DNA of 64,000 nt from Terriglobia bacterium (GTDB lineage: Bacteria; Acidobacteriota; Terriglobia; Bryobacterales; Bryobacteraceae), in contig JAJPIT010000080.1 in assembly GCA_021324615.1 (NCBI GenBank), positions 1-64,000 of the forward strand, written 5' to 3'. The notes beneath the pieces are model-generated. The model had not been told where the DNA came from. It made no database searches and saw only the letters and a list, made by a program, of their open reading frames with translations. Of the stretch, positions 1 through 64,000 are shown piece by piece. Numbering within the stretch: position 1 is the stretch's first letter; each line of letters begins with the position of its first letter. The position numbers and the translations under genes are program-made.

Positions 1-87
1 CATGTCCGGTTCGGCGGAAATCAGCGTTCGGATTCCCTGGCGGAACAGCGTATGATCGTCCGCGAGCATGATTCGAATCTTGGCCAT
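1..87 (-). CDS. NarL/FixJ-family response regulator, N-terminal fragment
   Basis: Only the first 29 codons are in the window; the gene runs off the left edge. The translated start (MAKIRIMLADDHTLFRQGIR) is the first beta strand and acidic Asp-Asp pair of a receiver domain, with the DDH(T/P)LFRxG signature typical of NarL/FixJ regulators that carry a C-terminal LuxR-type HTH. It follows the sensor kinase on the same strand after 55 bases, so the two are very likely a co-transcribed two-component pair, with this protein as the DNA-binding output. The phospho-accepting Asp and the output domain are outside the window and cannot be checked. Confidence 0.85.
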   Translation of the reverse strand, partial: MAKIRIMLADDHTLFRQGIRTLISAEPDM

Positions 88-142
88 AATTTAAGCCCGG
101 CTTTCCTCTTTTCGCCGCCTCGGGCGGCGCAGGCGATTTCAC

Positions 143-1765
143 CTACTTACTGATCGGCAGTTCTATGGAAATCTTTGTACCCCTCTTACTACCTTCCGTG
201 CGGCCCTCCACCGAGAACTCGCCGCCCAGCAGCGCCACCCGCTCGCGCATTCCCGATAATCCGAAGGACTCGCGCTTGGCCAGCGCCTCCTCGACGTTGA
301 AGCCGACGCCGTTGTCCTCGACGGTGAGCTTGAGCTTCTGATCGGCGGAGGCCAGCGAAATATTTACGCTGGTGGCCTGCGAATGCTTGCCGATGTTGTT
401 AAAGCATTCCTGCACAAGGCGATAGGCGATAATCTCGATCTGCTGCGGGAGCGCCCCCATTTTGGAAAGCTGAAGCCGTACGCGGCACTGGTGCAGGCGC
501 TGGAATCGATTGACCAACTGGCGCAGCGCCGCGCCCAGGCCGAGCTGCTCCAGCACCGCCGGACTCAAGGCCGCGATCAGCCGGCGCATCTCCAGGATGG
601 TCCGCTCGGTCAGATCGCGGGCCTCGCGCAGCTTGGCCCGCCATTCGCCTTCCGATTCGGGAAGCGCCTGCTCGACCAGCTCCATTTGCAGGCGGATGCA
701 CAACAGACTTTGGCCGGCTTCGTCGTGCAGTTCGCGGCTGATGCGGCGCCGCTCCATCTCCTCGACGTGCAGCATGTGCTCGGCCAGGCGGCGGACCTGC
801 TCCTCGCGCCGCGCCAGATCCTCCATCAGGCGGGCCTTTTCGGCGGCCATCAGGCAGCGCTCGGCCGCGGCGGCCAGCAGATCCTGCTCGCGCGGCAGCC
901 ACTCGTAGGCCTTGGAAAATCCAAACTGCATCACCCCGGCGGTGCGCCCGTCGGCGGCCAGCGGAATCGACCAGCAGGACTGAAACCGGCGGTGCCAGCT
1001 CTCGTCAAGCAGCACGCCGGCCGCGCCGGCATCGCCGTTCAGGTGCCGCGGCTTGGACAACTTCTTGATCAGCCCGGGACGGTTGGGAACCGAAAGCTGA
1101 TCCGGCTTGGGCGTGCCGGCCAGAAGCTCCCATTTGCTGGAATCCTCGTTGAGCATGTAGAGGCGGCCGGCGTCGGCGCGGCAGACGTGGACCAGGGATT
1201 CGAGAAAGCGCCGCAGCAGCTCCTGAAGATTGCGCGACTCCAGCTCCACGCGGAACAGTTCGTAAAACGCCTGCGTTTCCGCTTCCCGGACCTGATAATA
1301 GGCGTTATTGAGCGTCAAAATCACGCAAAAATGAAGCTGCTCGCGCACCCATTGAAAATTGGCGTGCTCGTGCGGGATCAGCGATTCGAGCATGGGGCCG
1401 AGGAGCCGGTCGTATTCCTCCAGGGCTTCCAGGATCGCGCTGGGCGGCAGGTTCAGCTTGGCCAGACGGCGGCCGTTGTACTCCACCTGCTCGATGAATT
1501 TAAGCGGGGTCTGGCCGCGCGCCAGAATCACCGCCGCCGCACCGGGCGTGATGGCGGCCAGCGCCGTCCGCTGCTTGGGCTGGAACTGAAGCTCGCGCAA
1601 CCGGCGCAGAAACCGCCGCTCGATCTTTTCCGCGTGCGGCTCCAGCAGCGCCGCCAGGCGGTGCAGATGCTCGCGGAGCTGATCGCTGAGGACGTCCGCC
1701 GCGTCGGCCAGTTCGGGTGAAAGCTGCGCGGTTTGCACGGAGATGTCGGAACGCGAACGTTCCAC
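143..1765 (-). CDS. NarL-type sensor histidine kinase with GAF-like domain
   Basis: Cytoplasmic sensor kinase of 540 residues, expected to autophosphorylate and pass phosphate to the response regulator that begins 55 bases downstream. Residues 1 to about 160 are a helical N-terminal region I do not recognise. About 175-310 resembles a GAF domain. A HisKA_3 dimerisation helix follows near residue 345 (RRISRELHDEAGQ, with the phospho-accepting His in ELHDE). The C-terminal HATPase_c domain shows an N-box (QECFNNIGKHS), a G1 box (VEDNGVGF) and GLSGMRERV. There is no transmembrane segment, so the signal is likely cytoplasmic and sensed by the GAF or N-terminal region. The start is GTG with no clear ribosome site, so the exact N-terminus is uncertain. 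The signal is unknown. Confidence 0.9.
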   Translation of the reverse strand: MERSRSDISVQTAQLSPELADAADVLSDQLREHLHRLAALLEPHAEKIERRFLRRLRELQFQPKQRTALAAITPGAAAVILARGQTPLKFIEQVEYNGRRLAKLNLPPSAILEALEEYDRLLGPMLESLIPHEHANFQWVREQLHFCVILTLNNAYYQVREAETQAFYELFRVELESRNLQELLRRFLESLVHVCRADAGRLYMLNEDSSKWELLAGTPKPDQLSVPNRPGLIKKLSKPRHLNGDAGAAGVLLDESWHRRFQSCWSIPLAADGRTAGVMQFGFSKAYEWLPREQDLLAAAAERCLMAAEKARLMEDLARREEQVRRLAEHMLHVEEMERRRISRELHDEAGQSLLCIRLQMELVEQALPESEGEWRAKLREARDLTERTILEMRRLIAALSPAVLEQLGLGAALRQLVNRFQRLHQCRVRLQLSKMGALPQQIEIIAYRLVQECFNNIGKHSQATSVNISLASADQKLKLTVEDNGVGFNVEEALAKRESFGLSGMRERVALLGGEFSVEGRTEGSKRGTKISIELPISK

Positions 1766-1774
1766 AAAGTGATC

Positions 1775-1808
1775 GGCGGGCTAGGGCCTTCTCTTTAGTA
1801 CGCCCGCC
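1775..1808 (-). terminator. possible hairpin between ptrB and the sensor kinase
   Basis: GGCGGGC (1775-1781) and GCCCGCC (1802-1808) form a perfect 7-bp stem with a 20-base loop in the gap between oligopeptidase B and the kinase. There is no T-tract, so it is only a weak terminator or processing candidate. Confidence 0.3.
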
Positions 1809-1842
1809 AATTGTTTGCGCGGGCCGGTCACGGCGCCTTGCG

Positions 1843-3903
1843 CTAGGCCAGGCCCAGTTGATCGAGGACAAACGCGTAATAGAACGCAGTCTCTTTCAAA
1901 TGTTCGTAGCGGCCGCTGGCGCCGAAATGGCCGCTGCCCATCTCCGTTTTGAGCAATAAAAGATGACCGTCGGTTTTGGTGGCGCGCAGTTTGGCCACCC
2001 ATTTGGCGGGTTCCCAGTAGGACACGCGCGGATCGTTGAGCCCCGCCGTCGCCAGAATCGCCGGATAAGCCTTGGCTTCGATGTTTTCATAGGGGGCGTA
2101 GGATTTGATGTAGTCGTAGTAGCGCTGCTCGTTGGGGTTGCCCCACTCCTCGTATTCGCCGATGGTCAGCGGCAGCGTCGGGTCGAGCATGGTGTTCAGG
2201 GCGTCGACGAAGGGCACCAGCGCCACCACCGCCTTGAACAGTTCCGGACGCATGTTGCAGACCGCGCCCATCAGCAGGCCGCCGGCGCTGCCGCCCATGA
2301 TGGCCAGGCGCCCCGGCGAGCAGTATTGTCCGGCGATCAGATGCTCGGCGCAGGCGATGAAGTCCGTGAATGTGTTCTTTTTCTTCAGCAGGCGCCCTTC
2401 TTCATGCCAGGGCTTTCCCAGATCGCCGCCGCCGCGGCTGTGGGCGATGGCGTAGACGAATCCGCGGTCGAGCAGGCTGAGCCGCTCGGAGGCGAATCCG
2501 GGATCGATGCTGATGCCGTAGGCTCCGTAGCCATACAGCAGCAGCGGCGCGGAGCCGTCCTGCTGGAAACCTTTCTTATAGACCAGCGACACCGGGATCC
2601 GGACGCCATCCGGCGCCGCGGCATAGATCCGCTGCGATTCGTACTGCGAGGGATCGTAGCCGCCGAGCACCTCCTGCTGCTTTTTCAATTCCCGCCGGCG
2701 CGTCCGCATGTCGTAATCAAACACCGAATGGGGCGTGGTCAGCGAGGTGTAAACAAACCGCAGCGTGTGAGTGTCGAACTCGGCGTTGGCGCCGGGCGTG
2801 ACGGTGTAGACCGGCTCGGGGAAGTCAATGTAATGGGGTTCGCCGGAAAAGGGCCGGATCTGGATGCGCGTCAGGCCGCGGTCCCGCTCTTCGACCACCA
2901 GATAGTCGCGGAAGGCATGGACGCTTTCAATGGTGGCGTCCTCGCGCGCCGCGATGATCTCTTTCCAGTTGGCCTTGGAGGGATCGCCGAGCGGAGCCTG
3001 GACGACGCGGAAGGTCCGGGCCTGGTCGTTGGTGCGGATGAAGAACGAATCGCCGTGATGGGTCAGGTCGTATTCGATTTCGGGAACACGCGGCAGAACG
3101 GTTTTAAACCCGGCGCCGGGATCATCCGCGCCGATATAGCGGACCTCCGAGGTCAGCGAGCTGGAGATGTGAATGAGGATGAAGGCGCGGCTGGAGGTCT
3201 TGGCGAGTTCGACGGTGAAGCGCTCGTCGGCCTCGTGATAGACCAGCGTGTCTTCGGCCGCGCCCAGGCTATGGCGGAAAATCCGGTAGGGCCGGCGCGC
3301 CGCGTCGAGCACGCAATAAAAGAACGTGCGGCTGTCGTTGGCCCATTCGAGGGTGTAGTAGGTGTTGGGAATCCGGTCGGCCAGCAGCTCGCCGGTTTCC
3401 AGATCCTTCACCCGGATGGTGTACTGTTCGTCGCCGTCGTAGTCCTCCGAATAAGCCAGCAGACGATGATCCGGGCTGACGGCGAAGTTGCCGATGCGGA
3501 AATATTTTTTTCCTTCGGCCAGGACGTTTTCGTCCAGCAGAATCTCCTCCGGCGCCTCGAGCGAACCCTTTTTCCGGCAGTGGATCACGTATTCCCTGCC
3601 CTCCTCGGTGCGGGTGTAATAAAAATAGCCGTCGCGCGGAACCGGGACGCTCAAATCGGTCTGTTTGATGCGGCCGAGCATTTCGGCGTAGAGCTTGCCG
3701 CATAAAGGACCGATGTGGGCCGTCATGGCCTTGGTGTACTCGTTTTCGGCTTCGAGATAGCGCAGCGTATCCGGGTCGGAGCGGTCGCGGAGCCAGAAAT
3801 AAGGATCGATACGGGTCTCCCCGCCGCCGTGGATCGGATGAGGAACGATCTTGGCGACGGGCGGGGCCAGGTCTGAAGCAGTAGCGGAACGAAGAGTGGT
3901 CAC
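1843..3903 (-). CDS. ptrB: oligopeptidase B (S9A prolyl oligopeptidase family)
   Basis: Serine peptidase of 686 residues, the same length as E. coli PtrB, predicted to cleave short peptides after Arg/Lys in the cytoplasm; no signal peptide is seen. The N-terminal part (about 1-400) is the beta-propeller that limits substrate size. The C-terminal alpha/beta hydrolase carries the nucleophile elbow GGSAGG (Ser539), the Asp in GLNDPRV and the His in GSGHFG, so the triad is complete. EEWGNPNE and HSRGGGDLG are typical of the oligopeptidase B branch. The GTG start is preceded by a CATAAT hexamer ending 10 bases upstream (3914-3919) inside the galE stop region, so it may have its own promoter as well as galE read-through. 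galE ends 11 bases upstream. Confidence 0.93.
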   Translation of the reverse strand: MTTLRSATASDLAPPVAKIVPHPIHGGGETRIDPYFWLRDRSDPDTLRYLEAENEYTKAMTAHIGPLCGKLYAEMLGRIKQTDLSVPVPRDGYFYYTRTEEGREYVIHCRKKGSLEAPEEILLDENVLAEGKKYFRIGNFAVSPDHRLLAYSEDYDGDEQYTIRVKDLETGELLADRIPNTYYTLEWANDSRTFFYCVLDAARRPYRIFRHSLGAAEDTLVYHEADERFTVELAKTSSRAFILIHISSSLTSEVRYIGADDPGAGFKTVLPRVPEIEYDLTHHGDSFFIRTNDQARTFRVVQAPLGDPSKANWKEIIAAREDATIESVHAFRDYLVVEERDRGLTRIQIRPFSGEPHYIDFPEPVYTVTPGANAEFDTHTLRFVYTSLTTPHSVFDYDMRTRRRELKKQQEVLGGYDPSQYESQRIYAAAPDGVRIPVSLVYKKGFQQDGSAPLLLYGYGAYGISIDPGFASERLSLLDRGFVYAIAHSRGGGDLGKPWHEEGRLLKKKNTFTDFIACAEHLIAGQYCSPGRLAIMGGSAGGLLMGAVCNMRPELFKAVVALVPFVDALNTMLDPTLPLTIGEYEEWGNPNEQRYYDYIKSYAPYENIEAKAYPAILATAGLNDPRVSYWEPAKWVAKLRATKTDGHLLLLKTEMGSGHFGASGRYEHLKETAFYYAFVLDQLGLA

Positions 3904-3913
3904 GGTTGCTCCA

Positions 3914-3919
3914 ATTATG
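3914..3919 (-). promoter_or_regulatory. -10-like hexamer before ptrB
   Basis: CATAAT on the minus strand, 10 bases before the GTG of ptrB, overlapping the galE stop codon. No convincing -35 is seen. It belongs to the set of close -10 elements described in the findings. Confidence 0.35.
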
Positions 3920-4898
3920 GACGCGATGCGCCGGCGCGCGCGGACTGGTAAAATTCCCAGGCGTCTTGAACGATCCGGTGCAGATCGCTGCGCACGGGCT
4001 TCCAGCCCAGCGTGCGGCGGAGTTTGGCGGAATCGGCGACCAGTTCGGCGGCGTCTCCCGGGCGCCGCGGTGCGATGACGTAGGGCACCTTGCGGCCGGT
4101 GACTTCCTCCACGGCCCGCATGACTTCCATCACCGACTGGCCGCGTCCGGTGCCGGCGTTAAAGACGCCGCTGGCGCCTCCCTCCAGCAGATAATCGAGC
4201 GCGGCGAGGTGCGCCTGGGCCAGATCGGTAACGTGAATATAATCGCGGATGCAGGTGCCGTCCGGAGTGGGATAATCTTCGCCGAAAATTTTCACCGGCT
4301 CGCCGCTGTCGACGGCGCGTAGAAGCAGCGGTATCAGGTGGGTTTCCGGCTCGTGCTGTTCGCCCAGGCCGGCCTCGGGCAGGGCGCCGCAGGCGTTGAA
4401 ATAACGCAGCGCGACGCTGCGCAGGCCGCGGAACTCATCGAGCTGCCGCAACATCCGCTCGACGATCAGCTTGGACTCGCCGTAGGGACTCACCGGCGCC
4501 AGAGGAGCGTCCTCGGGGATGGGAATGGTTTCCGGATTGCCATAAACGGCGGCGGTGGAGGAAAAGACCAGCCGCTTCACTCCGGCCCGGGCCATGGCCG
4601 CCAGCAGGGACAGCGTTCCCCCCACGTTGTTTGAAAAATAGAGCTCCGGCTCGCGGGCCGATTCGCCCACGGCGATGAATGCCGCAAAGTGCACCACCGC
4701 GTCCACGCCGGCCAGCAGCGGCGCCAGCGCGGCGGTTTCCTGCAAATGAACCACGCGCAGCAGATGGGGCGGCACGTTCTGCCGGTGGCCGCGCGATAGA
4801 TCGTCCACCACGAGCACCTCGAATCCGCGCTGCAACAGTTGATAGGTGGTGAGAGAGCCGATGTATCCGGCGCCTCCTGTCACCAGGATGTTCGGCAC
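3915..4898 (-). CDS. galE: UDP-glucose 4-epimerase
   Basis: Extended short-chain dehydrogenase of 327 residues that interconverts UDP-glucose and UDP-galactose for cell-surface polysaccharide and Leloir metabolism. The N-terminus has the NAD-binding GGAGYIGS motif, the catalytic pair is Tyr139/Lys143 in SPYGESK, and FSSTAAVYG and GTCIRDYIHV are GalE hallmarks. I chose the GTG at 4898 because the protein then begins directly at the first Rossmann strand (VPNILVTGG) and a perfect TATAAT ends 6 bases upstream; an open frame continues to 4967 but adds only an Arg-rich, non-conserved leader. oligopeptidase B follows after 11 bases. Confidence 0.93.
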   Translation of the reverse strand: MPNILVTGGAGYIGSLTTYQLLQRGFEVLVVDDLSRGHRQNVPPHLLRVVHLQETAALAPLLAGVDAVVHFAAFIAVGESAREPELYFSNNVGGTLSLLAAMARAGVKRLVFSSTAAVYGNPETIPIPEDAPLAPVSPYGESKLIVERMLRQLDEFRGLRSVALRYFNACGALPEAGLGEQHEPETHLIPLLLRAVDSGEPVKIFGEDYPTPDGTCIRDYIHVTDLAQAHLAALDYLLEGGASGVFNAGTGRGQSVMEVMRAVEEVTGRKVPYVIAPRRPGDAAELVADSAKLRRTLGWKPVRSDLHRIVQDAWEFYQSARAGASRP

Positions 4899-4904
4899 GA
4901 TCCG

Positions 4905-4910
4905 ATTATA
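4905..4910 (-). promoter_or_regulatory. -10 hexamer of galE (leaderless arrangement)
   Basis: Perfect TATAAT on the minus strand, 6 bases before the GTG of galE. Transcription would begin at or next to the start codon, and no Shine-Dalgarno is present. The expected -35 position is GC-only. Confidence 0.5.
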
Positions 4911-4987
4911 CCGGCGCGCGGGCGCCCGGCGGCGGGCGCGGCCGCTCCGCGTTGTTTGTCCCGGCACAATAGAGTTTGACCTGAAAT

Positions 4988-4996
4988 TGTTATACT
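4988..4996 (+). promoter_or_regulatory. extended -10 promoter of the first AT-hook gene
   Basis: TGT followed by TATACT forms an extended -10 element 16 bases before the ATG at 5013. This AT-rich island lies between the divergent galE and AT-hook genes. No 17-base-spaced -35 is visible, which is normal for extended -10 promoters. Confidence 0.45.
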
Positions 4997-5012
4997 TAGT
5001 GCTTAATTAGAT

Positions 5013-5282
5013 ATGGATATCCTCAAAATGATCGCCGAACTGCGGGCCGAGCGCGAGGCGATTGACGAAGCGCTGATCGTGCTGGAAAGGCTGGCCAGAG
5101 ACCGGGGCAAACGCCGCGGCCGCCCGCCCACCTGGTTGAGCGCGATGCGCGGCGCCGCCGGGCAGCAGGATGGACAGATTCGCAGACGGACGCTCAGCCC
5201 GGAGACGCGCAAGCGCATGGCCGAAGCGCAAAGACGCCGCTGGGCGGCCTACCGGAAAGAACAGGCCGCGGCTGAATCCTGA
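5013..5282 (+). CDS. small AT-hook / coiled-coil protein, copy 1
   Basis: Basic protein of 89 residues, function unknown. Residues 1-30 (MDILKMIAELRAEREAIDEA and on) form an amphipathic charged helix suited to a coiled coil. Residues 31-40 contain RGKRRGRPP, an AT-hook core (GRP flanked by Arg) that in known proteins binds the minor groove of AT-rich DNA. The C-terminal part (about 62-82) has the SPETRKRMAEAQRRRWA motif, a helix found in many small basic proteins of acidobacteria and related groups. A paralogue sharing the first 45 residues lies at 38553-38747. The start has no Shine-Dalgarno but a close extended -10. A role as a nucleoid-associated or regulatory DNA-binding protein is an inference. 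Confidence 0.75.
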   Translation: MDILKMIAELRAEREAIDEALIVLERLARDRGKRRGRPPTWLSAMRGAAGQQDGQIRRRTLSPETRKRMAEAQRRRWAAYRKEQAAAES

Positions 5283-5284
5283 CC

Positions 5285-5305
5285 CCCACTGTTGGTTATA
5301 GTGGG
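5285..5305 (+). terminator. hairpin between the AT-hook gene and the crotonase gene
   Basis: CCCACT (5285-5290) and AGTGGG (5300-5305) form a 6-bp stem with a 9-base loop. The right arm overlaps the GGGAG that serves as ribosome site for the gene starting at 5309, so it could act as a weak terminator or mask that site. Confidence 0.35.
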
Positions 5306-5308
5306 AGC

Positions 5309-6082
5309 ATGTACCGGCACCTTCTCCTTCAAAACGAAGGCTCGCTTGCGATCCTCACTTTAAACCGGCCGGAGCGGCGCAACGCGCTTTCGCTCGAACT
5401 GATGCGGGAGTTGATCGACGCCCTGGAGGCGGTTTCCGCCGATGGCTCAACGCGGGCCGTGATCCTGGCGGCGGCGGGGAAGGTTTTTTCCTCCGGCCAT
5501 GATTTAAACGAGCTGGTCAACGGCACCATCGCGGATTACCGGCGGATTTTTGACGTTTGTACGCAGTTGATGACGAAAATCCAGTCGATTCCTCAGCCGG
5601 TGATCGCCCAGGTGCAGGGCATCGCCACGGCGGCGGGATGCCAGCTCGTGGCCACCTGCGACCTCGCGGTGGCCAGTTCAGAGGCCACCTTCGCCACGCC
5701 GGGCGTCAAGAACGGGCTGTTCTGTTCAACCCCCATGGTCGCGCTGACGCGCGCAGTGGGACGCAAGCGGGCGATGGAGATGCTGCTGACGGGCAAACCG
5801 GTGGACGCGCTGTCGGCGCAAGCCGCGGGTTTGGTTAACCGCGTGGTCGCGCCGGCGGAGTTGGAAGCGGAAACGAGAAAACTGGCCTGCGAGATCAGCG
5901 CGGCCAGCCCGCTGACGATTTCGATCGGCAAGCAGGCCTATTACGCCCAAATCGAGCTGGATCAGGCCCGGGCGTATGCCTACGCCAAGGAAGTGATGTC
6001 GATGAACGCGGCCGCCTACGACGCGCAGGAAGGAATCACGGCCTTCCTCGAAAAGCGCCCGGCCTGCTGGAAGGGAAAATAG
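5309..6082 (+). CDS. enoyl-CoA hydratase/isomerase family protein (ECHDC3-like)
   Basis: Crotonase-fold protein of 257 residues. Family hallmarks are the oxyanion-hole segments FSSGHDL and GIATAAGC and the C-terminal trimerisation helices. It most resembles the ECHDC3-type branch (LTGKPVDALSAQAAGLVNRV and the C-terminal EGITAFLEKRPAC pattern). The two glutamates that catalyse hydration in rat mitochondrial hydratase (Glu144 and Glu164, 20 residues apart) correspond here to Gln112 and Gly132, also 20 apart, so ordinary hydratase activity is unlikely; another CoA-thioester reaction is possible. It follows the AT-hook gene after 26 bases, with GGGAG before the ATG. Cytoplasmic. The substrate cannot be predicted. 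Confidence 0.85.
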   Translation: MYRHLLLQNEGSLAILTLNRPERRNALSLELMRELIDALEAVSADGSTRAVILAAAGKVFSSGHDLNELVNGTIADYRRIFDVCTQLMTKIQSIPQPVIAQVQGIATAAGCQLVATCDLAVASSEATFATPGVKNGLFCSTPMVALTRAVGRKRAMEMLLTGKPVDALSAQAAGLVNRVVAPAELEAETRKLACEISAASPLTISIGKQAYYAQIELDQARAYAYAKEVMSMNAAAYDAQEGITAFLEKRPACWKGK

Positions 6083-6110
6083 CGCCGCGTCTGCGGCGGA
6101 TCCAGCCTGG

Positions 6111-6137
6111 TTGATTAAGAAAGCGTCATGTTAGAAT
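6111..6137 (+). promoter_or_regulatory. promoter of the M20 peptidase gene (leaderless arrangement)
   Basis: TTGATT (6111-6116), a 15-base spacer and TAGAAT (6132-6137) preceded by TGT, which makes an extended -10. Only 7 bases separate the -10 from the ATG at 6145 and there is no Shine-Dalgarno. Confidence 0.5.
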
Positions 6138-6144
6138 CCGAATA

Positions 6145-7521
6145 ATGTGGCGTGTCTTCGCCTTCCTTGCGGTTCTGGCGATTTCCGGGGCAGCCGCCGA
6201 CGATAACCGTCCGCTAGGCGATCGCACCCGGCAATACCTGATTGATCTGCTGCGCCTGGACACCTCCAATCCGCCGGGCAACGAGACGCGGGTGGCCGAC
6301 TATCTCAAGCAGGTGGCCGACGCGCACGGGATCTCCTGCGATCTGGTGGGCAACGATCCGCGGCGGCAGAATTTCATCGCGCGGCTGAAGGGCGCCGGCA
6401 AGGGACGGCCGCTGCTGCTGATCGCCCACACCGACGTGGCGCCGGCGCAGCGCAATCAGTGGACCGTCGATCCCTTCGGCGGCGAGTTCCGCAACGGATT
6501 TATCTACGGGCGCGGCGCGCAGGACGACAAATCGCTGCTGGCGGCGGAGCTGGCGGTGTTGGTGGAGATCAAGCGGCGCAATATCCGGCTGGGGCGCGAT
6601 CTGATCCTGCTCGCCGAGGCGGACGAGGAGGGCTCCAACAGCGGAATCGAGCGGATGCTCCAGCACGACTATTTCCAGCGGATCGACGCGGAGTTCGCGC
6701 TGAACGAAGGCGGCTACGTCACGGAATTGAAGGATGGCCCGAAGATCTTCAACGTGCAGACGGCCGAGAAGGTCCCCACCGGAATCATCCTGGTGGCCAA
6801 AGCCGCCAGCGTGCCGGGCCGCGCCGATAATCCGGTGGTGCATCTGGTGGAGGCGGTCGAAAAGCTGATCCACGCCGATCAGCCGGTGCGGCTCAACCAG
6901 ACCACGCGCCGGTACTTCCGCGAGTTATCCAAGGTGCCCGATTACGCCTGGCTCGAACCGATCCGGCGGCGGCTGGACGACCCCAGTACCATGCAAGCGG
7001 CGGCGAACCAGGTGCGGGCGCACGATCCGGGCCTGGACGATATGCTGCGCACCACGGTGACTCCGACGCTGCTGCAAGCCGGAATCAATATTCACGAGAT
7101 TCCCAGCATGGCCGAGGCGCAGCTCGACGTGCGGCGGATGCCGGCCGAGACGAGAGAGGAGATTCTGGCGCGCTTCCGCGGGATCATCAATGATCCGTCG
7201 GTGGAAATCAGCTTCGCTCCGGGCCAGCAGATGCCGGCGACCGAGCCGAGCGCGATCACCACGCCGCTCTATCGCGCCATGGAGCGCGCCATTGGCCGCA
7301 TGTATCCGCGCGATCTGGTGGTGCCCTTCATGGGGCGCCGCGGCACCGATTCAAGTTTTTTGCGCGCGCGCGGCATGGCCGTCTATGGCGTGCCGATCTT
7401 CGTCCGTGATACGGCCGACGGCCGCGCGCATGGTCCGGACGAGCGGATCTCGCCGAAAAACCTGGAAGACGGCGCCGAGCTGCTGTGGCAGATCGTGCTG
7501 GAGACCGCCGGCTTGAACTAG
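6145..7521 (+). CDS. secreted M20/M25/M40 family metallopeptidase
   Basis: Zinc peptidase of 458 residues with a short signal peptide (MWRVFAFLAVLAISGAAA), so exported to the periplasm or beyond. The metal-site motifs of the family are present in order: LIAHTDVAP (His and Asp ligands), YGRGAQDDKS (bridging Asp region), EADEEGSNSG (catalytic Glu pair), and the C-terminal GRRGTDSSFL and HGPDERI segments. A dimerisation domain of about 110 residues lies in the middle. Relatives include carboxypeptidase G2/S and dipeptidases acting on N-acyl amino acids or peptides; the substrate is not determined. Monocistronic in appearance, with its own close promoter. Confidence 0.9.
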   Translation: MWRVFAFLAVLAISGAAADDNRPLGDRTRQYLIDLLRLDTSNPPGNETRVADYLKQVADAHGISCDLVGNDPRRQNFIARLKGAGKGRPLLLIAHTDVAPAQRNQWTVDPFGGEFRNGFIYGRGAQDDKSLLAAELAVLVEIKRRNIRLGRDLILLAEADEEGSNSGIERMLQHDYFQRIDAEFALNEGGYVTELKDGPKIFNVQTAEKVPTGIILVAKAASVPGRADNPVVHLVEAVEKLIHADQPVRLNQTTRRYFRELSKVPDYAWLEPIRRRLDDPSTMQAAANQVRAHDPGLDDMLRTTVTPTLLQAGINIHEIPSMAEAQLDVRRMPAETREEILARFRGIINDPSVEISFAPGQQMPATEPSAITTPLYRAMERAIGRMYPRDLVVPFMGRRGTDSSFLRARGMAVYGVPIFVRDTADGRAHGPDERISPKNLEDGAELLWQIVLETAGLN

Positions 7522-7591
7522 CCGCGGTTTTCCGCTAACGTTACCGCCGTAGGGGCCGCGCCCGGATTCCGGTCTAATAGAAGTTGCGGGC

Positions 7592-10500
7592 ATGAGACCG
7601 GGTCAGGAAAAGCTTCTCGCCTACGGCCTTCTGGCGCTGGTTCTGACCGCGAACGCGGCCGGCCTTTGGCCGGAGCTTGCGGTCAGCCGCGTGGACCTGA
7701 ACGACAATGTGATGCACTATCCGCTGGCCGCGGACATGGTGGAGGCCATCGAACACGGCGGCAACCCGCTCGATCACTGGTCGCCGGAGTGGGTCTTCGG
7801 CTACCCCGTATCGCGGACGTATCAACCGCTGGGCCATCTTCTGGCCGCGCTGGCGTATTTCGCGCTGTTCAAAAAAGTTCCGCTGATGACGGTGTTCGTG
7901 TGGGTGCGATTTCTGTCGGTGGCGCTGCTGCCGGCGACCTTTTTCGCGCTGGCGCGGCTTCTGTCATTTTCCAGATTGACGGCGGCCGCGGCGGCGATGC
8001 TCGCGCCGCTGATCTCAACGCCGGGGCTTTACGGACTCGAATACGGCAGCTATTTGTGGGCGGGCAGCGGATTGTTCACTCAGGCGGTCGCCATGCATCT
8101 GGCGATGCTGTCGATCGGATTCGGATATAGCGCGATCCTGCGCGGGCGGCGGCTGGCGCTCACCGGCTTGCTGGTCGGGCTCACGTTCCTGGCGCACTTC
8201 ATTTATGGATACATCGCGGCGCTGACGATCTGTCTGCTGGCGTTGATGCCCGGCGCCGAATCGCGCGCGGCGCGCATCGGGAGAACGGTATGGGTGGGCG
8301 CGGTTGCGCTGGCCGTATCCGCCTTCGAGTTGATCCCGCTGCTTCTCGACAGCCCGATCATCAATCACAGCCGCTGGGAAAATGCGTGGAAATGGGACTC
8401 TTTCGGCGCAAAACAGGTGCTGAAATACGCGTTTTCAGGCGATTTGCTCGATCACGGCCGGCTGCCGGTGATGAGCGGGCTGGCGCTGGCCGGAGCCGCA
8501 TTTTATTTCCGCGACCGCATCTCGAAGCGGGCGCAGGCTCCGGCGCGGAGGTTTGTGCTGCTGGGTGCGGCGCTGTGGATTCTGATGCTGTTCGGACGGC
8601 CGTTCTGGGGGCCGGCGCTCTCGCTGGCGGGCGTCCCGCCCGATATGCAGTTGCATCGCGTGATCGGCGGAGCGCACATTTTTCTGGTTCTGGCCGCGGC
8701 GGCCGGGCTGGCGGCGATGTGGCGCGAAATGGCGCGCGCGCACGCCGCGCTGGCCGTGGCCGTCACCGCCGCTCTGTTTTTCCCCATGGTGCAGGAGCGC
8801 GCCGGCTATCTGCGCAATAACCGCAGTTGGGGCGAAGCGAATCTCGCCGCCTATGATCGCGAAAAACCGTATATCGACCGCGTCCTGGCGGCAGTCAGGG
8901 ACCGCGGCGGGCGCGCGTTCGCGGGGATCCCGCTGCTGTGGGGCGGGAAGTTCAAGGTCGGCGAGGTGCCGTTTTATTCGCTGATCAGCGTGGCGCGGGA
9001 GCCGGCGGTGTCCTACATGTATCATTCCATGTCGCTTCCGTCCGAGATCATGACCCGGTTCAACGAAGCGCGCCCGGAGGAGTACAAGCTGTTCAACATC
9101 AAGACCGTGGTGGCTCCGGCGGACCTGGCGCTGCCGGATTTTCTGAGCCCGCTCGCGCTCGACGGACCATTTCGCGTCATGGCCGCGCCGGGCGATGGAT
9201 ACTTCGACGTGGTGGACGTCTTTTACTCGGTAAGAACGAGCAAGCTGAACTTCTATCAAGTCAACGACCGCTGGCTGCAAAGCGATTGGGTTGAAAAGCG
9301 GCAGCATCTGCTGCTCGATTTTTTTGACGACGCCGATAAAAGTCTGGCGCATCTCGATCCGGACGCGAACCTGCCGGACACGCCGGCGTTCCCTTATCCG
9401 GGAACGGTGCTCGGCGACGCCCAGCAGGGGCAGACGTACCGCGCGCGAGTGGATGCGGCGCGGCGAAGCTACGTCCTTTTCAAGATGACCTGGCATCCCA
9501 ACTGGAAAGCCTTCGTCGATGGCGAGCCGGTAAAGACGGCGATGCTTTCGCCGGGATTTGTGGGAATCCCGGTGGACGCGGGCCGGCATCTGATCGAATG
9601 CCGCTATGAGCCGGAGGGATGGAAAACCGTGCTGGCGTTCGGCGGAATATTCTTCGCGCTGATCGCGCTGGCCGGCGAGCGGTGGGGCTGGCTGGCCGCG
9701 ATGAACGAGGCCGTGGCGGAGCGTGCGCGCGCGATCCGGATCCCGCAATCGGCGTGGGCGCGGAACGGCGCGCTGCTGGCCCTGCTGGCCTTGCCGGTGA
9801 TCCTGCCGCTGCTGTCCCCGCGGCTGATCGAAGGGCACGACGCCACCGAGTATCTGCCGCGGCAGGTCGAATTTCATCAGAACATTTCGCAAGGCGTGCT
9901 GCTGCCGCGCTGGGCGCCGGATCTGAGCCGCGGCTTCGGCCAGCCGCTGTTTCTCTACAATCCGCCGATGATTTATTATCTCGCCGAGTTCTGGCGATTC
10001 TTGCGCTTTGATTTCGTCACGTCCATCAATCTGGCGTGTGTGGAGCTGGCACTGCTGTCGGCGGCGGGAATGTTTCTGCTCGGGCGCTTGTATTTTGGCG
10101 ACCGCGGCGGTTTTTTGGCGGCGGCGGCCTATCTCTATGCGCCGTATTTCAGCGTCGATCTGGTGGTGCGATCGGCGTGGGCCGAATTCGCCGCGTTTCC
10201 ATTCCTGGCCTTCGCTCTCTACGGATTTGGCGCCTACGCGAAACATCGCAAGCCTGGCGATTTGGTGATCGGAGCCGCGGCCTACGGCGGCGTGGCGATA
10301 AGCCATAACGCGGCCTTGCTGATGTTTACGCCGATGCTCGGCGGATTCGTTTTATTGACCGCGTGGATGGCGCGATCCTGGAAGACGCTGGGCGTGCAGG
10401 TTTTGGGGTGCGCGCTGGGGCTGGCCGTTTCGGCCTTCGCGTGGCTGCCGAGCCTGGCCATGCGCAGGCTGACGCAGGTCCGGCTGCTGCTCGAAGGCGC

Positions 10501-11428
10501 GTCGAACTACGCCAATCATTTCGTTTATCCGCATCAGTTCTTCAGCCTGTTCTGGGGATACGGCCTTTCCGGTCCGGGAGACAACGACGGCATGTCCTTT
10601 TCGCTGGGACCGGGGCATGTGTTTTTGGCCGCCGCGGCGATGGCCGCGATTGTCTGGAGACGCCGCCAGTGGACGCGCTGGATCGCTTTCTTCGCGGGCG
10701 TGACGGCGATCTTCTGCCTGCTGATGACGCCCGCGGCGCAGTGGATTTGGGATCGCGCGGCGCTGCTCCAGTTCCTGGCGTTTCCCTGGCGCATGCTCGA
10801 ACCGGCGGCGCTGGCGCTGGCGGCGCTGATCGCCGCGTTGGCGGGCGCGCTGGAACATGGTCCGGCGGGCAAGACCGCGTTCGCCGCGGCGATGATTGTG
10901 CTGATCGCGCCCAATCTGTCCCACTCGCAGGCCGGCCATTACCGCGAAATCGATCCGGAGAGCTGGACGCCGGAGCAGATCGCGCAGCGCGGGCTGGAAG
11001 TCACCACATACGCCGAATATCGTCCGGTCTGGATGGAGACGGTTCCGCCGTATCGTCCCCTGCCGGTGATCGCTTCGGGGATCGCGGCGATTCAACAAAC
11101 AGGCCGGTCGCCGGAAGCTTGGTCCGGGATCATCAACGCCACGACTCCGGCGACGGCCGAGCTTTCGCTCGCGTACTTCCCGACGTGGCGGCTACGAATG
11201 GATGGAAAAGAGATCAACGCGTTTCCGGCCGAAAACAGCGGGCTGCTGCGCTTCAACGTTCCTCCGGGCCGGCACGTGGTTTCCGCGGTCTGGACGCGCA
11301 CTCCGATGATGTGGGCGGCCGACGGGATGAGCGTTCTCGCGCTCTGCATTCTGATCGCGCTGGCTGCGCCTGAGCGCCGGCGCGCCGCCGCGGAAAAAGC
11401 GGTTCCGGCGCCGGTGCCGCAGACCTAG
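7592..11428 (+). CDS. very large integral membrane protein, duplicated YfhO/GT-C-like module
   Basis: Membrane protein of 1278 residues that reads as two related modules fused head to tail. Module 1 (about 1-690) and module 2 (about 725-1278) each begin with a hydrophobic helix, then an Asp-containing loop (RVDLNDN; LIEGHDATEYLPR) like the first periplasmic loop of GT-C glycosyltransferases, then about ten hydrophobic helices, a soluble beta-rich region (MTWHPNWKAFVDGEPV; LAYFPTWRLRMDGKEI) and a final helix. This matches the YfhO / 6-pyruvoyl-tetrahydropterin-synthase-related membrane families, of unknown or polyprenyl-glycosyl-transfer function. A role in decorating surface glycans or lipids is inferred from the fold only. 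No Shine-Dalgarno is clear before the ATG. Confidence 0.8.
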   Translation: MRPGQEKLLAYGLLALVLTANAAGLWPELAVSRVDLNDNVMHYPLAADMVEAIEHGGNPLDHWSPEWVFGYPVSRTYQPLGHLLAALAYFALFKKVPLMTVFVWVRFLSVALLPATFFALARLLSFSRLTAAAAAMLAPLISTPGLYGLEYGSYLWAGSGLFTQAVAMHLAMLSIGFGYSAILRGRRLALTGLLVGLTFLAHFIYGYIAALTICLLALMPGAESRAARIGRTVWVGAVALAVSAFELIPLLLDSPIINHSRWENAWKWDSFGAKQVLKYAFSGDLLDHGRLPVMSGLALAGAAFYFRDRISKRAQAPARRFVLLGAALWILMLFGRPFWGPALSLAGVPPDMQLHRVIGGAHIFLVLAAAAGLAAMWREMARAHAALAVAVTAALFFPMVQERAGYLRNNRSWGEANLAAYDREKPYIDRVLAAVRDRGGRAFAGIPLLWGGKFKVGEVPFYSLISVAREPAVSYMYHSMSLPSEIMTRFNEARPEEYKLFNIKTVVAPADLALPDFLSPLALDGPFRVMAAPGDGYFDVVDVFYSVRTSKLNFYQVNDRWLQSDWVEKRQHLLLDFFDDADKSLAHLDPDANLPDTPAFPYPGTVLGDAQQGQTYRARVDAARRSYVLFKMTWHPNWKAFVDGEPVKTAMLSPGFVGIPVDAGRHLIECRYEPEGWKTVLAFGGIFFALIALAGERWGWLAAMNEAVAERARAIRIPQSAWARNGALLALLALPVILPLLSPRLIEGHDATEYLPRQVEFHQNISQGVLLPRWAPDLSRGFGQPLFLYNPPMIYYLAEFWRFLRFDFVTSINLACVELALLSAAGMFLLGRLYFGDRGGFLAAAAYLYAPYFSVDLVVRSAWAEFAAFPFLAFALYGFGAYAKHRKPGDLVIGAAAYGGVAISHNAALLMFTPMLGGFVLLTAWMARSWKTLGVQVLGCALGLAVSAFAWLPSLAMRRLTQVRLLLEGASNYANHFVYPHQFFSLFWGYGLSGPGDNDGMSFSLGPGHVFLAAAAMAAIVWRRRQWTRWIAFFAGVTAIFCLLMTPAAQWIWDRAALLQFLAFPWRMLEPAALALAALIAALAGALEHGPAGKTAFAAAMIVLIAPNLSHSQAGHYREIDPESWTPEQIAQRGLEVTTYAEYRPVWMETVPPYRPLPVIASGIAAIQQTGRSPEAWSGIINATTPATAELSLAYFPTWRLRMDGKEINAFPAENSGLLRFNVPPGRHVVSAVWTRTPMMWAADGMSVLALCILIALAAPERRRAAAEKAVPAPVPQT

Positions 11429-11454
11429 GCCGGATTAGACTGGAGGGAGGATCC

Positions 11455-12255
11455 ATGGCCGGCTCCCCCGAATCCGCGCCGGCGCGCGCTTTGAATGCGG
11501 CTCCGCTGCTCGATCAGTGGGCGGCGCAAGTGCGCCGTTCGATCCGGCGCCCCGGACCGGATGAGGTTCACGATCTGCGAGTCGCCTCGCGCCGACTGGC
11601 CCAGGCGGTCGCGGTGCTCAAAGGGGCGATGCGCGGCGCGGGCAAAATCCGCCGCCAGCTAAAAGAGGTTATCCGGAGGGCGGGAGCGGTCCGCGATTAC
11701 GACATCGCCGCGCAGCTTCTGGGAGGATCGGGCGCGCCGGCGCGGCTGCGCGCCCGGCTGCGGGAGAGGCGGGCCGCAGCCGCCAAGCAACTGGCGGCCG
11801 GATTGCGAGCCATCGAGGAGCGCGGCCTGGCGGAAAGGTGGCGCGCCGGATGGCCGGCTCGGAACGGAGCCGTCGCCGCCGCCGAGCGGCGTCTGCTCCA
11901 GCGCGCCGTCAAGCGGCTGTTCGCGCGCGCGGACCACCTCGGCGAAGGGCCGCGCCAACTGCACAAAATGCGCCTGGCGGCGAAGAAACTCCGCTACACC
12001 ATGGAGTTGCTGCCACTTCCCCCGCGCCGCCTGGACCCGATCCGGCAACTGCAATCAAAACTCGGCGACATCAACGACTACGAATCCGCCCGGCGATTGG
12101 TGGCGAAGGAGGGCGCCCCGCGTAAGATCCTCGACAGGTTAAAGGAGGCGCAGGAGAAGAAAACAAAAAAATTCCGCCGGTTCTGGAAACGCGAATTCGA
12201 AGACCGCAAGGCGGTATGGATGAGCTTTCTCGCCCATCCGCCGCGCTCCGGTTGA
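11455..12255 (+). CDS. CHAD domain-containing protein
   Basis: All-helical CHAD protein of 266 residues. The two characteristic histidine/basic motifs are present: EVHDLRVASRRL near residue 40 and LHKMRLAAKKLRYTMELL near residue 170, along with many conserved Arg/Lys. CHAD domains bind inorganic polyphosphate through these basic pockets and often accompany CYTH triphosphatases; no CYTH gene is next to it here. A strong Shine-Dalgarno (GGAGGGAGG) precedes the ATG. It lies 26 bases after the giant membrane protein and may be transcribed with it. Confidence 0.88.
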   Translation: MAGSPESAPARALNAAPLLDQWAAQVRRSIRRPGPDEVHDLRVASRRLAQAVAVLKGAMRGAGKIRRQLKEVIRRAGAVRDYDIAAQLLGGSGAPARLRARLRERRAAAAKQLAAGLRAIEERGLAERWRAGWPARNGAVAAAERRLLQRAVKRLFARADHLGEGPRQLHKMRLAAKKLRYTMELLPLPPRRLDPIRQLQSKLGDINDYESARRLVAKEGAPRKILDRLKEAQEKKTKKFRRFWKREFEDRKAVWMSFLAHPPRSG

Positions 12256-12272
12256 AACGTTAAATCGCGGCA

Positions 12273-12332
12273 GCCGCTCTCCTGCGGTCGCGGCTCACCC
12301 GCTAAAGGCAAGCCGCGACCGAAGGAAGCGGC
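12273..12332. terminator. bidirectional terminator-like hairpin between convergent genes
   Basis: A perfect 10-bp inverted repeat, GGTCGCGGCT (12286-12295) and AGCCGCGACC (12311-12320), is extended by the imperfect outer arms GCCGCT...TCCT and AGGAAGCGGC. It lies between the CHAD gene and the convergent gene at 12358. No T-tract follows. Confidence 0.5.
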
Positions 12333-12357
12333 CCAATTCAGGGGACGCGGAGACCGC

Positions 12358-12825
12358 CTAGCGCAGCGCTTCCGTCATCACGGGCGTGTATTCGTAGGCG
12401 CCCGCCAGCGACAGCACCTCCACGCGCATCCCTTCCCGAAGATCCTGCAAACGGAGCTGATAGCCGTTGCTGAAGCGGATGGCGTCGCGATAGCTGTTGA
12501 CGTCGGCGCTCAGTTGCGTGAACACCACGCCTTCCTCGGCCGAAACATGGCATTGCCGCTGCAAATCCACAGGGATGTCCTTGAGAATCAGGTGCGCGCC
12601 GGGGGGAATGCACACGGCGGGAGCCGTCGCCGGTTGGCGGACCGGCTCGAAGAAGCTTTTTAACGCCTGCCAAAAGGTCTGCTTGGGAACGGCCTTGGGA
12701 GCCTTCGAAGGCAGGTCCGCCGGCGAGGCGAGCCCCATCGAACCCGTGGGGAATTTATGCACCACGAGTTCCTCACCTTCGGCTGCGAGACGGTTGGGGA
12801 TCCCGCAAAGAGAGTAATCGCACAT
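12358..12825 (-). CDS. conserved hypothetical protein (MCDYSL family)
   Basis: Protein of 155 residues, not assigned to a functional family. The N-terminus (MCDYSLCGIPNRLAAEGEEL, then VHKFPTGSMGLASP) matches a pattern I recall from conserved hypothetical proteins in several phyla, with Cys2 as part of the conserved stretch. A Pro/Ala-rich linker (about 43-72) separates it from a beta-rich C-terminal half (IPPGAHLILKDIPVDLQRQC to VEVLSLAGAYE). There is no signal peptide or membrane segment. A strong AAGGAGG lies 4 bases before the ATG, so the start is secure. It is divergent from the RND operon and convergent with the CHAD gene, so context gives no functional hint. Confidence 0.75.
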   Translation of the reverse strand: MCDYSLCGIPNRLAAEGEELVVHKFPTGSMGLASPADLPSKAPKAVPKQTFWQALKSFFEPVRQPATAPAVCIPPGAHLILKDIPVDLQRQCHVSAEEGVVFTQLSADVNSYRDAIRFSNGYQLRLQDLREGMRVEVLSLAGAYEYTPVMTEALR

Positions 12826-12936
12826 ATTGCCTCCTTCAATGAAAAGACGCTGGCGGGATGCGTTTCATTTCCAAGTTCCGGGGTGGGTCCGGCCATGCGC
12901 GCGTTTACATTTGCTCCGCAATTTTTGAAGGCGGGC

Positions 12937-12942
12937 TAGAAT
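12937..12942 (+). promoter_or_regulatory. -10 hexamer of the RND operon
   Basis: TAGAAT 8 bases before the ATG at 12951, with no Shine-Dalgarno. TTGCTC at 12911-12916 is a possible -35 but the 20-base spacer is long. Confidence 0.4.
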
Positions 12943-12950
12943 GAGAACAC

Positions 12951-15900
12951 ATGTGGATCGTACGGCTGGCGCTGCGCCGCCCTTACACGTTTGTGGTGAT
13001 GGCGCTGGCGATTCTTTTGATGGGGGTGGTGGCGATTTATCGCATGCCGGCCGACGTGTTTCCCAACATCGATATTCCGGTGGTCAGCGCCATCTGGACC
13101 TACAGCGGCGTTTCACCGGAGGAGATGGCGGACGTCATCACCACCCGGTGCGAACGCGGATACACCACCGGCGTCAACGACATCGAGCATATCGAGTCGC
13201 AATCGCTGGCCGGGTTGGCGGTGATCAAGATTTTCTTTCAGCCGCGGGCCAAAGTGGAGTCGGCGGTGGCGCAGGTCACCGCACAGTCGCAGTCGATCCT
13301 GGCGGTGATGCCGCTGGGGGTGCGTTCGCCCGCGGTGATCCGCTATAACGCGGCATCGGTGCCGATTTTGCAGCTTGGAATTTCGAGCGACGAACTGAGC
13401 GAAGGCCAGCAGTACGACCTGGCGTACAATTTTTTGCGGACCCAGCTCGCCAACACCCAGGGCGCCAGCTTCCCCTTGCCCTATGGCGGCAAGCCGCGGC
13501 AGATCATGGTGGACCTGAACCCGGAGGCGATGTACGCGCACGGGCTTTCGGCCGGCGATATTTCCAATGCGCTGAACAACCAGAGCCTCATTCTGCCCAC
13601 CGGATCGGCCAAAATCGGCACGCGCGAGTACCGGGTGGAGCTGAACAACAGCCCGCGCGTGCCGGAAGCGTTCAACGATCTGCCGGTGAAGACGGTGAAC
13701 GGCGCGACGGTGTATCTGCGGGATGTGGCGCAGGTGCGCGACGGCGCGGCGGTGCAGACCAACATCGTGCGGCACGACGGCCGGCGCGGCGTGCTGCTGA
13801 CGGTGCTCAAGAACGGCGACGCTTCGACCATCGATATCGTTTCGAAGATCAAGGCGTCGCTGCCGCGCATCCTGTCCTCGTTTCCGCCGTCGTTTCACGC
13901 CGTCCCGATTTTCGACCAGTCGGTGTTTGTCAAGTCGGCGATCGACGGCGTGATCCGGGAAGGGGCGGTGGCCGCGCTGCTGACCGGTTTGATGATTCTG
14001 CTGTTTTTGGGAAGCTGGCGGAGCACGCTGATCGTTTGCATTTCGATCCCCTTGTCGATCCTCACGTCGCTGACCGTTCTTTACGCGCTGGGAGAGACGA
14101 TCAACATCATGACCCTGGGCGGGATGGCGCTGGCGGTGGGAATTCTGGTGGACGACGCGACGGTGGAGATCGAAAACATCCACCGCAATCTGGGGATGGG
14201 CAAGGGCGTGGTGCAGGCGATCCTCGATGGAGCGCGGCAGATCGCGGTTCCGGCGTTCGTTTCGACGCTGTGCATCTGCATCGTGTTTGTGCCGGTGGCG
14301 TTTCTGACCGGCGCGGCGAAGTTTTTGTTCACGCCGCTGGCGCTGGCGGTGGTGCTGGCCATGTCGGCTTCGTACCTGCTTTCCCGGACGCTCGTTCCGA
14401 CCATGATCCGCTACCTGATTCCGGCCGAGCTGCGGTTTTATCAGGGTCCGGAGGGTGAAGCGGAAGTCCCGGACGCCGGAATCCTGTGGCGGATTCACCA
14501 CGCCTTTCACCGCGGGTTTGAAAAGATGCGCGAGGCCTACGCGGGCATGCTGGCGTCGGCGCTGGCGCACCGGAAGCTGGTGGTGGGCTGTTTTGCCGCG
14601 CTGGCCGCCTCCTGCGCGCTGCTTTATCCGTTTATTGGAACTGATTTTTTCCCGCTGGTCGATGCCGGCCAGATCCGATTGCACGTGCGCTGTCCCGGCG
14701 GCACGCGCATCGAGGAGACCGAGAAGCGCTTCGCCGAAGTGGAGGAGTCGATCCGCCGGATCATCCCGCGCCAGGAGCTTTCCGACATTCTCGACAATAT
14801 CGGCCTGCCTTACAACGGCTACAATCTGGCGTTTTCCGACACGGTGACGCTGGGGCCGGCCGACGGGGAAATTCTGGTTTCGCTCAAGCACGGCGAACAT
14901 CATTCCACCTGGGGCTACGTGCGCCAGATGCGCCAGCGGCTGAACCGGGAATTTCCCGATCTGACGTTTTTCTTCCAGCCGGCGGACATGGTCGGGCAGA
15001 TATTGAACTTCGGATTGCCGGCGCCGGTGGACGTGCAGGTGGTGGGTCCGCTGCGGAATCTGGAAAGCAACCATCGCATCGCGGAGCAGATCGCCGCGCG
15101 CATCGCGCGAATCCCGGGCGCCGCCGACGTTCACCTCCATCAGGTGAATGACGTGCCGCTGATGCGCTTTGAAGTGGATCGCGCGCGCGCCGGGCAGTTG
15201 GGATTCACGCAGTTCGACGTGGCCAACGGCCTGCTGGTGTCGCTGAGCTCGAGCGCGCAGTTGAATCCGAACTGGTGGGTGAACCCGGCCAATGGCGTTG
15301 ATTATCCGGTGGTGGTGCAGACGCCGACCTACCGCATGGATACGCCCGGCGCGATCCTCAACACCCCGCTGCATGCCCCGGGCGGGGAAGCGCCGCAGCT
15401 TCTGAGCAACGTCGCGCAGGCCGAACGCGGCGTCACCGCGCAGGTGGTCAACCACTGGAACGTGCAGCCGCTCTACGACGTTTACGCCAACGTGCAGGAC
15501 CGCGATCTGGGCGGCGTCGCCACCGAAGTGGATCGGGTTCTGGAGGAGTTCCGGCCGAAGCTCGCCCCCGGCAGCTTCTTTGAGATGCGCGGCCAGGTGG
15601 GGACCATGCGAAGCTCGTTCCGCGGCATGGCCTATGGGCTGATCTTCGCCATCGTGCTGGTGTACTTCGTGATGGTGATCAATTTTCAGAGCTGGTCCGA
15701 TCCGTTTATCGTTCTGACGGCGGTTCCCGGCGCGCTGGCGGGCATTTTGCTGATGCTGTTCTTCACCCGCACCACCATCAGTGTTCCCGCGCTGATGGGC
15801 GCTATCATGAGTATCGGAGTGGGGACCGCTAACAGCATTCTTCTGGTCGTTTTCGCCAACGATCTGCGCCGCGAGGGCGCCGACGCGCTGACCGCCGCCT

Positions 15901-16145
15901 ATCAGGCCGGGCGCACCCGGCTGCGTCCGGTGATCATGACCGCGGCGGCCATGCTGGCGGGCATGATCCCGATGGCGATGAGCCTGGGCGAAGGCGGCGA
16001 GCAAAACGCTCCGCTGGGCCGGGCGGTGATCGGCGGGCTGCTGTTTGCGACAGTGGCCACGCTGTTCGTGGTGCCGGTGGTTTATAGCATGGTGCGCAAG
16101 AGCGCGCCCGCGGTTTTCGATCGGATCGAGGCGGACGGGGAATGA
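12951..16145 (+). CDS. RND efflux transporter permease subunit (AcrB/HAE1-like)
   Basis: Inner-membrane pump of 1064 residues with the full RND architecture: one N-terminal helix, a periplasmic porter loop, six helices, a second porter loop and a final set of helices. The proton-relay Asp pair in TM4 is present (GILVDDATVEIEN, Asp401/Asp402). The TM10 lysine of AcrB (Lys940, in GLSAKNAIL) aligns with Ala960 in GVGTANSIL, so the canonical proton network is altered. Substrates are unknown. The periplasmic adaptor gene overlaps its end by 4 bases, so the two are translationally coupled. No outer-membrane TolC-like gene is in the window, so the complex probably recruits one encoded elsewhere. Confidence 0.93.
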   Translation: MWIVRLALRRPYTFVVMALAILLMGVVAIYRMPADVFPNIDIPVVSAIWTYSGVSPEEMADVITTRCERGYTTGVNDIEHIESQSLAGLAVIKIFFQPRAKVESAVAQVTAQSQSILAVMPLGVRSPAVIRYNAASVPILQLGISSDELSEGQQYDLAYNFLRTQLANTQGASFPLPYGGKPRQIMVDLNPEAMYAHGLSAGDISNALNNQSLILPTGSAKIGTREYRVELNNSPRVPEAFNDLPVKTVNGATVYLRDVAQVRDGAAVQTNIVRHDGRRGVLLTVLKNGDASTIDIVSKIKASLPRILSSFPPSFHAVPIFDQSVFVKSAIDGVIREGAVAALLTGLMILLFLGSWRSTLIVCISIPLSILTSLTVLYALGETINIMTLGGMALAVGILVDDATVEIENIHRNLGMGKGVVQAILDGARQIAVPAFVSTLCICIVFVPVAFLTGAAKFLFTPLALAVVLAMSASYLLSRTLVPTMIRYLIPAELRFYQGPEGEAEVPDAGILWRIHHAFHRGFEKMREAYAGMLASALAHRKLVVGCFAALAASCALLYPFIGTDFFPLVDAGQIRLHVRCPGGTRIEETEKRFAEVEESIRRIIPRQELSDILDNIGLPYNGYNLAFSDTVTLGPADGEILVSLKHGEHHSTWGYVRQMRQRLNREFPDLTFFFQPADMVGQILNFGLPAPVDVQVVGPLRNLESNHRIAEQIAARIARIPGAADVHLHQVNDVPLMRFEVDRARAGQLGFTQFDVANGLLVSLSSSAQLNPNWWVNPANGVDYPVVVQTPTYRMDTPGAILNTPLHAPGGEAPQLLSNVAQAERGVTAQVVNHWNVQPLYDVYANVQDRDLGGVATEVDRVLEEFRPKLAPGSFFEMRGQVGTMRSSFRGMAYGLIFAIVLVYFVMVINFQSWSDPFIVLTAVPGALAGILLMLFFTRTTISVPALMGAIMSIGVGTANSILLVVFANDLRREGADALTAAYQAGRTRLRPVIMTAAAMLAGMIPMAMSLGEGGEQNAPLGRAVIGGLLFATVATLFVVPVVYSMVRKSAPAVFDRIEADGE

Positions 16146-17416
16146 GGTCCGAGCTCGACCGCGAAGCGCCGCGGCAGGCGCCGCCCTCTGCGAAATCGCA
16201 CGCCGGATTTCTGATTCTGCTGGCGGCCGCGGCCGCGGCGCTGGCCGCCGGAATCTTTTATGAGCTGAAGCAGCGGGACGCGCGGCGGCAGTCGCTGGAT
16301 GCCGCCATCCGCGACGGCGCCGGGCGGCCGCCGGTGGTGAACGTAGGCCGGGTGCGCCGGGCGCCGGCGCAGTCCGAGCTGGAGCTGCCCTGCCAGACCA
16401 TGGCGCTGGTGGAAACGCCGGTCTATGCCCGCGCCGACGGGTACGTGGTCAAGCGCGGCGCCGACATCGGCGACCGGGTGAAGAAAGGGCAGTTGCTGTT
16501 CGAGCTGGATACGCCGGAACTCGACCAGCAGATCGTTCAAGCGCGCGCCGCCCTGGCCCAGTCGAAAGCCGCGCTGCGGCAGTACCAGGCCGCGCTGGCG
16601 GCGGCCGAAAGCAGCCGCAGGCTGGCCGAGGTGACCGCCAGGCGCTGGAAGACCCTTACGGAGAAAGGCGTGTTCGCGCGGCAGGATCTGGATGAGAAAA
16701 ACGCCGCGTTCGAGCTCTCGCAGGCCAACGAGAACGCCGCCCGCGAAAACATCCGTGCGGCCGAGAGCACGGTAGCCGCCAGCGAAGCCAACCTCGCCCG
16801 CCTGGAGGATCTGAAAAAATTCGACCGCCTGGAAGCGCCCTTTGACGGCGTGGTGACTTACCGCAATTTGCAGTCCGATATCGGCACGCTGATCACCGCC
16901 GGCAACACCGGATCGCGCGAGATGATGCGCATCGCGCAAATCGCCGTTTTGCGCGTCTTCGTGGCGATCCCGCAGAGCTACGCCGCCGAGATTCACGAAA
17001 ATTTCCCCGCGGATCTGACGGTGGACGAACTGCCCGGCCGCGTCTTCCATAGCAAGGTGGAAGCGGTGACCCATTCCGTGGATCAGAGTTCGCGCACCAT
17101 GCAAGCCGAGCTGCTCATCCGCAACGAGCGCGAAGCTCTGCTGCCCGGCATGTACGCCAAGGCGCATTTCAAGCTGCCCCACGCCGCCGGCGTTTTGATG
17201 CTGCCGGCCGATGCGCTGCTGCTGCCGAAAGAAGGCCCGCGGGTTGCCGTGGTCGGCCCGGACCGCCGGGTGCATTTCCAGGCGGTGACGCTGGGGCGCG
17301 ATTACGGAGCCGAAATTGAGATCGACTCGGGCCTTAAAGAAGGCGACCAGGTGGTCCTGAACCTGACCGATGCGGTGCGCGAGGGCGTGGTGGTCGAGCC
17401 GAAGCAACAGCAGTGA
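16142..17416 (+). CDS. RND efflux periplasmic adaptor subunit (membrane fusion protein)
   Basis: Adaptor of 424 residues anchored by one N-terminal hydrophobic helix (about residues 20-39). The order of domains is typical: a biotinyl-lipoyl-like half (VETPVYARADGYVVKRGADI), an alpha-helical coiled-coil hairpin (about 125-215, rich in Ala/Glu/Lys), the second lipoyl half (FDRLEAPFDGVVTYRN), then beta-barrel and membrane-proximal domains (LPADALLLPKEGPRVAVV). It links the permease at 12951 to an outer-membrane channel. Its ATG overlaps the permease stop (ATGA). A hairpin with a short T-run follows at 17444-17470. Confidence 0.93.
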   Translation: MRSELDREAPRQAPPSAKSHAGFLILLAAAAAALAAGIFYELKQRDARRQSLDAAIRDGAGRPPVVNVGRVRRAPAQSELELPCQTMALVETPVYARADGYVVKRGADIGDRVKKGQLLFELDTPELDQQIVQARAALAQSKAALRQYQAALAAAESSRRLAEVTARRWKTLTEKGVFARQDLDEKNAAFELSQANENAARENIRAAESTVAASEANLARLEDLKKFDRLEAPFDGVVTYRNLQSDIGTLITAGNTGSREMMRIAQIAVLRVFVAIPQSYAAEIHENFPADLTVDELPGRVFHSKVEAVTHSVDQSSRTMQAELLIRNEREALLPGMYAKAHFKLPHAAGVLMLPADALLLPKEGPRVAVVGPDRRVHFQAVTLGRDYGAEIEIDSGLKEGDQVVLNLTDAVREGVVVEPKQQQ

Positions 17417-17443
17417 CGATCCTGCGCCGGCGGAGAGATACCG

Positions 17444-17470
17444 GCCCGGAAGGAACAGGCCGGGCGCTTT
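17444..17470 (+). terminator. terminator-like hairpin after the RND operon
   Basis: GCCCGG (17444-17449) and CCGGGC (17460-17465) with a 10-base loop, followed by GCTTT. It lies between the adaptor gene and the convergent lipoprotein gene. Confidence 0.5.
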
Positions 17471-18014
17471 AGTGAACGATCCGCTCCAACGCCCAGCCGT
17501 TGTTGTAGCGGAACAACAGAACTGGCGGAACGTCCTGGGTAAAATCCCCTTTTTTCACACCCATCAGGGGCAGCGGATCGGGAAAGCACTTCTGCGGGAC
17601 GGCGATGCCGAATTTTCCCGTGACCACCCGCGTCATCGGCTCCGGGCCGTCGCGATCGCTGGAAATTTCGGTCACGGCCAGGTTATAGTCGCCGCGGATC
17701 TGGACATAAGGCCGGGCCATATCGCCGATGGAGACGTCGTCGGCAAATTTCAGATCGCGGCCGGCCGGCTTGAGCCGGGCGAGCTGGCGCCCGCGCTGTC
17801 CCGTCTCGGAGGGCGAATCCCACAGGTCGTTTTCCACGCCGCAGTCGACCTGCTGCGGCGTCAGCATCACGTATTCGGCGTCCAGGTGCAGCGGTGTGCT
17901 CTCGATGATTCCGCGGACTTTCCCGTAATTGAAGTCGTTCGGACCGCAGGCCGCCAGAAAGATCCCGATTCCAGCCAGTAAGGCTCCTTTTTTGATGGAA
18001 TTATGCACTTCCAT
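17469..18014 (-). CDS. hypothetical lipoprotein
   Basis: Protein of 181 residues with a lipoprotein signal: a basic start, a hydrophobic stretch (ALLAGIGIFLAAC) and a lipobox LAAC with the lipidated Cys near residue 23. The mature part (GPNDFNYGKVRGIIESTPLH onward) is soluble with two further cysteines and belongs to no family I recognise. It is convergent with the RND operon and divergent from the cold-shock gene. A GGGGGAAAAG purine stretch precedes the ATG. It is probably anchored in the outer or inner membrane facing the periplasm; no function is assigned. Confidence 0.75.
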   Translation of the reverse strand: MEVHNSIKKGALLAGIGIFLAACGPNDFNYGKVRGIIESTPLHLDAEYVMLTPQQVDCGVENDLWDSPSETGQRGRQLARLKPAGRDLKFADDVSIGDMARPYVQIRGDYNLAVTEISSDRDGPEPMTRVVTGKFGIAVPQKCFPDPLPLMGVKKGDFTQDVPPVLLFRYNNGWALERIVH

Positions 18015-18262
18015 GCGCTCTTTTCCCCCGGGTCCCGGGTTTGCTTTCGGGACCAGGCAGTACTATCGGCGGATCGGGCATCTAAGTACAGGCATATGAC
18101 GGGGCATAGGCGATTTTCCATCCGCCGGCCTGGGGGGTCCTCCGGGAGTGCTGACGTTACCGCCGGGCATGTTTTTGTTGCAGGCAAACAAGTAACGTGA
18201 GACAATAGCCGAAGCTTTGGAACGTCCCGGCTTGCCGGGAATGGAACAGGAGAAATCAAGTA

Positions 18263-18466
18263 GTGAAAGAAAAGGGTGTTGTGAAATGGTTTAACGCCGC
18301 AAAGGGCTATGGATTCATCCAGCGGGCCAGCGGCGAGGACGTGTTTGTGCACTTTTCGGCCATCCAGATGTCCGGCTACCGGACGCTTGAAGAAGGCGCG
18401 GAAGTGGAATTCGAGGTCAAGCGGGGTCCCAAGGGTCTCCAGGCTGAGAACGTGAACAGGCCTTAG
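18263..18466 (+). CDS. cspA: cold-shock protein (CspA family)
   Basis: Single OB-fold cold-shock domain of 67 residues that binds single-stranded RNA/DNA. Both RNA-binding motifs are intact: RNP1 in [10 protein letters not shown] and RNP2 in DVFVHFSAI. The start is GTG with AGGAG 9-10 bases upstream. The 248-base upstream region back to the divergent lipoprotein gene is long enough for the structured 5' leader that regulates many csp mRNAs, but I cannot define one. A textbook terminator follows at 18496-18526, so the gene is monocistronic. Whether it is cold-induced or constitutive cannot be told from sequence. Confidence 0.93.
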
Positions 18467-18495
18467 GCCAGGAGGAAGGAACAGGATCAGGCACG

Positions 18496-18526
18496 GGCCG
18501 CCCCCACCGGGCGGCCTTTTGCTTTT
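18496..18526 (+). terminator. rho-independent terminator of the cold-shock gene
   Basis: Perfect 8-bp stem GGCCGCCC (18496-18503) / GGGCGGCC (18509-18516), loop CCACC, followed by TTTTGCTTTTT. Confidence 0.9.
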
Positions 18527-18568
18527 TCCGGTGTGAGAAATCGTCCGCGGCGGACCTACTACTTGTAA

Positions 18569-19603
18569 GTGAAGGTCGTCATGATCGACGATTCAGCGCC
18601 GGACCGGAAGCTGTACCGGCTGCTGCTGGAGGAGGGATTCGGCAGCGGGCTGCGCTTCTGGGAGGAGAGTCTGGCGGAGCGCGGAATCGAAACCTGCCGC
18701 CGCGTGGCGCCGGACTGCATTCTGCTCGATTACAAGCTCCCGGACATGACCGGCCTGGAGTTTCTGACCCGGATCCGGTCCGGAGACCCGGGAGACGCGC
18801 CGGCCTTCGCCGTGGTGATGCTCACCGGACTCGCCGACGAGCAGGTGGCCGTGGACGCGCTAAAGAGCGGGGCGCAGGATTATCTCGTCAAAGACCGGAT
18901 CACGCCGGAGGCGCTGCTGTCGGCGGTCCGGCGCGCGCACGAGAAGGTGGACCTGCTGCGGACGCTCAAGGCCGAGCGCGACCGGCTGGCGGAGTCGCTG
19001 GCCGAAAAGGAGGTTCTGCTCAAGGAAGTTCACCACCGCGTGAAGAACAATTTGCAGGTGATCGCCAGCCTGCTGCGCCTGCAGGCCTCTTCGTTTGCGG
19101 ACCCGGCGATGGCCGCCGCCCTGCGCGAGAGCCAGAACCGCGTCGAATCCATGGCTCTGATCCATGAACAGCTTTACGAAACCAGCGATCTGCGCGAGGT
19201 GGATCTCTCCGAGCACGCCGGCCTGCTGGCCAACAATCTGTACCGGTCCTATGGCGAGCCGGAGCGCATCGCCATGAGCTTCGCCGTGGAGAGACTGCCG
19301 CTGAGCGTGGACCGCGCGATTCCGGCGAGCCTGATCCTGAACGAACTGATTTCCAACGCGCTGAAACACGCTTTTCCGGGCGGCCGCGGCGGAGCGATCG
19401 AGGTTCGCGGGCGCTCGGAGAAAGGGATGATTGTGCTGGAGGTCCACGACGACGGCGCGGGGGTGGCGCCGGAGCTGGATCTGAAGCGGCCGAATCCGCT
19501 CGGCCTGGAGATCGTCAACATTCTGACCCGCCAGTTGAAAGGGGTCTTCGAGCTGGAGCGGGGCCCGGGGACCACCTTCCGCGTCCGCTTTCCGAACTCG
19601 TGA
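18569..19603 (+). CDS. receiver domain fused to HisKA_2-type histidine kinase
   Basis: Cytoplasmic signalling protein of 344 residues. Residues 1-125 are a receiver with the acidic pair in VVMIDDS, phospho-acceptor Asp54 (ILLDYKLPD) and the Lys in DYLVKDR. A short coiled coil follows, then a HisKA_2 dimerisation helix EVHHRVKNNLQVI (His155/His156) and a HATPase domain with N-box (LNELISNALKHAF) and G1 (VHDDGAGV). All catalytic residues look intact, so this should be an active kinase controlled by its own receiver. The GTG start keeps the full first beta strand; the ATG 12 bases later would remove it. The next gene overlaps by 4 bases, and these two are likely partners. Confidence 0.9.
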   Translation: MKVVMIDDSAPDRKLYRLLLEEGFGSGLRFWEESLAERGIETCRRVAPDCILLDYKLPDMTGLEFLTRIRSGDPGDAPAFAVVMLTGLADEQVAVDALKSGAQDYLVKDRITPEALLSAVRRAHEKVDLLRTLKAERDRLAESLAEKEVLLKEVHHRVKNNLQVIASLLRLQASSFADPAMAAALRESQNRVESMALIHEQLYETSDLREVDLSEHAGLLANNLYRSYGEPERIAMSFAVERLPLSVDRAIPASLILNELISNALKHAFPGGRGGAIEVRGRSEKGMIVLEVHDDGAGVAPELDLKRPNPLGLEIVNILTRQLKGVFELERGPGTTFRVRFPNS

Positions 19604-21441
19604 CTATGGATCCGGCAAGAACGTACAAAATTCTGGTGGTCGAAGACGAAGGGCTGATCGCGCACGACATCGCCGACCGGCTGGCGGCGCTGGGTCACCA
19701 AGTGGTCGCCACGGCGGCCACGGCGGAGGAGGCGATCGAGCGCGCCGCCGGCGCCGATCTGGTGCTCATGGACATCCGCCTGGACGGCCGCGCCGACGGG
19801 ATCGAGGCGGCGGCCGCGATCCGCGCCCGATATCACCTGCCGGTGGTCTTTCTGACGGCGCACGCCGACCGCTCTACGCTGGAGCGCGCCAAGACGGCCG
19901 CGCCGTTCGGCTATATCGTCAAGCCGCTGTCGCACAACTCTCTGAACACGTCGATTGAGATGGCCATGCACAAGCATCGGCTGGAGCGGCAACTGGAGGA
20001 GCGCGAGGCCTGGATGCGCACCGTGCTCGGCTCGGTCGCCGACGCGGTGGTGGTCGCCGACGCCGCCGGCCGCGTGGTGATGATGAATCTCGCCGCCGAG
20101 GTGCTGACCGGATGGCCGCCTGCGGAGGCGCAGGGGCAGCCGGTTGCAAAGGTGGTCGCGTTGGTGGAGGAAAACGGCGCAGGCGCCGGCGAAGATCCGG
20201 TGGCGCTGGCGATGCTCCGGGACGCCGCCGTGCCGCTGGCGCGGAACTGGCGCCTGATTACCCGCAGCGGTCGCCAGATGAGCGTCGAAGGCGCGGCCGC
20301 GCCGGTGAAGACCAACGCCGGAATTATCGGCGCGGCGCTCAGCTTCCGCGACGTCAGCGCGCGCCGCTGGGAGGAGCGGCAGATCCGCCAGTCGCAAAAA
20401 CTCGAAGCGCTCGGGCGGCTGGCGGCCGGCGTCTCCACCGATTACTCGAACCTGTTGGGCATTGTACGCAGCCGGGCGGACCAGTTGCTCGGCCACTTTG
20501 GAGAATACTCGCCCGCCCGCAAGCTGATCGAGGAGATCCAGCAGGCGGCGGCCGCGGCGGACCAGATCAACCGGCGGCTGGCGGCGTTCGGATCGCGTCA
20601 GGTATGCCAGCCGGAGCCGTTCAGCCTCAACGCGCTGCTGCGGCGCTCCAGCAAGTTGATCCAGTCGCTGGCCGGTCCGCAAATCGAGCTGTTGATCCGT
20701 CCCGGTACGGCCACCATGCACGTGCGCGCGGATCCGGGGCAGATCGAGCAGGCGCTGCTCGGCCTGATCCTGCATGCCTGCGCCAGGATGGCGGACGGCG
20801 GGCGGCTGCTGATCGAGACGGGCAACGCCGGAGCGCCGGCCGGCGGCCAGATCGCCGCCTACGCGATGCTGGCGGTGACCTACACCGGCGAAGAAGACGA
20901 TCCGGAGAGCCTGTTTGAGCCGCGGCCGGCCGGCGAACAAGGAATGGCTCTGGCCATGGTGCATGCCATCGTCACCGAACACGGCGGGTATGTTTCGGCC
21001 CAGCGCACCGGCGCCGGCGGCTGCCGCTGCGAAATTCTGCTTCCGGCGGAAGCGGCCGCCGCGCTTCCCTCTGCCCGTCCCTCCTCGCCGCAGAAGGTTC
21101 CCACCATCCTGCTGATCGAAGCCCGCGAGGCGGTGCGCGGCGAGCTTCACAAATTTTTTGAACTCCACGGCTACAACCTGCTGGAGGCGGCCGATGCCAG
21201 CGAGGCGCTGGCCGTGAGCCAGATGCACGAAGGGCCAATTGACGTGCTGATCGGCGATGCGCCGCTGGAAGCGGCCGCGGCGGAACTTCGGCGGGAGCAT
21301 GCGAACTTGAAGGTCCTGGAAATTGTGGACGATTTGCCGCGCGCTTCTCAGCTCCGGCGCCCCTTTACGGAGGCGGCGCTGCTCGAAAAGGTGGAAGCGC
21401 TGCTTCAGGATCGCGCCAGGCTTGCCCCGGCGACGGCATAA
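19600..21441 (+). CDS. receiver-PAS-pseudokinase-receiver protein (degenerate hybrid histidine kinase)
   Basis: Protein of 613 residues. An intact receiver (1-120: VVEDEG, VLMDIRLDG, YIVKPLS) is followed by a PAS domain (about 130-255) and a hybrid-kinase core that has lost its catalytic residues. The H-box reads GVSTDYSNLL where family members have AHDFNNLL, so Thr280 replaces the phospho-accepting His. The N-box reads LILHACARM with His392 in place of Asn. The D/G1 box has become TYTGEEDD, and G2 (GTGLGL) reads QGMALAM. The C-terminal receiver-like domain lacks the N-terminal acidic pair (LLIEAREA) and has Arg in place of the PF Lys (RRPFTE). It overlaps the intact kinase gene upstream by 4 bases, so it is probably that kinase's target, sensor or scaffold. 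No DNA-binding domain is seen. Confidence 0.88.
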   Translation: MTMDPARTYKILVVEDEGLIAHDIADRLAALGHQVVATAATAEEAIERAAGADLVLMDIRLDGRADGIEAAAAIRARYHLPVVFLTAHADRSTLERAKTAAPFGYIVKPLSHNSLNTSIEMAMHKHRLERQLEEREAWMRTVLGSVADAVVVADAAGRVVMMNLAAEVLTGWPPAEAQGQPVAKVVALVEENGAGAGEDPVALAMLRDAAVPLARNWRLITRSGRQMSVEGAAAPVKTNAGIIGAALSFRDVSARRWEERQIRQSQKLEALGRLAAGVSTDYSNLLGIVRSRADQLLGHFGEYSPARKLIEEIQQAAAAADQINRRLAAFGSRQVCQPEPFSLNALLRRSSKLIQSLAGPQIELLIRPGTATMHVRADPGQIEQALLGLILHACARMADGGRLLIETGNAGAPAGGQIAAYAMLAVTYTGEEDDPESLFEPRPAGEQGMALAMVHAIVTEHGGYVSAQRTGAGGCRCEILLPAEAAAALPSARPSSPQKVPTILLIEAREAVRGELHKFFELHGYNLLEAADASEALAVSQMHEGPIDVLIGDAPLEAAAAELRREHANLKVLEIVDDLPRASQLRRPFTEAALLEKVEALLQDRARLAPATA

Positions 21442-21520
21442 CCAAGGCCGGTACTCCTCCCCGGTCCCTCCGATTGGGAAACCCGTTTTCCTAGGAACTT
21501 AGCGATTGATTTTGGCAAGA

Positions 21521-21550
21521 CTTGACAATGATAGACTAAGATTGCATAAT
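21521..21550 (+). promoter_or_regulatory. dnaK operon promoter with HAIR-like element
   Basis: TTGACA (21522-21527), a 17-base spacer and CATAAT (21545-21550) form a near-consensus sigma-70 promoter. The -35 is embedded in CTTGACA-N7-ACTAAGA (21521-21541), a partial match to the HspR operator HAIR (CTTGAGT-N7-ACTCAAG). Since hspR is the last gene of this operon, autorepression at this site is plausible. The right half-site is weak. Confidence 0.65.
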
Positions 21551-21603
21551 CAAAACAGGCTAAATAAAGCCGCGAGTTCTTAAACACGAGAGGACGTCAC
21601 AAA

Positions 21604-23526
<1,923 letters not shown>

Positions 23527-23603
23527 GAAGTGGTCCGGGTCCGGCGGCCGGCGGCCGGCAAACGCGCATCGCCGGCCGCGGGCCTCCGGCGGCCACCCTG
23601 GTT

Positions 23604-24770
23604 ATGGCGCAGCAGGACTACTATCAAACCCTCGGTGTATCGCGCGAGGCAAGCGAAGAGGAGATTCGCAAAGCGTACCGGAAACTCGCGCGTAAACATC
23701 ACCCGGATCTGAATCCGGGCGATAAGGCGGCCGAGGAGCGCTTCAAAAGAGTCCAGGAAGCATACGACGTCCTGAGCGATCCGAAAAAGAAGCAGATGTA
23801 CGATCAGTACGGCTTCTATTCGGAAAACGGGATGCCCGGAGGAAGCGGAGCCGGCGCGGGCGCGCGGGGGCCGGGAATGGGCTTCGGAGGATTCGATTTT
23901 TCCGACATTTTCACGCGCGGCGGAGCGGGCGGGCGGCGCGCGTCCGCGGAGGAGTCGGCCAATTTTCAGGATATCTTCAGCCAATGGTTCGGCCGCCACC
24001 ACGCCGAAGAGTCCACCGTGCCGCAAAAGGGCAGCGATCTGGAATACGGCCTGAACATCGACTTCTGGCAGGCCATCCGCGGCACCCAGGTGAGGCTGAA
24101 CATCAACCGCCAGGAGGCGTGCGCCAGTTGCGGCGGCACGGGCGCGGCGAAGTCGGGGGCCAACATGGTTTGCCCGGAGTGCAATGGCGGAGGCACGGTG
24201 ACCCAGGCCGCCGGCGCGATGCGCTTCAGCCTGACCTGCCCGCGATGCAATGGAACCGGCCGCTTGCGCAACCAGTGTCCGGCCTGCCATGGCGACGGCC
24301 GCATCACCACCACCGAGACGGTGGAGGTGCGCATTCCGCCGGGGGCGCAGCAAGGCTCGCGGCTGCGGGTCGCGGGAAAAGGGAACGCGGGAACGCACGG
24401 CGCGCCGCCCGGCGATCTGTACATCACCGTGCGGGTGGAGCCGCATCCCTTCTTCCGGCGCGAGGGCGACGACATCGAGATTACCGTGCCGGTGCGGATC
24501 GATGAAGCCGGGCTGGGAGCGAAGATCGAAGTGCCCACCATCGACGGCCGCGCGCTGCTGAAAATTCCGCAGGGGACCAAGAATGGCCAGAAGTTCCGGA
24601 TGCGGGAAAAGGGCGTGCTCAACTCCCGCACCGGAAAGCGCGGCGATCAAATCGTCGAGGTGGTGATCGAGGCGCCGGAGGTCCACGACGAGCGCACCAA
24701 GGAGCTGCTGCGCGAATACGCCCGGCTGCATCCCGGCGATCCGCGCCAGGCAATCTGGTCCAAGCTATGA
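23604..24770 (+). CDS. dnaJ: molecular chaperone DnaJ (type I Hsp40)
   Basis: Co-chaperone of 388 residues that stimulates DnaK ATPase activity and delivers substrates. The J-domain (1-70) contains the HPD motif in HHPDLNPG. A Gly/Phe-rich region follows (about 75-120), then a linker with an acidic, Gln/Phe-containing insert ([14 protein letters not shown]). The zinc-binding domain has four CxxC motifs: [24 protein letters not shown] and CPACHGDG. The two C-terminal beta domains complete a type I protein. It starts 77 bases after dnaK across a very GC-rich spacer and overlaps the regulator hspR by 4 bases. Confidence 0.96.
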
Positions 24771-25147
24771 GGAAACGGAACAAGGCCGCCTACATGATCT
24801 CGGCCGTCGCCGAGCAGTATCAGATCCATCCGCAAACGCTGCGCCTGTACGAGCGCGAAGGCTTGCTGAAACCTTCCCGCAGCGACGGCAACACGCGTCT
24901 TTACACCGATGAAGACCTGGAGCGGCTGGAGGTGATTCTCAAGCTCACCCGCGATCTGGGCGTCAATCTGGCGGGCGTCGAAATTATTCTCAATATGCGC
25001 GAAAAGATGGCGGAAATGCAGCGCCAGATCGAGCAGTTTGTCGCCAGCCTGAACGCCGAACTGTCGCAGCGGCCGAATCCTCCCGCCGGACCGGAAAATT
25101 CGCTGATCCCGGTGATCGAAGTGAAGAAGATGAAACGGACGGGCTAG
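24767..25147 (+). CDS. hspR: MerR-family heat-shock repressor HspR
   Basis: DNA-binding protein of 126 residues. The MerR-type winged helix-turn-helix (about 8-75: [20 protein letters not shown], then [16 protein letters not shown]) is followed by a coiled-coil dimerisation helix ([18 protein letters not shown]). There are no effector-binding cysteines. Position as the last gene of a dnaK-dnaJ operon, with a 4-base ATGA overlap with dnaJ, is the classical HspR arrangement known from Streptomyces and others, where HspR uses DnaK as co-repressor and binds HAIR sites. The HAIR-like element at 21521-21541 is the likely target, giving negative autoregulation of the operon. Confidence 0.92.
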
Positions 25148-25184
25148 CCTTCCGGCGCGCCCCGGGGTTCCTTCCGACAGCCTC

Positions 25185-25193
25185 TGCTACGTT
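25185..25193 (+). promoter_or_regulatory. extended -10-like element before the second M20 peptidase
   Basis: TGC followed by TACGTT, ending 6 bases before the ATG at 25200, with no Shine-Dalgarno. The hexamer itself is a modest match. Confidence 0.3.
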
Positions 25194-25199
25194 TTAAAT

Positions 25200-26423
25200 A
25201 TGCGATTTTTCGTTCCGGTCCTCTTTGCGTCCGCGCTTCTGGCGCAGGACGCCGCCCGCCTGGCCGAAGATCCGGCCATCAAGGCCGCCTTCGCGGCAAT
25301 CCAGAAGAATGAGCCGCATTTTATCGACGAACAGATCCGGATTTGCGAAATTCCCGCGCCTCCGTTTCACGAAGAGGCCCGCGCCAGAGAATTGGAGCGG
25401 CTGTTCCGGCAGGCCGGGCTGCGCGATGTGCGGATCGATAAAGCCGGCAACGTGCTCGGCGTGCGCCCGGGAGCCTCGCCGCATCCGAACCTGCTGCTGG
25501 AGGCGCATCTCGACACCGTGTTTCCGGAAGGAACCAACGTCAAGGTCACGCGCGAGGGAACGCTGCTCAAAGGACCCGGTATCGGCGACGACTGCCGCGG
25601 GCTGGCGGCCATGCTGGGAGTGATTCGCGCGCTCGACGAAGCGCACGTGCAGACTCCGGGGACGATTACCTTCGCCGCCGACGTGGGGGAAGAAGGCCTG
25701 GGCGATCTGCGCGGCACCAAGGAGCTTTTCCAGAATACTCTCAAAGGCCAGATCGATAAATTCATCTCCATTGACGGCCTGGGGCTGGGGATCACCAACG
25801 TCGGCGTCGGCAGTTACCGGTATCGCGTGGAGTTCAAGGGGCCGGGCGGCCACAGCTTCGGCGCGTTCGGCATGGTGAATCCGATTCAGGCCATGGGGCG
25901 CGCGATCGCCAAGATCGATAATTTCGATGTGCCCAAAAATCCCAAGACGACCTTCAACGTGGGCCGGGTGGGCGGCGGAACCTCGGTGAACGCGATTCCC
26001 TTCGAGTGCTGGATGGAAGTGGATATGCGGTCGGCCGACAAGAATTCGCTCGAAGCCCTGAACGCCAAATTCAAGGCGGCCGTCGCCGAGGCCGTCGAGG
26101 AAGAAAACCGGCGGTGGCCGGGGCATGGAACGGTGACCGCGTCGCCGGAACTGGTTGGTTTGCGGCCGGCCGGCAGCACGCCGGCGGATTCAGCGATTGT
26201 GATCGCGGCGGTGGCGGCGACCAAGGTTGTGGGCGGTTCGGGACGACTTGGCGAAGGCTCGACGGACGCCAATGTGCCGATGAATTTAGGCATTCCCGCG
26301 ATCACCATCGGCGGCGGCGGAAGAGGCAGCGGAGCCCACGCGCTGGACGAGCAGTTCGACACCAAGGATTCGTATTTGGGTACGCAGCGCGCGTTGTTAC
26401 TGGCGGTCGCGCTGGCGCGGTAG
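25200..26423 (+). CDS. secreted M20-family metallopeptidase (peptidase T/CPG2-like)
   Basis: Zinc peptidase of 407 residues with a short N-terminal signal (MRFFVPVLFASALLAQ). Metal and catalytic motifs are in order: LLEAHLDTVFP, GPGIGDDCRGLAAM, ADVGEEGLGDLRG (catalytic Glu followed by a ligand Glu), and STDANVPMN and HALDEQF near the end. The middle dimerisation domain contains FKGPGGHSFGAFG, typical of the M20 lid. It is likely a periplasmic aminopeptidase or dipeptidase; the substrate is unknown. It is only distantly related to the M20 enzyme at 6145. An isolated gene between hspR and rfbD. Confidence 0.9.
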   Translation: MRFFVPVLFASALLAQDAARLAEDPAIKAAFAAIQKNEPHFIDEQIRICEIPAPPFHEEARARELERLFRQAGLRDVRIDKAGNVLGVRPGASPHPNLLLEAHLDTVFPEGTNVKVTREGTLLKGPGIGDDCRGLAAMLGVIRALDEAHVQTPGTITFAADVGEEGLGDLRGTKELFQNTLKGQIDKFISIDGLGLGITNVGVGSYRYRVEFKGPGGHSFGAFGMVNPIQAMGRAIAKIDNFDVPKNPKTTFNVGRVGGGTSVNAIPFECWMEVDMRSADKNSLEALNAKFKAAVAEAVEEENRRWPGHGTVTASPELVGLRPAGSTPADSAIVIAAVAATKVVGGSGRLGEGSTDANVPMNLGIPAITIGGGGRGSGAHALDEQFDTKDSYLGTQRALLLAVALAR

Positions 26424-26455
26424 ATCGGCGCCATCCGGCCCGCTTCCGGGTTCCC

Positions 26456-26461
26456 TACAAT
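26456..26461 (+). promoter_or_regulatory. -10 hexamer of rfbD-rraA
   Basis: TACAAT 6 bases before the GTG at 26468; no Shine-Dalgarno and no clear -35. Confidence 0.4.
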
Positions 26462-26467
26462 AATTAC

Positions 26468-27355
26468 GTGCAGCGACGGGTGGCGGTCTTTGGCAGCGGC
26501 GGTCAGCTTGGAGTGGAACTGGTTTCGGCTTTCGCCTCGCGGGGATGGGAGGTGCTCGCCTACGACCGCAGCAGCGTCGATATCACCGATCAGGCGCAGG
26601 TGGAGCGGACCATCGCGCAGGCCGATCCGCCGGTGGTGGTCAACGCGGCGGCCTACAATCAGGTGGATATCGCCGAGCAGGAGCCGCTGGCCGCGTTTCA
26701 GGTGAACGCGCTGGCGGTGCGTAATCTGGCCATGGCCTGCCGGCAGACCGACGCGCGCCTGGTTCATTTTTCGACCGATTACGTCTTCGACGGCCTCGCC
26801 GGCCGCGCCTACACCGAAGAGGACCCGCCGCGTCCGCTGGGAGCTTACGCGGTGTCCAAGCTCGCCGGCGAGATGTACGCGCGGGCCTACCTGGACCGCC
26901 CGCTGATTCTGCGCACTTCCGGCGTTTACGGGCCGGGCGGCCTGGCCACCGCGCGCGGCAACTTCGTCGAACTGATGCTCAGGCTGGCGCGCAAGGATCA
27001 GCCGATCCGGGTGGTGGAGGACCACGTGGCCTCGCCGACCTTTGCCCCCGCACTCGCCTCGCGCACGGTGGATCTGGTGGAGCGCGGCGCCGAAGGAATC
27101 GTGCATGCCGGCGGCGGAACTCCCATCTCCTGGTTCGATTGGGCCGTGAAAATCTTCGCGGCCGCCGGGCTTCATCCGCCGTTGAAGCCGACCAACGAGC
27201 GCGAGTTCCGCACCGCCGCGCGGCGTCCCAAGTATTCGGCGCTGTCCAACGCCAAGATGGAGTCGCTGGGCATCGCGCCGATGCCGCCGCTGGAGGAAGC
27301 GATCCGGACCTATCTCGAGCTGCGCAGCCGCAGGACTGCCGAAGTCGCCGGATGA
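26468..27355 (+). CDS. rfbD: dTDP-4-dehydrorhamnose reductase
   Basis: Short-chain reductase of 295 residues catalysing the last step of dTDP-L-rhamnose synthesis with NAD(P)H. It shows the dinucleotide motif FGSGGQLG, the early VVNAAAYNQVD loop, the STDYVFDG strand and the catalytic YxxxK in AYAVSKLAGE. The C-terminal domain has VVEDHVASPTFAPALA, typical of RfbD. I placed the start at the GTG at 26468 because the protein then begins at the first beta strand (VAVFGSGGQLG) and TACAAT lies 6 bases upstream; the frame stays open further upstream only as a shadow of the peptidase gene. rfbA, rfbB and rfbC are not in the window. The next gene overlaps by 4 bases. Confidence 0.9.
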   Translation: MQRRVAVFGSGGQLGVELVSAFASRGWEVLAYDRSSVDITDQAQVERTIAQADPPVVVNAAAYNQVDIAEQEPLAAFQVNALAVRNLAMACRQTDARLVHFSTDYVFDGLAGRAYTEEDPPRPLGAYAVSKLAGEMYARAYLDRPLILRTSGVYGPGGLATARGNFVELMLRLARKDQPIRVVEDHVASPTFAPALASRTVDLVERGAEGIVHAGGGTPISWFDWAVKIFAAAGLHPPLKPTNEREFRTAARRPKYSALSNAKMESLGIAPMPPLEEAIRTYLELRSRRTAEVAG

Positions 27356-27960
27356 AGTTCGCTTCCGCCACCTGGAGCGACGCGCTCGACCAGCTCCGCA
27401 TCCGCGGCGTGATGGAAGGCCTGGTGCTCCGCAGCGGCGCGGGCCCGATTCTGGGTCCCGCCCTGACCGTGAAGGAAACGGCCGGCGAGTTTCCCCTCGA
27501 AGAGTTCGGAATCGAGAAGGTGATCGAGGCGATCACGCCGGGCGCCATCCTGGTATTCGACGCGGGCGGCGAGGCGGTTTCCACCTTCGGCGGGCTGGCC
27601 GCCCTCGCCGCCCGGAAGCAGGGAGCGGCCGGCGTCATCATCGACGGCGCCTGCCGCGATCTGGCCGAAATTCAGAGCACCGGCTTGTGGCTGGCGAGCC
27701 GGCATCTCACCCCGCTTTCGGGAAAGGGCCGCATCCGTACGGAAGCGATCGGCGCGCCGGTGACCGCCGGCGGCATCGAGGTGAAACTGGGCGATTTTAT
27801 CGCGGCCGATGAGACCGGCATCGTCCGCATCCCCGGCGACCGGCTGGGGGAAGCGGCCGAGATCGCTCACCACCTGCAAGCGCGCGAGGAAATTTTCGTC
27901 AAGGCGTTGCGCGAGGGCGAATCCTTCCGCGCCGCCGCCGGCCGGCTGAAGCATCTCTGA
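27352..27960 (+). CDS. RraA-like protein (HMG/CHA aldolase fold)
   Basis: Protein of 202 residues of the RraA/HMG-aldolase family. The signature GVIIDGACRD (about 97-106), with the conserved Asp and Arg, is present, as is GDFIAADETGIVRIP near the C-terminus. Members include 4-hydroxy-4-methyl-2-oxoglutarate aldolases and the RNase E inhibitor RraA; sequence alone does not separate them, and catalytic aldolases with oxaloacetate decarboxylase activity are the commoner case outside enterobacteria. The ATG overlaps the rfbD stop (ATGA), so the two are co-translated although no shared pathway is obvious. Cytoplasmic. Confidence 0.85.
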   Translation: MKFASATWSDALDQLRIRGVMEGLVLRSGAGPILGPALTVKETAGEFPLEEFGIEKVIEAITPGAILVFDAGGEAVSTFGGLAALAARKQGAAGVIIDGACRDLAEIQSTGLWLASRHLTPLSGKGRIRTEAIGAPVTAGGIEVKLGDFIAADETGIVRIPGDRLGEAAEIAHHLQAREEIFVKALREGESFRAAAGRLKHL

Positions 27961-27984
27961 CCGATACCGGCCTGAGGGCGGCGC

Positions 27985-28003
27985 CGCGGCCGCGTTGGCC
28001 GCG
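27985..28003 (+). terminator. GC-rich hairpin between rraA-like and MmgE/PrpD genes
   Basis: CGCGGCC (27985-27991) and GGCCGCG (27997-28003) with a GCGTT loop. It is stable but lacks a T-tract, so it may terminate weakly or stabilise the upstream mRNA end. Confidence 0.4.
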
Positions 28004-28004
28004 C

Positions 28005-28010
28005 CACAAT
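28005..28010 (+). promoter_or_regulatory. -10-like hexamer before the MmgE/PrpD gene
   Basis: CACAAT 8 bases before the ATG at 28019, directly after the hairpin at 27985-28003; no Shine-Dalgarno. Confidence 0.3.
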
Positions 28011-28018
28011 GAATCAAG

Positions 28019-29395
28019 ATGCCCGAACAGACGCGCGCGCTCGCCGAATTTCTTGCGGCCACCACTCTGCTGCCGGCCCCGGCGCTCGAACACGCGCGCC
28101 GGGCGGTTCTCGACTGGCTGGGCTCGGCGCTCGCCGGATCCCTGGAGGCGCCGGCGCGCATGGCGCGGCGCGTGGCGGCGCGCTTCGGAGTCTCCGAGGA
28201 GGCGGCGATGTTTCCGGCGTCCCGGGCCAGCGCGCCCGCGGCGGCCTTCGCCAACGGAGTCGCCTCGCATATTCTCGAATACGACGACGTGCATAAAGGC
28301 TCGACGCTGCACGCGGCCGCCCCGGTCATTCCCGCCGCGCTCGCCGTCGCCGAACGGGAGCACGCCAGCGGAGGCGCGTTTCTGCTGGCCGTCACGCTCG
28401 GCTACGAGGCCGCGCTGCGGGTCGGGGAGGCCGTGAATCCGAGCCACTACCGCTTCTGGCATCCCACCGGAACCGCCGCCACTTTCGGGGCGGCGGCCGC
28501 CGCCGGATCGCTGCTTGGCCTCAACGCCGATCAGATGCAAGACGCGCTCGGCAGCGCCGGAACGCAGGCCGCCGGACTGTGGGAGTTCAACGCCAGCGGC
28601 GCCATGAGCAAGCATCTGCATCCCGGCAAAGCCGCGCTAAACGGGCTTCTCGCCGCCGATCTGGCGCGCGAGGGATTTACCGGCGCCGCGCGCGTGCTGG
28701 AAGGCGAGCGCGGGTTCTTCCGCGCGATGAGCCAGGCGCATGACGCCTCGCGGATCACCAGGGGGCTGGGGCGGCAGTGGAAAATCGCCGAAAACTGCTA
28801 CAAACTTCACGCCTGCTGCGGCCACACGCACAGCGCCATCGACGTCGCGCTCGACCTCCGGGCATCGGCCGGAGCGGCCGGAATCGCCGGCATCGCCGGG
28901 ATCGAAATTGAAACCTACGGCCCCGGCTTTGAAATCGTCAAGGAAAGCAATCCCCGGACGCCGTACCAGGCCAAGTTCAGCATCGCCTATTGCGTTGCGG
29001 CCGCTCTGGCGGAAGGACGCGTCGGCTTGGAGCAGTTTTCCGAAGACCGCTTCGGTCCGGAGGGCGTGCGCGAGCCGAACATCGCCGCGCTGCTGTCGCA
29101 CACCCAGGTTCTCGTCGCGCCCGACCTTACCGCGAAGTATCCGGAGGCGTGGCCATCGCGCGTCGCGGTCCGGCTCGCCGGCGGAGCGGTTTTGCGGGGA
29201 GCCTCCGATTATCCGCGCGGGAATCCGGAACATCCGGTTTCTACCGGGATGCTCCAGCAAAAGTTCCTGTCGCTCGTCGCCCCGCGCCTGGGAGAACCGA
29301 TCGCCCGCCGCGCTCTGGCCGCCGTGTCCGCGATCGAATCCGCCGGAGACATGGCGGAGCTGGTGCGCGGGCTCGTCGCGGACGGCGGCTCGTAA
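28019..29395 (+). CDS. MmgE/PrpD family protein
   Basis: Protein of 458 residues of the MmgE/PrpD (2-methylcitrate dehydratase-like) fold. Recognisable features are the N-terminal helical domain with DWLGSALAG, the active-site-type segment ILEYDDVHKGSTLHAAAPVIPAAL (quoted in part: YDDVHKGSTLHAA), HPTGTAATFGAAAAA, and the C-terminal lid with KLHACCGHTHSAIDVAL. The family also includes cis-aconitate decarboxylase and iminodisuccinate epimerase, so the substrate is open; no citrate synthase or prp gene is nearby. A short in-frame tandem repeat of 9 bases (three copies, 28877-28903) encodes Gly-Ile-Ala, Gly-Ile-Ala, Gly-Ile. miaB follows after 79 bases. Confidence 0.88.
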   Translation: MPEQTRALAEFLAATTLLPAPALEHARRAVLDWLGSALAGSLEAPARMARRVAARFGVSEEAAMFPASRASAPAAAFANGVASHILEYDDVHKGSTLHAAAPVIPAALAVAEREHASGGAFLLAVTLGYEAALRVGEAVNPSHYRFWHPTGTAATFGAAAAAGSLLGLNADQMQDALGSAGTQAAGLWEFNASGAMSKHLHPGKAALNGLLAADLAREGFTGAARVLEGERGFFRAMSQAHDASRITRGLGRQWKIAENCYKLHACCGHTHSAIDVALDLRASAGAAGIAGIAGIEIETYGPGFEIVKESNPRTPYQAKFSIAYCVAAALAEGRVGLEQFSEDRFGPEGVREPNIAALLSHTQVLVAPDLTAKYPEAWPSRVAVRLAGGAVLRGASDYPRGNPEHPVSTGMLQQKFLSLVAPRLGEPIARRALAAVSAIESAGDMAELVRGLVADGGS

Positions 29396-29474
29396 AGGAT
29401 CCGCCTGGCGCCGCCTCCCGTCCCTGCTCGTTCGCCGCGCGCGAGAGCCGCCGCGCGCGCATCCGCACGCTACA

Positions 29475-30803
29475 ATGAGGGTGGTGAAGACCTTCTACAT
29501 CGAAACCTTCGGCTGCCAGATGAATGCGCACGATTCGGAGAAAGTCATCGGGACGCTGGTCGCGCGCGGATATTCCCAGGTCACCACGCCGGAGGAAGCC
29601 GAGCTGGTCTTCTATAACACGTGCAGCATCCGCGATAAGGCCGAACAGAAAGTTTTTTCCCGCCTCCAGCAGTTCAAAAAAGAACAGGGAAAGGGAAAAA
29701 CGTTCGCGGTGCTCGGATGCGTCGCGCAGCAGGAAGGCGAAAGGATTTTTGAGAAGGCGCCGCACGTCAGCCTGGTGTGCGGATCCGCCAGCTATAACCG
29801 GCTTCCGGAGATGCTGGTGCAACTGGAAGCCGGCAACCGCCGCGTCACCGGCTTGAGCCTCGATACGGAAGAGACCTTCGAGACGCCGCTCACGCGGCGC
29901 GACAACCCGCATCGCGCCTACATCACCATCATCGAGGGATGCGACAAGTCCTGCGCCTATTGCGTGGTTCCCTTCACCCGAGGGCCGGAGCGCAGCCGCG
30001 CCAGCGCCTCCGTGCTGGCCGAGGCGCGAGCGCTGGCCGCGGCCGGATACACCGAAATCCAGCTTCTCGGCCAGAACGTGAACAGTTACCGCGATCCTTC
30101 CCCCGCCGGCTGGGACTTCGCGACGCTGCTGGCCGAAGTGGGGCGCACGCCCGGCATCCGCCGCGTGCGTTTCACCACCTCTCATCCGCGCGATTTCGTC
30201 CGCGAAATCGTCGAAGCCATCGACGCGAATCCGGCGCTGTGCAATCACGTGCATCTGCCGGTGCAATCCGGATCGACGCGCGTGCTGGAAGCCATGCAAC
30301 GGTTATATACGCGCGACGATTACATGCGCCGCATCGAATGGATCAAAAACGCCCGCCGCCCGATCGCCATCACCAGCGACATCATCGTCGGCTTCCCCGG
30401 CGAGACCGAGGCCGATTTCGAGCAGACGCTCGCGCTGCTCGAGGAAGTCGAATACGACTCCGTGTTCAGCTTCAAATATTCGCGGCGGCCAAACACGCCG
30501 GCGCTCGCGCTCGGCGATCAGATCCCGGAAGAAGAGAAGGGGCGCCGCCTGGCGATTCTACAGGAGCGTCAGCGCGCCATCCAGGTGCGGCGAAATGCCA
30601 CATACCTGGGACGCATCGAGGAGTGCCTGGTGGAAGGCTTCAACAAAGCCACCGGCCAATGGATTGGCCGCACGTCGCAAAACAAGACGCTCAACTTTAT
30701 CCGCCCCGCCGGCAACGCGGAGGACAACTTGCTCGGCAGCTACATCGAGGTCAAGGTGACTCGCGCCGGCCCCAATTCCCTGGCCGGAGAAAGTGTACAC
30801 TAG
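29475..30803 (+). CDS. miaB: tRNA-2-methylthio-N6-dimethylallyladenosine synthase MiaB
   Basis: Radical-SAM methylthiotransferase of 442 residues that adds the methylthio group at A37 of tRNAs reading UNN codons. The N-terminal UPF0004 domain has the three auxiliary-cluster cysteines (ETFGCQMN, NTCSIRD, AVLGCVAQ). The radical-SAM cluster motif is EGCDKSCAYCVVP. The C-terminal TRAM domain is present (about 375-440). ATG 29475 gives MRVVKTFYIETFGC; however, the ATG overlaps a TACAAT hexamer (29471-29476), and if that is the promoter the real start is GTG 29484 (leaderless). The frame remains open far upstream, but that is a shadow inside the MmgE/PrpD gene. The DUF151 gene follows after 29 bases. 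Confidence 0.95.
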   Translation: MRVVKTFYIETFGCQMNAHDSEKVIGTLVARGYSQVTTPEEAELVFYNTCSIRDKAEQKVFSRLQQFKKEQGKGKTFAVLGCVAQQEGERIFEKAPHVSLVCGSASYNRLPEMLVQLEAGNRRVTGLSLDTEETFETPLTRRDNPHRAYITIIEGCDKSCAYCVVPFTRGPERSRASASVLAEARALAAAGYTEIQLLGQNVNSYRDPSPAGWDFATLLAEVGRTPGIRRVRFTTSHPRDFVREIVEAIDANPALCNHVHLPVQSGSTRVLEAMQRLYTRDDYMRRIEWIKNARRPIAITSDIIVGFPGETEADFEQTLALLEEVEYDSVFSFKYSRRPNTPALALGDQIPEEEKGRRLAILQERQRAIQVRRNATYLGRIEECLVEGFNKATGQWIGRTSQNKTLNFIRPAGNAEDNLLGSYIEVKVTRAGPNSLAGESVH

Positions 30804-30832
30804 GCTAAACCCGGGCGAAAGGAAGGATTCAA

Positions 30833-31318
30833 ATGGAAGTCGAAATGAAGATCCGGGGGTTGTTGATGGACCCGGTGACCAACATGCCGATCGTGGTGCT
30901 CAAGGACGTCAACGGCAGCGCCATCCTGCCCATTTGGGTCGGCATTTATGAGGCTAACGCCATCGCGCTCGAAATCGAGAAGGTCGCCACGCCGCGCCCC
31001 ATGACGCACGATCTCATCCGCAACCTGCTGTTCGGCCTGGAAGCCGGAGTCAAAAAGGTGGTGGTCAGCGATCTTCGCGAGGATACGTTTTACGCCGTCA
31101 TCTGGCTGGAGCGGAACGGCGAGCTCATTTCGGTGGATTCGCGGCCCAGCGACGCGCTGGCCATCGCCCTGCGCCTGGACTGTCCCATCTACGTCGCCGA
31201 AGCGGTGCTCAAATCCTCCAAAACCGTCGCCGCCGTCGCCGAAGCGGGAAGTAACGAAGAGCTGCGCCGCGTCCTCGAAAATCTGAGCGACGAGGATTTC
31301 GGCCGCTATAAGATGTAA
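30833..31318 (+). CDS. bifunctional nuclease family protein (DUF151/BFN)
   Basis: Protein of 161 residues of the BFN/DUF151 family, whose plant and bacterial members have been reported to cleave DNA and RNA. The conserved core is visible: ILPIWVGIYEANAIALEIE (about 30-48), RPMTHDLIRNLL, and VDSRPSDALAIALRLDCPIY. A C-terminal helix may correspond to a partial UVR-type tail. A good GGAAGG Shine-Dalgarno precedes the ATG, and the gene follows miaB by 29 bases, a pairing I recall from other bacteria. It is probably cytoplasmic. A hairpin lies just downstream. Confidence 0.9.
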   Translation: MEVEMKIRGLLMDPVTNMPIVVLKDVNGSAILPIWVGIYEANAIALEIEKVATPRPMTHDLIRNLLFGLEAGVKKVVVSDLREDTFYAVIWLERNGELISVDSRPSDALAIALRLDCPIYVAEAVLKSSKTVAAVAEAGSNEELRRVLENLSDEDFGRYKM

Positions 31319-31324
31319 AAAAAT

Positions 31325-31358
31325 CGCGCTCCCCACCCGTTTCCGGCAGAGGAGCGCG
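31325..31358. terminator. terminator-like hairpin between convergent genes
   Basis: CGCGCTCC (31325-31332) and GGAGCGCG (31351-31358) form an 8-bp stem with an 18-base loop, between the DUF151 gene and the convergent PEP-CTERM gene. An A-run on the left (31318-31323) would give a U-run for the minus-strand transcript. Confidence 0.5.
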
Positions 31359-31388
31359 TCCGGTTCATCCGGAATTCGTCCTCTCTTT

Positions 31389-32081
31389 CTAGCCGCGCCG
31401 CCGGAACTTCCCAATCAGCACGCCGCCCACGCCGATGGCGAACATCACAAATGTGGACGGCTCAGGAACCGCGCCCGCACTGGAGCCCGGACCCGAGGCG
31501 CCCGACGGCCCGCTGGGCCCGCCCACCGATTCGGTAAAGCTCACGTTGGAAATGCTGGTGAAATTCACGTCGCCGGCGGTCGATTCCATTGCCGCCGAGC
31601 CGAGCTGGACGTTGGAAAACGCCTGAAGATTGGAAAGCGACAGATTGTTCACCAGGCCAAAGCTGCTGGTGTAGGCGCTGGAGGCCGTGGTCAGCCAGTC
31701 CGCGGTGTTGTAAAACCAGATGCCGACATTATTGCTGGTCGGATTCAGGAATACCGACGGTCCGAGAACACCCTTGGACGTCGTAAGCCCGGTCAACTCG
31801 GCCTGCGCCGTCGAGGGCACGATCGTGCCGATGGTGAAGGTGTTCACGGTCGGATCGGGAGTGGTGTAATCGCCGACATCTCCCGACAGCGGGCATGGCG
31901 ACTGGCCGATCTGGCAAACGTCGGTGGTGTCCGAAGTGAAAATGATCGAAAATGCCTGGTTCATGAAGGACGTATTATCCACCGAACCGCTGGCCGTACC
32001 GGAAAACGTGAGCGTAATCGGCGTCGCCGCCGCGGTTGTGACGAACAATAAGGTGGCTAAGCCTGTGCTGATAAGCCTCAA
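31389..32081 (-). CDS. PEP-CTERM sorting domain-containing protein
   Basis: Exported protein of 230 residues. It has a signal peptide (LISTGLATLLFVTTAAATP), a beta-rich Thr/Ser-rich body with one Cys pair (about 56-63), a Gly/Ser/Pro linker (about 190-205), and a C-terminal PEP-CTERM tripartite signal: VPEPST, a hydrophobic helix and the basic tail KFRRRG. Such signals are processed by exosortase, which implies an exosortase gene elsewhere in this genome. The start is TTG at 32081, supported by a perfect AGGAGG six bases upstream. The protein is probably surface- or matrix-associated; no enzymatic domain is seen. Confidence 0.9.
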   Translation of the reverse strand: MRLISTGLATLLFVTTAAATPITLTFSGTASGSVDNTSFMNQAFSIIFTSDTTDVCQIGQSPCPLSGDVGDYTTPDPTVNTFTIGTIVPSTAQAELTGLTTSKGVLGPSVFLNPTSNNVGIWFYNTADWLTTASSAYTSSFGLVNNLSLSNLQAFSNVQLGSAAMESTAGDVNFTSISNVSFTESVGGPSGPSGASGPGSSAGAVPEPSTFVMFAIGVGGVLIGKFRRRG

Positions 32082-32223
32082 CTGGAACCTCCTGGCGCAA
32101 GTATGCGTTGCGTTCAGGCTCCGGTTCTACTGCTGAGTTTCCAGGGCGATGATGAATAGGATGGGGGTGAAACGGGACCTTTTCCGGCTCCGGACCTGGA
32201 ATTTTTCCAGGGATTGCGCCCTG

Positions 32224-32252
32224 AAAAGAAAACCCCGCCATCGCGGGCGGGG
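32224..32252 (-). terminator. rho-independent terminator after the 32285-33631 gene
   Basis: On the minus strand CCCCGCC, a 6-base loop and GGCGGGG are followed by TTTTCTTTT (plus-strand stem arms 32233-32239 and 32246-32252, A-run 32224-32232). It lies 33 bases after the stop of the secreted TPR-like gene. Confidence 0.88.
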
Positions 32253-32284
32253 CTCGGTGGAAAAGCGGAGCGGGCGGAGAATCG

Positions 32285-33631
32285 CTACTGCGCCTTTTTC
32301 TTGGCGGTTGCGCCGCTCTTCTTGGTGTGGATCACTTCCGGCTTCCAGCCGGCGATCTGATCCTTGTCGGTGGAAAGAATCAGCATGTAAGGATCTTTTT
32401 GATAACCGGTCGCGATGCCGGAAAATTGCAGCTCGCTGCCGGGTTCCATCTTGCCGCGCAGCGGCTCTTCCAGCTTGAGGGTCACGTCGCCCGCCGGATT
32501 CTGCACCGCCATCACCAGCTCCTTGGGGCTGATCGCCGGCTTCATGGAAACGATCTTGCCCGTCCACTTCATATCGCTCTGATCGTTGGGATTCTTGCCG
32601 GGAAGCGCGGCGTCCTTCACGGTGTTGGCGAAGAACTGATCCGCATTGTCGCCGGTAAGACCGGTTTTGATGGTGTTCCAGTAGACCATCGCCGGGTTAT
32701 CCTTCAGCGCCTCCTGCTCGGCCTTATTCTTGGCCTCGGCGATATCGGCGACGCTCATCAGTTTGAAGTCCGCGGGCGGCGCCGGATTGGCCTTCGCGGT
32801 CTGGCACAACTGCTCCAGTCCGTCGCTGGAGCCGTGATAGGTATTGTAGGCGCGCGTTAAAAATCCGCTCTTCAACTGATTGCGGTTCGCGGCCGGAAGC
32901 GCGCCTTCGCCGTCGTAGCACGCCGCGCGGGCATAATAGAACAGCGCCAGGCCGCCTTTTTCCGGATGCTCCTTCTGCTGGGCCAGAATCACCGATCCCA
33001 TCATCTGGTCGATCGCCGCGTCGTTCGGATCTTTTTGCAGGATTTTCCCGATTTCCTGCTCGGCGCGCGCCGGATCGGTCTTGCCGTACTTATTCACCCA
33101 CATCTGCGCCTCGACGCGCGGCGCCTGCTGCATCCAGTATGGTTTCACCTTGGGCCAGTCCGCCGGCGGGACCGTCTGCGGCCGGTTCGATTCGGCAAAA
33201 ACTTTATCCGGCTCCTCCAGCATCTTGTTGGCCGCCGCCAGCGTCGCATCGAAGTCCTCCTGCGGCGGATTATTGTTGTTGAGCGTCGGCCCGAACTGGA
33301 GGATGGTCATCAACGCCATATAATCGTCCGGTTTTTTGGCCAGCACGGACTTGGCCCAGTCCACCGCCTCGCGGGCCTTGGGCGGCTTTAGCTGCTGGTA
33401 GGTGACCCAGTACAGCAGTTCCCGCTGCTCGGTGAGCTGCGTGTCGGGGTACTTCTGGCTCCACTGGTCCAGTTCCTGTAACCGCTTGACCGGATCTGCT
33501 TCCTTGGCCGCGGTATTGACCAGATTCGCCTCCTCGGCGTCCTTCGCTACCGGAGCTTTTGGAGCCTCCTGCGCCATTCCCCACGCGGCTGCAAATGTCA
33601 ACGCGATAGCGATTCTCATTGTTCTCTTCAT
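32285..33631 (-). CDS. secreted TPR-like protein, tandem paralogue A
   Basis: Exported protein of 448 residues, function unknown. A signal peptide (MRIAIALTFAAAWGMAQ) is followed by an alpha-helical region (about 30-310) with TPR-like pairs of helices (EAVDWAKSVLAKKPDDYMAL; EIGKILQKDPNDAAIDQMMG). The C-terminal part (about 345-430: KWTGKIVSMKP, LRGKMEPGSELQFSGIATGY, KDPYMLIL) is a compact beta domain resembling a small OB-fold. The tail is Lys-rich. The neighbour at 33713-35113 has the same layout and shared motifs (HPEK, YARAACY/FARAACY, TYHGS/QYHGS, GKMEPG, KDPxM), so this is a tandem duplication. I chose ATG 33631, with GAGG 11 bases upstream; GTG 33641-33643 is the alternative. Periplasmic or outer-membrane-associated. 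Confidence 0.8.
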   Translation of the reverse strand: MKRTMRIAIALTFAAAWGMAQEAPKAPVAKDAEEANLVNTAAKEADPVKRLQELDQWSQKYPDTQLTEQRELLYWVTYQQLKPPKAREAVDWAKSVLAKKPDDYMALMTILQFGPTLNNNNPPQEDFDATLAAANKMLEEPDKVFAESNRPQTVPPADWPKVKPYWMQQAPRVEAQMWVNKYGKTDPARAEQEIGKILQKDPNDAAIDQMMGSVILAQQKEHPEKGGLALFYYARAACYDGEGALPAANRNQLKSGFLTRAYNTYHGSSDGLEQLCQTAKANPAPPADFKLMSVADIAEAKNKAEQEALKDNPAMVYWNTIKTGLTGDNADQFFANTVKDAALPGKNPNDQSDMKWTGKIVSMKPAISPKELVMAVQNPAGDVTLKLEEPLRGKMEPGSELQFSGIATGYQKDPYMLILSTDKDQIAGWKPEVIHTKKSGATAKKKAQ

Positions 33632-33712
33632 TTCCGCACGCACCTCGCTAAACTCGATAATGTATCATGACGCGAGCGCTGGAGTGAAGCGCTCCGGTCC
33701 CGATCTTTAAAC

Positions 33713-35113
33713 CTATTCCCGAGCCTCGCTCTTCCGGCTCGCCGCGCCATGCCGGGCCGCGCTGCTCTTGGCGGTCCAGCCTTCAATCTGCGCCCGCCCG
33801 GCGCGTAACGTCACCATGAACGGATCTTTTGTATAAGACTCCGCCACGCCTTCGAAGGAAATTTCTGCGCCCGGCTCCATTTTTCCGGACAGCGGCGAAT
33901 CGAGTTTCAGAGTCGCATCCGGCTTCGCCGGGTTCTCGATGGCCAGCACCAGCAGGCGCGGCCGCCCGGCGGGCACTGCCGAAACCAGCCGACCGCGGAA
34001 TTTTTTCACGCCTTCGGCTCCGCCCGGCAGCAGGGCTCCCTTCATGCTGTTTTCAAAATAGGCTGCGCCGTGATCGCTGGCCAGCTCCTGATGAACGCGC
34101 TTCCACAGCGCCAGCATCGGATTGGCCCGCGCCGCCGCTTCCTCCGCCTCGATCCTTTCACGCTCCACCTCGGCCTTGCTCTTGATGGTGAATCCGGCGG
34201 GCGGCAGCGCCTGCGCGCCGGCCTGCGCCAGCAATGGATCCAGCCCGTCGGCCGATCCGTGATACTGGGTATACGCTTTGGTCAAATAATCCCGCACCTG
34301 GCTGCGGTCACTGGCCGGCAAACCGCCCGCGCCGCTGTAGCAGGCCGCGCGCGCGAAGTGGTAAAGCGCCTGCGGCTGCTTCTCCGGATGCTCCCGGTTT
34401 TGCGCCAGCACCGCTTCCCCCAGCCAGAACGAAACCTGGCCCTGCCGGGGATCCAATTCCAGCGCCTTGGTCAGCTCCGCCTCTGCCTTGGGATAATCCT
34501 TGCGAACCAGCGCGATATATCCCAGCGTTTTCTGCGCGAAAGCCCGCAGCGCCGGCTTCTTGTCGCCGGCTTCCTGGTCGGTCATGTTCGCCGGCCGGTT
34601 GTTCTTCGAACAGATCACATCGATGTTATCCAGGATGGTACGCGCGGCCTGTTCGGCGGCCGCCAGATCCTGCGACTGACCCGGGTCCGGCGCCGACGCC
34701 GAGACCGGAACCAGGCTATAGATATAGCCCACCATCGCCGACAGCGCCACCAGATCGTTCGGGTTGTCTTTGAGAACGTCCTGCGCGGCGGCGAACGCCT
34801 CCCGCGGCTGGTTCAGCGCGCGATAGGCTTCAAGAGTCAACTGCCGGCGGACGTCGGCGTATTCGCTCTCCGGATACTGCTGCTTCCAGGCCTGGATCGC
34901 CGCCAGCCACTGATGGGGATCCTTCGTCTTTACGATCGATTCGTAAAGCTCGTACTCGGCCCGGTCCTTCCATTCTTTTTTTTTCTCTGCCTGCTTGTCC
35001 CCTGCCCTTTCCTGCGCGGCTTTTTCCTGAGCCGGCTTTTCCTGGGCAAAGCCGGGCGCGGCGAGCCATACCATCGTCGCCAGCGCCATCGTGCCTGTTC
35101 GCGGCCACAGCAC
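33713..35113 (-). CDS. secreted TPR-like protein, tandem paralogue B
   Basis: Exported protein of 466 residues, paralogue of the gene 81 bases downstream. The signal peptide (MALATMVWLAAPGFAQ) is followed by an Ala/Gln/Lys/Glu-rich low-complexity stretch (about 25-50), a clear TPR array (AIQAWKQQYPESEYADVRRQ; KTLGYIALVRKDYPKAEAEL then KALELDPRQG) and a C-terminal beta domain with LSGKMEPGAEISFEGVAESY and KDPFMVTL. The shared C-terminal motif across both copies suggests a conserved ligand or partner. The start is GTG with GGAGG 9 bases upstream. The function is unknown; a role in envelope protein assembly would fit TPR proteins but is not shown by the sequence. Confidence 0.8.
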   Translation of the reverse strand: MLWPRTGTMALATMVWLAAPGFAQEKPAQEKAAQERAGDKQAEKKKEWKDRAEYELYESIVKTKDPHQWLAAIQAWKQQYPESEYADVRRQLTLEAYRALNQPREAFAAAQDVLKDNPNDLVALSAMVGYIYSLVPVSASAPDPGQSQDLAAAEQAARTILDNIDVICSKNNRPANMTDQEAGDKKPALRAFAQKTLGYIALVRKDYPKAEAELTKALELDPRQGQVSFWLGEAVLAQNREHPEKQPQALYHFARAACYSGAGGLPASDRSQVRDYLTKAYTQYHGSADGLDPLLAQAGAQALPPAGFTIKSKAEVERERIEAEEAAARANPMLALWKRVHQELASDHGAAYFENSMKGALLPGGAEGVKKFRGRLVSAVPAGRPRLLVLAIENPAKPDATLKLDSPLSGKMEPGAEISFEGVAESYTKDPFMVTLRAGRAQIEGWTAKSSAARHGAASRKSEARE

Positions 35114-35362
35114 CCTAAGCTACCTCCACGGGATCCGCTACGTTTTTGAGTTGGGTCAGGTGTTGCTCTGCGGAGTATAGCCAAAGCCGCGAGCCAGCCG
35201 CAAGCGCCTTCACCCATCCGCTCGCCACCGCACTCAGCCTACACACCGGCTACCGTGTTGGACGTCGGGGGTCTGAAAATTGTTTCCGGCGGGGCGAAGG
35301 AAAGGAGTCCCTTCCACCCAACCGCCCCCCTGCCCCGCCAGTTTACCTGCGCCCGACTCCGG

Positions 35363-35368
35363 TATTCT
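35363..35368 (+). promoter_or_regulatory. -10-like hexamer before the sodium/solute symporter gene
   Basis: TATTCT 10 bases before the ATG at 35379. The rest of the 265-base intergenic region (35114-35378) shows no gene or RNA that I recognise. Confidence 0.35.
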
Positions 35369-35378
35369 GGGTGTTCGC

Positions 35379-36791
35379 ATGCGCTGGCCCGACCTCACGG
35401 TGATCGTCCTCTACCTCGCCGCGATCACCTGGTTCGGCGCCCGCTTCGGCAGATCGCAGCGCACCCTCAAGGACTATTTCCTCGGCGGCAAGACCGCTCC
35501 CTGGTGGGCGATCGCTCTCTCCATCGTCTCGGCCGAAACCAGCACCCTCACCGTGATCGGAACGCCGGCCCTTTCCTTTCAGGGCGACTTCGGATTCCTG
35601 CAAGTCGTCCTCGGCTACCTGCTGGCGCGGATCGTGATCGCCGCCATCTTTCTCCCCGCTTATTTCCGGGGAGAGATGTTTACCGCCTACGAACTGATGC
35701 GCCGCCGCTTCGGCGAGCGCATCCGCAAACTCACCGCGGCAACGTTTCTGCTCCTGCGCGCTTTGGCCGAAGGCGTCCGCGTGGTCGCCATCTCGCTGGT
35801 GATCGCCATTATCCTGGGCGCCGGGGAAAAAACGTCGATCGCCGCGATCCTGTGCCTGACGCTTTTTTATACCTACGAAGGCGGCATGACCGCGGTCATC
35901 TGGACCGACGTCGCGCAGATGTTGCTCTACCTCGCCGGAGCCGCCCTGAGCCTCGCCGCCGTCCTGCGCGAAATTCCCGGAGGCTGGATGCGCGTGGCCG
36001 CCGTCGCCGCCCAGGCGCACAAATTCCACGTCTTCGATTTTGGCTTTTCCTGGACCCAGACCTACACCTTCTGGGCCGGCCTCATCGGCGGATGTTTCCT
36101 CACCACCGCCAGCCACGGCACCGAGCAGTTGATGGTGCAGCGCCTGCTCGCCGCGCCGAACGAGCGTCAGAGCCGGGCCGCGCTGCTGGCGAGCTGGGTG
36201 GTGATCGCCATTCAATTCACGTTGTTCCTGGTGATCGGCGTCTGCCTGTATGCCTTTTACTCGGACCGCCATGAGCAGCCGCCCGCCGTGCTGGATAAAA
36301 TCTATCCGCAGTTCATCTGGGATCATCTGCCCGCCGGAATCGCCGGCCTGGTGATCGCCGCCATTCTGGCCGCCGCCATGTCGAATCTGAGCGCGGCCCT
36401 GAACTCGCTCGCCTCCACCACGGTGATCGATTTTCTGAAACCGTCCGGCGCCGCCCGCGGGCTGCGCCTGGCGCGGCTCGCCACGATTTTCTGGGCGGTG
36501 GTTTTGTTCGGCGTGGGCCTGCTCGCGCGGCGATGGGGCAGCGTTCTCGAAGCCGGCTTGTCCATCGCCTCGATCCTCTACGGTTCGCTGCTCGGCGTAT
36601 TTTTGTTGGGCCTGCTCACCCGGCGCGTGGGCGAGACGGCGGCGATGTGGGCCATGTCGGCCGGGCTCGCGCTGATGCTCTATATCCGTTTCGCCACGCC
36701 GATCGCCTGGACCTGGTATGTGGTCATCGGCGCATCGGCGACGTTTCTCACCGGACTGGCGGCGTCCTTCGCCGCGCCGCGTTCGGGTTAA
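35379..36791 (+). CDS. sodium:solute symporter family protein
   Basis: Integral membrane transporter of 470 residues of the SSS family, expected to import a solute with Na+. About 13 hydrophobic helices are visible. Family features are LKDYFLGGKTAPWWAIALSI near residue 33 (start of TM2), SAETSTLTVIGTPAL, TYEGGMTAVIWTDVAQ in the middle (Na+-site region) and AAAMSNLSAALNSLAST in TM8. The substrate (sugar, amino acid, sialate or other) cannot be read from the sequence. I chose ATG 35379 because it places the first helix (DLTVIVLYLAAITWFG) right after the start; the open frame further upstream is Pro-rich and not conserved in character. Confidence 0.9.
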   Translation: MRWPDLTVIVLYLAAITWFGARFGRSQRTLKDYFLGGKTAPWWAIALSIVSAETSTLTVIGTPALSFQGDFGFLQVVLGYLLARIVIAAIFLPAYFRGEMFTAYELMRRRFGERIRKLTAATFLLLRALAEGVRVVAISLVIAIILGAGEKTSIAAILCLTLFYTYEGGMTAVIWTDVAQMLLYLAGAALSLAAVLREIPGGWMRVAAVAAQAHKFHVFDFGFSWTQTYTFWAGLIGGCFLTTASHGTEQLMVQRLLAAPNERQSRAALLASWVVIAIQFTLFLVIGVCLYAFYSDRHEQPPAVLDKIYPQFIWDHLPAGIAGLVIAAILAAAMSNLSAALNSLASTTVIDFLKPSGAARGLRLARLATIFWAVVLFGVGLLARRWGSVLEAGLSIASILYGSLLGVFLLGLLTRRVGETAAMWAMSAGLALMLYIRFATPIAWTWYVVIGASATFLTGLAASFAAPRSG

Positions 36792-36941
36792 CATTCAAGC
36801 ATGAAACCGCCGCCGTTGCCGCCCGGCCAGGGCGGGAGCAAACACACTCCACCCGCATGCCGGCGCATTTCCGCACTGGCTGTGACGCCAGCGGCGAAAC
36901 GTTCTCCCGGACGCCCAAAAAATTCTCCAGTCTGCTAAAAA

Positions 36942-38396
36942 ATGCAAAAATCCTCGGCCGGCCCGCCTGAACCTCGCAACCTCGAACTCCGCCGCGCCCT
37001 CGGCCCCTGGTCGACCGCCGCCATCGTCGTCGGAACCGCCATCGGCAGCGCTATTTTTTTGGTCCCGGCGCAGATGATCCAGGCCGTCGGTTCGCCCGCC
37101 GAGGTCCTGGCGGTGTGGATCTTCGGGGGCATCCTGACCTTATTCGGCGCGCTCACCTACGCCGAGCTCTCGGCTGCCCTGCCCGGCGCCGGCGGAGAAT
37201 ACGTGTATCTGAGCGCCGCCTACGGGCCGTTTTTCGGCTTCCTCTACGGCTGGACCCAAACCTGGGTGGCCAAAGCGGCCTCCGTCGCCACGCTGGCCAC
37301 CGGATTCTTCACTTACCTGGGCGATTTCTTCCCGGCGCTCGGCCGCGTCTTTTTCTCGATCCCGCTGCCGATCGGGCCGCACGGCGGTCCTCTGGAGATC
37401 CGCTACGGCCAACTGGTCGGAATCGCCCTGATCCTGGCGCTTTCCGGCCTGAATTTTCTCGGCGTAAAGGTCGGCGGCGGCGTTCAGGTTGCGGTAACGG
37501 CCATAAAAGTGTCGCTGCTTGGCGGACTAATTCTGCTGGGATTGCTTTCCGGGCGCGGAGATCCACAGAATTTCCACTCCTCAATCGCCGCGCAGCCGGG
37601 CGGAATCTCCGGATTTTTCCTTGCTCTGGTGGCCGCGCTTTGGGCTTACGATGGCTGGAACAATGCGGGAATGTTGGGTTCGGAGATCGACCGGCCGCAA
37701 AAAAATCTGCCGCGCGCGCTTATTTCCGGCACTTTGGCGATGATGGCGATCTATCTGCTGGTAAATCTTACATATTTTTACGTCTTAAACTCCGCCGAGG
37801 TAGGCGCAAGCGAGCGGGTCGCCGCCGACGCCATGCGCCGCGTGCTGGGACGGCCCGGCGCGGCGGCGGTCAGCGCCGCGGCGATGATCTCCATCTTCGC
37901 CGCGCTCAATGGATCGATCCTTTCCGGCTCCCGCATTCCCTACGCAATGGCGCGCGACGGCTATTTTTTTGCGCCAATTCGCCGCGTAAATGCGCGTTTC
38001 CGTACGCCGGGAGCCGCCATCCTGCTGCTCGGCGGCTGGTCCAGCGTGGTGCTGCTGAGCGGCCAGTACGAGCAGCTCTATACGCTGGTGATCTTCCCGA
38101 GCTGGATCCTGTACGGGATGACCGCCGCCTCGGTGATCGTGCTTCGCCGCACCCAGCCGGGGCTGAAGCGGCCCTACCGGGTTCCGGGCTACCCCGTGGT
38201 GCCGCTTTTTTTCGTTTTAGTGGCGGCGGCGCTGCTTTATTCCACTTTCCGGACGTCGCCGCGCGAATCCGGCATCGGTTTGACCGTGATAATTTTGGGA
38301 CTTCCCTTTTATTTCCATTGGAAAAGAAGTCAAACCGAGGCGTACAGGGGGTCTGAGCCGGGTCCGGAAACGTTCCCGGAAAAATGGGGTTCTTAG
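36942..38396 (+). CDS. APC-family amino acid permease (LAT-like)
   Basis: Membrane transporter of 484 residues with 12 predicted helices. The TM1 unwound motif VVGTAIGSAIFLVPA and TM6-region WAYDGWNNAGMLGSEI are hallmarks of the amino acid-polyamine-organocation superfamily; the latter with GxEIxxPQKNLPRAL is typical of the L-type amino acid transporter branch. It likely exchanges or imports neutral amino acids. It follows the symporter by 150 bases and is followed by a palindrome at 38404-38423. The very short distance from the TAAAAA run to the ATG leaves the start without a recognisable ribosome site. Confidence 0.9.
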   Translation: MQKSSAGPPEPRNLELRRALGPWSTAAIVVGTAIGSAIFLVPAQMIQAVGSPAEVLAVWIFGGILTLFGALTYAELSAALPGAGGEYVYLSAAYGPFFGFLYGWTQTWVAKAASVATLATGFFTYLGDFFPALGRVFFSIPLPIGPHGGPLEIRYGQLVGIALILALSGLNFLGVKVGGGVQVAVTAIKVSLLGGLILLGLLSGRGDPQNFHSSIAAQPGGISGFFLALVAALWAYDGWNNAGMLGSEIDRPQKNLPRALISGTLAMMAIYLLVNLTYFYVLNSAEVGASERVAADAMRRVLGRPGAAAVSAAAMISIFAALNGSILSGSRIPYAMARDGYFFAPIRRVNARFRTPGAAILLLGGWSSVVLLSGQYEQLYTLVIFPSWILYGMTAASVIVLRRTQPGLKRPYRVPGYPVVPLFFVLVAAALLYSTFRTSPRESGIGLTVIILGLPFYFHWKRSQTEAYRGSEPGPETFPEKWGS

Positions 38397-38403
38397 TACG
38401 ATC

Positions 38404-38423
38404 TTGTTCCGTTTTCGGAACAA
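38404..38423. promoter_or_regulatory. AT-rich palindrome upstream of the second AT-hook gene
   Basis: TTGTTCCG (38404-38411) and CGGAACAA (38416-38423), a perfect 8-bp inverted repeat with a TTTT loop. It ends 5 bases before the -35 of the downstream promoter. It could be an operator or the terminator of the permease gene. Confidence 0.45.
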
Positions 38424-38428
38424 AAGTC

Positions 38429-38458
38429 TTGAAAACTCTCCTAAAATGTGGTTAAACT
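38429..38458 (+). promoter_or_regulatory. promoter of the second AT-hook gene
   Basis: TTGAAA (38429-38434) and TAAACT (38453-38458) with an 18-base spacer (TTAAAC with 17). About 95 bases separate it from the ATG at 38553. Confidence 0.5.
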
Positions 38459-38552
38459 CATAAAGCATGATCGGGATGCGCGAGGACCTCTTGTTCGTTT
38501 TTCAGAACGGCTCACCGGTCGCCGAAAATCCTTGAACGCGGGAGGAAACGGA

Positions 38553-38747
38553 ATGGATATCCTAAAAATGCTGGCGGATTTGCGCCAGGAACGAGAGCAC
38601 ATTGAGGAAGCGATTATGACCTTGGAACGTCTGGCGCAGGGTCGAGGGCGGCGCAGGGGCCGTCCGCCCGCCTGGATGACGGCAGTGAAGCGCCGCGGCC
38701 GCCCGCCCGGCAGCAAGAACAAGGACAAGGAAACCGCGGCGGCGTAA
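38553..38747 (+). CDS. small AT-hook / coiled-coil protein, copy 2
   Basis: Basic protein of 64 residues, paralogue of the gene at 5013. Residues 1-30 form the same charged amphipathic helix (MDILKMLADLRQEREHIEEA). Residues 31-39 (RGRRRGRPP) and 47-52 (KRRGRPPG) are two AT-hook cores, the second being unique to this copy; the C-terminal SPETRKRM-type motif of copy 1 is missing. The ATG is supported by GGAGG 6-7 bases upstream. It is preceded by a promoter and palindrome of its own and followed 51 bases later by selD. Minor-groove DNA binding is expected from the motif; the biological role is unknown. Confidence 0.8.
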   Translation: MDILKMLADLRQEREHIEEAIMTLERLAQGRGRRRGRPPAWMTAVKRRGRPPGSKNKDKETAAA

Positions 38748-38787
38748 CCGGTTTTGACGCAAACTGGAAGCGGACCACGGAAAGCTC

Positions 38788-38793
38788 TAAACT
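38788..38793 (+). promoter_or_regulatory. -10-like hexamer of selD
   Basis: TAAACT 5 bases before the GTG at 38799. An in-frame stop at 38793-38795 shows that no earlier selD start is possible. No Shine-Dalgarno is at proper distance. Confidence 0.35.
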
Positions 38794-38798
38794 GAAGC

Positions 38799-39806
38799 GT
38801 GGCCAAAAAACTGACCGCGCACGTCAAGGCCGCCGGTTGAGCGTCGAAGTTGAGTCCAAAGGTTTTGGACCAGGTGCTGGCGCGCCTGCCGCGCCCGGCG
38901 GATCCCAATCTTCTGGTCGGCTTTGAAAAAGCGGACGACGCCGGAGTGTATCGTCTGAGCCCCGGCCTGGCGCTGGTCCAGACGGTGGATTTCTTTACGC
39001 CGATCGTCGACGATCCCTTCACCTTCGGCGCCATCGCCGCCGCCAATGCGCTCAGCGACATCTACGCCATGGGCGCCTCGCCGCTCACCGCGCTCTCGAT
39101 CCTGGCCTGGCCCGGATCCGACGAGCTGGACGACCTCGAAGAGATCCTCAAAGGCGGCGCCGAAAAGATTCAGGAAGCCGGCGCAGTGGTGCTGGGCGGC
39201 CACAGCATCCGCGATCCGGAGATCAAATTCGGCTACGCCGTCACCGGCACGATCCGCCCGGACCGGGTCAAGACCAACGCCGGCGCGCGCCCGGGCGACG
39301 CCCTGGTTCTGACCAAAAAGCTGGGGACCGGCGTGATCGCCACCGCGCTCAAGCGCAATCTGGCGGTTGCGGCGCACGTCGAGGCGGCGGTTCGCTCCAT
39401 GCTGACGCTGAATCGCGCGGCGGCCGCGGCGATGTCCCGCCTGGAAGTGCACGCCGTCACCGATGTGACCGGTTTTGGCCTGCTCGGTCACGCGCGCGAA
39501 ATGGCGCTGGCCAGCGGCGTGACGCTCGAAATCGAGGCGCAACGGGTGCGGTTTCTGGACGGCGCGGTGGAATACGCGAAAATCGGCGCGATCCCCGGCG
39601 GATTGAACCAGAATCGCGAATTCGTTCTGGCTTGCGTCGAAGGCGGCTCGGAATACGACGATCTGCTGTTCGATCCGCAAACTTCCGGAGGCCTGCTGAT
39701 CGCCTTGCCGGCGCCCGACGCGGCGCGCTATCTGCGAAAATACCCGGACGCGTTTCCCATCGGACGCGTGTTGGACAGACAGGAGAAACCGCTACGGATC
39801 GTCTGA
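38799..39806 (+). CDS. selD: selenide, water dikinase, selenocysteine-containing (in-frame TGA)
   Basis: Makes selenophosphate from selenide and ATP for selenocysteine and selenouridine synthesis. The uninterrupted frame starts only at TTG 38850, but the same frame upstream reads VAKKLTAHVKAAG-TGA-ASKLSPKVLDQ from GTG 38799. The TGA (38838-38840) falls on the catalytic position, matching Cys17 in the E. coli GAGCGCK motif, and Lys17 here matches the essential E. coli Lys20. I therefore read it as selenocysteine (Sec14, total 335 residues). A SECIS-like hairpin follows at 38854-38870. The body carries the ATP-binding and family motifs VDFFTPIVDDPFTFG, LGGHSI, DVTGFGLLGH and DPQTSGGLL. The pyrF reading frame overlaps its 3' end. 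Confidence 0.9.
38838..38870 (+). promoter_or_regulatory. selenocysteine UGA and bacterial SECIS-like hairpin
   Basis: The TGA codon (38838-38840) is followed by a perfect hairpin GTCCAAA (38854-38860), loop GGT (38861-38863), TTTGGAC (38864-38870). The loop begins 20 bases after the TGA and starts with G, which meets the usual bacterial SECIS rules (apical loop 16-37 bases from UGA, G among its first two bases). It would be bound by SelB during translation. Confidence 0.8.
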
Positions 39807-40486
39807 ATCCCGTCATCGTCGCGCTGGATTTTCCCAGCGCGGAAGAGGCCCGCGCGCTGATCGCAAAACTCGGCGATGCCGCGCCGTTTTACAAGATCGG
39901 CCTGGAGCTTTACGCGGCCTCCGGCATGGAGCTGGTTCGCGAATTAAAACAGGAAGGCCGGCGGGTGTTTCTCGATTTGAAGCTGTACGATATCGGGGAA
40001 ACGGTGCGGCGGGCGGTGGCGGTGATCGCCCGCTCCGGCGCCGATTTCTTGACCCTCCACGGCATGCGCCAGGTGGTGCGCGCGGCGGCCGAAGGGCGCC
40101 TCGGCTCGGATTTGAAACTGCTCGCGGTAAGCGTGCTGACCAGTGTGGATGAAGACGATCTGCGCCAGGACGGCGATCCGCGCGGCTTGCAGGAACTGAT
40201 CGATCTGCGCGTGCGCAACGCGATCGAGGAGGGCGCCGACGGCATCGTCTGCTCCGCCCGGGATACGGCGCGGGTGCGCGGCATCGCCGGGCGCGGCGCG
40301 ATTCTGGTGAATCCGGGCGTGCGGTCGGCGGGTGTTTCGGCGGGCGATCAGAAGCGAATCGCCACCCCGGCGGAGGCCATCGCGGCGGGCGCCGATTATA
40401 TCGTGGTCGGCCGGCAGATCACCCGCTCCTCCGATCCGCGGGGCGAATTGCAGCGGATTCTCGAAGAAACGGCGCTCCGCGGTTGA
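39794..40486 (+). CDS. pyrF: orotidine 5'-phosphate decarboxylase (start codon unusual)
   Basis: Class I OMP decarboxylase making UMP in pyrimidine synthesis, about 230 residues. The barrel begins with NPVIVALDFPSAEEA; the catalytic Lys/Asp array is in FLDLKLYDIGETV; the phosphate site is in VNPGVRSAG and YIVVGRQIT. The frame contains no ATG, GTG or TTG between an ATG at 39632 deep inside selD and the conserved first strand. An ACG at 39794 lies 8 bases after a perfect AGGAG (39781-39785) and gives (M)DRLNPVIVALDF; the CTG at 39803 is the other candidate. Either way the start overlaps the last codons of selD, implying coupling. Only start-codon identity is in doubt. Confidence 0.88.
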   Translation, partial: TDRLNPVIVALDFPSAEEARALIAKLGDAAPFYKIGLELYAASGMELVRELKQEGRRVFLDLKLYDIGETVRRAVAVIARSGADFLTLHGMRQVVRAAAEGRLGSDLKLLAVSVLTSVDEDDLRQDGDPRGLQELIDLRVRNAIEEGADGIVCSARDTARVRGIAGRGAILVNPGVRSAGVSAGDQKRIATPAEAIAAGADYIVVGRQITRSSDPRGELQRILEETALRG

Positions 40487-40511
40487 CCGCGCCGCCGCGC
40501 CGGATCGGTCT

Positions 40512-41648
40512 TCAGTCGGCCCTGGCCAGGATCAACTTGCCGTCGCGGATGAAGTAATCGGCGCCCCGCCAGCGGATGGTGGAACGGAAGAAGCTCGCCA
40601 GCCAGATCCCGGCGGCGATCGCGTCCCAAACGGGGATCAGAGGAACTTCTCTCCAGAAACGCGGCTGCTTCAACCCGCGGATACCGGTAAGCCACGTCAT
40701 CGCCACCCGGCACAAGGCATAGCCGCCGAAGAACGCCAGTGCGACGGCCCCCGTCGGATGGGCCAGAAACGCGGCGATCGACCACGGCAACCCCTGGGTG
40801 AACAGCAATCCGAAGTGTCCGGCCGGCCGCATATGGCGCATCACCACCATCCAGCGCAGCCGCTTGTCGAGCAGCGCGCCGAGGGAGTGATAATCCGGCA
40901 CCGTTTCGATCAGATAGCGCGATAAAATCACTTCGCATCCCTGCTCGGCGATCAGGCGGCCCACCAGCAAATCGTCCGCCGGGCGGTCTTCCAACTGCTC
41001 GTAGCCGCCAAAGGCCCGGATGCGGGCCCGCGTGGTGGCGATGGTGGTGCCGAGCGCGAATTTCACCCCGTCGAGCTGCCAGGCCACCACCGAGCTGACG
41101 AAAAAATCCGAGATCATGCCGGTGGTTTGCAGACGGTCGGAAAAGGTGCGGACTTCGGTGGGCACATACAGGCACGTCACCGCGCCCACGCCCGGGTCGC
41201 GCAGCGGCGCGACCACGTTGCGCAGGTAATCGGGCCGGACGCGGACATCGCTGTCGCTGATCACCAGATGCTCGTGCGCGGCTTCCGCCACCAGCCGCGC
41301 CAGACGTGCGCACTTATCGTTGGCCGCCGCCCGGCCCGAGCCGTACAGCACGCGGATGCGGCGGTCCGGGAAATTCTCCTTCAACTTGTCGATCACCGCG
41401 ACAACCTGCGCGTCTTCGCGGTCGACGCAGAACACGATTTCATAATCCGGGTAATCCTGCTCGCAGAAACTTTTCAGATTTTCGTAAGCCTCCGGATCCA
41501 GGCCGCGGATCGGTTTGAGATTGCTCACCGGCGGCGTGAAGGCGCCGTCGGGGGAGCGTTCCGGCCGCGCAAAAAAACGCGCCGCGCTATAGATGGCGAT
41601 CAGGTAATAAATAAAAGGAATCGCCGCGATGGCCAAAAATAACGTCAC
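40512..41648 (-). CDS. HpnI-like / ceramide glucosyltransferase-type glycosyltransferase (GT2/GT21)
   Basis: Membrane glycosyltransferase of 378 residues. An N-terminal helix (LFLAIAAIPFIYYLIAIYSA) anchors a cytoplasmic GT-A domain with the motifs PPVSNLKPIRGLD, FCVDRED, ISDSDVR (metal-binding DxD), DRPADDLLVG (catalytic Asp) and DKRLRW (Q/RxxRW type). About three hydrophobic helices follow (about 285-350). This is the architecture of ceramide glucosyltransferases and of HpnI, which adds N-acetylglucosamine to bacteriohopanetetrol; the acceptor here may be a hopanoid, ceramide or diacylglycerol. It overlaps the ArnT-like gene by 4 bases, so the two are co-translated, and a sulfoquinovose synthase lies just upstream. 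No other hopanoid gene is in the window. Confidence 0.85.
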   Translation of the reverse strand: MTLFLAIAAIPFIYYLIAIYSAARFFARPERSPDGAFTPPVSNLKPIRGLDPEAYENLKSFCEQDYPDYEIVFCVDREDAQVVAVIDKLKENFPDRRIRVLYGSGRAAANDKCARLARLVAEAAHEHLVISDSDVRVRPDYLRNVVAPLRDPGVGAVTCLYVPTEVRTFSDRLQTTGMISDFFVSSVVAWQLDGVKFALGTTIATTRARIRAFGGYEQLEDRPADDLLVGRLIAEQGCEVILSRYLIETVPDYHSLGALLDKRLRWMVVMRHMRPAGHFGLLFTQGLPWSIAAFLAHPTGAVALAFFGGYALCRVAMTWLTGIRGLKQPRFWREVPLIPVWDAIAAGIWLASFFRSTIRWRGADYFIRDGKLILARAD

Positions 41649-43498
41649 GTCTTTATGTCTCCGGTCCGCAGCGGCAGATTCGTAAGCAGCAATTTGCCGC
41701 CGCTGGCGGCCACCACGTGCAGGCAGCCTTCGCCGGCCAGCTTTTCAAAACGCGGCAGCGCGGAGGCGTCGGCGACCAGGTAATAGCGGTCCTTGGTGCG
41801 CCACAGCGCCGCCCACTGCCGGTCGTCGATGAACACGTCGGGCGCGCCGGGAGCGTAAGAGCCGTACACCAGATTGTTGTAACGCCCGTTCAGCAGCAGC
41901 GCATCCTTGCCGGTGTAAAAAAATACGCTCGAGAAATCGTAGTAGTGATGATCGACAATCAGCTTTCCCGGAGGCCCTTGATTGATCGCCTGAGCCAGCG
42001 CGTAGGATCCCATATAGGGATCGAATACCACCAGCGCCAGGCGCGCGGCATGAAAGAACAGCACGGCCATCGCCGCGGCGGCCAGAAACGCCCGCCGGCC
42101 GGTGAAGCGGAGGGTGCCGGCCGCGCCGACGAAGAACGCGATCGCCGCCATCAAGAGCGGCCGGCGCAGATAGGCGAACGAGGCCAGGGTTAAATCCTCC
42201 ATGTGCCCGAGCGAAAGCGTGTAGGCCTCCGGATGCGGGCTGAGAGCGGCGGCGATATCGCCCGGCGTGGGAATATTTCTCACCGCCAACCACAGGCCGC
42301 CAGCCGCAACCGCACAGCAGGCCAGAATCGCGCACAAAACCCGCGTTCCGCGGCGGATCCATTCTCCTCCGGCCGCCATCGCCGAGCCGAGCAGCAGCGC
42401 CAGGGCCGGATAACAGGGCATCGAATAGTATTCCTGCGTGGTGGAGAAGGTAAAAAAGACCAGGATGAATCCGGTCCAGCACAGCGCCAGCAGGCGGGTT
42501 CGCCCGGCGCGATCGAGGGGACGGAAGGAAAGCTTGGCAACGGCGGGGAGATAGACGCTCCAGGGAAAAAGCCACACCAGGTGCAAAAGCCAGAACCACA
42601 GCCGGGGCACCGTGTTGTAATCGCGCGGGTAGCGCAGGTTCAGAAAGCGCAGCACCTGCTCATTCATGAAATAAAACCAGAGAAAGCCGTGATACTGGCC
42701 GGGGATGCTGCGCATCGAAAAGTCGAAGTACGGGGGATTGCGCAGCGTCGCCAGAACGTGCCAGGGGGCGGCGATGGCCAGCGCCAGGACGGCGCCGCTC
42801 GGAACGTGCAGGCGCTTCCAGACCTTGGCCTGGGCGATCTGCCCGGTGAAATAAAGATAGAGCAGCCCGGCGGCCGCTGGAAAAACCGCGCCGATCAGGC
42901 TCTTCAGCAGGAGGCTGACCCCGATGCTGGCGGCCAGAACCGCCGCCCATAGCCGGGGGCGCCGCTCTTCCTGGTCGATCGCGCGCAGGAACGACCACAT
43001 GGAGACGGTCATGCACGCCGCCACCATCACGTCCGGAATCTGAATGCGGGTGAACAGGAACAGTCCGGTGCAGGTCGCCATGACCAGCCCGGCGTAAAAG
43101 CCGCCGCGCGCTCCGAACGCCCACATTCCGAAGACCGCCGTGAGCCAGGCCAGCGCGATCGAGGACAGCGCCACGGGCATGCGCGCGGCCCAGTCGTGAA
43201 CGCCGAAAATTTTATAGGAGAGCGCCATCAGCCAGTAAATCAGCGGTGATTTTTCCAGGTAGGCGACTCCATCCAGCCGCGCCGTCACCCAGTCCCCGCT
43301 GTGGAGCATGTTGACGGCGATCTGCGCCTGCACGGCGTCGACGTCGTCCATCAGCCGCGGCGGCGAGATCAGGCAGCCGAGATAAATGGCGGCGGCAAAG
43401 GCCACAACCAACAAAAGCGGCCAAAAATGTTTTATTTCAGGCGCCTGCTGCTTCACTGGCGCCACCGCACGAATCCGGGCAAAGCTACCAACCCCCAC
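41645..43498 (-). CDS. ArnT-like / GT39-GT83 family membrane glycosyltransferase
   Basis: GT-C glycosyltransferase of 617 residues with about 12 hydrophobic helices and a soluble C-terminal region. Diagnostic features are the first periplasmic loop with acidic DDVDAVQAQIA and YLEKSPLIYWLMALSYKIFG, the pattern of ArnT, which transfers L-Ara4N from undecaprenyl phosphate to lipid A, and of related dolichyl-phosphate-mannose enzymes. It should use a polyprenyl-phosphate sugar in the periplasm. The GTG start is uncertain. It is coupled to the HpnI-like gene and follows a sulfoquinovose synthase gene after 94 bases that include a stable hairpin (43560-43577). The acceptor is unknown. Confidence 0.87.
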   Translation of the reverse strand: MGVGSFARIRAVAPVKQQAPEIKHFWPLLLVVAFAAAIYLGCLISPPRLMDDVDAVQAQIAVNMLHSGDWVTARLDGVAYLEKSPLIYWLMALSYKIFGVHDWAARMPVALSSIALAWLTAVFGMWAFGARGGFYAGLVMATCTGLFLFTRIQIPDVMVAACMTVSMWSFLRAIDQEERRPRLWAAVLAASIGVSLLLKSLIGAVFPAAAGLLYLYFTGQIAQAKVWKRLHVPSGAVLALAIAAPWHVLATLRNPPYFDFSMRSIPGQYHGFLWFYFMNEQVLRFLNLRYPRDYNTVPRLWFWLLHLVWLFPWSVYLPAVAKLSFRPLDRAGRTRLLALCWTGFILVFFTFSTTQEYYSMPCYPALALLLGSAMAAGGEWIRRGTRVLCAILACCAVAAGGLWLAVRNIPTPGDIAAALSPHPEAYTLSLGHMEDLTLASFAYLRRPLLMAAIAFFVGAAGTLRFTGRRAFLAAAAMAVLFFHAARLALVVFDPYMGSYALAQAINQGPPGKLIVDHHYYDFSSVFFYTGKDALLLNGRYNNLVYGSYAPGAPDVFIDDRQWAALWRTKDRYYLVADASALPRFEKLAGEGCLHVVAASGGKLLLTNLPLRTGDIKT

Positions 43499-43559
43499 AG
43501 AATCATAGCCGAAGCTCGCCGCGCCTGTCCACGATGGAGAAGGCGGGCCAGATCCCGGC

Positions 43560-43577
43560 CGCCGGGCGAACCCGGCG
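43560..43577 (-). terminator. tetraloop hairpin downstream of the sulfoquinovose synthase gene
   Basis: On the minus strand CGCCGGG, loop TTCG and CCCGGCG form a 7-bp stem capped by a UUCG-type tetraloop, 15 bases after the stop codon of the gene at 43593. There is no T-tract; partial termination or a 3'-end stabiliser is possible. Confidence 0.45.
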
Positions 43578-43592
43578 CCGCACAGCGGGCGC

Positions 43593-44927
<1,335 letters not shown>

Positions 44928-44992
44928 TTACGCAGGAACGGATTTTCGCGCGTCTTCGCCAATTTTTCTATGCCTTATGGCAGATGTGGAGC

Positions 44993-46246
44993 TCAGGCGT
45001 GGACCGTTTCCAGCGTCCTCGAACCGTAGCGCCGCTCCACGTAGTCGTTCAGAATTGCGATAAATTCCGCTACGATGGCCTCGCCGCGCAGCGTGCACTT
45101 CAATTTCCCGTCCACGTAGACCGGCGCGACCGGCTCTTCGAACGTTCCGGGCAGCGAGATCCCGATATGAGAGTGCTTGGATTCGCCGGGCCCGTTCACC
45201 ACACACCCCATCACCGCGACCTTCATCTCCTCCACCCCGGCGTAGCGCGACTTCCAGACCGGCATCTGCTGGCGAAGATAGGTCTGGATCTGATCGGCCA
45301 TATCCTGGAAAAACGTGCTGGTGGTGCGCCCGCATCCGGGGCAAGCCGTCACCTGCGGGGTGAAGCTGCGCAGCCCGAGCGCTTGCAGGATCTGCTGGCA
45401 GACGATGACTTCCTCGGTGCGGTCGCCGTTGGGCAGCGGCGTCAGCGAAGCGCGGATGGTATCGCCGATGCCTTCCTGCAACAGCACGGCGATGCCCGCG
45501 GTAGTGGCGACGATTCCCTTCGATCCGAGTCCCGCTTCGGTGAGCCCCAGATGCAGCGCCCAGTCGCCCTCCTGAGCCAGCATCCGGTAGACCGCGATCA
45601 GATCCTGCACGCCGCTGACCTTCGCGCTGAGGATAATTTTGTCGTGCGCCAGGCCGTAACGCTCCGCCGCTTTCGCCGATTCCACCGCGCTGGCCACGAT
45701 CGCGCGCAGCGTAACCGTCTTTGCGTCGGCCGGCTCGGGAAGGCGGCTGTTTTCATCCATCATGCGCGTCAGCAGCGCCTGGTCGAGCGATCCCCAATTG
45801 ACGCCGATGCGCACCGGGCGGCCGTATTCGATGGCCGCTTCGATCATCACGCGAAAATTATCGTCGTGTTTTTTTCCGATATTCACGTTCCCGGGATTGA
45901 TCCGGTATTTGGCCAGCGCGCGCGCCATCTCCGGATATTTTTTGAGCAGAATATGGCCGTTGTAATGAAAATCGCCGATAATCGGCACCCGGACGCCGAA
46001 TTTTTCGATCGTTTCCACGATCTTGGGAACGGCGCGCGCGGCTTCTTCGGTATTGACCGTGACGCGCACCAGCTCCGAGCCGGCCTGGGCCAGCGCCATC
46101 ACCTGGTTCACCGTCGACATCACATCGGCGGTGTCGGTATTGGTCATCGACTGCACCACGATGGGATGGTCGCCGCCCACCGTAACCGATCCGATCTTGA
46201 CCGCGGCGGAGCGGCGGCGAGGCGACGGGCCTATCTGTGTGGACAT
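44993..46246 (-). CDS. ispG: 4-hydroxy-3-methylbut-2-en-1-yl diphosphate synthase (flavodoxin/ferredoxin)
   Basis: Iron-sulfur enzyme of 417 residues of the MEP isoprenoid pathway, reducing MEcPP to HMBPP. The TIM-barrel starts with [20 protein letters not shown], and the cluster domain has [13 protein letters not shown] and [10 protein letters not shown], which supply the three [4Fe-4S] cysteines, plus the ligand Glu in NGPGESK. I chose ATG 46246: upstream sequence is not conserved in character, and TAGAAT lies 7 bases before this ATG. The gene is divergent from the permease at 46317. Isoprenoids made here feed quinones, polyprenyl carriers and any hopanoids. Confidence 0.95.
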
Positions 46247-46253
46247 GATCTTA

Positions 46254-46259
46254 ATTCTA
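46254..46259 (-). promoter_or_regulatory. -10 hexamer of ispG (leaderless arrangement)
   Basis: TAGAAT on the minus strand, 7 bases before the ATG of ispG; no Shine-Dalgarno. Confidence 0.45.
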
Positions 46260-46316
46260 ATTGTAAACTGGCGGTCAGCTTTTCCGGACCGCGCGACGCG
46301 CTCCGCGCGGCGGCCT

Positions 46317-47723
46317 ATGCCATCCTCCCGCAAAGACATCGCATCGCGCAGCCGCGAGCTCAAAAAGGAACTGGGCCTGGGGAATCTGGTTCTCACGCAG
46401 ATCCTGTTCGTGATGGGCTTGAGCTGGGTCGGCACGGCGGCGAAACTGGGAGCTTCGCATGTCATGTTCTGGCTGCTGGCGGCGGGGTTGTTTTACGTGC
46501 CGTCGGCGGTCGTGGTGGTGCATCTCAGCCGCAAGTATCCGCTTGAAGGCGGTCTGTATCAGTGGGCCAAGATCGGATTCGGCGAGCGGACCGGCTTTCT
46601 GGTCGCCTGGAATTTGTGGATCTACGCGATGATCCTGATGTCCTCGATCGGCGTGCAGACCGCCGCCAACCTGGCCTATGCGATCGGCCCCCAGGCGGCC
46701 TGGATGGTGGAGAGCAAATGGTTCATCGCCGGCGGCGGCTGCCTGGTGCTCGGCGCGCTGGCCGCGCTTTCGGCCATCGGACTCGGCGCGGGCAAATGGC
46801 TGCACGGCGGCGGCGGAGCGGCCCTGCTGCTGGTGCTTTCCGCCATGGTAATTTTGCCCGCGCTCGATTGGCTGCGCGGCGGGCACGCCCAGGCGCGCCC
46901 CTTCTCCCTGGCGGTTCCGGCCCTGACGCTGCTGAATCTGAACATTTTGGGCAAACTCGGATTCGGCGCGCTGGGCGGGTTCGAATACGTCGCCATCTTC
47001 GCGGGCGAGTGCAAGGATCCGGCCCGGCTCATCGGCCGCAGCGTGATCCTCGCCGCTCCGGTCATCGCGGCGCTGTTCATCCTGAGCACGGGATCGGCTC
47101 TCTGGTTTGTCGGCGATCGGAATATTGATTTGATCTCGCCGGTTTCGCAGGTGCTGTCGGCCGCCGCGCGGCCCTTTGGATTCGGCGCGCGAATCGCCAG
47201 CACGGTGATCGTTCTGGTGCTGGGGATGAGGATCGCGCAAACCAGCGTGAATTTCTCGGCGACCGCGCGGCTGCCCATGGTGGCGGCCTGGGACCGGCTG
47301 CTGCCCGAGTGGTTCACCCGGCTGCATCCGCGATGGAAAACCCCCGCGCACTCCATCGCCTTCGTCGGCGCCATGACGGCGGCCCTGGGCGTCGCCGGAA
47401 ACCTGGGAGTGGCCAGCCAGGAAGCCTGGCAGTTGTTTGAAAACGCGGCGGGGATTTACTACGCGCTGGCCTACCTGGTGATGTTCGCGCTGCCGCTGGC
47501 CGGCCCCGCCGGCGCCGGGGTGAAGATCGCCGCCGCCTCCGGGTTCGCCATGACTCTGCTCTACGTGATCCTGTCCATCTTTCCGATTATCGAGGTGGCA
47601 AGCTGGTGGTCCTTCGGCGGCAAGATCGCCGGCGTGGTCCTCGGCGGCAATGCCGCTGGAGCTGCGATCTTCGAGCTGGCGCGAAGAAGGGCGCGGCGCG
47701 GCTGGCCCGCCTTGCCAAATTAA
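46317..47723 (+). CDS. APC-family amino acid permease
   Basis: Membrane transporter of about 468 residues with 12 hydrophobic helices. The N-terminus has [20 protein letters not shown], followed by [20 protein letters not shown] (the conserved GGxYxW loop after TM2) and [20 protein letters not shown] in TM6. It resembles the amino acid/polyamine permeases; the substrate is unknown. The ATG at 46317 is the first that precedes the conserved region, but it has no ribosome site and the frame is open upstream through the ispG promoter region, so the start is tentative. Its stop codon shares the palindromic TTAA (47720-47723) with the stop of the convergent LarA-like gene. Confidence 0.87.
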
Positions 47724-48997
47724 TGGGCCATGGCGGCGCTGTCCAGGATGCCCGCCAGATTGCCTTCCTGATCGAAGGAAAACTCCTCCGCCTCGCCGAT
47801 AATTTCCAGATTCGGATTGGCCTCGATTTGCGGGCGCAGGTTTTCGGTCAGGCGCATCAGTCCCAGCTCGAGCGAATTGGCGATCCAGCCGATGGTTACG
47901 TCCCGCTGTTCCAGATGGCCGCAGCAGGGCCAGATCTTCTCCAGGCATTCGCGGTCGCTCGGAAAATGAATCGGGATGCGGATGGCCGAGGGCGTGGAGG
48001 CGGTCAGCGAGTTGATCTGGGTCGGCGTCCAGTCGATGGCCCGCAGCAGGCGGTCGTGAATCACATCCGCCAGGCCGACGCCGACGCCGTTGCCATAGCT
48101 GTGCGGGCTTAATCCGCGCAGATAAATGCGGTCGATCGCCGGCGCCGTGTCCCACGGATTGTAGTCGCCCATCACGCTCCGGTTGACCACCTTGGTATCC
48201 ATCCCCGCGCCCGAAAAATTCTTTCCGATTTCGTCCACGATGAGAATATTCAGCGGCATGGGAATCCGTCCCATCCACGATTTGGCCAGCGCGAGCAGCT
48301 CTTCTTCCTTCTGCTCCATCTCCCCGACCCGCACCGCCGTCAGTTGCGCGGTCTTATGATTGGCATCCTCAAGGATCGCCAGGCCGCCCAGGATCTTTCC
48401 GCTCTGGAGCACCTGGCGGCCCACGCTGCGGATCACGTGCTCCAGGCCAAGGCGGTAGGCGTAGGTGTGGTAGCGCTGGGCCCCGGCGAATTTGCCGAGC
48501 CCGATGGCCATCATCTTGAACAGGCCGCTCTCGATCTTCCCGGCAAAATCGGTGTTCCATTTCACGCGGCCGATGAGAAACACGCCGTCGGACTGGAAGG
48601 CGTTGCGGTCCATGAACGCCTCGATGCCGTCGGCGGTCTTGCCGAGCGAGACCACGTCCAGCGCGCTGATGACCGGGCATCCGACACCCGCCTCATGGAC
48701 GCCGTAATGCGCCAGCACGCTGGCTTGTCCTTCGGCCGTCGCGGCGCCATGGCTGCCCATGGCGGGGAAGATGAACGGCTGGAATCCGCGCGCTTTGAAG
48801 TTTTCCACCACGCTGCGCACGATCATCGCCAGATTCGCGATGCCCCGGCTGCCGACGCCGATGGCCACGCGCGCGCCGGGGTGCAGCGAATCGAGGATGC
48901 CGGAGGAGGCCAGCTCGCGCGAGATCGTCGCGGGGATATCGTGGATGGCGCGGTCCGGGAAGTGCTGGCGTACGGTGAGCAAGCGGGAGAAAGCCAT
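47720..48997 (-). CDS. LarA-like (DUF2088, lactate racemase domain) protein
   Basis: Protein of 425 residues of the LarA/DUF2088 superfamily, whose founding member racemises lactate with a nickel-pincer nucleotide cofactor. The N-terminal domain shows VAIGVGSRGIANLAMIVRSV (the family's substrate/cofactor loop, here SRGIAN rather than the SRxxP-type motif), FPAMGSHGAATAEGQ, and later ILIVDEIGKNFSGAGMDTKV. This is the branch usually annotated as lactate racemase domain-containing; cofactor synthesis genes larB, larC and larE are not in the window and the reaction is unknown. TATCCT lies 6 bases before the ATG with no Shine-Dalgarno. Confidence 0.85.
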   Translation of the reverse strand: MAFSRLLTVRQHFPDRAIHDIPATISRELASSGILDSLHPGARVAIGVGSRGIANLAMIVRSVVENFKARGFQPFIFPAMGSHGAATAEGQASVLAHYGVHEAGVGCPVISALDVVSLGKTADGIEAFMDRNAFQSDGVFLIGRVKWNTDFAGKIESGLFKMMAIGLGKFAGAQRYHTYAYRLGLEHVIRSVGRQVLQSGKILGGLAILEDANHKTAQLTAVRVGEMEQKEEELLALAKSWMGRIPMPLNILIVDEIGKNFSGAGMDTKVVNRSVMGDYNPWDTAPAIDRIYLRGLSPHSYGNGVGVGLADVIHDRLLRAIDWTPTQINSLTASTPSAIRIPIHFPSDRECLEKIWPCCGHLEQRDVTIGWIANSLELGLMRLTENLRPQIEANPNLEIIGEAEEFSFDQEGNLAGILDSAAMAH

Positions 48998-49003
48998 ATA
49001 TAA

Positions 49004-49009
49004 AGGATA
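49004..49009 (-). promoter_or_regulatory. -10-like hexamer of the LarA-like gene
   Basis: TATCCT on the minus strand, 6 bases before the ATG at 48997, in an AT-rich stretch (TTATAT) that lacks a Shine-Dalgarno. Confidence 0.4.
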
Positions 49010-49035
49010 CCTTCCGCGCGCCGCCCGGAAGTGTT

Positions 49036-50547
49036 TTAGCGGCTGGCGCCAGGCTCCGGCGCGCGCCGCAGAATCTGCACCGGAACGCCGTTATAGGAAA
49101 CCGCCGCAACCGGGCGATAAGCGCAGCGCAGGAAGGCTTCGATCTTTTCCAGACGCAGCCGGCGCGGATCCGAGCCGGGCCAGATCCGCAGGATCATCTC
49201 CGGCGTGACGTTTTGGTAGAGAATCGTTTCCGGCGGCCGCGCCCGCAGCTCGGCCAGCGCCAGCCGCTCGTCGCCATCCTCCATCATGCCCGGCTGAAGG
49301 TACGAATATCGCGTCGGATTCTCCCCGCCCGTGAGGAAATAGAACATCGGCAGATAGGGGAAGCAGAACAGGCTCGCGCCCTGCGGAACATCCCGCTCGA
49401 TGGCCCGGATCATCTCCGCGTCGGCGGGCAGGGCGGCGATGCGGCCCACCCGGGAATCGACCGGGATCATATGGGCGCGGAGATAGATCCCGTAGCCGGC
49501 CGGAAGGGCCGCAAGCAGGCAGACCACCCCAAATACCCCCAGCCGGACGCCGGAGCCGGCCCGGCTTAAGTGAAATCCCGCGATCGCGTAAAACAGCGGC
49601 GCCGCGTAGGCCAGGTGCGGAACGTCCAGGCGCGGATACGCCGCCGCAAGCAGGGCGAACGCGGCGATGGTGACCGGAACCAGCTCGCGATTTTCCCGCG
49701 CCTGGCGGGTGCGGCACAGCAGCAGCGCGGCCAGGGGAAGCAGCGCGGGCAGCGACAGCGCCAGCAGAACCAGAACGCGCCAGGGAAGGTCCGCGGCGGA
49801 GGCCCCTTCGAAAAACGCCGCGTAGCCGCCCAGACGGCTGCCATAGGGCATGAAATTCGCGCCGCCGTAATTCCTCCGCGTCCACAGCATCTGCTTGAGC
49901 ATCGGCGCGAGCGCGTGCTGGTGGGCCAGCAGCGCCCCGCAGCAGACCGAAACGGCGGCGCACCCGGAAAGAAATGGAATGAATCGGCCGCGCTCCGCAA
50001 ACCACAGCCAGGCGAGCAGCGCGATCGCGACCAGCGCCACGCTCGGCGTAATCCAGGCTGCGAAGCCCGCGAGCAGGCCCGCGATGAATCCGTTCCTTCG
50101 CGTCGCGGTGAGGAGCGTGACGGCGGCGATCGCGAACGCCGCGCTATCGGCGCGATGATTCGGCTGCGTCATCGCCGGATCGGCGGTCTGCAACAACATC
50201 GCCGCCAGCGCGGCCCACGCCGCCCAGCCCGCGCTGGTCCATCGCGCCAGCAGCAGAACGAGGCAGCCGGCGGTGACGCTCAGACCGGCAATGGTCACCA
50301 CGCGCGAGGCGGCGAGTGAAACTCCCAGCGCCTTCAGCGCCAGCGCTTCCAGCCAAAAACTCCCCGGTCCCATGAGGATGAAGAAATCGCGGTACGGAGC
50401 CTGGCCGCGCAGAATGCGGAGCGCGCCGTCCAGAAAAATGCCTTCGTCGTTGCTGGCCAGGTATCGCCGCCCCGCCAGCCACCAGAGAAAGGCCGCGGCG
50501 GCCACACTGGCGGCCAGGGCGGCGCCGAACGGGCGGGAGCGCGACAC
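49036..50547 (-). CDS. GT-C (GT39-like) membrane glycosyltransferase
   Basis: Integral membrane protein of 503 residues with about 10-12 hydrophobic helices and a soluble C-terminal tail (about 385-503). The first loop RRYLASNDEGIFLDGALRIL, with its acidic pair, then APYRDFFILMGPGSFWL, is the pattern of dolichyl/polyprenyl-phosphate-sugar-dependent GT39-type transferases. Donor and acceptor are unknown. It lies 38 bases upstream of the LarA-like gene in the transcription direction but that gene has its own -10. It is divergent from rfaE2, so a role in surface glycan building is a context-based guess. Confidence 0.8.
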   Translation of the reverse strand: MSRSRPFGAALAASVAAAAFLWWLAGRRYLASNDEGIFLDGALRILRGQAPYRDFFILMGPGSFWLEALALKALGVSLAASRVVTIAGLSVTAGCLVLLLARWTSAGWAAWAALAAMLLQTADPAMTQPNHRADSAAFAIAAVTLLTATRRNGFIAGLLAGFAAWITPSVALVAIALLAWLWFAERGRFIPFLSGCAAVSVCCGALLAHQHALAPMLKQMLWTRRNYGGANFMPYGSRLGGYAAFFEGASAADLPWRVLVLLALSLPALLPLAALLLCRTRQARENRELVPVTIAAFALLAAAYPRLDVPHLAYAAPLFYAIAGFHLSRAGSGVRLGVFGVVCLLAALPAGYGIYLRAHMIPVDSRVGRIAALPADAEMIRAIERDVPQGASLFCFPYLPMFYFLTGGENPTRYSYLQPGMMEDGDERLALAELRARPPETILYQNVTPEMILRIWPGSDPRRLRLEKIEAFLRCAYRPVAAVSYNGVPVQILRRAPEPGASR

Positions 50548-50634
50548 ACCCTTTGTTCGGCATCGCCCCGCCGCGACTTTAACCGCCGCTGTTGCCAGTT
50601 CCCGCTTCGTCCGCGAAAATGAAAATGTCGGCTC

Positions 50635-51105
50635 ATGTCGAAACTCTATTCACGCGCGGAGCTGGTGGGCGCGCGCGGCCGGTGGCGCGGCGAAGGAAAA
50701 ACGGTCGTTTTCACCAACGGCTGCTACGACATTCTCCATCCCGGCCACATCCGCCTGCTCGAACAGGCGCGTTCGCTGGGCGACGTCCTGATTCTCGCGC
50801 TCAACACCGACGCGAGCGTCGCGCGGCTCAAGGGACCATCGCGCCCGCTGATCCCGCAGCAGGAGCGCGCCCAAATGGCGATGGCCCTGGAGTCGGTCGA
50901 CGCGGTTACGTTTTTCGATGAGGACACGCCGCGCGAGCTGATCGCCGAGGTTCTGCCCGATATTCTCATCAAGGGCGCCGATTGGGCGCACTTCATCGCC
51001 GGGAGGGAAGAAGTGGAGGCCGCCGGCGGCAGAGTGATGGCGCTCGCGCTGGAGCCGGGCTACTCGACCACGAACATCGTCGGCGAACTGTTGGCGCGGA
51101 AGTGA
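50635..51105 (+). CDS. rfaE2: D-glycero-beta-D-manno-heptose 1-phosphate adenylyltransferase
   Basis: Nucleotidyltransferase of 156 residues corresponding to the C-terminal half of HldE. It adds AMP to heptose 1-phosphate, yielding ADP-heptose for the LPS inner core. The HxGH-type active site is in FTNGCYDILHPGHIRLLEQA, and the second motif is YSTTNIV near the C-terminus. The kinase half (rfaE1/hldA) is not in the window, so heptose synthesis genes are split. mfd starts 10 bases downstream, so the two genes probably form an operon. It supports a Gram-negative envelope with heptose-containing LPS. Confidence 0.92.
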   Translation: MSKLYSRAELVGARGRWRGEGKTVVFTNGCYDILHPGHIRLLEQARSLGDVLILALNTDASVARLKGPSRPLIPQQERAQMAMALESVDAVTFFDEDTPRELIAEVLPDILIKGADWAHFIAGREEVEAAGGRVMALALEPGYSTTNIVGELLARK

Positions 51106-51115
51106 CTCGCCTGTT

Positions 51116-54100
51116 GTGACGCACCCCGGCGTTCGCGATCTGTTTCAAACCCTCGGCCGCCACGCGGCCTTTCAGGATCTGGCCGGCAGGCTGCTGCGCC
51201 GCGAAACCGGCCCGTTTTCGCTGGCCGGATTGACCCCCACCGCCAAGGCCCTGTACCTGGTGCTGCTGTGGCAGGCGACCGAGCGGCCGTTGCTGGTGCT
51301 TTCCGGCGACGGCCAGCACGCCGAGCCGCTGGCCGAGCTGATGGAAACGTTTTTTCATCTTCTTGTTCCGCATGCCGGAGCCGGCCCGCTGCTCCTGCCC
51401 GCGCTCGACGTGCTGCCCGGACAGAAACTGTCGCCGCACGCCGAGATCATGGGCCAACGCGCCACCGGCCTGTGGCGCCTGGCCAGCGGCGACGCACCGG
51501 TGGTCGTTGCGCCGGCCGCCGCGGCGCTGTTCCGCACCCACGCGGCGGAGTATTACCGGCGGCTCGCGCTCGAACTGCGCGCTGGCGAGGAGCTGCCGCT
51601 CGACACCATCGAAGCGCATCTTCAGTCGATCGGCTACGAAAAACGCGACCCGGTGGAGATGGTGGGCGAATATTCCATCCGCGGCGGCATTCTGGACGTT
51701 TTTCCCGCCGACAGCGCGCGCCCGCTGCGCGTCGAATTTTTCGGCGACGAGATCGAGTCCATCCGCCGCTTCGACGTCGCTTCGCAGCGTTCGGTGGTGA
51801 AGGTCGCCGAAGCGCGCGTTCTGCCGCTGCGGGAGCAGCCGCGCGCCGCGCCGGCGCCGCCCGGCTGGGAGTTCGCCGAAGCGCTGGAAACTCCGCGCGA
51901 AAGCTCGCTGATCGAGCTGGCCGGCGGCGCGGCCATCGTGCTCGACGAGCCGGAACAGATCCGCGCCGCGGCGGAGCGCCTCTGGAAGCGCCTGGAGCAG
52001 CAGGAAGTCCCCCAGTTGGCCGCGGCCAACTTCTTCCGCTGGGAGGAGTTGGCGGAGCGCATCGGCGATGCGCCGCAAATCGCGCTGCGGGAGCTGGATC
52101 TGGACGCCGCGGCCCCGCACATCGCCACGCGCCCCGCCATGGCCTTCCACGGATCGATGCAGGTGGCCGTCGCCGAGGCCAAGACGCTGGTCGAACAAGG
52201 CTATCGGGTCGCTTTCTTCGCGCCGGCCAACGGCGAGCTGGAGCGGCTCGCCGACATTTTGCGCGAGTATTCGGTGCCTTTCCAGTTGGGTCTGGCGCCC
52301 AATGAGGCGGCGTCGCCGTATCTGGCCGAGCGCGCTTATCTGGCCGGGCCCGTCGCCAGCACCTACCTGATCAAAGGAAACGTCCGCCGCGGATCGATCT
52401 TTCCGGAATCCTCCATCGCCTTCATCGGCAGCGAGGATCTGTTCGATTCCTCCGATCTGATCGCGCGGCCCGGCATCACCAAAGCACAGTTGACGGCCTT
52501 CGCCGCCGATCTGGCGGATCTCAAACCGGGCGATTTCGTGGTTCACGTCACGCACGGCGTCGGGAAATTTTTAGGCGTCCGGGAAATCGCCCAGGGCGGG
52601 CAGAAGGGCGATTTCATGCTGCTCGAATACGCGGGCGAGGCGAAGCTCTATGTTCCGCTCACGCGGCTGGACCTGGTGGAGAAATACCGCGGCGGAGGAG
52701 AATCGGCGCCGCCGCTCGACCGGCTCGGCGGATCCACCTGGACGCAGCGCAAATCGCGGGTCAAGGCGAAGATGCGCGACATGGCCAGCGAGCTTCTGAA
52801 GCTTTACGCGCAGCGCCGCATGACGGAGGGGTTTGCTTTTTCGCCCGATTCCAACTGGCAGCGCGAATTCGAGGACGGCTTCGAGTTCACGGAAACCAGG
52901 GACCAGCTTTCGGCGGTGCGGGACATCAAGCGCGATATGGAGTCGCCCCATCCGATGGACCGCCTGCCGTGCGGCGACGTCGGATACGGGAAAACCGAGG
53001 TGGCCATGCGCGCGGCGTTCAAGGCGCTGGGCGACGGCAAACAGGTCGCCGTGCTGGCCCCGACGACCGTGCTCGCTTTCCAGCATTATGAGACGTTCAA
53101 GCGGCGGTTCGCGACCGTTCCGGTGCGCATCGAAATGTTTTCGCGGTTTCGCGCCGCCAGAGAGATCAAGCAGGCGCTGGAGGAGCTGGCCGCGGGAAAA
53201 GTCGATATCGCGATCGGCACCCACCGCCTGCTTTCCAAAGACGTCGAGTTCCGCGACCTCGGCCTGCTGATCATCGACGAGGAGCAGCGCTTCGGAGTGC
53301 GCCACAAAGAGCGCCTGAAACAGATCCGGCAAAACGTCGATGTCCTGACCATGAGCGCGACGCCGATTCCGCGCACGCTGCACATGTCCCTGCTGGGGAT
53401 CCGCGATATGAGCGTCATCGAAACGCCGCCCAAAGACCGCCTGGCGATTCACACCGTGGTGGCGCATTTCGATCCTGAACTGATCCGCGCCGCCATCGAC
53501 CAGGAGTTATCGCGCGGCGGCCAGGTGTATTTTCTTCACAACCGCGTGGACACCATCTTTTCGCGCGCCGCGGCGATCCAGCAACTGGTTCCCCACGCGC
53601 GGATCGGCGTCGGCCACGGGCAGATGGGCGAGCAGGAACTGGAGCGTGTGCTGCTCGGCTTCATGCGCCACGAATACGACGTCTTCGTATCCACCACCAT
53701 CGTGGAAAACGGCCTGGATATCCCGCTGGCCAACACCATCATCATCGAAAACGCCGAGCGCCACGGCCTGGCCGAGCTGTATCAACTGCGGGGCCGCGTC
53801 GGCCGCTCGAACCGGCGGGCGTATGCATATTTACTGGTTCCGGCCGATGCCGAGCTGAGCGAGATCGCGCGCAAACGCCTGGCGGCGCTAAGGGAATTTT
53901 CCGATCTCGGCGCAGGATTCAAAATCGCCGCGCTCGATCTGGAGCTGCGCGGGGCCGGCAACCTGCTGGGCGGCGAACAACACGGGCATATCGCCGCCGT
54001 CGGCTTCGATACCTATGTGCGGCTGCTCGAACAAACCGTGCAGGAGCTGAGGGGCGAACCGGCGCCGCTGGAGATTCACACGGCCTTAAACCTCGGCCTG

Positions 54101-54601
54101 GATCTGCGCATTCCCTCCGAATACATCGCCGACGAAAATCAGCGCCTGCGCGCCTACAAGCGCATCGCCGACGCCCGCGACGCCGCGGAAGCCGAACGCA
54201 TCCGCGCCGAACTGGCCGATCGTTACGGCCCGCCGCCCGAGGCCGTGCAAGCCCTGCTGGAATTCGCCCTGCTCAAGACCGCCGCCGAGCAGGCCGGCAT
54301 CGAGGCCATCGACCGCCGCGGCGGCGCGCTGCACATCAAATTTCACCCCGGCTCGAAAATCGATCCCGGCAAATTGATGGCTCTGGTTTCCTCGCGCCCC
54401 GGCGCGCAGTTCACCCCCGCCGGAGTGCTCCGGCTGCCGCTGCCGGCGGCGGAGGCCCCGGCGGTGCTGGCCTGCCTGAAGGACGCCCTGGGCGAACTGA
54501 TCTCCGGCGGTGCCTCCCCCGCTCCCCAGCCGCTCGCAACCGGAATCAACCGCGGAGACCCGCGAACGCCTCCTCCACTTCGCGGCGCCGGGCGGGAGTG
54601 A
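51116..54601 (+). CDS. mfd: transcription-repair coupling factor Mfd
   Basis: DNA translocase of 1161 residues (E. coli 1148) that removes stalled RNA polymerase at lesions and recruits UvrA. The domains are in the expected order: the UvrB-like N-terminus (about 1-330), the RNA-polymerase interaction domain (about 460-550, with KPGDFVVHVTHGVGKFLGV), the SF2 helicase core with Walker A GDVGYGKTE (620-628) and DEEQ (721-724), motif VI LRGRVGRSNRRAYAYLL, and the C-terminal TRCF domain (PLEIHTALNLGLDLRIPSEY). The GTG start is 10 bases after rfaE2. The last 56 bases overlap the tail of the convergent DapA-like gene. Confidence 0.96.
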   Translation: MTHPGVRDLFQTLGRHAAFQDLAGRLLRRETGPFSLAGLTPTAKALYLVLLWQATERPLLVLSGDGQHAEPLAELMETFFHLLVPHAGAGPLLLPALDVLPGQKLSPHAEIMGQRATGLWRLASGDAPVVVAPAAAALFRTHAAEYYRRLALELRAGEELPLDTIEAHLQSIGYEKRDPVEMVGEYSIRGGILDVFPADSARPLRVEFFGDEIESIRRFDVASQRSVVKVAEARVLPLREQPRAAPAPPGWEFAEALETPRESSLIELAGGAAIVLDEPEQIRAAAERLWKRLEQQEVPQLAAANFFRWEELAERIGDAPQIALRELDLDAAAPHIATRPAMAFHGSMQVAVAEAKTLVEQGYRVAFFAPANGELERLADILREYSVPFQLGLAPNEAASPYLAERAYLAGPVASTYLIKGNVRRGSIFPESSIAFIGSEDLFDSSDLIARPGITKAQLTAFAADLADLKPGDFVVHVTHGVGKFLGVREIAQGGQKGDFMLLEYAGEAKLYVPLTRLDLVEKYRGGGESAPPLDRLGGSTWTQRKSRVKAKMRDMASELLKLYAQRRMTEGFAFSPDSNWQREFEDGFEFTETRDQLSAVRDIKRDMESPHPMDRLPCGDVGYGKTEVAMRAAFKALGDGKQVAVLAPTTVLAFQHYETFKRRFATVPVRIEMFSRFRAAREIKQALEELAAGKVDIAIGTHRLLSKDVEFRDLGLLIIDEEQRFGVRHKERLKQIRQNVDVLTMSATPIPRTLHMSLLGIRDMSVIETPPKDRLAIHTVVAHFDPELIRAAIDQELSRGGQVYFLHNRVDTIFSRAAAIQQLVPHARIGVGHGQMGEQELERVLLGFMRHEYDVFVSTTIVENGLDIPLANTIIIENAERHGLAELYQLRGRVGRSNRRAYAYLLVPADAELSEIARKRLAALREFSDLGAGFKIAALDLELRGAGNLLGGEQHGHIAAVGFDTYVRLLEQTVQELRGEPAPLEIHTALNLGLDLRIPSEYIADENQRLRAYKRIADARDAAEAERIRAELADRYGPPPEAVQALLEFALLKTAAEQAGIEAIDRRGGALHIKFHPGSKIDPGKLMALVSSRPGAQFTPAGVLRLPLPAAEAPAVLACLKDALGELISGGASPAPQPLATGINRGDPRTPPPLRGAGRE

Positions 54602-55301
54602 GGACGGTCAGCGGCAGACGCGGCGGGCCGCCATAATAACCGTTCAGATCCATGGCATGCTTGAGCGCTGCGGCGCCGTAGCGTTCAATCAGCCGCGCCC
54701 CGCGCGCCAGGCGGTTCTGCCAGTCGCCGGCGGCCCCGTATTCGCGGCTGCGATGCGCTTCCCAGATGCAGATCGCCGCGTAGGGGACCGCGTTGGCGAT
54801 CTCGCAGATCACCGCCGCCGCGCCCGCCGCGAAATCCTCCGCCATCGAGCCCGACGATCTCCCGATCCGTGTGTCCAAAATGTTGGGGTGCGACAAACCC
54901 TCCGGCGGGACGCCGTCGATCAGGATGGGAATCCGGGAGCGGTCGGCGACGGCGGAAAAATAGATCCTCTGCGTCTCAGCCTCCGCCTGCGGAACGCCCA
55001 CGAATGCGGCTTTATAGCCCAGCGATGCGGCCCGGTTGGTAAGCTCGGCCGTTTCCCGCACCGACGGCATCCCGGTCGCCGCGATCCGGATCTTTTCCGG
55101 CGCCGAAAATTCGGCGGCCCACTCCCACACCCGGATCTTTTCTTCCGCGCTGAGATAAACCGATTCCCCGCCGGAAACCACGTAACCGGAAACGCCGGTG
55201 AGATTCCATTTCTCCAGGTTGTGCCGGATTTTGACCGGATACAGATCGCCGTTGTGATCAAAAGCCAGGGCGATGGGAATGAAGATGCCTTGAAGTTTCA
55301 T
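54546..55301 (-). CDS. DapA-superfamily protein lacking the catalytic lysine
   Basis: Protein of 251 residues, short for the dihydrodipicolinate synthase/N-acetylneuraminate lyase family (about 290-310). The N-terminus (GIFIPIALAFDHNGDL) and the C-terminus (ALKHAMDLNGYYGGPPRLPL) align well with the family. In between, SHPNILDTRIGRSSGSMAED jumps from the strand before the Schiff-base lysine straight into the strand after it, so about 30-40 residues including the catalytic Lys are missing. The Tyr of the YNxP motif reads DGVPP. Aldolase chemistry is therefore not expected. It could be a decaying gene or a repurposed fold. A strong hairpin lies just before its ATG, and its 3' end overlaps mfd by 56 bases. 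Confidence 0.75.
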   Translation of the reverse strand: MKLQGIFIPIALAFDHNGDLYPVKIRHNLEKWNLTGVSGYVVSGGESVYLSAEEKIRVWEWAAEFSAPEKIRIAATGMPSVRETAELTNRAASLGYKAAFVGVPQAEAETQRIYFSAVADRSRIPILIDGVPPEGLSHPNILDTRIGRSSGSMAEDFAAGAAAVICEIANAVPYAAICIWEAHRSREYGAAGDWQNRLARGARLIERYGAAALKHAMDLNGYYGGPPRLPLTVLTPARRREVEEAFAGLRG

Positions 55302-55308
55302 AGCCAGC

Positions 55309-55333
55309 GTGGGAAGTGGAGTCCACTTCCCAC
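55309..55333 (-). terminator. strong hairpin after atpE
   Basis: GTGGGAAGTG (55309-55318), loop of 5, CACTTCCCAC (55324-55333): a perfect 10-bp stem 14 bases after the atpE stop and 7 bases before the ATG of the DapA-like gene. There is no T-tract. It probably ends the F0 operon or limits translation of the next gene. Confidence 0.6.
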
Positions 55334-55347
55334 CACCCAGCTCCGTC

Positions 55348-55653
55348 TTACCGGCTCAAGAAGACGACGACGAACACGTACAGCGCCAGCGATTCGATAA
55401 AGGCAAGTCCCAGAATCAGCGCAAAGCGTATGCCGCCCGCCGCTCCGGGATTTCTGGCGATCGCCTCGGCGGCTCCCGCCGCGGCGCGGCCCTGTCCGAT
55501 GCCGCACAGACCGGAGCCGATGCCCATTCCGATCACCAGCCCGATGGTTTTCAGGCCCGTATCCGTGCCTCCGCCGGCGGTCCCTTGCGCGAAAACCGAC
55601 GTGGTGCACAAAAGCAGGATCACCAGCGCCAGCAACACAATCCTCACTCGCAT
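55348..55653 (-). CDS. atpE: ATP synthase F0 subunit c
   Basis: Membrane-rotor proteolipid of 101 residues, longer than the usual 70-90 because of an N-terminal signal-like extension (MRVRIVLLALVILLLCTTSV, then FAQ). The two hairpin helices carry GIGQGRAAAGAAEAIARNP (Gln54) and the ion-binding carboxylate in LAFIESLALY (Glu87-Ser88, Tyr92). Gln plus Glu-Ser matches part of the sodium-binding pattern (Q...ES...T/Y), but the Thr is Leu, so ion specificity is ambiguous. I chose ATG 55653, which has GGAAA upstream; the longer frame is Arg/Pro-rich. It is last in the atpZ-atpI-atpB-atpE run. Confidence 0.92.
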   Translation of the reverse strand: MRVRIVLLALVILLLCTTSVFAQGTAGGGTDTGLKTIGLVIGMGIGSGLCGIGQGRAAAGAAEAIARNPGAAGGIRFALILGLAFIESLALYVFVVVFLSR

Positions 55654-55753
55654 TGTTTCTTTTTCCTTTCCTATAAAATTCCGCCGGGGAGGTGGTTCCG
55701 GTCCGGTCCGGGGGGACCGGCGGCTCACGCCCGGCGGGGATAAAGCCGCAAAA

Positions 55754-56485
55754 TTAATGCTCGTGCGAAGTGGCGATGTTGATGTAGATCATCGCCAGAA
55801 TCATGAAAATATAGGCCTGCAACAGGCCCACAAAGACGTGCAGCAGCATGAAGATCACCGGCGCCACCAGTTTGGTCAAACTCAGAAACGCCATGGTCAC
55901 CTGATCGCCCGCGAACATGTTCGCGTAAAGACGGACGCTGAGCGAGAGGATGCGCGCCAGATGGCTGATCAGTTCCAGCGGAATCATCAACACCGCAAGC
56001 CAGGCCACCGGGCCCATGAACTGCTTCAGGTACGCGAGCAGGCCCAGTTCCCGGATGCCGTGATAGTTGTAATAAACAAACGTCGCCAGCGCCAGCCCGA
56101 GCGGAACCATGATGTACATGGTGGGCGATTCAAGCGAAGGCACCAGCCCGATCAGATTCATCAGCACAATAAACAGAAAAAGCGTGCCAAAGTAGGGCAG
56201 GTAACGCTCGCCATGATGCAGCCCGACCTCTTCCATGGTCATTTTGACGAAGCCGTAGGCCAGCTCGAAGATGTGTTGCAGCGCGCCCGGCTGATCCACG
56301 GAAAGGCGCATCCGCGCCAGAAGCACCAGCGCGAACAGGATGGCAATCACCAGCAGTTCCATGGAAAGCCAGTTGGTCCACGGCCGTTGTAAAGCCGGGA
56401 AGCGGGCCAGGCCGAGCAAAGCGTTCGCAACGCCCGCCGCATGATCGTTTAGTAATTTCGTGAGCCAGAGTTCTTGTTCAGGCAT
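55754..56485 (-). CDS. atpB: ATP synthase F0 subunit a
   Basis: Membrane stator subunit of 243 residues that forms the ion half-channels against the c-ring. The essential arginine lies in ILSLSVRLYANMFAGDQVTM, and IYINIATSHEH ends the protein. Hydrophobic helices occupy most of residues 35-235; VGLHHGERYLPYFGTLFLFI and LIGLVP are typical of subunit a. It follows atpI by 3 bases and precedes atpE by 100 bases. No subunit b or F1 gene follows, so the operon is split. Confidence 0.95.
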   Translation of the reverse strand: MPEQELWLTKLLNDHAAGVANALLGLARFPALQRPWTNWLSMELLVIAILFALVLLARMRLSVDQPGALQHIFELAYGFVKMTMEEVGLHHGERYLPYFGTLFLFIVLMNLIGLVPSLESPTMYIMVPLGLALATFVYYNYHGIRELGLLAYLKQFMGPVAWLAVLMIPLELISHLARILSLSVRLYANMFAGDQVTMAFLSLTKLVAPVIFMLLHVFVGLLQAYIFMILAMIYINIATSHEH

Positions 56486-56488
56486 AAA

Positions 56489-56863
56489 TCATTTCGAAAA
56501 CGCCAATTCGTAGAGGATTTCCGCAAGCACGGCGGCGGCCGAGGCAAACAAGCCGGCCAGAAGCGCCATCGGACTGACTTCTAAGTACTTTACCATAACA
56601 TAAACCGCCGCTCCGAGCAGAGCGTACCGCATCAGAAACAGAGCGGCGTAGACTCCGGTGCGCCGCGCCGGAGCCAGCCCGATGCCGCCCGCCACGCCTT
56701 GAATCATATGGAAACTCAGATAGGAAAGCAGCGCGCCGAGAGCGAACCCGGAGCCGGACCGCAGTCCGGATTTCGCCCCCGCGACCGCGGCCCCCACCAG
56801 GCCGATGGCGGCGATCAGGCGCCGGATACGGGCGATGGCCCGATCGTAGAACTCCGGCGTCAT
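56489..56863 (-). CDS. atpI: ATP synthase subunit I (AtpI-like)
   Basis: Small membrane protein of 124 residues with four hydrophobic helices (about 17-33, 38-60, 70-85, 95-115). AtpI proteins assist c-ring assembly or stability and are usually the first genes of atp operons. I chose ATG 56863: its codons overlap the end of the atpZ-like gene by 4 bases, and the frame upstream is a shadow of atpZ. SGFALGALLSYLSFHMIQGV is the best conserved-looking part. Position directly before atpB supports the call; sequence conservation in this family is low. Confidence 0.82.
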   Translation of the reverse strand: MTPEFYDRAIARIRRLIAAIGLVGAAVAGAKSGLRSGSGFALGALLSYLSFHMIQGVAGGIGLAPARRTGVYAALFLMRYALLGAAVYVMVKYLEVSPMALLAGLFASAAAVLAEILYELAFSK

Positions 56864-57069
56864 TCCTTGCCCAAGCCGTGGATGAGCTGGATGAACCCGC
56901 CGATGGTGCCCGCAATCAGAAACACGATGGCAAGAAAGTGCGTGTTCAGGGCTTTGTCGATCGCGTAACCGATGACATAGCCGCCCAGTCCCGAAAGCGG
57001 CAGCATGGTGGCCAGAGACACATAACGGACCACCTGGCTCCACGGATTCTGGTTGCGGCCGCCGCTCAT
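56860..57069 (-). CDS. atpZ: AtpZ/AtpI-type small membrane protein of the ATP synthase operon
   Basis: Protein of 69 residues with two hydrophobic helices separated by a short loop (VSLATMLPLSGLGGYVIGYA and FLAIVFLIAGTIGGFIQLIH), with the GYxIGYxID pattern of the AtpZ family (putative F0F1 assembly subunit, DUF F0F1-ATPase_gene1). ATG 57069 gives the compact protein MSGGRNQNPWSQVV. Overlap with atpI is 4 bases. hemD ends 4 bases upstream, so hemD and the F0 genes may be one transcription unit. Confidence 0.82.
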   Translation of the reverse strand: MSGGRNQNPWSQVVRYVSLATMLPLSGLGGYVIGYAIDKALNTHFLAIVFLIAGTIGGFIQLIHGLGKE

Positions 57070-57073
57070 GGGT

Positions 57074-57892
57074 TCAACGCTTCCTCGCCAGAATTTCCGC
57101 GGCGGCGTCGGAAATCTCATTCACCAGAAAACCCATTTTCGGATGGGAAGGTTCGAAATCGCGCGGCAGATCGTAATCCGCCAGCGTTTCGCTGGTCGCG
57201 GGCCCCACCGAGGCCACCACCGTCCGCCTCAGCCCCGCGCGAACGGCGTCTTCCAGTCCCATCTCCGCGGCGATCCTGAGCAGATGCGGAACCTGGATGG
57301 ACGTGGTGAACAGAACCACGTCGAAACGATCATCGCAGAGGCCGCGAACGGCCTCGCGCAGCGGCCCGGTGTCTTCGGGGAGATCCCATCGATAAACAGG
57401 AACCGGGGTCACTTCGGCGCCGCGGCGGCGCAGCCCATCGATCAGCTCCGGGTTATCGCGGCCGTATTCCTGCACCGCGATTTTCCGTTCCGGACGGCCA
57501 TCGACCGCGGCCAGAACTTCCCGCCAGGTGTTCGGCTCGGGAACCACCACCGAAGCCGGCACGCCCCATTCGCGCAGCACCGCCAGCGGCTTTGATCCCC
57601 GCACGACCGTGGTGAGCCCGCCCAGCGCGGCGGCGAAGCTGCCGGCCGGGTGACGCGTCTCGATCACCTGCGCCAGCAGCCGCGTTCCCACGCCGGTCAG
57701 CAGGATCATCATCTCAAACTGGCGTGAAAAAAGGCGTTCGGCAAACGCGAACGCCTCGGAATTTTCGGCAAGCGGAACTTCGCGCATCGAAGGCGCGACA
57801 AACGGCTCCCCGCCGCGGGCCCGGATCAGCCGTTCCATCTCGCGGCCGCGGCGGCTTTCAAGCGACAGGACCCGGAGACCGTCGAACGGCAT
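57074..57892 (-). CDS. hemD: uroporphyrinogen-III synthase
   Basis: Cytoplasmic enzyme of 272 residues that cyclises hydroxymethylbilane to uroporphyrinogen III in haem synthesis. The family has few invariant residues; the calls rest on the two-domain Rossmann-like layout, the N-terminal LRVLSLESRRGREMERLIRA, the C-terminal DVVLFTTSIQVPHLL and VVASVGPATSETL, which corresponds to the conserved (S/T)xGPxT motif, and SHPKMGFLV. It lies between a c-type cytochrome gene 21 bases upstream and atpZ 4 bases downstream, fitting an energy-metabolism transcription unit. Confidence 0.88.
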   Translation of the reverse strand: MPFDGLRVLSLESRRGREMERLIRARGGEPFVAPSMREVPLAENSEAFAFAERLFSRQFEMMILLTGVGTRLLAQVIETRHPAGSFAAALGGLTTVVRGSKPLAVLREWGVPASVVVPEPNTWREVLAAVDGRPERKIAVQEYGRDNPELIDGLRRRGAEVTPVPVYRWDLPEDTGPLREAVRGLCDDRFDVVLFTTSIQVPHLLRIAAEMGLEDAVRAGLRRTVVASVGPATSETLADYDLPRDFEPSHPKMGFLVNEISDAAAEILARKR

Positions 57893-57913
57893 CGGTTCCA
57901 GGTTAACCGATCC

Positions 57914-58285
57914 TTACTGGGCGGGCTTCGGTTCGGGAGCGGTTTTGGGCTCGGTCTCCCCGCGGTGGCAGGTGTAGCAGGTCACGTGCATCTTGCCGTC
58001 GGGGAAGTTGGCGTTGATCTTCTCCGACATCTCGATCATGTGCCGCGCGATCTCCTTCTTGGGATTTTCATCGCTGGCGAAATTGCCCTGCACGTGGCAG
58101 TAGTTGCACTGCACGCCGAGGCCGGTGGTGAAAGCGCGCATGATCTGGCGGACCTGGGCGCCGTCGGTGACCTTCAACACTTTCAGGTTGGTGGGCGGCG
58201 GAGGAGCCTTCTTTTCCTTCTTGGGCGCCTCTTGCTGGGCGCACAGCGGGATCAGGAGAAACAGAGTGGTGACAAGTAGGCGCAT
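57914..58285 (-). CDS. exported diheme c-type cytochrome (CytoC_RC-like)
   Basis: Protein of 123 residues with a signal peptide (MRLLVTTLFLLIPLCAQ), a Lys/Pro-rich linker and two covalent haem sites, CNYCH and CYTCH. The spacing and the LKVLKVTDGAQVRQIMRAFT segment before GVQCNYCHVQG resemble the photosynthetic-reaction-centre cytochrome subunit family, of which non-photosynthetic acidobacteria carry many small members. It is likely a periplasmic electron carrier. A perfect TATAAT ends 8 bases before its ATG with no Shine-Dalgarno. hemD follows after 21 bases. Confidence 0.9.
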   Translation of the reverse strand: MRLLVTTLFLLIPLCAQQEAPKKEKKAPPPPTNLKVLKVTDGAQVRQIMRAFTTGLGVQCNYCHVQGNFASDENPKKEIARHMIEMSEKINANFPDGKMHVTCYTCHRGETEPKTAPEPKPAQ

Positions 58286-58293
58286 CAGGCGAC

Positions 58294-58299
58294 ATTATA
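58294..58299 (-). promoter_or_regulatory. -10 hexamer of the cytochrome-hemD-F0 unit (leaderless arrangement)
   Basis: Perfect TATAAT on the minus strand, 8 bases before the ATG at 58285, with no Shine-Dalgarno in between. Confidence 0.5.
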
Positions 58300-58319
58300 C
58301 ACAATCCCCGGATCCGGTG

Positions 58320-58348
58320 GCGGCCGGCGCGCGGGTCTCCCCGGCCGC
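58320..58348 (-). terminator. terminator-like hairpin after the CDF gene
   Basis: GCGGCCGG (58320-58327) and CCGGCCGC (58341-58348), 13-base loop, 5 bases after the stop of the CDF gene and upstream of the cytochrome promoter. No T-tract. Confidence 0.45.
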
Positions 58349-58353
58349 GCTCT

Positions 58354-59226
58354 TCACAACTCCCGGTACGGCTCGACGTGCACCAGAACATCCTCCACCC
58401 AGCGCACGCTCGCTTTAATGCGATTCTTGACGCTTCGCGCGATCTCGTGCGATTCGCGTACGGTCAGATCCGGGTCGACTTCCAGATGAAGATCGACATG
58501 ATAGCGCAACCCCGTTTTCCGTGCGAAACATTTTTCGATGCCGCAAGCGCCCGGCACCTGCATCGCCGCCGCGCGAATCTCCGCCATCTGCGCCTCGTCC
58601 GGCATGGTGTCCATCAGGTGCAGAACGGTTTCGCGCACGACGCGGAAGCCGAGGAAAATCACGATCAGGCCGATGGCGACGCCGCCGTAATGATCGGCGG
58701 CGGAAAAGTCCCCGCCTCCGAACACGGACAGCGCCACCGCGGCCAGCCCCACGGCTCCGGAAAGCATATCCACCGCGTCGTGCGAGGAGTCAGCCTTCAA
58801 CCCGGAACTGCCGCTGGCGCGGCTCATCCGCACTTTGGCCGCGAACAGAATCGCTTTCACCGCCACCGATCCGGCCAGCGGCCACAGCGCAAAAGCCGCC
58901 GGCCGCCCCCGCAAGGCGCGCGTCTGCCACGCGTTCAAACTGATCGCCGTTCCCGAGGCGACCAGCACCACCCCGATGGCCAACCCCACCAGAATTTCAA
59001 AGCGCCCATGCCCGTACGGATGCTCCTTATCGGCCGGCTTGGCGGCGATCCACAAGCCGATGAAAACCATCCCCGAGGTGAAGAAATCGGCCGCCGATTC
59101 CAGGCCATCGGAAACCAGCGCGACCGACCGCGCGGCGATTCCGGCCGTGATCTTGACCGCGGCCAGCGCCGCGCTGATCAGGATGCTGAGAAGAGCTACC
59201 CGGCGGGCGAGGCGCTCGGCGGACAT
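58354..59226 (-). CDS. cation diffusion facilitator (CDF) transporter
   Basis: Metal-ion exporter of 290 residues with six hydrophobic helices and a cytoplasmic C-terminal domain. The TM2 metal motif is ALVSDGLESAADFF, with the family's usual HSxxD replaced by DGLES; TM5 has DSSHDAVDMLSG (HDxxD); YGHGRFE follows TM2. The C-terminal ferredoxin-like domain carries YHVDLHLEVDPDLTV and VHVEPY. Zn/Fe/Mn specificity is not determined. I chose ATG 59226 (MSAERLARR), which has GACAAT with a TG two bases before it, 8 bases upstream; ATG 59244 is the alternative. Divergent from the EEP gene. Confidence 0.9.
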   Translation of the reverse strand: MSAERLARRVALLSILISAALAAVKITAGIAARSVALVSDGLESAADFFTSGMVFIGLWIAAKPADKEHPYGHGRFEILVGLAIGVVLVASGTAISLNAWQTRALRGRPAAFALWPLAGSVAVKAILFAAKVRMSRASGSSGLKADSSHDAVDMLSGAVGLAAVALSVFGGGDFSAADHYGGVAIGLIVIFLGFRVVRETVLHLMDTMPDEAQMAEIRAAAMQVPGACGIEKCFARKTGLRYHVDLHLEVDPDLTVRESHEIARSVKNRIKASVRWVEDVLVHVEPYREL

Positions 59227-59234
59227 TCGATTCG

Positions 59235-59240
59235 ATTGTC
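59235..59240 (-). promoter_or_regulatory. -10-like hexamer of the CDF gene
   Basis: GACAAT on the minus strand, preceded by TGC (extended -10), 8 bases before the ATG at 59226. Confidence 0.35.
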
Positions 59241-59282
59241 GCATTGCCGACGCGACTTTTCTTCCACACCGCCGGCCCCGGC

Positions 59283-60143
59283 GTGCGAAGCTGGAATTTG
59301 AGCGGACCCTTACCGGAGATTCTGACCGGCGATTTTGCTCCGGCCGGCCTGCGTTTTGGACCGCCACGCGCCATTCGCGTGGTCGATTGGAACATCGACC
59401 GCGGCCAGGATCTGCCCGGCATCCTTAAATTCCTGGCCGGCGCCGGCGCCGATCTGCTCCTGCTCCAGGAGGTCGACGTCAACACCAGACGCACCGGCCG
59501 CCTGAACATCGCCGAGGAGATCGCCCGCAGCCTGAAGATGAACTACGTCTGGGCCCGCGAGTTTCAGGAGCTGGCGCAGGGCGCGCCGGACGCGCCCGCC
59601 TATATCGGACAGGCCACGCTGGCCCGCTGGCCGCTTGCCAAGCCGCGCGTTCTCCGCTTCGCACATCAGTCCAGCTTCTGGGCGCCGCGCTGGTTTCTGC
59701 CGCGGACTCCTCCTTTTCAGGCCCGCTCCGGCGGGCGCATCGCCCTGATCACCGAAGGCGCCGGGCTCATCACCTATAACCTGCATCTGGAGAGCCGGCA
59801 TGGCATGCCTCTTCACGTCGGCAGCGACGCGCTGCGCCTGGCCCAGATCCAGGAGATCCTCTCCGATGCCCGCCGCTATCCGCCCGGCGCGCCGCTGGTG
59901 GTCTCCGGCGATTTCAACCTCAACCCCGCCTACCCAAAACCGGCCGCCGCCATGCGCGAGGCCGGCTTCACCGGCGTCCTCGGACCCCGTCCGGAGGCGA
60001 CCACCCATCTTCTGTTCGTGCGCGGCCCCGCCGTCGATTCCGCCTTCCTGCGCGGCCCGCTACAGGCCAGCGCGGCAAAAATTCACCGCGGCGTCCGCGC
60101 CTCCGATCACTTCCCGGTCAGCTTCACGCTGCTGCTGGGCTGA
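59283..60143 (+). CDS. endonuclease/exonuclease/phosphatase (EEP) family protein
   Basis: Metal-dependent phosphodiesterase or nuclease-like enzyme of about 286 residues. The catalytic set of the EEP superfamily is seen: VVDWNIDRG (Asn), LLLLQEVDV (metal Glu), TYNLHLESRHG (catalytic His), VVSGDFNLNP (Asp/Asn) and SDHFPVSF (Asp-His). The substrate may be DNA, a lipid head group or a phosphorylated small molecule. The start is uncertain: GTG 59283 gives RSWNLSGPLPEIL, and TTG 59244 is the farther alternative, which would overlap the CDF start region. No signal peptide is evident. NHL gene follows after 60 bases. Confidence 0.85.
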   Translation: MRSWNLSGPLPEILTGDFAPAGLRFGPPRAIRVVDWNIDRGQDLPGILKFLAGAGADLLLLQEVDVNTRRTGRLNIAEEIARSLKMNYVWAREFQELAQGAPDAPAYIGQATLARWPLAKPRVLRFAHQSSFWAPRWFLPRTPPFQARSGGRIALITEGAGLITYNLHLESRHGMPLHVGSDALRLAQIQEILSDARRYPPGAPLVVSGDFNLNPAYPKPAAAMREAGFTGVLGPRPEATTHLLFVRGPAVDSAFLRGPLQASAAKIHRGVRASDHFPVSFTLLLG

Positions 60144-60178
60144 TCCGGCAAGCCGGAGCAAAAGGGCAGGAAACCCGT

Positions 60179-60184
60179 TATACT
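60179..60184 (+). promoter_or_regulatory. -10 hexamer of the NHL-repeat gene
   Basis: TATACT 19 bases before the ATG at 60204, leaving room for AGGAG 5 bases before the ATG, so this gene has a conventional leader. Confidence 0.45.
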
Positions 60185-60203
60185 CGAACCTCAGGAGAAT
60201 TCC

Positions 60204-61253
60204 ATGTCACGCCTCATGCTCGCCGCCGTCCTGGCGGCCGCCGCCTTTGCCGGCAACGAACCTAATTCTCAGCCAAACCCGTATCAAACCATTAAGGGAT
60301 GGTATCACCTGCCCGAGGGACGAACCATGGGATCGACCAGCTCGGTCGCCGTCGACTCGAAAGGCCATATCTGGGTTGCCGACCGGTGCGGCAAAAATTC
60401 CTGCGCCGGCTCGGATCTGAATCCCATCTTCGAGTTCGACGAGTCCGGCAAAATGCTCAAGAACTTCGGCGCGGGGATGTTCATCTTCCCGCACGGAATG
60501 TTCATCGACAAGCACGACAACGTGTGGATCGCCGATCAACTGGGCCACATCGTGGTCGAGTTTTCCCCCGAAGGCAAAACGCTGATGACCCTCGGCCAGA
60601 AGGGCGTTCCCGGCCAGGGCGAGGATGGAATTAATCAGCCGACCTCGGTCGCTATCGCCCCAAACGGGGACATCTTCATCTCGCAGGGCCACGAGAGCCG
60701 GCGCGGCGAAGGCCCCGCCGATATTTTGAAATTTTCCAAGGACGGAAAATTCATCAAGCGCTTCGGCGGCCACGGCTCCGGGCCCGGCCAGCTCGAGATG
60801 CCGCACAGCATCAGCTTCGATACGAAAGGACGGCTGTTCGTCGCCGACCGCCAGAATAACCGCATCGAAATTTTCGATCAGGACGGCAAATACCTCGACC
60901 AGTGGACCCAGTTCGGCCGCCCGAGCGGCGTCTTCATCGACCAGCACGACGTCATCTACGTCGCCGATTCGGAGTCGCAAAGCGTGAAGCCGGATCCCAG
61001 TACGTCCAAAGGCAAGGGCCGCGGCGGCATGAACTCCGACTACGGCTGGAATCCCGGCTGGAAGCGCGGAATCCGCGTGGGCAACGCGAAAACGGGCGAG
61101 GTGACCGCGTTCATTCCCGACCCCGACGCCGAGGATCTGAACGTCCGCCATCCGGCCACCACCGGCGCTGAGGGCGTCACGGCCGATCGCCACGGCAATA
61201 TCTACGGCGCCGAAGTCGGGCCGCGCGACGTAAAGAAGTACGTCAAGAAGTAG
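60204..61253 (+). CDS. secreted NHL-repeat six-bladed beta-propeller protein
   Basis: Exported protein of 349 residues: signal peptide (MSRLMLAAVLAAAAFAG) then a beta-propeller built from NHL repeats. Repeats are visible as (I/V)xVAD(R/S/Q) strands: HIWVADRCGKN, NVWIADQLGHIVVEFSPEGK, RLFVADRQNNRIEIFDQDGK, VIYVADSESQS and NIYGAEVGPRD. The closest characterised relatives are peptidyl-alpha-hydroxyglycine amidating lyase-type propellers; no catalytic role can be claimed here. AGGAG precedes the ATG at 5 bases. It is often found in acidobacteria as a periplasmic binding or enzymatic propeller. Confidence 0.87.
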   Translation: MSRLMLAAVLAAAAFAGNEPNSQPNPYQTIKGWYHLPEGRTMGSTSSVAVDSKGHIWVADRCGKNSCAGSDLNPIFEFDESGKMLKNFGAGMFIFPHGMFIDKHDNVWIADQLGHIVVEFSPEGKTLMTLGQKGVPGQGEDGINQPTSVAIAPNGDIFISQGHESRRGEGPADILKFSKDGKFIKRFGGHGSGPGQLEMPHSISFDTKGRLFVADRQNNRIEIFDQDGKYLDQWTQFGRPSGVFIDQHDVIYVADSESQSVKPDPSTSKGKGRGGMNSDYGWNPGWKRGIRVGNAKTGEVTAFIPDPDAEDLNVRHPATTGAEGVTADRHGNIYGAEVGPRDVKKYVKK

Positions 61254-61321
61254 TGCGCCCCGGAAGGCCGCCGCGGCGGTTTTCCGCCTGAGATTCCGGA
61301 CGGCGGGCGCGCACTACTCCA

Positions 61322-63097
61322 GTGGTGCTGTCGCTCGATCATGCCGTGGTGCGCCTGCTGGCGCCGCTGGCCGCCGCCCTGCTGGCCAGCGCGCTCGACG
61401 ATCTGGCCGTCGACGCCGCCTGGTGCGCGGCCTGGCTGCACCGCAAGCTCCGCCCGCGCGCCAGTCTCTTCCCGCCCGGCCCGCTCCAGCTCGATTCGGC
61501 GCCGCGCCTGCGCATCGCCATCGTGGTTCCGCTGTGGCAGGAACATGAAGTGATCGGGCGCATGCTCGAACACAACGCCGCCTCCATCCGCTACCCCGGC
61601 TATCACATCTTCTGCGGCGCCTATCCCAACGACGCCCGCACCCAGGCGGCCGTGCGGAGCGCGGCGGAAAAACTCCCCCGCATCCACCTGGTGCTCTGCC
61701 CGCACGACGGCCCCACCTCCAAAGCCGACTGCCTCAACTGGATCTTCCAGCACATCGGCCTCTATGAGGAGCGCTGCCAAACCCGCTTCGACGTCATCGT
61801 CATGCACGACGCCGAGGACATCATTCATCCCGACGAGTTGCGCTGGATCAACTATTACGCCGCGCGCTACGATTTCATCCAGACGCCGGTGCTTCCGCTG
61901 GCGGCTCCGCTCCGCAACTTCACCCACGGGCTGTACTGCGACGAGTTCGCCGAGTACCACACCCGCGACATGCCGGTCCGCGCGCTGCTCGGCGGATTCG
62001 TGCCCGGCGCCGGCGTGGGAACCGGATTCCGCCGCGCCGCGCTCGAACGGCTGGCCCACGCCGCGGCGAACCACATCTTCGACCCGGAGGCGCTCACCGA
62101 GGACTACGAAAACGGCCTGCGCATGTTCCGGCTGGGATGCGCGCAGGCCTTCGTTCCGCTGGTCCGCTCCGGCCCGCGCCGCGATTTTTGCGCCACCCGC
62201 GAATTTTTTCCGCAAACCTGGTCCGCCGCGCTGCGGCAGCGCACGCGTTGGGTCACCGGCATCGCCCTGCAAGGCTGGCAGCGGCACGGATGGGGCCGCA
62301 GTCCCGGCGAGGCGTACTGGCTGTGGCGCGACCGCAAGGGGCTGATCGCCAATCCGCTCAGCGCCGCGGCCAACTTAATCTTTTTCTACGGAGCGGCCAC
62401 CCGCATCTGGACCCGCGCGACCCCGCTGGCCCTGGCCTTGACCAAGCTCACGCTGGCGGCCGCCGCGCTGCGGGCCGCGGTCCGGCTGGCCGCCAGCGCG
62501 CGAATCTACGGCCCGCGGTTCGCCGCCCTTGCCCCCCTTCGCGCCGTCTACGGCAATCTGCTGAACACCACCGCCGTGCTGTGGGCCGCGGCCCGCTTCG
62601 CCCGGGCGCGCGCGCGGGGCCTCCCGCTCCAGTGGCTCAAGACGGATCACGCCTTTCCGGCGCGCGACGCCCTGCTGGAGCACAAAAGAAAGCTCGGCGA
62701 GATTCTGACCGGTTCCGGTCATCTCTCGGCCGCCGCGCTGAAGTCCGCGCTGGCCACCCAACCCGCCGGCGTCCGGCTGGGCGAGCATCTGGTCCGGCTG
62801 GGAGCTCTCGACGAAACCACGCTTTACCAGGCGCTGAGCCTGCAACAGGGGCTTCCGCTGAGCGCGCCGCGCCCCGGCGAGATTCGCCTGGAGGTCGCGC
62901 GCGCGCTGCCCGAGCACGTCTCCCGGCGGTGGCGGGTGCTGCCCTTCCGCGTCGCCGGGGGCGGCCTGGATCTGGCCACGCCCGAGATTCCATCGCCGGA
63001 GATGGCCGCGGCCCTCGGCGAATTCACCTCGCTTCAGATACGGTTCCATTTGATGCCGCCGGCGAAGTTCGAGGAGCTGGCGCGGGCGCTGCTGTGA
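61322..63097 (+). CDS. NfrB-like membrane glycosyltransferase with C-terminal MshEN c-di-GMP-type domain
   Basis: Protein of 591 residues. One or two N-terminal helices (about 8-30) precede a GT2 domain (about 60-330) with IAIVVPLWQEHEVIGRML, the DxD-type VMHDAEDI, the acidic TEDYENGLRMF and the QRTRWV motif. Hydrophobic segments follow (about 345-425). The C-terminal 160 residues contain two MshEN repeats, KLGEILTGSGHLSAAALKSA and RLGEHLVRLGALDETTLYQA, which in known proteins bind cyclic di-GMP. This is the domain order of E. coli NfrB, whose activity is c-di-GMP-dependent and makes a surface glycan. Start is GTG without a clear ribosome site. c-di-GMP control of a secreted polysaccharide is therefore likely. 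Confidence 0.87.
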   Translation: MVLSLDHAVVRLLAPLAAALLASALDDLAVDAAWCAAWLHRKLRPRASLFPPGPLQLDSAPRLRIAIVVPLWQEHEVIGRMLEHNAASIRYPGYHIFCGAYPNDARTQAAVRSAAEKLPRIHLVLCPHDGPTSKADCLNWIFQHIGLYEERCQTRFDVIVMHDAEDIIHPDELRWINYYAARYDFIQTPVLPLAAPLRNFTHGLYCDEFAEYHTRDMPVRALLGGFVPGAGVGTGFRRAALERLAHAAANHIFDPEALTEDYENGLRMFRLGCAQAFVPLVRSGPRRDFCATREFFPQTWSAALRQRTRWVTGIALQGWQRHGWGRSPGEAYWLWRDRKGLIANPLSAAANLIFFYGAATRIWTRATPLALALTKLTLAAAALRAAVRLAASARIYGPRFAALAPLRAVYGNLLNTTAVLWAAARFARARARGLPLQWLKTDHAFPARDALLEHKRKLGEILTGSGHLSAAALKSALATQPAGVRLGEHLVRLGALDETTLYQALSLQQGLPLSAPRPGEIRLEVARALPEHVSRRWRVLPFRVAGGGLDLATPEIPSPEMAAALGEFTSLQIRFHLMPPAKFEELARALL

Positions 63098-63198
63098 GCG
63101 CCGCTCCCGCGTAAGCCGCGCCCGATGCGGCGGAATGCAACGCTCTGCCGGGAATGCCCCGGCCGTGTGCTTTCGCAAAACCGGCCGCCCGGCAAAGC

Positions 63199-63726
63199 CT
63201 ACGGATTTTCGGGCAGACCCCGGGCCGCCCTGGGGAATGTGTCGCGGATCAACTGCTGCTCCAGCGGCGAGAACGTTTTCAGCTCGTCGCCGCTCAGCCG
63301 CGCCGCGCGCAGACGCGGCGAAAGAGCCCTCAGATCCTCGATTTCCTGCTGCACCGCCTGGCGACGCTCCGGCGGAAGACTCTGCAACGCCTTCAGGCGC
63401 GCGATCCGCCGCTCCCGCTGCTCCGGAGGGAGCTTGTCCAGATTGGCCAGTTGTTTCTCCACGCGCGCCCGGCGCGCCGCCGGCAGCTTGGATAAAGCCT
63501 TTTCGCGCTCCTCCGGCGGCATCTGCTCGAAGCGCTCCAACTGCTCCACCGGATTCTGCTTTCCCGGATTCGCGTTGGCCCGGTTCGGCCCGCGCGCCGG
63601 CGCGTTCTGCTTGCGCGGCGGAGGCGGAGGCGGAGGTGCGCCCGGCCGCTTCTGCGCCGCCAGCGGAGACACAGCCGCCCACACCAGCATTAACGCCGCC
63701 GCGGCGATGTCCAGGCGCATTCGCAT
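63199..63726 (-). CDS. DUF3106-like secreted Pro/Gln-rich protein
   Basis: Exported protein of 175 residues: signal peptide (MRLDIAAAALMLVWAAVSPL, then AAQ), a Pro-rich stretch (about 28-40) and a helical region made of repeated units around LPPEQRERRIARLKALQSLP and MPPEEREKAL, the pattern of DUF3106. Each unit is a short amphipathic helix starting with a Pro-Pro-Glu-(Glu/Gln)-Arg turn. The function is unknown; the position 5 bases after a probable anti-sigma factor gene is typical and suggests a periplasmic partner in envelope-stress or zinc-type signalling, which is an inference. Confidence 0.82.
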   Translation of the reverse strand: MRMRLDIAAAALMLVWAAVSPLAAQKRPGAPPPPPPPRKQNAPARGPNRANANPGKQNPVEQLERFEQMPPEEREKALSKLPAARRARVEKQLANLDKLPPEQRERRIARLKALQSLPPERRQAVQQEIEDLRALSPRLRAARLSGDELKTFSPLEQQLIRDTFPRAARGLPENP

Positions 63727-63731
63727 AAAGT

Positions 63732-64000
63732 TTACATCGGATTGACAGGCGCGAGGATATCCAGGTCGTCCAGGGCCTTGGCCACCTGCTCGATATCCAC
63801 CTGATCGGCATGTACCTGCGGGGCGCCGGCCGGATGCGGCACGGTATGCATCATCAGCCCCACCGCCAGCACCGCGCCCGCCACCCCGAGCGAGGCCAGC
63901 GGCTTCCACCACACCACCGGAGCGGCCGGCTCAAAGATCCGCCGCACCCACTGCTTCCAGGACGGCGCCGCCTGTTCCCGCGCGATCCGCGCATACAGGC
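63732..64000 (-). CDS. probable anti-sigma factor, C-terminal part
   Basis: Gene entering from the right edge; 89 codons are visible and the frame is open to the border (LYARIAREQAAPSWKQWVRR), so an inner GTG at 63947 is not the start. One transmembrane helix (WKPLASLGVAGAVLAVGLMM) splits a cytoplasmic N-terminal part from a short periplasmic tail ending KALDDLDILAPVNPM. This layout and the DUF3106 gene behind it resemble sigma-70 ECF operons, where the upstream gene would be the sigma factor, outside the window. The anti-sigma zinc-finger part is not visible. Confidence 0.6.
   Translation of the reverse strand, partial: LYARIAREQAAPSWKQWVRRIFEPAAPVVWWKPLASLGVAGAVLAVGLMMHTVPHPAGAPQVHADQVDIEQVAKALDDLDILAPVNPM

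Follow-up and report, generated by a model that had tools for sequence, protein, structure and literature searches.

A genus-wide degenerate hybrid histidine kinase with an intact N-terminal receiver and a neighbouring HisKA_2 kinase: a probable response regulator built on a dead kinase core

The gene at 19600..21441 of the window (the whole stretch of 64,000 nucleotides that was analysed) encodes a hybrid histidine kinase in which the N-terminal receiver is intact and the catalytic core is dead. The lesions are conserved throughout a clade of orthologues under purifying selection, and the gene lies directly behind that of an intact HisKA_2 kinase. With modest confidence, we read the protein as a hybrid histidine kinase converted into a response regulator, the output of which would be its own dead core under phosphorylation control. 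A narrower form of this reading is put forward more tentatively, at a little under an even chance: REC1 would be the only working part and would drive the dead DHp, CA and receiver domains as a binding output, the ATP pocket having been lost first and the histidine later and independently.

Domain structure and catalytic lesions

The two genes and their domains are as follows.

18569..19603, + strand: intact REC-HisKA_2-HATPase histidine kinase, 344 aa (Pfam HisKA_2 97.5 bits, Response_reg 63.5, HATPase_c 45.9)
19025..19252, + strand: HisKA_2 domain of this kinase, with the acceptor His in HHRVKNN
19600..21441, + strand: dead hybrid kinase, REC1-PAS-psiDHp-psiCA-psiREC2, 613 aa, start GTG 19600 or ATG 19606
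19621..19965, + strand: REC1, the N-terminal receiver, with its catalytic residues present
19966..20367, + strand: signalling helix (part of a continuous helix in the AlphaFold2 model) and PAS domain (Pfam PAS)
20368..20595, + strand: psiDHp, two-helix dimerisation domain without the acceptor His, T280 being encoded at 20437-20439
20596..21069, + strand: psiCA, ATP-binding domain, with His392 (20773-20775) for the N-box Asn, Tyr428 (20881-20883) for the G1 Asp, and a shortened lid
21091..21411, + strand: psiREC2, degenerate C-terminal receiver (A508, R587) with a conserved LHNFFExxGYNLLEA-like block

The first-pass annotation gave the genes a 4-base overlap. This holds for the GTG start at 19600 and not for the ATG at 19606, which is also present in the closest orthologue and leaves a 2-base gap; the two genes are contiguous whichever start is used. 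Pfam recognises REC1 strongly (82.9 bits over the protein) together with the PAS domain, and the HATPase_c match falls below the curated cut-off, with the lowest score among the 44 HATPase_c matches of the genome. The AlphaFold2 model, built from 20 homologues (pLDDT 82), contains the receiver, the PAS domain, the CA lobe and the second receiver. In this model psiDHp forms two long helices (253-299 and 305-331), and an unbroken helix (112-145) joins REC1 to PAS. Foldseek matches of the model include LOV-kinases, LvrB, CckA, ZraS, ShkA and GacS, of which CckA, ZraS and GacS are matched in DHp-CA; the top matches confirm the domains and give no function.

The acceptor His of the H-box is replaced by Thr280 (GVS-T280-DYSN against the canonical GVAHDFNN) and the Asn of the N-box by His392 (LILH392ACARM against LVVNARDAM), as the first-pass annotation had read them. 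The G1 and G2 boxes had been described as gone: this is true of G1 (TY428TGEE against DTGxGM), and G2 is eroded to GMALAM with part of it remaining. The residues now standing at the ATP-site motifs are H392, Y428, E432 and A450. The C-terminal receiver has lost its Lys (R587) as claimed, and of its acidic pair only the second acid (A508), the first being kept as E507. It also keeps the phospho-Asp position, D553, which is not conserved and is Glu in the closest orthologue. The description of the N-terminal receiver as intact stands in full, E15/D16, D58, T86 and K108 all being present. An active hybrid histidine kinase has an acceptor His in its H-box, an N-box Asn with G1 (DxGxG) and G2, and a C-terminal receiver with acidic pair, Asp and Lys; none of these three sets is complete in the 19600 protein. 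Judged by its residues, the core cannot be a conventional kinase, and the protein belongs with the pseudo-histidine kinases of the DivL and RocA kind, which keep the histidine-kinase fold and lose the catalytic residues.

Conservation, age and selection across the genus

Orthologues of the dead hybrid were found in 19 of the 23 genomes of the genus at 44-87% identity, none with an internal stop. A contig search with the single 19600 protein as query yielded distant receivers and one distant kinase only. In a tree of the 19 orthologues and nine intact hybrids of the same family, the dead hybrids group as a single clade (100% bootstrap) on a long shared stem. When the psiREC2 block was searched in 237 genomes of the bacterial family, all strong matches (E below 1e-16) fell within this genus.

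The substitutions seen in the window recur in these relatives. The N-box Asn is lost in 19/19 orthologues, 17 of them carrying His, and the G1 Asp likewise in 19/19 (Tyr in 10, His in 8, Ala in 1). The acceptor His is lost in 18/19, and its position carries ten different residues, with His once. No close homologue retains both His and Asn; such homologues, beside a copy disrupted only by recent mutation, had been named as one observation that would speak against the reading. Since the same catalytic residues are lost across the 19 orthologues, the lesions are more than chance would leave. The sole orthologue with the H-box His, L017 (G016:C484, MSHDYSNL), has a dead ATP site and a dead C-terminal receiver; parsimony permits either a single loss with a single regain or four losses with none, and L017 may be a natural intermediate or a chance regain. 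The H-box position is variable and the ATP-site replacements are uniform, which suggests that the ATP site went first, its loss being fixed in the common ancestor, and that the acceptor His perhaps drifted afterwards.

The same uniformity (N-box His, G1 Tyr or His) could mean new chemistry, by which the core would bind nucleotide or phosphorylate by another route despite its lost motifs, and one genome, G016, does retain the H-box His. We regard such an unconventional enzyme as the least probable of the readings considered here, the aromatic replacements being more simply explained as the filling of an empty pocket. No active enzyme is known to us in which the N-box Asn, the G1 Asp and second Gly, the lid and the acceptor His are all missing.

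Around the H-box, all 19 orthologues follow the His position with an acid, D or E, for all the variety at the His position itself. The E/DxxT/N motif serves phosphatase activity in HisKA kinases, and the residual D-x-x-N here (T280-D281-Y-S-N284) might dephosphorylate a receiver while REC1 drains the kinase of phosphate. A sink or phosphatase of this sort is improbable: 8/19 orthologues have Ser or Gly in place of the +4 Asn/Thr, the nucleotide-binding lobe, a support of phosphatase activity in HisKA kinases, is degraded, and a simple sink would have no need of a selected PAS-DHp-CA-REC2 tail.

With a mean pairwise identity of 0.69, REC1 is conserved better than any other domain, and its catalytic residues are intact in all orthologues sequenced through the active site, the L017 locus being cut off by the contig end before E15/D16. 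Elsewhere in the protein, R290, R348, R349, H392, F520, N526 and T590 have become fixed in the dead clade, and intact relatives show them rarely or not at all. In L027, L028 and L029 a further piece of psiCA is missing, from the F-box through the lid.

Against the closest orthologue, from G010, dN/dS is 0.06 for REC1, 0.11 for PAS, 0.095 for psiDHp, 0.23 for psiCA and 0.40 for psiREC2, the neighbouring genes giving 0.04 to 0.11 in the same comparison. The departure from neutrality is significant in each of the five domains (P 1e-11 to 0.006) and points to purifying selection. The C-terminal half is less constrained than the N-terminal half, and the far C-terminal end may matter less because of this weaker constraint and the psiCA deletions in three members. 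Both features are what a decaying gene would give, in which the catalytic parts are functionless relics and REC1 alone, or nothing, is in use. This is nevertheless very unlikely, as internal stops are absent from all 19 orthologues over their whole range of identity, each domain has a dN/dS significantly below 1, and new clade-specific residues have been fixed in psiDHp, psiCA and psiREC2. These fixed residues, taken with the selection, look like changed function rather than decay. A recent pseudogene was also considered, and is ruled out by the orthologue conservation and dN/dS. The dead catalytic core of the first-pass annotation is thus borne out as a lasting feature, conserved across the genus and selected in every domain.

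The partner kinase, the search for an output and the intact relatives

The 18569 kinase has all its motifs in place: HHRVKNN is invariant and the N-box Asn conserved in 17/17 orthologues checked, and its own receiver is intact. It is the single HisKA_2 match in the window's genome, which is 99%-complete. Of the 18 loci in which the upstream gene could be examined, 17 have this kinase immediately before the dead hybrid; in G016 another contig has a fragment of this kinase type at its end. The exception is G021, where the dead hybrid has no cognate kinase and the only HisKA_2 kinase is a different protein encoded elsewhere. Nineteen genomes carry both the dead hybrid and a HisKA_2 kinase, and the other four (G001, G004, G008 and G014) carry neither (Fisher P = 1e-4, an optimistic value as the 23 genomes are related). 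The proposed coupling to an intact kinase is supported by this position, by the kinase being the only one of its type in the genome, and by the co-occurrence. Pairing and co-occurrence do not prove phosphotransfer from the 18569 kinase, and the kinase's own receiver could be the real phosphate acceptor.

Under the response-regulator reading, the 18569 kinase would autophosphorylate and pass its phosphate to Asp58 of REC1. Phosphorylated REC1 would alter the helix joining it to PAS, and hence, by way of PAS, the dimeric dead DHp/CA core, much as in LvrB (PMC13269768) though with no kinase output. This core and the dead C-terminal receiver would then serve for binding and not for catalysis, most likely engaging another kinase or receiver in trans, as DivL and RocA do.

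The flow of information might also be the reverse, with the dead DHp/CA docking on the adjacent kinase or its receiver and allosterically tuning the balance of kinase and phosphatase activities, and with REC1 phosphorylation serving as feedback. DivL, which has lost both kinase and phosphatase activity, reads DivK~P through its dead core and controls a kinase (PMC4211667), and the pseudokinase RocA binds CovS (PMC7028121). The strong constraint on psiDHp and the intact receiver carried by the 18569 kinase also suit a sensor of this kind. We think it possible but rather unlikely, as REC1 is the best-conserved domain, which fits a dead hybrid placed downstream, and G021 has the dead hybrid without a counterpart of the 18569 kinase. 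An intact N-terminal receiver is moreover, to our knowledge, absent from both DivL and RocA.

No constant output gene was found near the dead hybrid when the flanks of the 19 loci were compared. The neighbours vary by species, and from their translations we take them to be M16-type peptidases, rpsB-tsf-pyrH-frr, RND efflux and dnaK-dnaJ genes. With no neighbour supplying a constant output gene, the first-pass annotation stands in calling the output of the pair unexplained. An ANTAR output was considered and rejected, the one GAF-ANTAR protein of the genome being equally present in genomes without the HisKA_2 kinase. Between the efflux genes and the kinase pair, the window also encodes a small protein with a lipoprotein-like start (17469-18014, - strand), which shows 90% identity in G010.

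The best response-regulator model for REC1 is that of the PhyR family, at 88 bits of a cut-off of 240, and the best model for the 18569 kinase is PhyK, at 147 bits of a cut-off of 750; by these curated cut-offs the two are related kinase and receiver types and not members of the families. Within that limit of both scores lying below cut-off, the models support a matching kinase and receiver pair. The nearest solved receivers to REC1 include PdtaR (1s8n) and PhyR-type regulators.

Other genera contain full-length intact hybrids of the same architecture, often beside a HisKA_2 kinase. Intact REC-PAS-HisKA-HATPase-REC hybrids with all catalytic residues are found in sister genera at loci L030/L060, L033, L061, L068, L074 and L086. 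They probably represent the ancestral state, and since these hybrids lie beside HisKA_2 kinases, the ancestral system was probably a HisKA_2 kinase feeding an active hybrid.

Two further kinase systems were noted. In G021 (L122), the one HisKA_2 kinase of that genome, a PAS-HisKA_2 protein (2671-4452), adjoins a REC-PAS-sigma54 activator (4480-5952) whose receiver resembles REC1; this REC1-type receiver with a DNA-binding output offers a useful comparison. Hybrid kinases of a separate lineage, from the same bacterial family, carry the H-box GGVAGDFNN, in which His to Gly is the sole visible lesion, N-box, G1 and G2 being intact (loci L031/L066 in G023, L036 in G028, L063-L065, L067, L069-L072, L075-L077, L079, L081, L083, L084 and L088). 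By DNA pattern, GGVAGDFNN occurs in exactly one copy per genome in 26 of the 237 genomes (17 genera), and the His versions in 148 genomes. As D-x-x-N is kept, this lineage could be a dedicated phosphatase.

Comparison with known systems

Studied bacterial pseudo-histidine-kinases are few, and DivL and RocA were the main examples found. In DivL, from Caulobacter, the acceptor His is replaced by Tyr and the CA domain still binds nucleotide weakly (PMC4211667). The 19600 protein resembles it, as far as can be told from sequence, in its histidine-kinase fold, the replacement of the acceptor His throughout the orthologues, the lack of kinase activity and the form of a dimeric regulatory module; a lesion conserved among orthologues and under selection, as expected of a pseudo-histidine kinase, is found in all 19. 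It differs in lacking also the N-box, G1, lid and C-terminal receiver and in having an intact N-terminal receiver. It is not a DivL orthologue, which would carry Tyr at the His position and an N-terminal PAS array without receivers; here the residue is Thr, and variable in orthologues.

RocA of group A Streptococcus is likewise a pseudokinase with a degenerate CA domain that acts through a true kinase (PMC7028121). In contrast to the 19600 protein, it is a membrane protein, and its partner CovS is unrelated. We know of no receiver domains in RocA.

LvrB, one of the Rec-controlled histidine kinases and a structural match to the 19600 model (8vc9), likewise has an intact N-terminal receiver that a signalling helix connects to DHp-CA; in the 19600 protein PAS precedes DHp. 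Phosphorylation of the LvrB receiver remodels the helix and frees the CA domains (PMC13269768). LvrB is active and phosphorylates LvrC, whereas the 19600 protein, to judge by its sequence, lacks an active kinase core and has the intervening PAS and a dead second receiver.

The pair also resembles PhyK-PhyR and PdtaS-PdtaR in combining a HisKA_2-type kinase with a matching receiver subtype, at scores below the family cut-offs. PhyR carries a sigma-like domain and PdtaR an ANTAR domain; in the 19600 protein the output part is instead a dead kinase. The intact hybrids of the sister genera share its architecture and HisKA_2 neighbour and differ in their intact catalytic residues.

A literature search on degenerate kinases in Acidobacteria gave nothing relevant, and the literature searched contained no hybrid kinase that is dead at all its catalytic centres but the N-terminal receiver, fixed across a genus and accompanied by a single dedicated HisKA_2 kinase. 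Pseudokinases are known, as are receiver-controlled kinases; their combination here is new to that literature. With a selected lineage across a genus, an active sister form, a dedicated kinase and one orthologue that bears the His, the path that led from kinase to non-kinase is open to reconstruction and testing. Should the receiver indeed drive the dead core, the protein would be a response regulator that has a former kinase as its output domain.
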